Positions 1 through 10,996 of a stretch of DNA of 10,996 nt are shown here, one piece after another. The position numbers were made by a program, and so were the translations under genes. Origin of the DNA: Candidatus Rokuibacteriota bacterium (GTDB lineage: Bacteria > Methylomirabilota > Methylomirabilia > Rokubacteriales > JACPHL01); NCBI GenBank assembly GCA_016188625.1, contig JACPHL010000247.1, forward strand, positions 1 through 10,996, read 5' to 3'. The stretch's first letter is position 1, and every line of letters starts with the position of its first letter. The notes beneath the pieces are model-generated. The model did not search any database. It worked only from the letters and a program-made list of their open reading frames with translations, and had not been told where the DNA came from.

Positions 1-1282
1 CCTCGCCGGGCGCCGCCAGCCGGCGGGCCTCGGCCACCGCCTCCGCCATCCCCGCGGCCTCGACCACCCGGGTGACCGGGCCCAGCGCGGCCCGGAGCTG
101 GGGCCGCCCCTCGCCGATCAGGACCGCCGCCTTGACCCGGCCGCGCGCTGCCCCGGCCAGGGGCGTGAAGTCCTGCCCCTTGTCCCGGCCGCCGGCGATG
201 AGGACGATCGGCTCCTCGAAGCTCCCGAGGGCCTTGAGCGTCGCGTCCACGTTGGTCCCCTTGGAGTCGTTGTAGAAGGCGACCCCGGCGAGCTCGCGGA
301 CCCACTCGAGGCGGTGGGCCACGCCCCGGAAGGCCCGGATGGCGGCCCGGAGCCGCTCCGGAGGGGTGCCGGCCCAGGCCGCGCAGGCGGTGGCCGCCAG
401 GACGTTCTCGAGGTTGTGCGCGCCTCGCAGGAAGATCTCGCTGACCGGGGCCACGGGCGTCTCGCGGCCGCCGAGGGCCAGGGTGATCCAGCCCTCCCAC
501 ACGAAGGCGCCCTCCGGCACCCGCCCGGTCCGGCTGAAGGCGATCCGCCGCGCCCGGGCCGCGCGGTCGGCGAGGGCGTGCGCCGCGGGGTCGTCGGCGT
601 TCACCACCGCCCAGTCCTCGGCGGTCTGGCGCAGGAAGATCCGGGCCTTGGCGGCGGCATACGCCGCGACGTCGGGGTGGCGGTCGAGGTGATCGGGGGT
701 GAGGTTCAGGAGGGCCGCGACCCGCGGGTGGAAGGTCTCGGTCGTCTCGAGCTGGAAGCTCGAGACCTCGGCCACGACGAGCCCGTCCGGCGGGACGCCG
801 AGGGCCTCGGCCGAGAGCGGGCGGCCGATGTTCCCCCCGACCAGCACCGGGCGGGGCCCCTCCGCCAGGAGCGCCCCCACCAGGGCGGTCGTCGTCGTCT
901 TGCCGTTGGTCCCGGTCACCGCGATGACGTCGGCCTCCATGGCGCGCCAGGCCAGCTCCAGCTCCCCGATCACCGGGACGCCCCGCCGCCGGCAGGCCTC
1001 CAGCGGGTCCAGCTCGGTCGGGACGCCGGGGCTCACCACGACGAGGTCCGCCCCCTCGAAGGCCTCCGGCGGGTGGCCGCCCAGGAAGAGCCGCACGCCC
1101 GCGTGCCCCAGGGCCCGGGCCTCGACCGGGAGGGCCTCGGCCGGCTTGACGTCGGTCCCGGTCACGCGCGCCCCCAGGACGAGCAGCAGGCGCGCGGCCG
1201 CCACCCCGCTCCGGGCCAGCCCGACCACGGTGACCCGCCGCCCCCCCAGCTCCTTCCGCCACGCCTCGCCGCGCGTCGTCAT
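1..1282 (-). CDS. murD: UDP-N-acetylmuramoylalanine--D-glutamate ligase MurD (3' end outside window)
   Basis: Cytoplasmic ligase that adds D-glutamate to UDP-MurNAc-L-Ala using ATP. I translated this frame by hand: the ATG at 1282 opens 427 codons without a stop to the window edge. MurD proteins are usually about 450 residues, so only the C-terminal tip is missing. Visible are an N-terminal Rossmann-like start (VVGLARSG, ~19-26), the P-loop GTNGKTTT (~124-131, Lys 128), SSFQLE, the NLTPDHLDRH metal/catalytic segment, AKARIF with the lysine that is carbamylated in this family, DSKGTN, and GGRDKGQDF in the C-terminal domain. Its ATG overlaps the mraY stop in an ATGA junction, so translation is probably coupled. 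Family assignment is secure. Confidence 0.96.
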   Translation of the reverse strand, partial: MTTRGEAWRKELGGRRVTVVGLARSGVAAARLLLVLGARVTGTDVKPAEALPVEARALGHAGVRLFLGGHPPEAFEGADLVVVSPGVPTELDPLEACRRRGVPVIGELELAWRAMEADVIAVTGTNGKTTTTALVGALLAEGPRPVLVGGNIGRPLSAEALGVPPDGLVVAEVSSFQLETTETFHPRVAALLNLTPDHLDRHPDVAAYAAAKARIFLRQTAEDWAVVNADDPAAHALADRAARARRIAFSRTGRVPEGAFVWEGWITLALGGRETPVAPVSEIFLRGAHNLENVLAATACAAWAGTPPERLRAAIRAFRGVAHRLEWVRELAGVAFYNDSKGTNVDATLKALGSFEEPIVLIAGGRDKGQDFTPLAGAARGRVKAAVLIGEGRPQLRAALGPVTRVVEAAGMAEAVAEARRLAAPGE

Positions 1283-2352
1283 CGGAGCTTCAGGGTCGAG
1301 AGGGCCAGGAGGGCCAGGAGGAAGGAGACGATCCAGAAGCGGATCACGACCTTCGGCTCCGGCCAGCCGCCCAGCTCGAAGTGGTGGTGGAGCGGCGCCA
1401 TCCGGAAGATCCGCTTCCCGGTCAGCCGGAAGCTCGCCACCTGGAGGATGACGGAGCCCGCCTCGATGACGAAGAGCCCGCCGATGAACGGCAGGAGCAG
1501 CTCGGCCTTGGAGAGGACGGCCAGGGTCCCGATCGCCCCGCCCAGGGCCAGCGATCCCACGTCCCCCATGAAGACCTGGGCGGGATAGCAGTTGAACCAG
1601 AGGAAGCCGATGGAGGCCCCGACCAGGGCCCCGCAGAAGACGGTCAGCTCGCCGGCCCCGCGGACCTTCAGGATGAACAGGTACTCGGAGAGCACGGCGT
1701 GGCCGGCCACGTAGGAGAGGGCCGCGAAGGCGACCCCGGCGATGATGATCGGCCCCATGGCCAGACCGTCCAGGCCGTCGGTGAGGTTGACGGCGTTCGA
1801 GGCCGCCACGATCAGGAGCGCGGCGAAGAGGATGTAGACGGCCCCGAGGTCGGGGACCCACCCCTTGACGAAGGGGACCACCAGCCGGGTGGTGGCGCCG
1901 TCCGTCGGGAAGAGGTAGAGGTAGGCCCCGGCGCCGAGGGCGAGGGCGGACTGGGCGGAGAACTTCTCGCGGATCTTCAGGGGGCGTCGCCGGGTCAGCT
2001 TCAGGTAGTCGTCCAGGAACCCGATCGTGCCCAGGCCCGCGGTCACGAGGATCACGACCCAGACGAGACGGTTGCCGAGGTTCCCCCAGAGGAGCGAGGC
2101 GCCGAAGATCGCGGCCAGGATGAGGAGCCCCCCCATGGTCGGGGTCCCGGCCTTGGCCCGATGGGCCGCGGGGCCGTCGGTCCGGATCGTCTCGCCGATC
2201 TGGAGGGCCTTGAGCTTCCGGATGAGCCAGGGCCCCAGGAGGATCGAGATGGCGATCGCCGTGACGGCGGCCATGGCCGTCCGGAAGGTGATGTAGCGGA
2301 AGACGTTGAAGACGATGTGGTACTGGGCGAAAGGGGCGAGGAGGTAGAACAT
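1279..2352 (-). CDS. mraY: Phospho-N-acetylmuramoyl-pentapeptide-transferase MraY
   Basis: Integral membrane enzyme that transfers phospho-MurNAc-pentapeptide from UDP to undecaprenyl phosphate, giving lipid I at the inner face of the cytoplasmic membrane. At 357 residues it has the usual length (~360) and shows many hydrophobic segments. Signature motifs are intact: GFLDDYLK (~111-118, the paired aspartates), NAVNLTDGLDGLA (~186-198), MGDVGS (~262-267, catalytic-site Asp 264) and the MAPLHHHFE loop (~318-326) with three histidines. Its ATG shares one base with the murF stop (TGATG) and its own stop overlaps the murD ATG. Nothing looks broken. Functional assignment follows the conserved motifs and the canonical murF-mraY-murD order. 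Confidence 0.97.
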   Translation of the reverse strand: MFYLLAPFAQYHIVFNVFRYITFRTAMAAVTAIAISILLGPWLIRKLKALQIGETIRTDGPAAHRAKAGTPTMGGLLILAAIFGASLLWGNLGNRLVWVVILVTAGLGTIGFLDDYLKLTRRRPLKIREKFSAQSALALGAGAYLYLFPTDGATTRLVVPFVKGWVPDLGAVYILFAALLIVAASNAVNLTDGLDGLAMGPIIIAGVAFAALSYVAGHAVLSEYLFILKVRGAGELTVFCGALVGASIGFLWFNCYPAQVFMGDVGSLALGGAIGTLAVLSKAELLLPFIGGLFVIEAGSVILQVASFRLTGKRIFRMAPLHHHFELGGWPEPKVVIRFWIVSFLLALLALSTLKLR

Positions 2353-3749
2353 CAGCCATCCCGCCGGGCGAGGAGCGGCAGGAGCCGCTCGATGACCCGC
2401 TCCATCCGCATCCCCCGCGAGCCCTTGACGAGGCAGCGGTCGCCGGGGGCGAGGCGCTCGGCCAGGGCCGCGGCCACGGTCTCGGCCGACTCCAGGGCCC
2501 GGGCGTCCGGGCAGCCGGCGGCCTGCGCCGCCGCGGCCGCCAGGCGGGCCGCCGGCCCCAGGGTCAGCAGGCCGTCAGCCGGCAATCCGGCGACCCAGCG
2601 CCCCGCCTCGCGGTGGGCGGCCTCCGTGTGGGTCCCGAGCTCCAGCATGTCCCCCAGGACGACGAAGACGCGCCCCGGCCCCCCGGCCGCGCGCAGGGTG
2701 TCGAGGGCGGCCCGGACCGAGCCCGGGTTGGCGTTGTAGGTGTCGTCGAGGAGCCGGACCCCGTGGGCGTCCCGCCACTGGAGGCGACCCTTCAAGGGCG
2801 CGACCTTGGCGAGCCCGCGGGCGATGACGGCCGGCGCCAGGCCGAGGGCGAGCCCCACGGCCGCCGCGGCCAGGGCGTTCCCGGCGTTGTGCTCGCCGGC
2901 CAGGGGGAGGTGGACCGGCTGCGCCACCCCGCCGAACCCGATGGAGAACTCGAGGCCGTCGGCGGACGCCACCACGGCGCCGAGGAGGCGGACCTCGGCG
3001 CCCTCGGCGCGGCCGTAGCGCACCACCCGCCCCCGGGCCTCCCGCCCGAGCGCGGCGACCAGCGGGTCATCGGCGTTGAGGACGACCACGCCGTCCGGGC
3101 CGATCGCCTCGACCAGCTCCCCCTTGGCCTTCTGGACCCCCGCGACCGAGCCGAGGGTCTCCAGGTGCGCCGGGGCGATGGTGGTGAGGACCCCCACGGT
3201 GGGCTGGGCGATCCGGCAGAGGGCGGCGATCTCCCCGAAGCCGGACATCCCCATCTCGAGGACCGCGGCCTCGTGGTGCGCCTCCAGTCCCAGGAGGGCC
3301 AGGGGGAGGCCCCAGTGGTTGTTCAGGTTGCCGGGGGCCTTGAAGACGCTCCGCTCCTCGCCGAGGACCGCCGCGATCAGCTCCTTGGTCGTGGTCTTGC
3401 CGTTGGAGCCGGTGACCGCGATCACGGGGAGCCGGCGGCCGCGGCGGTGGTGGGTCGCCAGCCGCTGGAGGGCCGGGGTGGTGTCCTCGACCAGGACGAC
3501 GGGGAAGCCCACCGGGGGGGCGAGCCGTTCGGGGCGGCGGCTGACCACCGCGGCGGCGGCCCCGCGCTCGATCGCCTGGGCCAGGTAGTCATGACCGTCG
3601 TGGCGGGGGCCGCGGATGGCGAAGAAGACCTCCCCCGGCCTGAGGGTCCGGCTGTCGATGGAGACCCCCGTGGCGCTCCGGGCGGCATCCCCCCCGATCA
3701 GGGTGCCCTCGGTGGCGTGGAGGAGGTCGGCCATCGTCCAGTGCGGCAT
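2352..3749 (-). CDS. murF: UDP-N-acetylmuramoyl-tripeptide--D-alanyl-D-alanine ligase MurF
   Basis: Cytoplasmic ligase that adds D-Ala-D-Ala to the UDP-MurNAc-tripeptide, completing the pentapeptide precursor. Length is about 465 residues, normal for the family. Visible are the N-terminal substrate-binding domain (SIDSRTLRPGEVFFAIRG, ~30-47), the P-loop GSNGKTTTKE (~114-123, intact lysine), NLNNHWGLP, LEMGMSGFGEIAAL, the central HLE motif, KGELVEAI, LNADDP, and the C-terminal DDTYNANPGS and LGDMLELG motifs. I place the start at ATG 3749 because GAGGG lies 5 nt upstream. A GTG at 3752 that overlaps the murE TAG by one base would add one residue and cannot be excluded. Its stop overlaps the mraY start. 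Confidence 0.96.
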   Translation of the reverse strand: MPHWTMADLLHATEGTLIGGDAARSATGVSIDSRTLRPGEVFFAIRGPRHDGHDYLAQAIERGAAAAVVSRRPERLAPPVGFPVVLVEDTTPALQRLATHHRRGRRLPVIAVTGSNGKTTTKELIAAVLGEERSVFKAPGNLNNHWGLPLALLGLEAHHEAAVLEMGMSGFGEIAALCRIAQPTVGVLTTIAPAHLETLGSVAGVQKAKGELVEAIGPDGVVVLNADDPLVAALGREARGRVVRYGRAEGAEVRLLGAVVASADGLEFSIGFGGVAQPVHLPLAGEHNAGNALAAAAVGLALGLAPAVIARGLAKVAPLKGRLQWRDAHGVRLLDDTYNANPGSVRAALDTLRAAGGPGRVFVVLGDMLELGTHTEAAHREAGRWVAGLPADGLLTLGPAARLAAAAAQAAGCPDARALESAETVAAALAERLAPGDRCLVKGSRGMRMERVIERLLPLLARRDG

Positions 3750-3751
3750 CA

Positions 3752-5245
3752 CTACCCTCGCATCCTCAGGGCAAGGATCTCCCGGGCCACGGCGCGGTCG
3801 TCGAAGGGGAGCGAGCGGCCGGCGATGAGCTGGTAGGTCTCGTGACCCTTCCCGGCGATGACGACCGTGTCCCCGGGGCGGGCCCAGCCGAGCGCGTCCC
3901 GGATCGCGTCGTATCGCTCAGGCTTCCTAGTATACCCTTGCGCGGGCGGCGCCACTATCCCCTGGACGATCTCCTCGATGATCGCCTCCGGGGGCTCCGA
4001 CCGGGGGTTGTCCGAGGTGACCCAGACCCGGTCCGCGAGCTCCGCCGCGAGCCGGCCCATGATCGGCCGCTTGCCGCGGTCGCGGTCCCCGCCGCAGCCG
4101 AAGACGACGCCGAGCCGGCCGCGGGTCAAGGGCCGGGCGGTCTCGAGGACCCGCCGGAGGGCATCGGGGGTGTGGGCGTAGTCCACGACGACCAGGAACT
4201 CCTGCCCGGCGTCCACCCGCTCGAAGCGGCCCGGCACGGCCGTGACCCCGCCCAGGGCCCGCGCGATCTCCGCGGGGGGGAGGTCGAGCGCCACGCCAAC
4301 CGCCGCGGCGCCGAGGAGGTTCATGACGTTGTGCTCGCCGATCAGGGGGGAGCGGAGCGCCAGCGGCCCCGCGGGGGTCTCGGCCTCCAGGGCGATCCCG
4401 CCGAGGTCCGAGGTGTGGCGAACGGCCCGGATCGTGGCCCCGGGCCCGAGGCCGAAGGTGAGGACCCGGCCGCGGAGCGTCCGCGCCCACGCGGCGCCGA
4501 CCGGGTCGTCGGCGTTCAGGACGGCGACGGGGTCGGGCTTGCCGCCCGCCTCGAGGAGCTCGAAGAGCCGGGCCTTGGCCGCCCGGTAGCGCTCCATGGT
4601 CCCGTGGAGGTCGAGGTGGTCCTGGGTGAGGTTCGTGAAGACCGCCACGTCGAAGGCCACCCCATCGACCCGGTGGAGCTCGAGGGCGTGGGAGGAGACC
4701 TCCATCGCCACTCCCTTGACGCCCGCGGCCACCATCTCGGCGAGCAGGGCCTGGAGCTCGATCGCCTCCGGGGTGGTCTGGCCGGCCGGCCGGCCCGTCC
4801 CCCGGATCAGGTGCTGGATGGTCCCCACGACGCCGGTCGGAAGGCCGCGGGCGCGGAGGAGGGCCTCGACCAGGTAGGAGGTGGTGGTCTCCCCGTTGGT
4901 CCCGGTGATCCCCACCACCGTGAGGGCCAGCGAGGGGTGACCCCAGTAAGCGCTGGCGAGGGGGCCGAGGGCGCGGCGCGTGTCCGGGACCAGGACCCGC
5001 CCCACCATCCGCCCGGGGAGGGGGTCGGGCCCCTCGGCGACCACCGCCACCGCCCCGCGCTCGACCGCCTGCGGGATGAAGCGGTGGCCGTCGGCGCGGA
5101 GGCCGCGGACCGCGACGAAGCAGTCCCCGATCTCGACCTTGCGGGAGTCGTCGGTGAGGCCGTCCACCCGGTCGGGGATCGGCCCGCGGAGGACCCGCTC
5201 GGGGAGCACGGCGAGGAGGTCGATGATGGGGACCTTCCGCCTCAC
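3752..5245 (-). CDS. murE: UDP-N-acetylmuramoyl-tripeptide synthetase MurE, meso-diaminopimelate type, with P-loop Lys replaced by Glu
   Basis: Cytoplasmic ligase that adds the third peptide residue to UDP-MurNAc-L-Ala-D-Glu. The DNPR motif (~411-414, in TSDNPRSEPP) is the known mark of meso-diaminopimelate rather than lysine specificity. The 497 residues contain the usual three domains: N-terminal DDSRKVEIGD (~32-41) and FVAVRGLRADGH, central TTPEA (~156-160), EVSSHAL, NLTQDHLDLH and AAKARLF (carbamylation lysine ~223), then C-terminal DYAHTPDAL, GCGGDRDRGKRP and GKGHETY. One key residue is odd: the P-loop reads GTNGETTT, with a GAG (Glu 119) where the family has an invariant lysine. The rest is full length and conserved. 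The GTG start at 5245 overlaps the ftsI stop in a GTGA junction, with no evident Shine-Dalgarno sequence. The assignment is firm; catalytic competence is uncertain. Confidence 0.95.
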   Translation of the reverse strand: MRRKVPIIDLLAVLPERVLRGPIPDRVDGLTDDSRKVEIGDCFVAVRGLRADGHRFIPQAVERGAVAVVAEGPDPLPGRMVGRVLVPDTRRALGPLASAYWGHPSLALTVVGITGTNGETTTSYLVEALLRARGLPTGVVGTIQHLIRGTGRPAGQTTPEAIELQALLAEMVAAGVKGVAMEVSSHALELHRVDGVAFDVAVFTNLTQDHLDLHGTMERYRAAKARLFELLEAGGKPDPVAVLNADDPVGAAWARTLRGRVLTFGLGPGATIRAVRHTSDLGGIALEAETPAGPLALRSPLIGEHNVMNLLGAAAVGVALDLPPAEIARALGGVTAVPGRFERVDAGQEFLVVVDYAHTPDALRRVLETARPLTRGRLGVVFGCGGDRDRGKRPIMGRLAAELADRVWVTSDNPRSEPPEAIIEEIVQGIVAPPAQGYTRKPERYDAIRDALGWARPGDTVVIAGKGHETYQLIAGRSLPFDDRAVAREILALRMRG

Positions 5246-7206
5246 GGCCGGTGCCCCGAGGGGGCCAGCTCGAGCCGGCAGAGAGTGCCGGGGGTGATCG
5301 GCTCGCCGGGGGCCGGCGTCTGGCGGACGACGAACCCCTTTCCCGCCACGCGAAGCTGGACGTCGTGGACGGCCAGGAGGGCCAGGGCCTCGCGGAGGCT
5401 CCGGCCCCGGAGGTCGGGCATCCGGCCCGGCTCCTCCGGGCCGCCCGGGGACGGACCCGGGTAGGCGGCCGGGACGACCTCGGCGGCGGAGGCCCGGACC
5501 ACCGCGAGCGGGGGGCGGTCCGAGCGCGGGACGCCGAGGTAGTGGAGGACCTGGCGGCCGATGGCGGCGAAGACCGGGGCGGCGGCCTCGCTCCCCCAGG
5601 CCACGGTCTTGGGCTCGTCGAGGAGGACCAGCATGACCAGGCGCGGGTCGTCGGCGGGGACGAACCCCACGAAGGAGAGGACGCCGGGGCGGCGCGAGTA
5701 GGCCCGGACCGCCGGGTCGAGCTTCTGGGCCGTCCCGGTCTTGCCGGCGACCCGGTACCCCTCGATGGCGGCCTTCCGGCCGGTGCCGTCCGCGACGACC
5801 TGGGTGAGGATCTCCGTGAGGCCCCGCGCCGTCCGGGGCGAGAGCACCTGCCGGGCGACCTGGGGCTCGAACCCCGTCACCGGGCGCCCCTGGGGGTCCA
5901 GGACCGCGCGCACGACCTGGGGGACCGGGAGGCGCCCGCCGTTGGCCACGGCGGCGACGGCGGTGACCATCTGCAGCGCGGTCACCGAGACCTCCTGGCC
6001 GATGGACATCGAGGCCAGGGAGAGCCCGGACCAGCGCGTGGACGGGCGCAGCCGGCCGCGGCTCTCCCCCGGCAGCCCGCTCCCGGTCAGGCGCCCGAAG
6101 CCGAAGGCGTCCATGTACTGATAGTACCGCTCCGGCCCGAGGGTGAGCCCGACCTTGATCGCCCCCACGTTGGAGGAGAAGCGCAGGACCTCCTCGAAGG
6201 TGAGCCAGCCGTACCGCCTCCAGTCGTGGATCACCCGGTTGGCGACGGTGATGGCGCCCTCCTCGCCGTAGAAGCGGTCCTCGGGGCGGACGACGCCCTC
6301 CTCCAGGGCCGCGGCGGCCAGGATCACCTTGAAGATCGAGCCGGGCTCGAAGGGGTCGGTGACCGCCCGGTTCCGGCGGACCTCCGGGGGCGCCGCCTGA
6401 TAGGTGTTCGGGTTATAGGTGGGCCGCGCGGCCAGGGCCAGGAGCTCCCCGGTCCGGGGGTCCATGACGACCGCCATCGCCGCCTCGGCGCGGGTCTGCC
6501 GCCAGGCGGCCTCGAGCTCGCGCTCGGCGATGTACTGGATCGTGGCGTCCAGGGTGAGGACGACCCCCTGCCCGGGCCGGGCGGGCTTGAGGATGGTCGG
6601 CTGGGCGGTCACCTCCCGCCCCAGGGCGTCGCGCTCGACGAGGGCGAGCCCGGGCTCGCCGGCGAGGACCCCGTCATAGGCCAGCTCGATCCCCTCGAGC
6701 CCCCGGTTGTCCCACCCCTCGAAGCCGAGGAGATGGGCGGCCAGCTCCCGGTTGGGGTAGAAGCGCAGGGACTCGGGGATGAAGCCGATCCCCGGGAGCC
6801 CGAGGGCGCGGACCGCCTGGCTGAGCTGGGGCGGGACCCTCCGCCGGAGCCAGACGAAGGGCCGGTCGCTCTTGAGGCGCGCGGCCAGCTCCCCCGCGGG
6901 CTCCTCGAGCAGCGGGGCGAGGCGGGCGGCGAGCGCGGCCGGATCGGGGACCCGGCCGGGCAGGGCGTAGATCGACTCGACCTCGCTGGAGACCGCCAGG
7001 ACCTGACCGTGGCGGTCATAGATCGGGCCCCGTCGGGGGCGGAGGGTGATGGTCTTGCTGTGCTGGCGCTCGGCCAGGCGCGCCAGCTCGTCGTGGCGGA
7101 CGAGCTGGAGGTCGGCCAGGCGGAAGACGACGGCGCCGAAGGCGACGGCGAGGAGCCCGGTGAGCAGGAGAGCGCGGACCCTGAGCCGGGACGGGGGCTC
7201 CCTCAT
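5242..7206 (-). CDS. ftsI: Septal peptidoglycan D,D-transpeptidase FtsI (class B PBP, PBP3-like) with C-terminal PASTA domain
   Basis: Membrane-anchored class B penicillin-binding protein that cross-links septal peptidoglycan with FtsW and the FtsQLB complex. The 654 residues contain a short cytoplasmic tail, one membrane anchor (~11-31), the RGPIYDRHG pedestal motif (~59-67) and a dimerisation domain. The transpeptidase domain carries all three active-site motifs: SIFK (~290-293, nucleophile Ser 290), SSN (~344-346) and KTGT (~489-492). After a Pro/Gly-rich linker (~582-594), residues ~595-649 (MPDLRG start, PAPGEPI near the end) look like one PASTA domain. E. coli FtsI lacks this domain; it occurs in SpoVD/PBP2X-type and several deltaproteobacterial-grade proteins. 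The gene lies 13 nt after the ftsL stop with no clear Shine-Dalgarno sequence and overlaps murE by 4 bp. Confidence 0.94.
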   Translation of the reverse strand: MREPPSRLRVRALLLTGLLAVAFGAVVFRLADLQLVRHDELARLAERQHSKTITLRPRRGPIYDRHGQVLAVSSEVESIYALPGRVPDPAALAARLAPLLEEPAGELAARLKSDRPFVWLRRRVPPQLSQAVRALGLPGIGFIPESLRFYPNRELAAHLLGFEGWDNRGLEGIELAYDGVLAGEPGLALVERDALGREVTAQPTILKPARPGQGVVLTLDATIQYIAERELEAAWRQTRAEAAMAVVMDPRTGELLALAARPTYNPNTYQAAPPEVRRNRAVTDPFEPGSIFKVILAAAALEEGVVRPEDRFYGEEGAITVANRVIHDWRRYGWLTFEEVLRFSSNVGAIKVGLTLGPERYYQYMDAFGFGRLTGSGLPGESRGRLRPSTRWSGLSLASMSIGQEVSVTALQMVTAVAAVANGGRLPVPQVVRAVLDPQGRPVTGFEPQVARQVLSPRTARGLTEILTQVVADGTGRKAAIEGYRVAGKTGTAQKLDPAVRAYSRRPGVLSFVGFVPADDPRLVMLVLLDEPKTVAWGSEAAAPVFAAIGRQVLHYLGVPRSDRPPLAVVRASAAEVVPAAYPGPSPGGPEEPGRMPDLRGRSLREALALLAVHDVQLRVAGKGFVVRQTPAPGEPITPGTLCRLELAPSGHRP

Positions 7207-7219
7207 ACTACAAGAGGAG

Positions 7220-7621
7220 CTAGGGGCGTCCGCGCGAGTCGGTCACCAGGCCATCCTCCCAGGCGGTCCGGACCGAGGGCTCCTCGGCCGGGACCGTGAA
7301 CTCCCGGGCCAGCCGCACCTGATCGGGCTCGGGCAGGGTCAGTCCCAGGCGCCGGGCCTTCCGGTCGATGCGCGCCGAGGCCCTGAGGGTGTCGAGCTCG
7401 ATCCGGAGCTTCCGGTTGAACTCCTCGAGGTCCCCCTTGAGCATCCTCAGATCCTCGAGCTCGTAGCTGACGCGCACCCGCTGGACCTGGAGCCAGACGT
7501 AGCCGAGCACCCCGCCGACCAGGACCGCGCCGAGGAGGAGCACGCCGACCATGGCGTAGAGGCGGCGCCGGTCCGGCTCCCGCACCACGCTCGAGGCCTG
7601 GTCCCGGATGACCCGCGTCAT
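7220..7621 (-). CDS. ftsL: Cell division protein FtsL
   Basis: Small bitopic membrane protein of the divisome, known in other bacteria to form the FtsQLB complex that activates FtsWI. The 133 residues show a basic cytoplasmic N-terminus, one hydrophobic membrane segment (~22-45, rich in V, L and G), then a charged region predicted to be helical (~46-90) with leucine-type heptads such as ELEDLRMLKGDLEEFNRKL. A short motif with RRLGL (~90-94) precedes the tail, as in many FtsL/FtsB proteins. FtsL sequences diverge strongly, so the name rests on this topology and on the position between rsmH and ftsI. The ATG overlaps the rsmH TGA (ATGA), implying coupled translation. Confidence 0.85.
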   Translation of the reverse strand: MTRVIRDQASSVVREPDRRRLYAMVGVLLLGAVLVGGVLGYVWLQVQRVRVSYELEDLRMLKGDLEEFNRKLRIELDTLRASARIDRKARRLGLTLPEPDQVRLAREFTVPAEEPSVRTAWEDGLVTDSRGRP

Positions 7622-8514
7622 GCCGCGCGCTCGAGGACCCGGAGCTTGGCGCTCCGGGCGCGGGGGTTGGCCTCGACCTCGGCCCGCGACGGGCCGACGG
7701 GCTTCGGGGTGAGGATGCGCCAGGCGCCTTGAGCGGCCAGCCGCCGGAAGGCGGTCTTGACGAGCCGGTCCTCGAGGGAGTGGAAGCTGATCATCGCGAG
7801 GTGCCCGCCGGGGCCGAGGAGGGCCGCGGCCTGGGGGAGCGCCGCCTCCAGGGCGCCCAGCTCGTCGTTGACGGCGATCCTGAGGGCCTGGAAGGTCCGG
7901 GTGGCTGGGTGGATCCGGCGCGGGCGGCGGCCGGCGGGGATCGCGGCCGCCACCAGCCGGGCCAGGGCGCCGGTGGTGGCGAGGGGGGCGCGGCCGCGGG
8001 CCAGGACGATGCGGCGCGCGATCCGGCGCGCGGCCCGCTCCTCGCCGTACTCCCGGAGGATCCGGACCAGCTCCGGCTCGGGGGTGCGGCGGAGGAGCTC
8101 GGCGGCCGTCCCGGGCCGGGTCGTGTCGTAGCGCATGTCCAACGGCTCGTCGGCCTGGAAGGTGAAGCCGCGCCCCGAGCGCTCGAGCTGGAACGACGAC
8201 AGCCCCAGGTCGAAGAGGATCCCGTCAACCATCTCGATCCCCAGGGCCCGGGCCTCCCGCGCGAGGTCGCGGAAGTCGGCCTGACGGAGCAGGACGCGAT
8301 CGCCGAAGATGCCGAGGCGCTGGCGGGCGACGGCGAGCGTGGCGGCGTCCCGGTCGAAGCCGACCACGCGGGCCGCGGGGCTCGCGGCGAGGATCGCCTC
8401 GGCGTGGCCGCCCGGGCCGACCGTGGCGTCCACGAAGAGCCCGCCCCGCTCGGGCGCAAGGTGGCGCAGCACCTCGGCCAGGAGCACCGGGCGGTGGAGC
8501 GCCCCGGCCCCCAT
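7618..8514 (-). CDS. rsmH: 16S rRNA (cytosine(1402)-N(4))-methyltransferase RsmH (MraW)
   Basis: SAM-dependent methyltransferase that modifies C1402 of 16S rRNA at the ribosomal P site. The 298-residue product has the family signatures: HRPVLLAEVL at the N-terminus, the SAM-binding VDATVGPGGHAEAIL (~28-42), FDRD (~53-56), DLGLSSFQL (~102-110), the RGFTF and LDMRYD segment, RRIHPATRTFQALRIAVNDEL, SFHSLEDR (~243-250) and an RSAKLRVLER tail. I chose ATG 8514 because the product then begins just before the conserved HxPVLL segment and lies 2 nt after the mraZ stop. The frame stays open upstream to 9045, but that stretch overlaps mraZ and encodes no family sequence. Length matches the usual ~300. 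Confidence 0.96.
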   Translation of the reverse strand: MGAGALHRPVLLAEVLRHLAPERGGLFVDATVGPGGHAEAILAASPAARVVGFDRDAATLAVARQRLGIFGDRVLLRQADFRDLAREARALGIEMVDGILFDLGLSSFQLERSGRGFTFQADEPLDMRYDTTRPGTAAELLRRTPEPELVRILREYGEERAARRIARRIVLARGRAPLATTGALARLVAAAIPAGRRPRRIHPATRTFQALRIAVNDELGALEAALPQAAALLGPGGHLAMISFHSLEDRLVKTAFRRLAAQGAWRILTPKPVGPSRAEVEANPRARSAKLRVLERAA

Positions 8515-8516
8515 CG

Positions 8517-8957
8517 CTAGAGACCGAGCGCCCCCAGCTTCTCGGCGATCTGCTCGAAGGTCCCACCGTGGCGCTGGTAGAAGTCGGCCCACCGCTCGCG
8601 GCCCCAGATCTCGAACCGATCCAGGGTCCCCACGAGGACGACCTCCTTGACGAGCCCGGCGAACTCCCGGTGCTCGGGGGCCAGCAGGATCCGGCCCGCC
8701 CGGTCCACCGGGCACTCCTTGGCGCTGGAGGCGAAGATGCGGAGGAAGTTTCGCATCTCGGCGGTGAGCTGGGGGCGGCGCCGGAGCTCCCCGACGAAGC
8801 GCTCCCACTCCCGCTTGGGGTAGGCCCAGAGACAGCTGTCCGCCTCGACGGCGATCAGGGTGTCCTCGTCGTGCTCGGCCAGGGCCTCCCGGAACTTCGC
8901 CGGGATGCTCAGGCGCCCCTTCGGGTCGATGGTGTGGAAGTACCGCCCCTGGAACAC
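8517..8957 (-). CDS. mraZ: Transcriptional regulator MraZ
   Basis: DNA-binding protein with two SpoVT/AbrB-like (MraZ) domains that in E. coli and Mycoplasma controls the dcw operon, including its own promoter. The first domain contains GRYFHTIDPKGRLSIPAKFR; the second contains the matching CPVDRAGRILLAPEHREFAGL. MraZ forms ring-shaped oligomers in other species. I choose GTG 8957 as start because it gives the family's usual MFxG opening and a length of 146 residues, with a GGAGG (8969-8973) 11 nt upstream. A GTG at 8969 would add four residues (MRGA) but has the GGAGG running into the start codon. The gene is first in the operon and sits just downstream of tandem repeats matching the known MraZ operator. 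Confidence 0.95.
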   Translation of the reverse strand: MFQGRYFHTIDPKGRLSIPAKFREALAEHDEDTLIAVEADSCLWAYPKREWERFVGELRRRPQLTAEMRNFLRIFASSAKECPVDRAGRILLAPEHREFAGLVKEVVLVGTLDRFEIWGRERWADFYQRHGGTFEQIAEKLGALGL

Positions 8958-8990
8958 CGCTCCGCGCACCTCCAGGGCTGAACAAAGACA

Positions 8991-9020
8991 CCACTTTATC
9001 CCACTTTATCCCACTTTGTG
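8991..9020 (-). promoter_or_regulatory. MraZ operator: three tandem 10-bp boxes
   Basis: On the minus strand AAAGTGG occurs three times at an exact 10-bp period; the two full 10-bp units on the plus strand (8991-9000, 9001-9010) are identical and the third (9011-9020) differs only in its last three bases. The repeats match the AAAGTGKNNN type boxes described for MraZ in Mycoplasma and contain the GTGG core of E. coli sites. The 10-bp phasing puts all boxes on the same helix face, suiting an oligomeric ring. They begin about where transcription should start, consistent with repression. The third box is also half of a perfect inverted repeat, CCCAC-TTT-GTGGG (9010-9022). Confidence 0.88.
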
Positions 9021-9026
9021 GGGTCG

Positions 9027-9055
9027 ATACTACACAGGCCAACATAGTGTGTCAA
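9027..9055 (-). promoter_or_regulatory. Sigma-70-type promoter of the mraZ/dcw operon
   Basis: A perfect -35 TTGACA (9050-9055) is followed by a 17-bp spacer and a -10 TAGTAT (9027-9032, four of six consensus bases). Predicted transcription start is near 9020, giving a leader of about 60 nt before mraZ. Just upstream (9056-9065) is a run of T on the minus strand that could act as an UP-like element. This is the strongest promoter-like match I found in the window and lies in its only clearly AT-richer intergenic stretch. Confidence 0.8.
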
Positions 9056-9106
9056 GGGAAAAAAATAGCGTTCGGGAAAGGGAAAAACGCGGCTTTGAAG
9101 AGCGAC

Positions 9107-9129
9107 AACCGGTGGTAGGCGACCCGGTT
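9107..9129. other. Small inverted repeat between the 9129-9575 gene and the dcw promoter
   Basis: AACCGG (9107-9112) and CCGGTT (9124-9129) are perfect 6-bp arms around an 11-nt loop, beginning at the stop of the upstream gene. On the minus strand a T-rich stretch follows only some 30 nt later, so this is at best a weak or imperfect terminator. It may be chance in GC-rich DNA. Confidence 0.25.
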
Positions 9130-9575
9130 CAGGAGTACCGCCGGTAGAGGTCCAGCAACCGATTCAGGTGACGGCCTTCATCCCCGACCAGGGTGACGAG
9201 GGGCGGGAGGACGGCGGGGTCGGGGAGGAGCGCGACGAGGTCGCGGTAGCCGGCCAGGAGGCTCCGCTCGGCCTGGAAGACCCGGGAGTACAGATCGCCG
9301 CGGCTCCCGGTCCCCGGGCCGGCCGCCGACGCGGGAGGCGGCGGGTGTCCGCCGAGCGCGACGATCAGCGCGGCGACGCGGGCGCCGTGGGCCTCGGTCT
9401 CGCGGGCCAGCTCGGCGACCAGCTCGACGGGCGCCGTCGGCGGGAGGCTCGAGGCCAGCCGGTCGTAGAGGGCGGCCAGCTCGCGCTCGAGCCCGAGGGC
9501 CTCGCCCAGGCCCTCCAGCAGAATGAGGCGGCGACCGCGGGGGAGGCTCGAGAGATCAGGGTGAGTCTCGTCCAT
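9129..9575 (-). CDS. Small helical protein, possibly ferritin-like
   Basis: A 148-residue, acidic, Ala/Leu-rich protein with no signal peptide or membrane segment. I do not recognise it with certainty. The sequence suggests four helices: ~14-43 (LGLERELAALYDRLAS), ~48-75 (ELARETEAHGARVAALI), ~94-118 (FQAERSLLAGYRDLVALL) and ~123-146 (GDEGRHLNRLLDLYRRY), with a Pro/Gly loop in the middle. Helical Glu/His residues (E32, E59, E61, H63, E103, E133, H136) and the ExxH in the last helix recall ferritin-like di-iron bundles. The second helix lacks the standard ExxH spacing, so metal binding is unproven. It lies on the same strand as the dcw operon but ends before that operon's promoter. No clear Shine-Dalgarno sequence precedes ATG 9575. 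Confidence 0.7.
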   Translation of the reverse strand: MDETHPDLSSLPRGRRLILLEGLGEALGLERELAALYDRLASSLPPTAPVELVAELARETEAHGARVAALIVALGGHPPPPASAAGPGTGSRGDLYSRVFQAERSLLAGYRDLVALLPDPAVLPPLVTLVGDEGRHLNRLLDLYRRYS

Positions 9576-9596
9576 CAGCGGGCGGGCGCCGGCAAA

Positions 9597-9632
9597 CGCG
9601 AGCCCCGACCCGAGGTCGGATCGGGGCTCGCG
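9597..9632 (-). terminator. GC-rich hairpin, possible terminator of the DUF1059 gene
   Basis: CGCGAGCCCCGA (9597-9608) and its exact complement (9621-9632) form a perfect 12-bp stem with a 12-nt loop that could pair further (CCG/CGG). It lies 22 bp past the DUF1059 gene's stop on the minus strand and upstream of the next gene. The minus-strand tail after it has only a short T run (GTTTG), so it would be a non-canonical terminator, or a mRNA processing or stability element. Confidence 0.55.
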
Positions 9633-9654
9633 CGCGCGGCGATCGGACCCTGTC

Positions 9655-9828
9655 CTACTCGTCCCTGATGGCCGCCTTCACCTTCTCGGCCAGCTCGGGC
9701 GGGATCGTGGTCATCCCGTGAACGGCGTTGGCGTGGACCCCCGCCTGCTGCATGATCTCCTCGACGGTGGCCCCGCGGGCCACCCAGTCACAGTTGGGGC
9801 CGACATCCCGACAGCGAAGGACCTTCAT
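9655..9828 (-). CDS. DUF1059 domain small protein
   Basis: A 57-residue cytoplasmic protein matching the DUF1059 family in length and pattern: an N-terminal KVLRCRDVGPNCDW, a central VARGATVEEIMQQAGVHANAVHGM and a C-terminal PPELAEKVKAAIRDE. Function of the family is not established. Two cysteines (C6, C13) and two histidines (H32, H37) are the obvious candidates for a metal site; that is inference. The start at ATG 9828 is well supported by GGGAGG (9834-9839) 5 nt upstream. The frame is open further upstream, but that stretch runs into the araC-type gene and does not resemble the family. It is followed by a 12-bp hairpin and may be a single-gene unit. Confidence 0.85.
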   Translation of the reverse strand: MKVLRCRDVGPNCDWVARGATVEEIMQQAGVHANAVHGMTTIPPELAEKVKAAIRDE

Positions 9829-9833
9829 CACGA

Positions 9834-9852
9834 CCTCCCTTCTGCAAAAGGG
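9834..9852 (-). promoter_or_regulatory. Strong Shine-Dalgarno sequence of the DUF1059 gene, partly within a small hairpin
   Basis: GGGAGG (9834-9839) sits 5 nt before the ATG, the best ribosome binding site in the window and unlike the nearly absent ones in the dcw genes. Its first three bases belong to a 5-bp inverted repeat (CCCTT 9837-9841 with AAGGG 9848-9852, 6-nt loop), which could modestly mask the site. The hairpin is small and may be chance. Confidence 0.6.
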
Positions 9853-9916
9853 TTTGCGGCCACGGCCACCCGGATCGGAGGCGCACCCTCTATGCTCACC
9901 CCCGCGCCGGGATGAG

Positions 9917-10864
9917 TCAAGCAAGCTCGCCCGAGGAGAGCCCCCATGCCGGTGCCATCGCTTCGACGGGCACCTTGCGGAACTCCGCCGGGGACCGGCC
10001 GAACTGATCCCGGAACGCGCGCGAGAAGTGGCTGCGGCTGGCGAAGCCCACGCGGCTCGCGATGGCGTCCACGGACAGCTCACCGCTGTGCAGCATCTGT
10101 GCGGCCTGCCGGAGCCGCGTGTCGCGGACAAAGTCCATCGGCGTCCTGCCGAAGCTCTCGCGGAAGCGCGCTGCGAAGACCGAGCGGCTCATGTGGCCGA
10201 GTTCCGCGAGCGACTCGAGGGAGTGCGGCCGCTCGGGGCGCGAGAGGATCGCGTCCACCACAGGGATCATCCGCTGATCGTCCATGGCCGACAGCCACGG
10301 CAGTCGGCAGTCGGCATGTTTGCTCAGGCGCCTGAAGACCAGGATCAGGCACTGGTGCATCAGCGCGGCCATCATGGCGCGGCTCCCGGGCGCCGGGGCC
10401 TGTTGCTCCCGCAGCAGCCCCTCGAAGGTAGCGCGCATCTGGGGTGAGTCGGAGAAATCGAGGGTGATGACTTCGCGCAGAAGATCGAAGAGGCCGAGGT
10501 TGCCGCCATAGGTGACCCGGATGCGGCCGCAGGCCGCCATCAGCTCCGAGTGACCGGCCGGCCCTGCGGTGAGTTTCTGTAACCCCGGCACGGCCTCCCC
10601 CTCGCCCGGCGCCGCGGCCTTGAGGCGAACCTCGCGACCGCACTCGAGGGCGTGAGTCAGGCGCGGGGGGACGATCGCCAGGGTGTAGCGCCCCAGACGC
10701 TGCGCCTTCCCGTCGACCCGCAAGGTGCCCTCACCCTGGAGCACGTAGTGCAGGGTGACCCACTCGAGGGCGGGGAGCGGGAGCCTCCAGCCCTTCGCCA
10801 CCCCGCACACGGAGAACGGCTCGACCGTCACCGCCAGGTTCTCGAACAGCCGTTCGATCAGCAC
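9917..10864 (-). CDS. AraC-family transcriptional regulator
   Basis: A 315-residue regulator with an N-terminal cupin-like sensor domain and a C-terminal AraC/XylS DNA-binding domain. The sensor part has the small-ligand cupin pattern (LHYVLQGEGTLRV, ~38-50; YTLAIVPPRLTHAL, ~60-73), as in AraC proteins of the Cupin_6 type. The DNA-binding part has two helix-turn-helix units: ~214-240 (SLESLAELGHMSRSVFAARF) and ~264-296, the latter with the diagnostic VGFASRSHFSRAFRDQFGRSPAEFR. The start is taken as GTG 10864, the only candidate after an in-frame stop at 10898-10900; no Shine-Dalgarno sequence is seen. Its ligand and targets cannot be told from the sequence. A DUF1059 gene lies 88 bp downstream on the same strand. 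Direct repeats upstream may be its binding sites. Confidence 0.93.
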   Translation of the reverse strand: MLIERLFENLAVTVEPFSVCGVAKGWRLPLPALEWVTLHYVLQGEGTLRVDGKAQRLGRYTLAIVPPRLTHALECGREVRLKAAAPGEGEAVPGLQKLTAGPAGHSELMAACGRIRVTYGGNLGLFDLLREVITLDFSDSPQMRATFEGLLREQQAPAPGSRAMMAALMHQCLILVFRRLSKHADCRLPWLSAMDDQRMIPVVDAILSRPERPHSLESLAELGHMSRSVFAARFRESFGRTPMDFVRDTRLRQAAQMLHSGELSVDAIASRVGFASRSHFSRAFRDQFGRSPAEFRKVPVEAMAPAWGLSSGELA

Positions 10865-10874
10865 GGCAGCCCAA

Positions 10875-10904
10875 GTTTTAGCTGAGGAGCCACGGGCCTG
10901 TCAA
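10875..10904 (-). promoter_or_regulatory. Candidate promoter of the araC-type gene
   Basis: TTGACA (10899-10904) is a perfect -35 and TAAAAC (10875-10880) a four-of-six -10, with an 18-bp spacer. The predicted start of transcription (~10868) is only a few bases before GTG 10864, which would make the message leaderless and fits the missing ribosome binding site. The -35 abuts the first of two direct repeats. The -10 is weak, so this is tentative. Confidence 0.5.
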
Positions 10905-10928
10905 GACGATTCAGCACCTTTTTCGGAC
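10904..10928. repeat. Direct repeat copy 1, candidate regulator site
   Basis: Plus strand begins AGACGAT and ends TTTCGGAC. It agrees with copy 2 at 22 of 25 positions, and similarity continues loosely beyond (ACGCAC). It directly adjoins the -35 of the araC-type gene, a typical place for an AraC-family operator. No coding sequence explains it within the window. Confidence 0.65.
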
Positions 10929-10949
10929 TGAAACGCACAGGATTATCAG

Positions 10950-10974
10950 AGACGATCCGGCACCTCTTTCGGAC
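10950..10974. repeat. Direct repeat copy 2, candidate regulator site
   Basis: Second copy of the 25-bp unit, 46 bp from the start of copy 1 and in the same orientation (AGACGAT...TTTCGGAC, differing at three C/T or G/A positions). The spacing is about four and a half helical turns. It could serve the araC-type gene or a divergent gene beyond the right edge. Confidence 0.65.
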
Positions 10975-10996
10975 CAACGCGCACCTCCCCGGCGCC

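Follow-up and report, generated by a model that had tools for sequence, protein, structure and literature searches.

MurE, an essential enzyme, belongs to the Mur ligases, a family whose P-loop is characterised by a lysine (GxxGK[T/S]). When this structural lysine was changed in MurT (Lys59Ala), as well as in the equivalent mutant of MurC, activity was abolished (PMC6085368), and in a review Lys157 is indicated as the most essential active-site residue of Mycobacterium tuberculosis MurE (PMC10058398). Another lysine, the one in the AAKARLF motif, is carbamylated in Mur ligases (PMC3060825). The murE gene described here, assembled from a Candidatus Rokuibacteriota bacterium, encodes a glutamate at position 119, where its relatives have the P-loop lysine. 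The resemblance to the MurT and MurC mutants lies in the change of the same structural lysine; those, however, are inactive laboratory proteins from other members of the family (PMC6085368), whereas the glutamate was found in an assembled environmental genome. A glutamate at this position is expected to inactivate MurE and, since mutation of the lysine kills the activity of both MurC and MurT, its long-standing presence in the enzyme appears implausible.

The gene lies in a window of 10,996 nucleotides, the whole stretch of DNA that was analysed, and is part of an ordinary mraZ-rsmH-ftsL-ftsI-murE-murF-mraY-murD cluster (Table 1). From the point of view of sequence families, the protein is a typical MurE: it scores 529 bits against NF001126 (cut-off 373) and 512 bits against TIGR01085 (cut-off 257.3), all three Mur ligase domains (PF01225, PF08245, and PF02875) are above cut-off, and solved MurE structures (for example 2wtz, 1e8c, and 4bub) are matched over nearly its whole length. 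The likeness to the MurE family represented by TIGR01085 and NF001126 thus comprises a full-length match, the three domains, the DNPR and carbamylated-lysine motifs and the mra/mur neighbourhood, while the difference is confined to Glu119 in the place of the P-loop lysine. A motif check over the whole protein bore out the claim of an earlier sequence-only reading that every other MurE motif is intact; in addition to those listed in Table 1, EVSSHALE, NLTQDHLD, GEHNVMNLL, VDYAHTPDAL, GCGGDRDRGKR, and GKGHETYQ are all preserved. The possibility that murE is a pseudogene was rejected, the reading frame being open and no further motif lost. Moreover, the identity of MurE to its counterpart in the nearest relative (genome G003) is 75%, in line with the values obtained for MraY (75%), MurD (74%), and FtsI (69%). 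Since this value is typical of the cluster and the other motifs are intact, the gene is neither decaying nor evolving unusually.

Table 1. Features of the window, with positions counted from its first nucleotide.
Feature	Position	Strand	Remarks
murD	2..1276	-	P-loop Lys present; runs off the contig end, start approximate
mraY	1279..2352	-	TIGR00445
murF	2352..3752	-	P-loop Lys present; profile match
murE, UDP-MurNAc-tripeptide synthetase (meso-DAP type, DNPR motif), 497 aa	3752..5245	-	NCBIfam and Pfam
TSDNPRSE, meso-DAP specificity motif of murE	3995..4018	-	intact
AAKARLF motif of murE, holding the lysine carbamylated in Mur ligases	4562..4582	-	intact
murE P-loop	4880..4903	-	GTNGETTT, residues 115-122
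murE codon 119	4889..4891	-	GAG (Glu); AAG/AAA (Lys) in relatives
ftsI-type penicillin-binding protein	5242..7206	-	profile match
ftsL-like	7220..7621	-	match under the curated cut-off
rsmH (mraW)	7618..8565	-	TIGR00006
mraZ	8517..8969	-	TIGR00242
148-aa ORF upstream of mraZ	9129..9575	-	no Pfam or NCBIfam match
ORF with DUF1059	9655..10131	-	DUF1059 in the C-terminal 57 aa
AraC-type regulator	9917..10864		adjoins the DUF1059 ORF

At codon 119 (window positions 4891-4889) the assembled sequence reads GAG on the minus strand, corresponding to CTC on the plus strand; the coding-strand context is GGGACCAACGGGGAGACCACCACC, which translates to GTNGETTT. Re-reading of the open reading frame (5245..3752, minus strand) therefore agrees with the P-loop and the codon as first reported, and the same holds for the observations that MurF (GSNGKTTT) and MurD (GTNGKTTT) of the same window keep the lysine and that a single A to G change (AAG to GAG) separates Glu119 from a lysine codon. 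The assembled murE accordingly lacks the P-loop lysine by which the family is recognised. A mistake in the frame or in the alignment was ruled out: the codon is unambiguous and falls in a lysine column, so that Glu119 is real in the assembled sequence.

The invariance of the lysine, which had been put forward from the single sequence, was confirmed among the relatives. Near full-length MurE proteins from 52 other genomes of the same order were aligned together with two MurE-like paralogs, and lysine occupies the column of codon 119 in all 54 of these sequences, i.e., in 52 of 52 orthologs and in both paralogs. Among the MurE columns with at most one other exception in this alignment, Glu119 is the sole departure shown by the protein of the window; its departures at other near-invariant columns are Y145H, F213L, and G475A. 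At a wider scale, 95 genomes belonging to the phylum were compared: 84 contain a DNA pattern for G-x-T-G-T-N-G-K-T-T, and the corresponding pattern with glutamate is present only in the genome under study. When 84,980 bacterial and archaeal species genomes were scanned, a collection that may leave out records of this same genome, the glutamate pattern matched one locus, on an Acidimicrobiaceae contig, whose translation reads as a PrpF-like protein unrelated to Mur ligases. A recurrent change from lysine to glutamate in other Mur ligases was consequently discarded. Thus, no other Mur ligase with the glutamate pattern occurs among the 95 phylum genomes or the 84,980 species genomes, within the limits of a pattern that allows nearly any codon and keeps the flanking residues fixed, so that variants with other neighbours escape it.

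These data bear on the idea that the organism belongs to a lineage whose ATP site has been remodelled, so that Glu119 would be functional and the role of the lysine would be taken over by another cation or basic residue. Its own family is represented by one genome and is therefore uncheckable, which leaves some room for such a lineage; nevertheless, no compensating change can be recognised, as Y145H, F213L, and G475A add no basic residue other than His145, no scanned genome offers a second Mur ligase with the glutamate pattern, and a glutamate would place a negative charge beside the phosphates of ATP. On these grounds a remodelled site is very improbable. A lineage-wide substitution likewise finds no support outside the organism's own family, lysine being present in the nearest relative (G003, from another family of the same order, with about 75% identity in MurE) and in the rest of the order, and a lineage-wide altered ATP site is unsupported. 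Four options had initially been listed for the glutamate; the finding that all relatives carry lysine favours an error or an isolated variant, while the option of an altered lineage loses ground, no relative with glutamate having been found in the order or phylum.

A further option was a second murE elsewhere in the genome, so that the change would be real and tolerated because another MurE, encoded by a divergent paralog or within the 16% of the genome that the assembly lacks, does the work. The genome (G000) consists of 2.6 Mb in 344 contigs and is 84% complete. Protein and DNA searches of this assembly found no second murE, and the Mur ligases retrieved were MurE, MurF, MurD, and, on contig 43, MurC; the suggestion was thus not borne out at this level of completeness. 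The missing second gene is weak evidence, because the same genome, despite its completeness rating, gave no match for rpoB or rpoC either. Among the 36 good genomes of the order, 5 likewise have no match for rpoB, so assembly or binning may frequently drop the rpoBC region. In two relatives (G018, L058 41-1555; G036, L059) there is in fact a second MurE-like gene, 42-44% identical and with the P-loop lysine intact, which gives the idea a precedent; in both cases the P-loop reads GTEGKTTT and the gene lies away from the mur cluster, on another contig. Further damage would, on the other hand, be expected in a gene no longer under selection, and murE shows none. Taking these points together with the incomplete assembly, a hidden second MurE has only a slight chance of being the explanation.

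In our opinion, Glu119 is probably a sequencing or consensus error of the draft assembly. This explanation is preferred because the change is isolated and hits a critical residue, the gene is otherwise intact and essential, the assembly is a draft, and the relatives are all normal. The sequence context is consistent with it, as on the coding strand the A to G change directly follows GGG. In HiSeq data no 3-mer precedes substitution errors more often than GGG, which also ranks among the top two in GAII data; a preferential incorporation of G has been reported as well (PMC4787001). The platform was presumably Illumina, and an AAG codon may have been read or called as GAG straight after GGG. If so, the MurE of this organism would be an ordinary meso-DAP-adding Mur ligase endowed with its P-loop lysine.

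The main rival to an error is a recent, isolated and real mutation. The sampled cells, or some of their population, would then have Glu119 and make a MurE that works poorly or is inactive; either the consensus captured a harmful variant, or the cells were dying or dormant. A single transition in an otherwise intact gene is what a very recent mutation would look like, and the assembly bears no sign of an excess of errors: across the cluster, the window departs from about 56 of 1137 columns invariant in 10 relatives, versus 79 of 1160 for G003, although this test is unable to detect one single wrong base. As odd residues are not in excess at invariant columns, the contig is not visibly error-rich, and the idea of an error-rich assembly was rejected as far as this cluster shows. 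Against a real mutation, neither MurC nor MurT can do without this lysine (PMC6085368) and MurE is essential, so that a Glu119 variant should be rare and short-lived; moreover, a consensus assembly normally gives the majority base. An isolated mutation is therefore unlikely, and an error in the assembled sequence is still to be preferred.

More generally, an odd single base at a catalytic site of a draft environmental genome should be backed by reads before any interpretation is built on it. It is highly doubtful that the bacterial family of which this genome is the single representative here makes peptidoglycan with a MurE having glutamate in its P-loop. If the glutamate were real and the enzyme working, a strong rule on how Mur ligases hold ATP would be broken, and a functional MurE of this kind would be a case in nature of a Mur ligase doing without a residue on which the members of the family tested so far depend.
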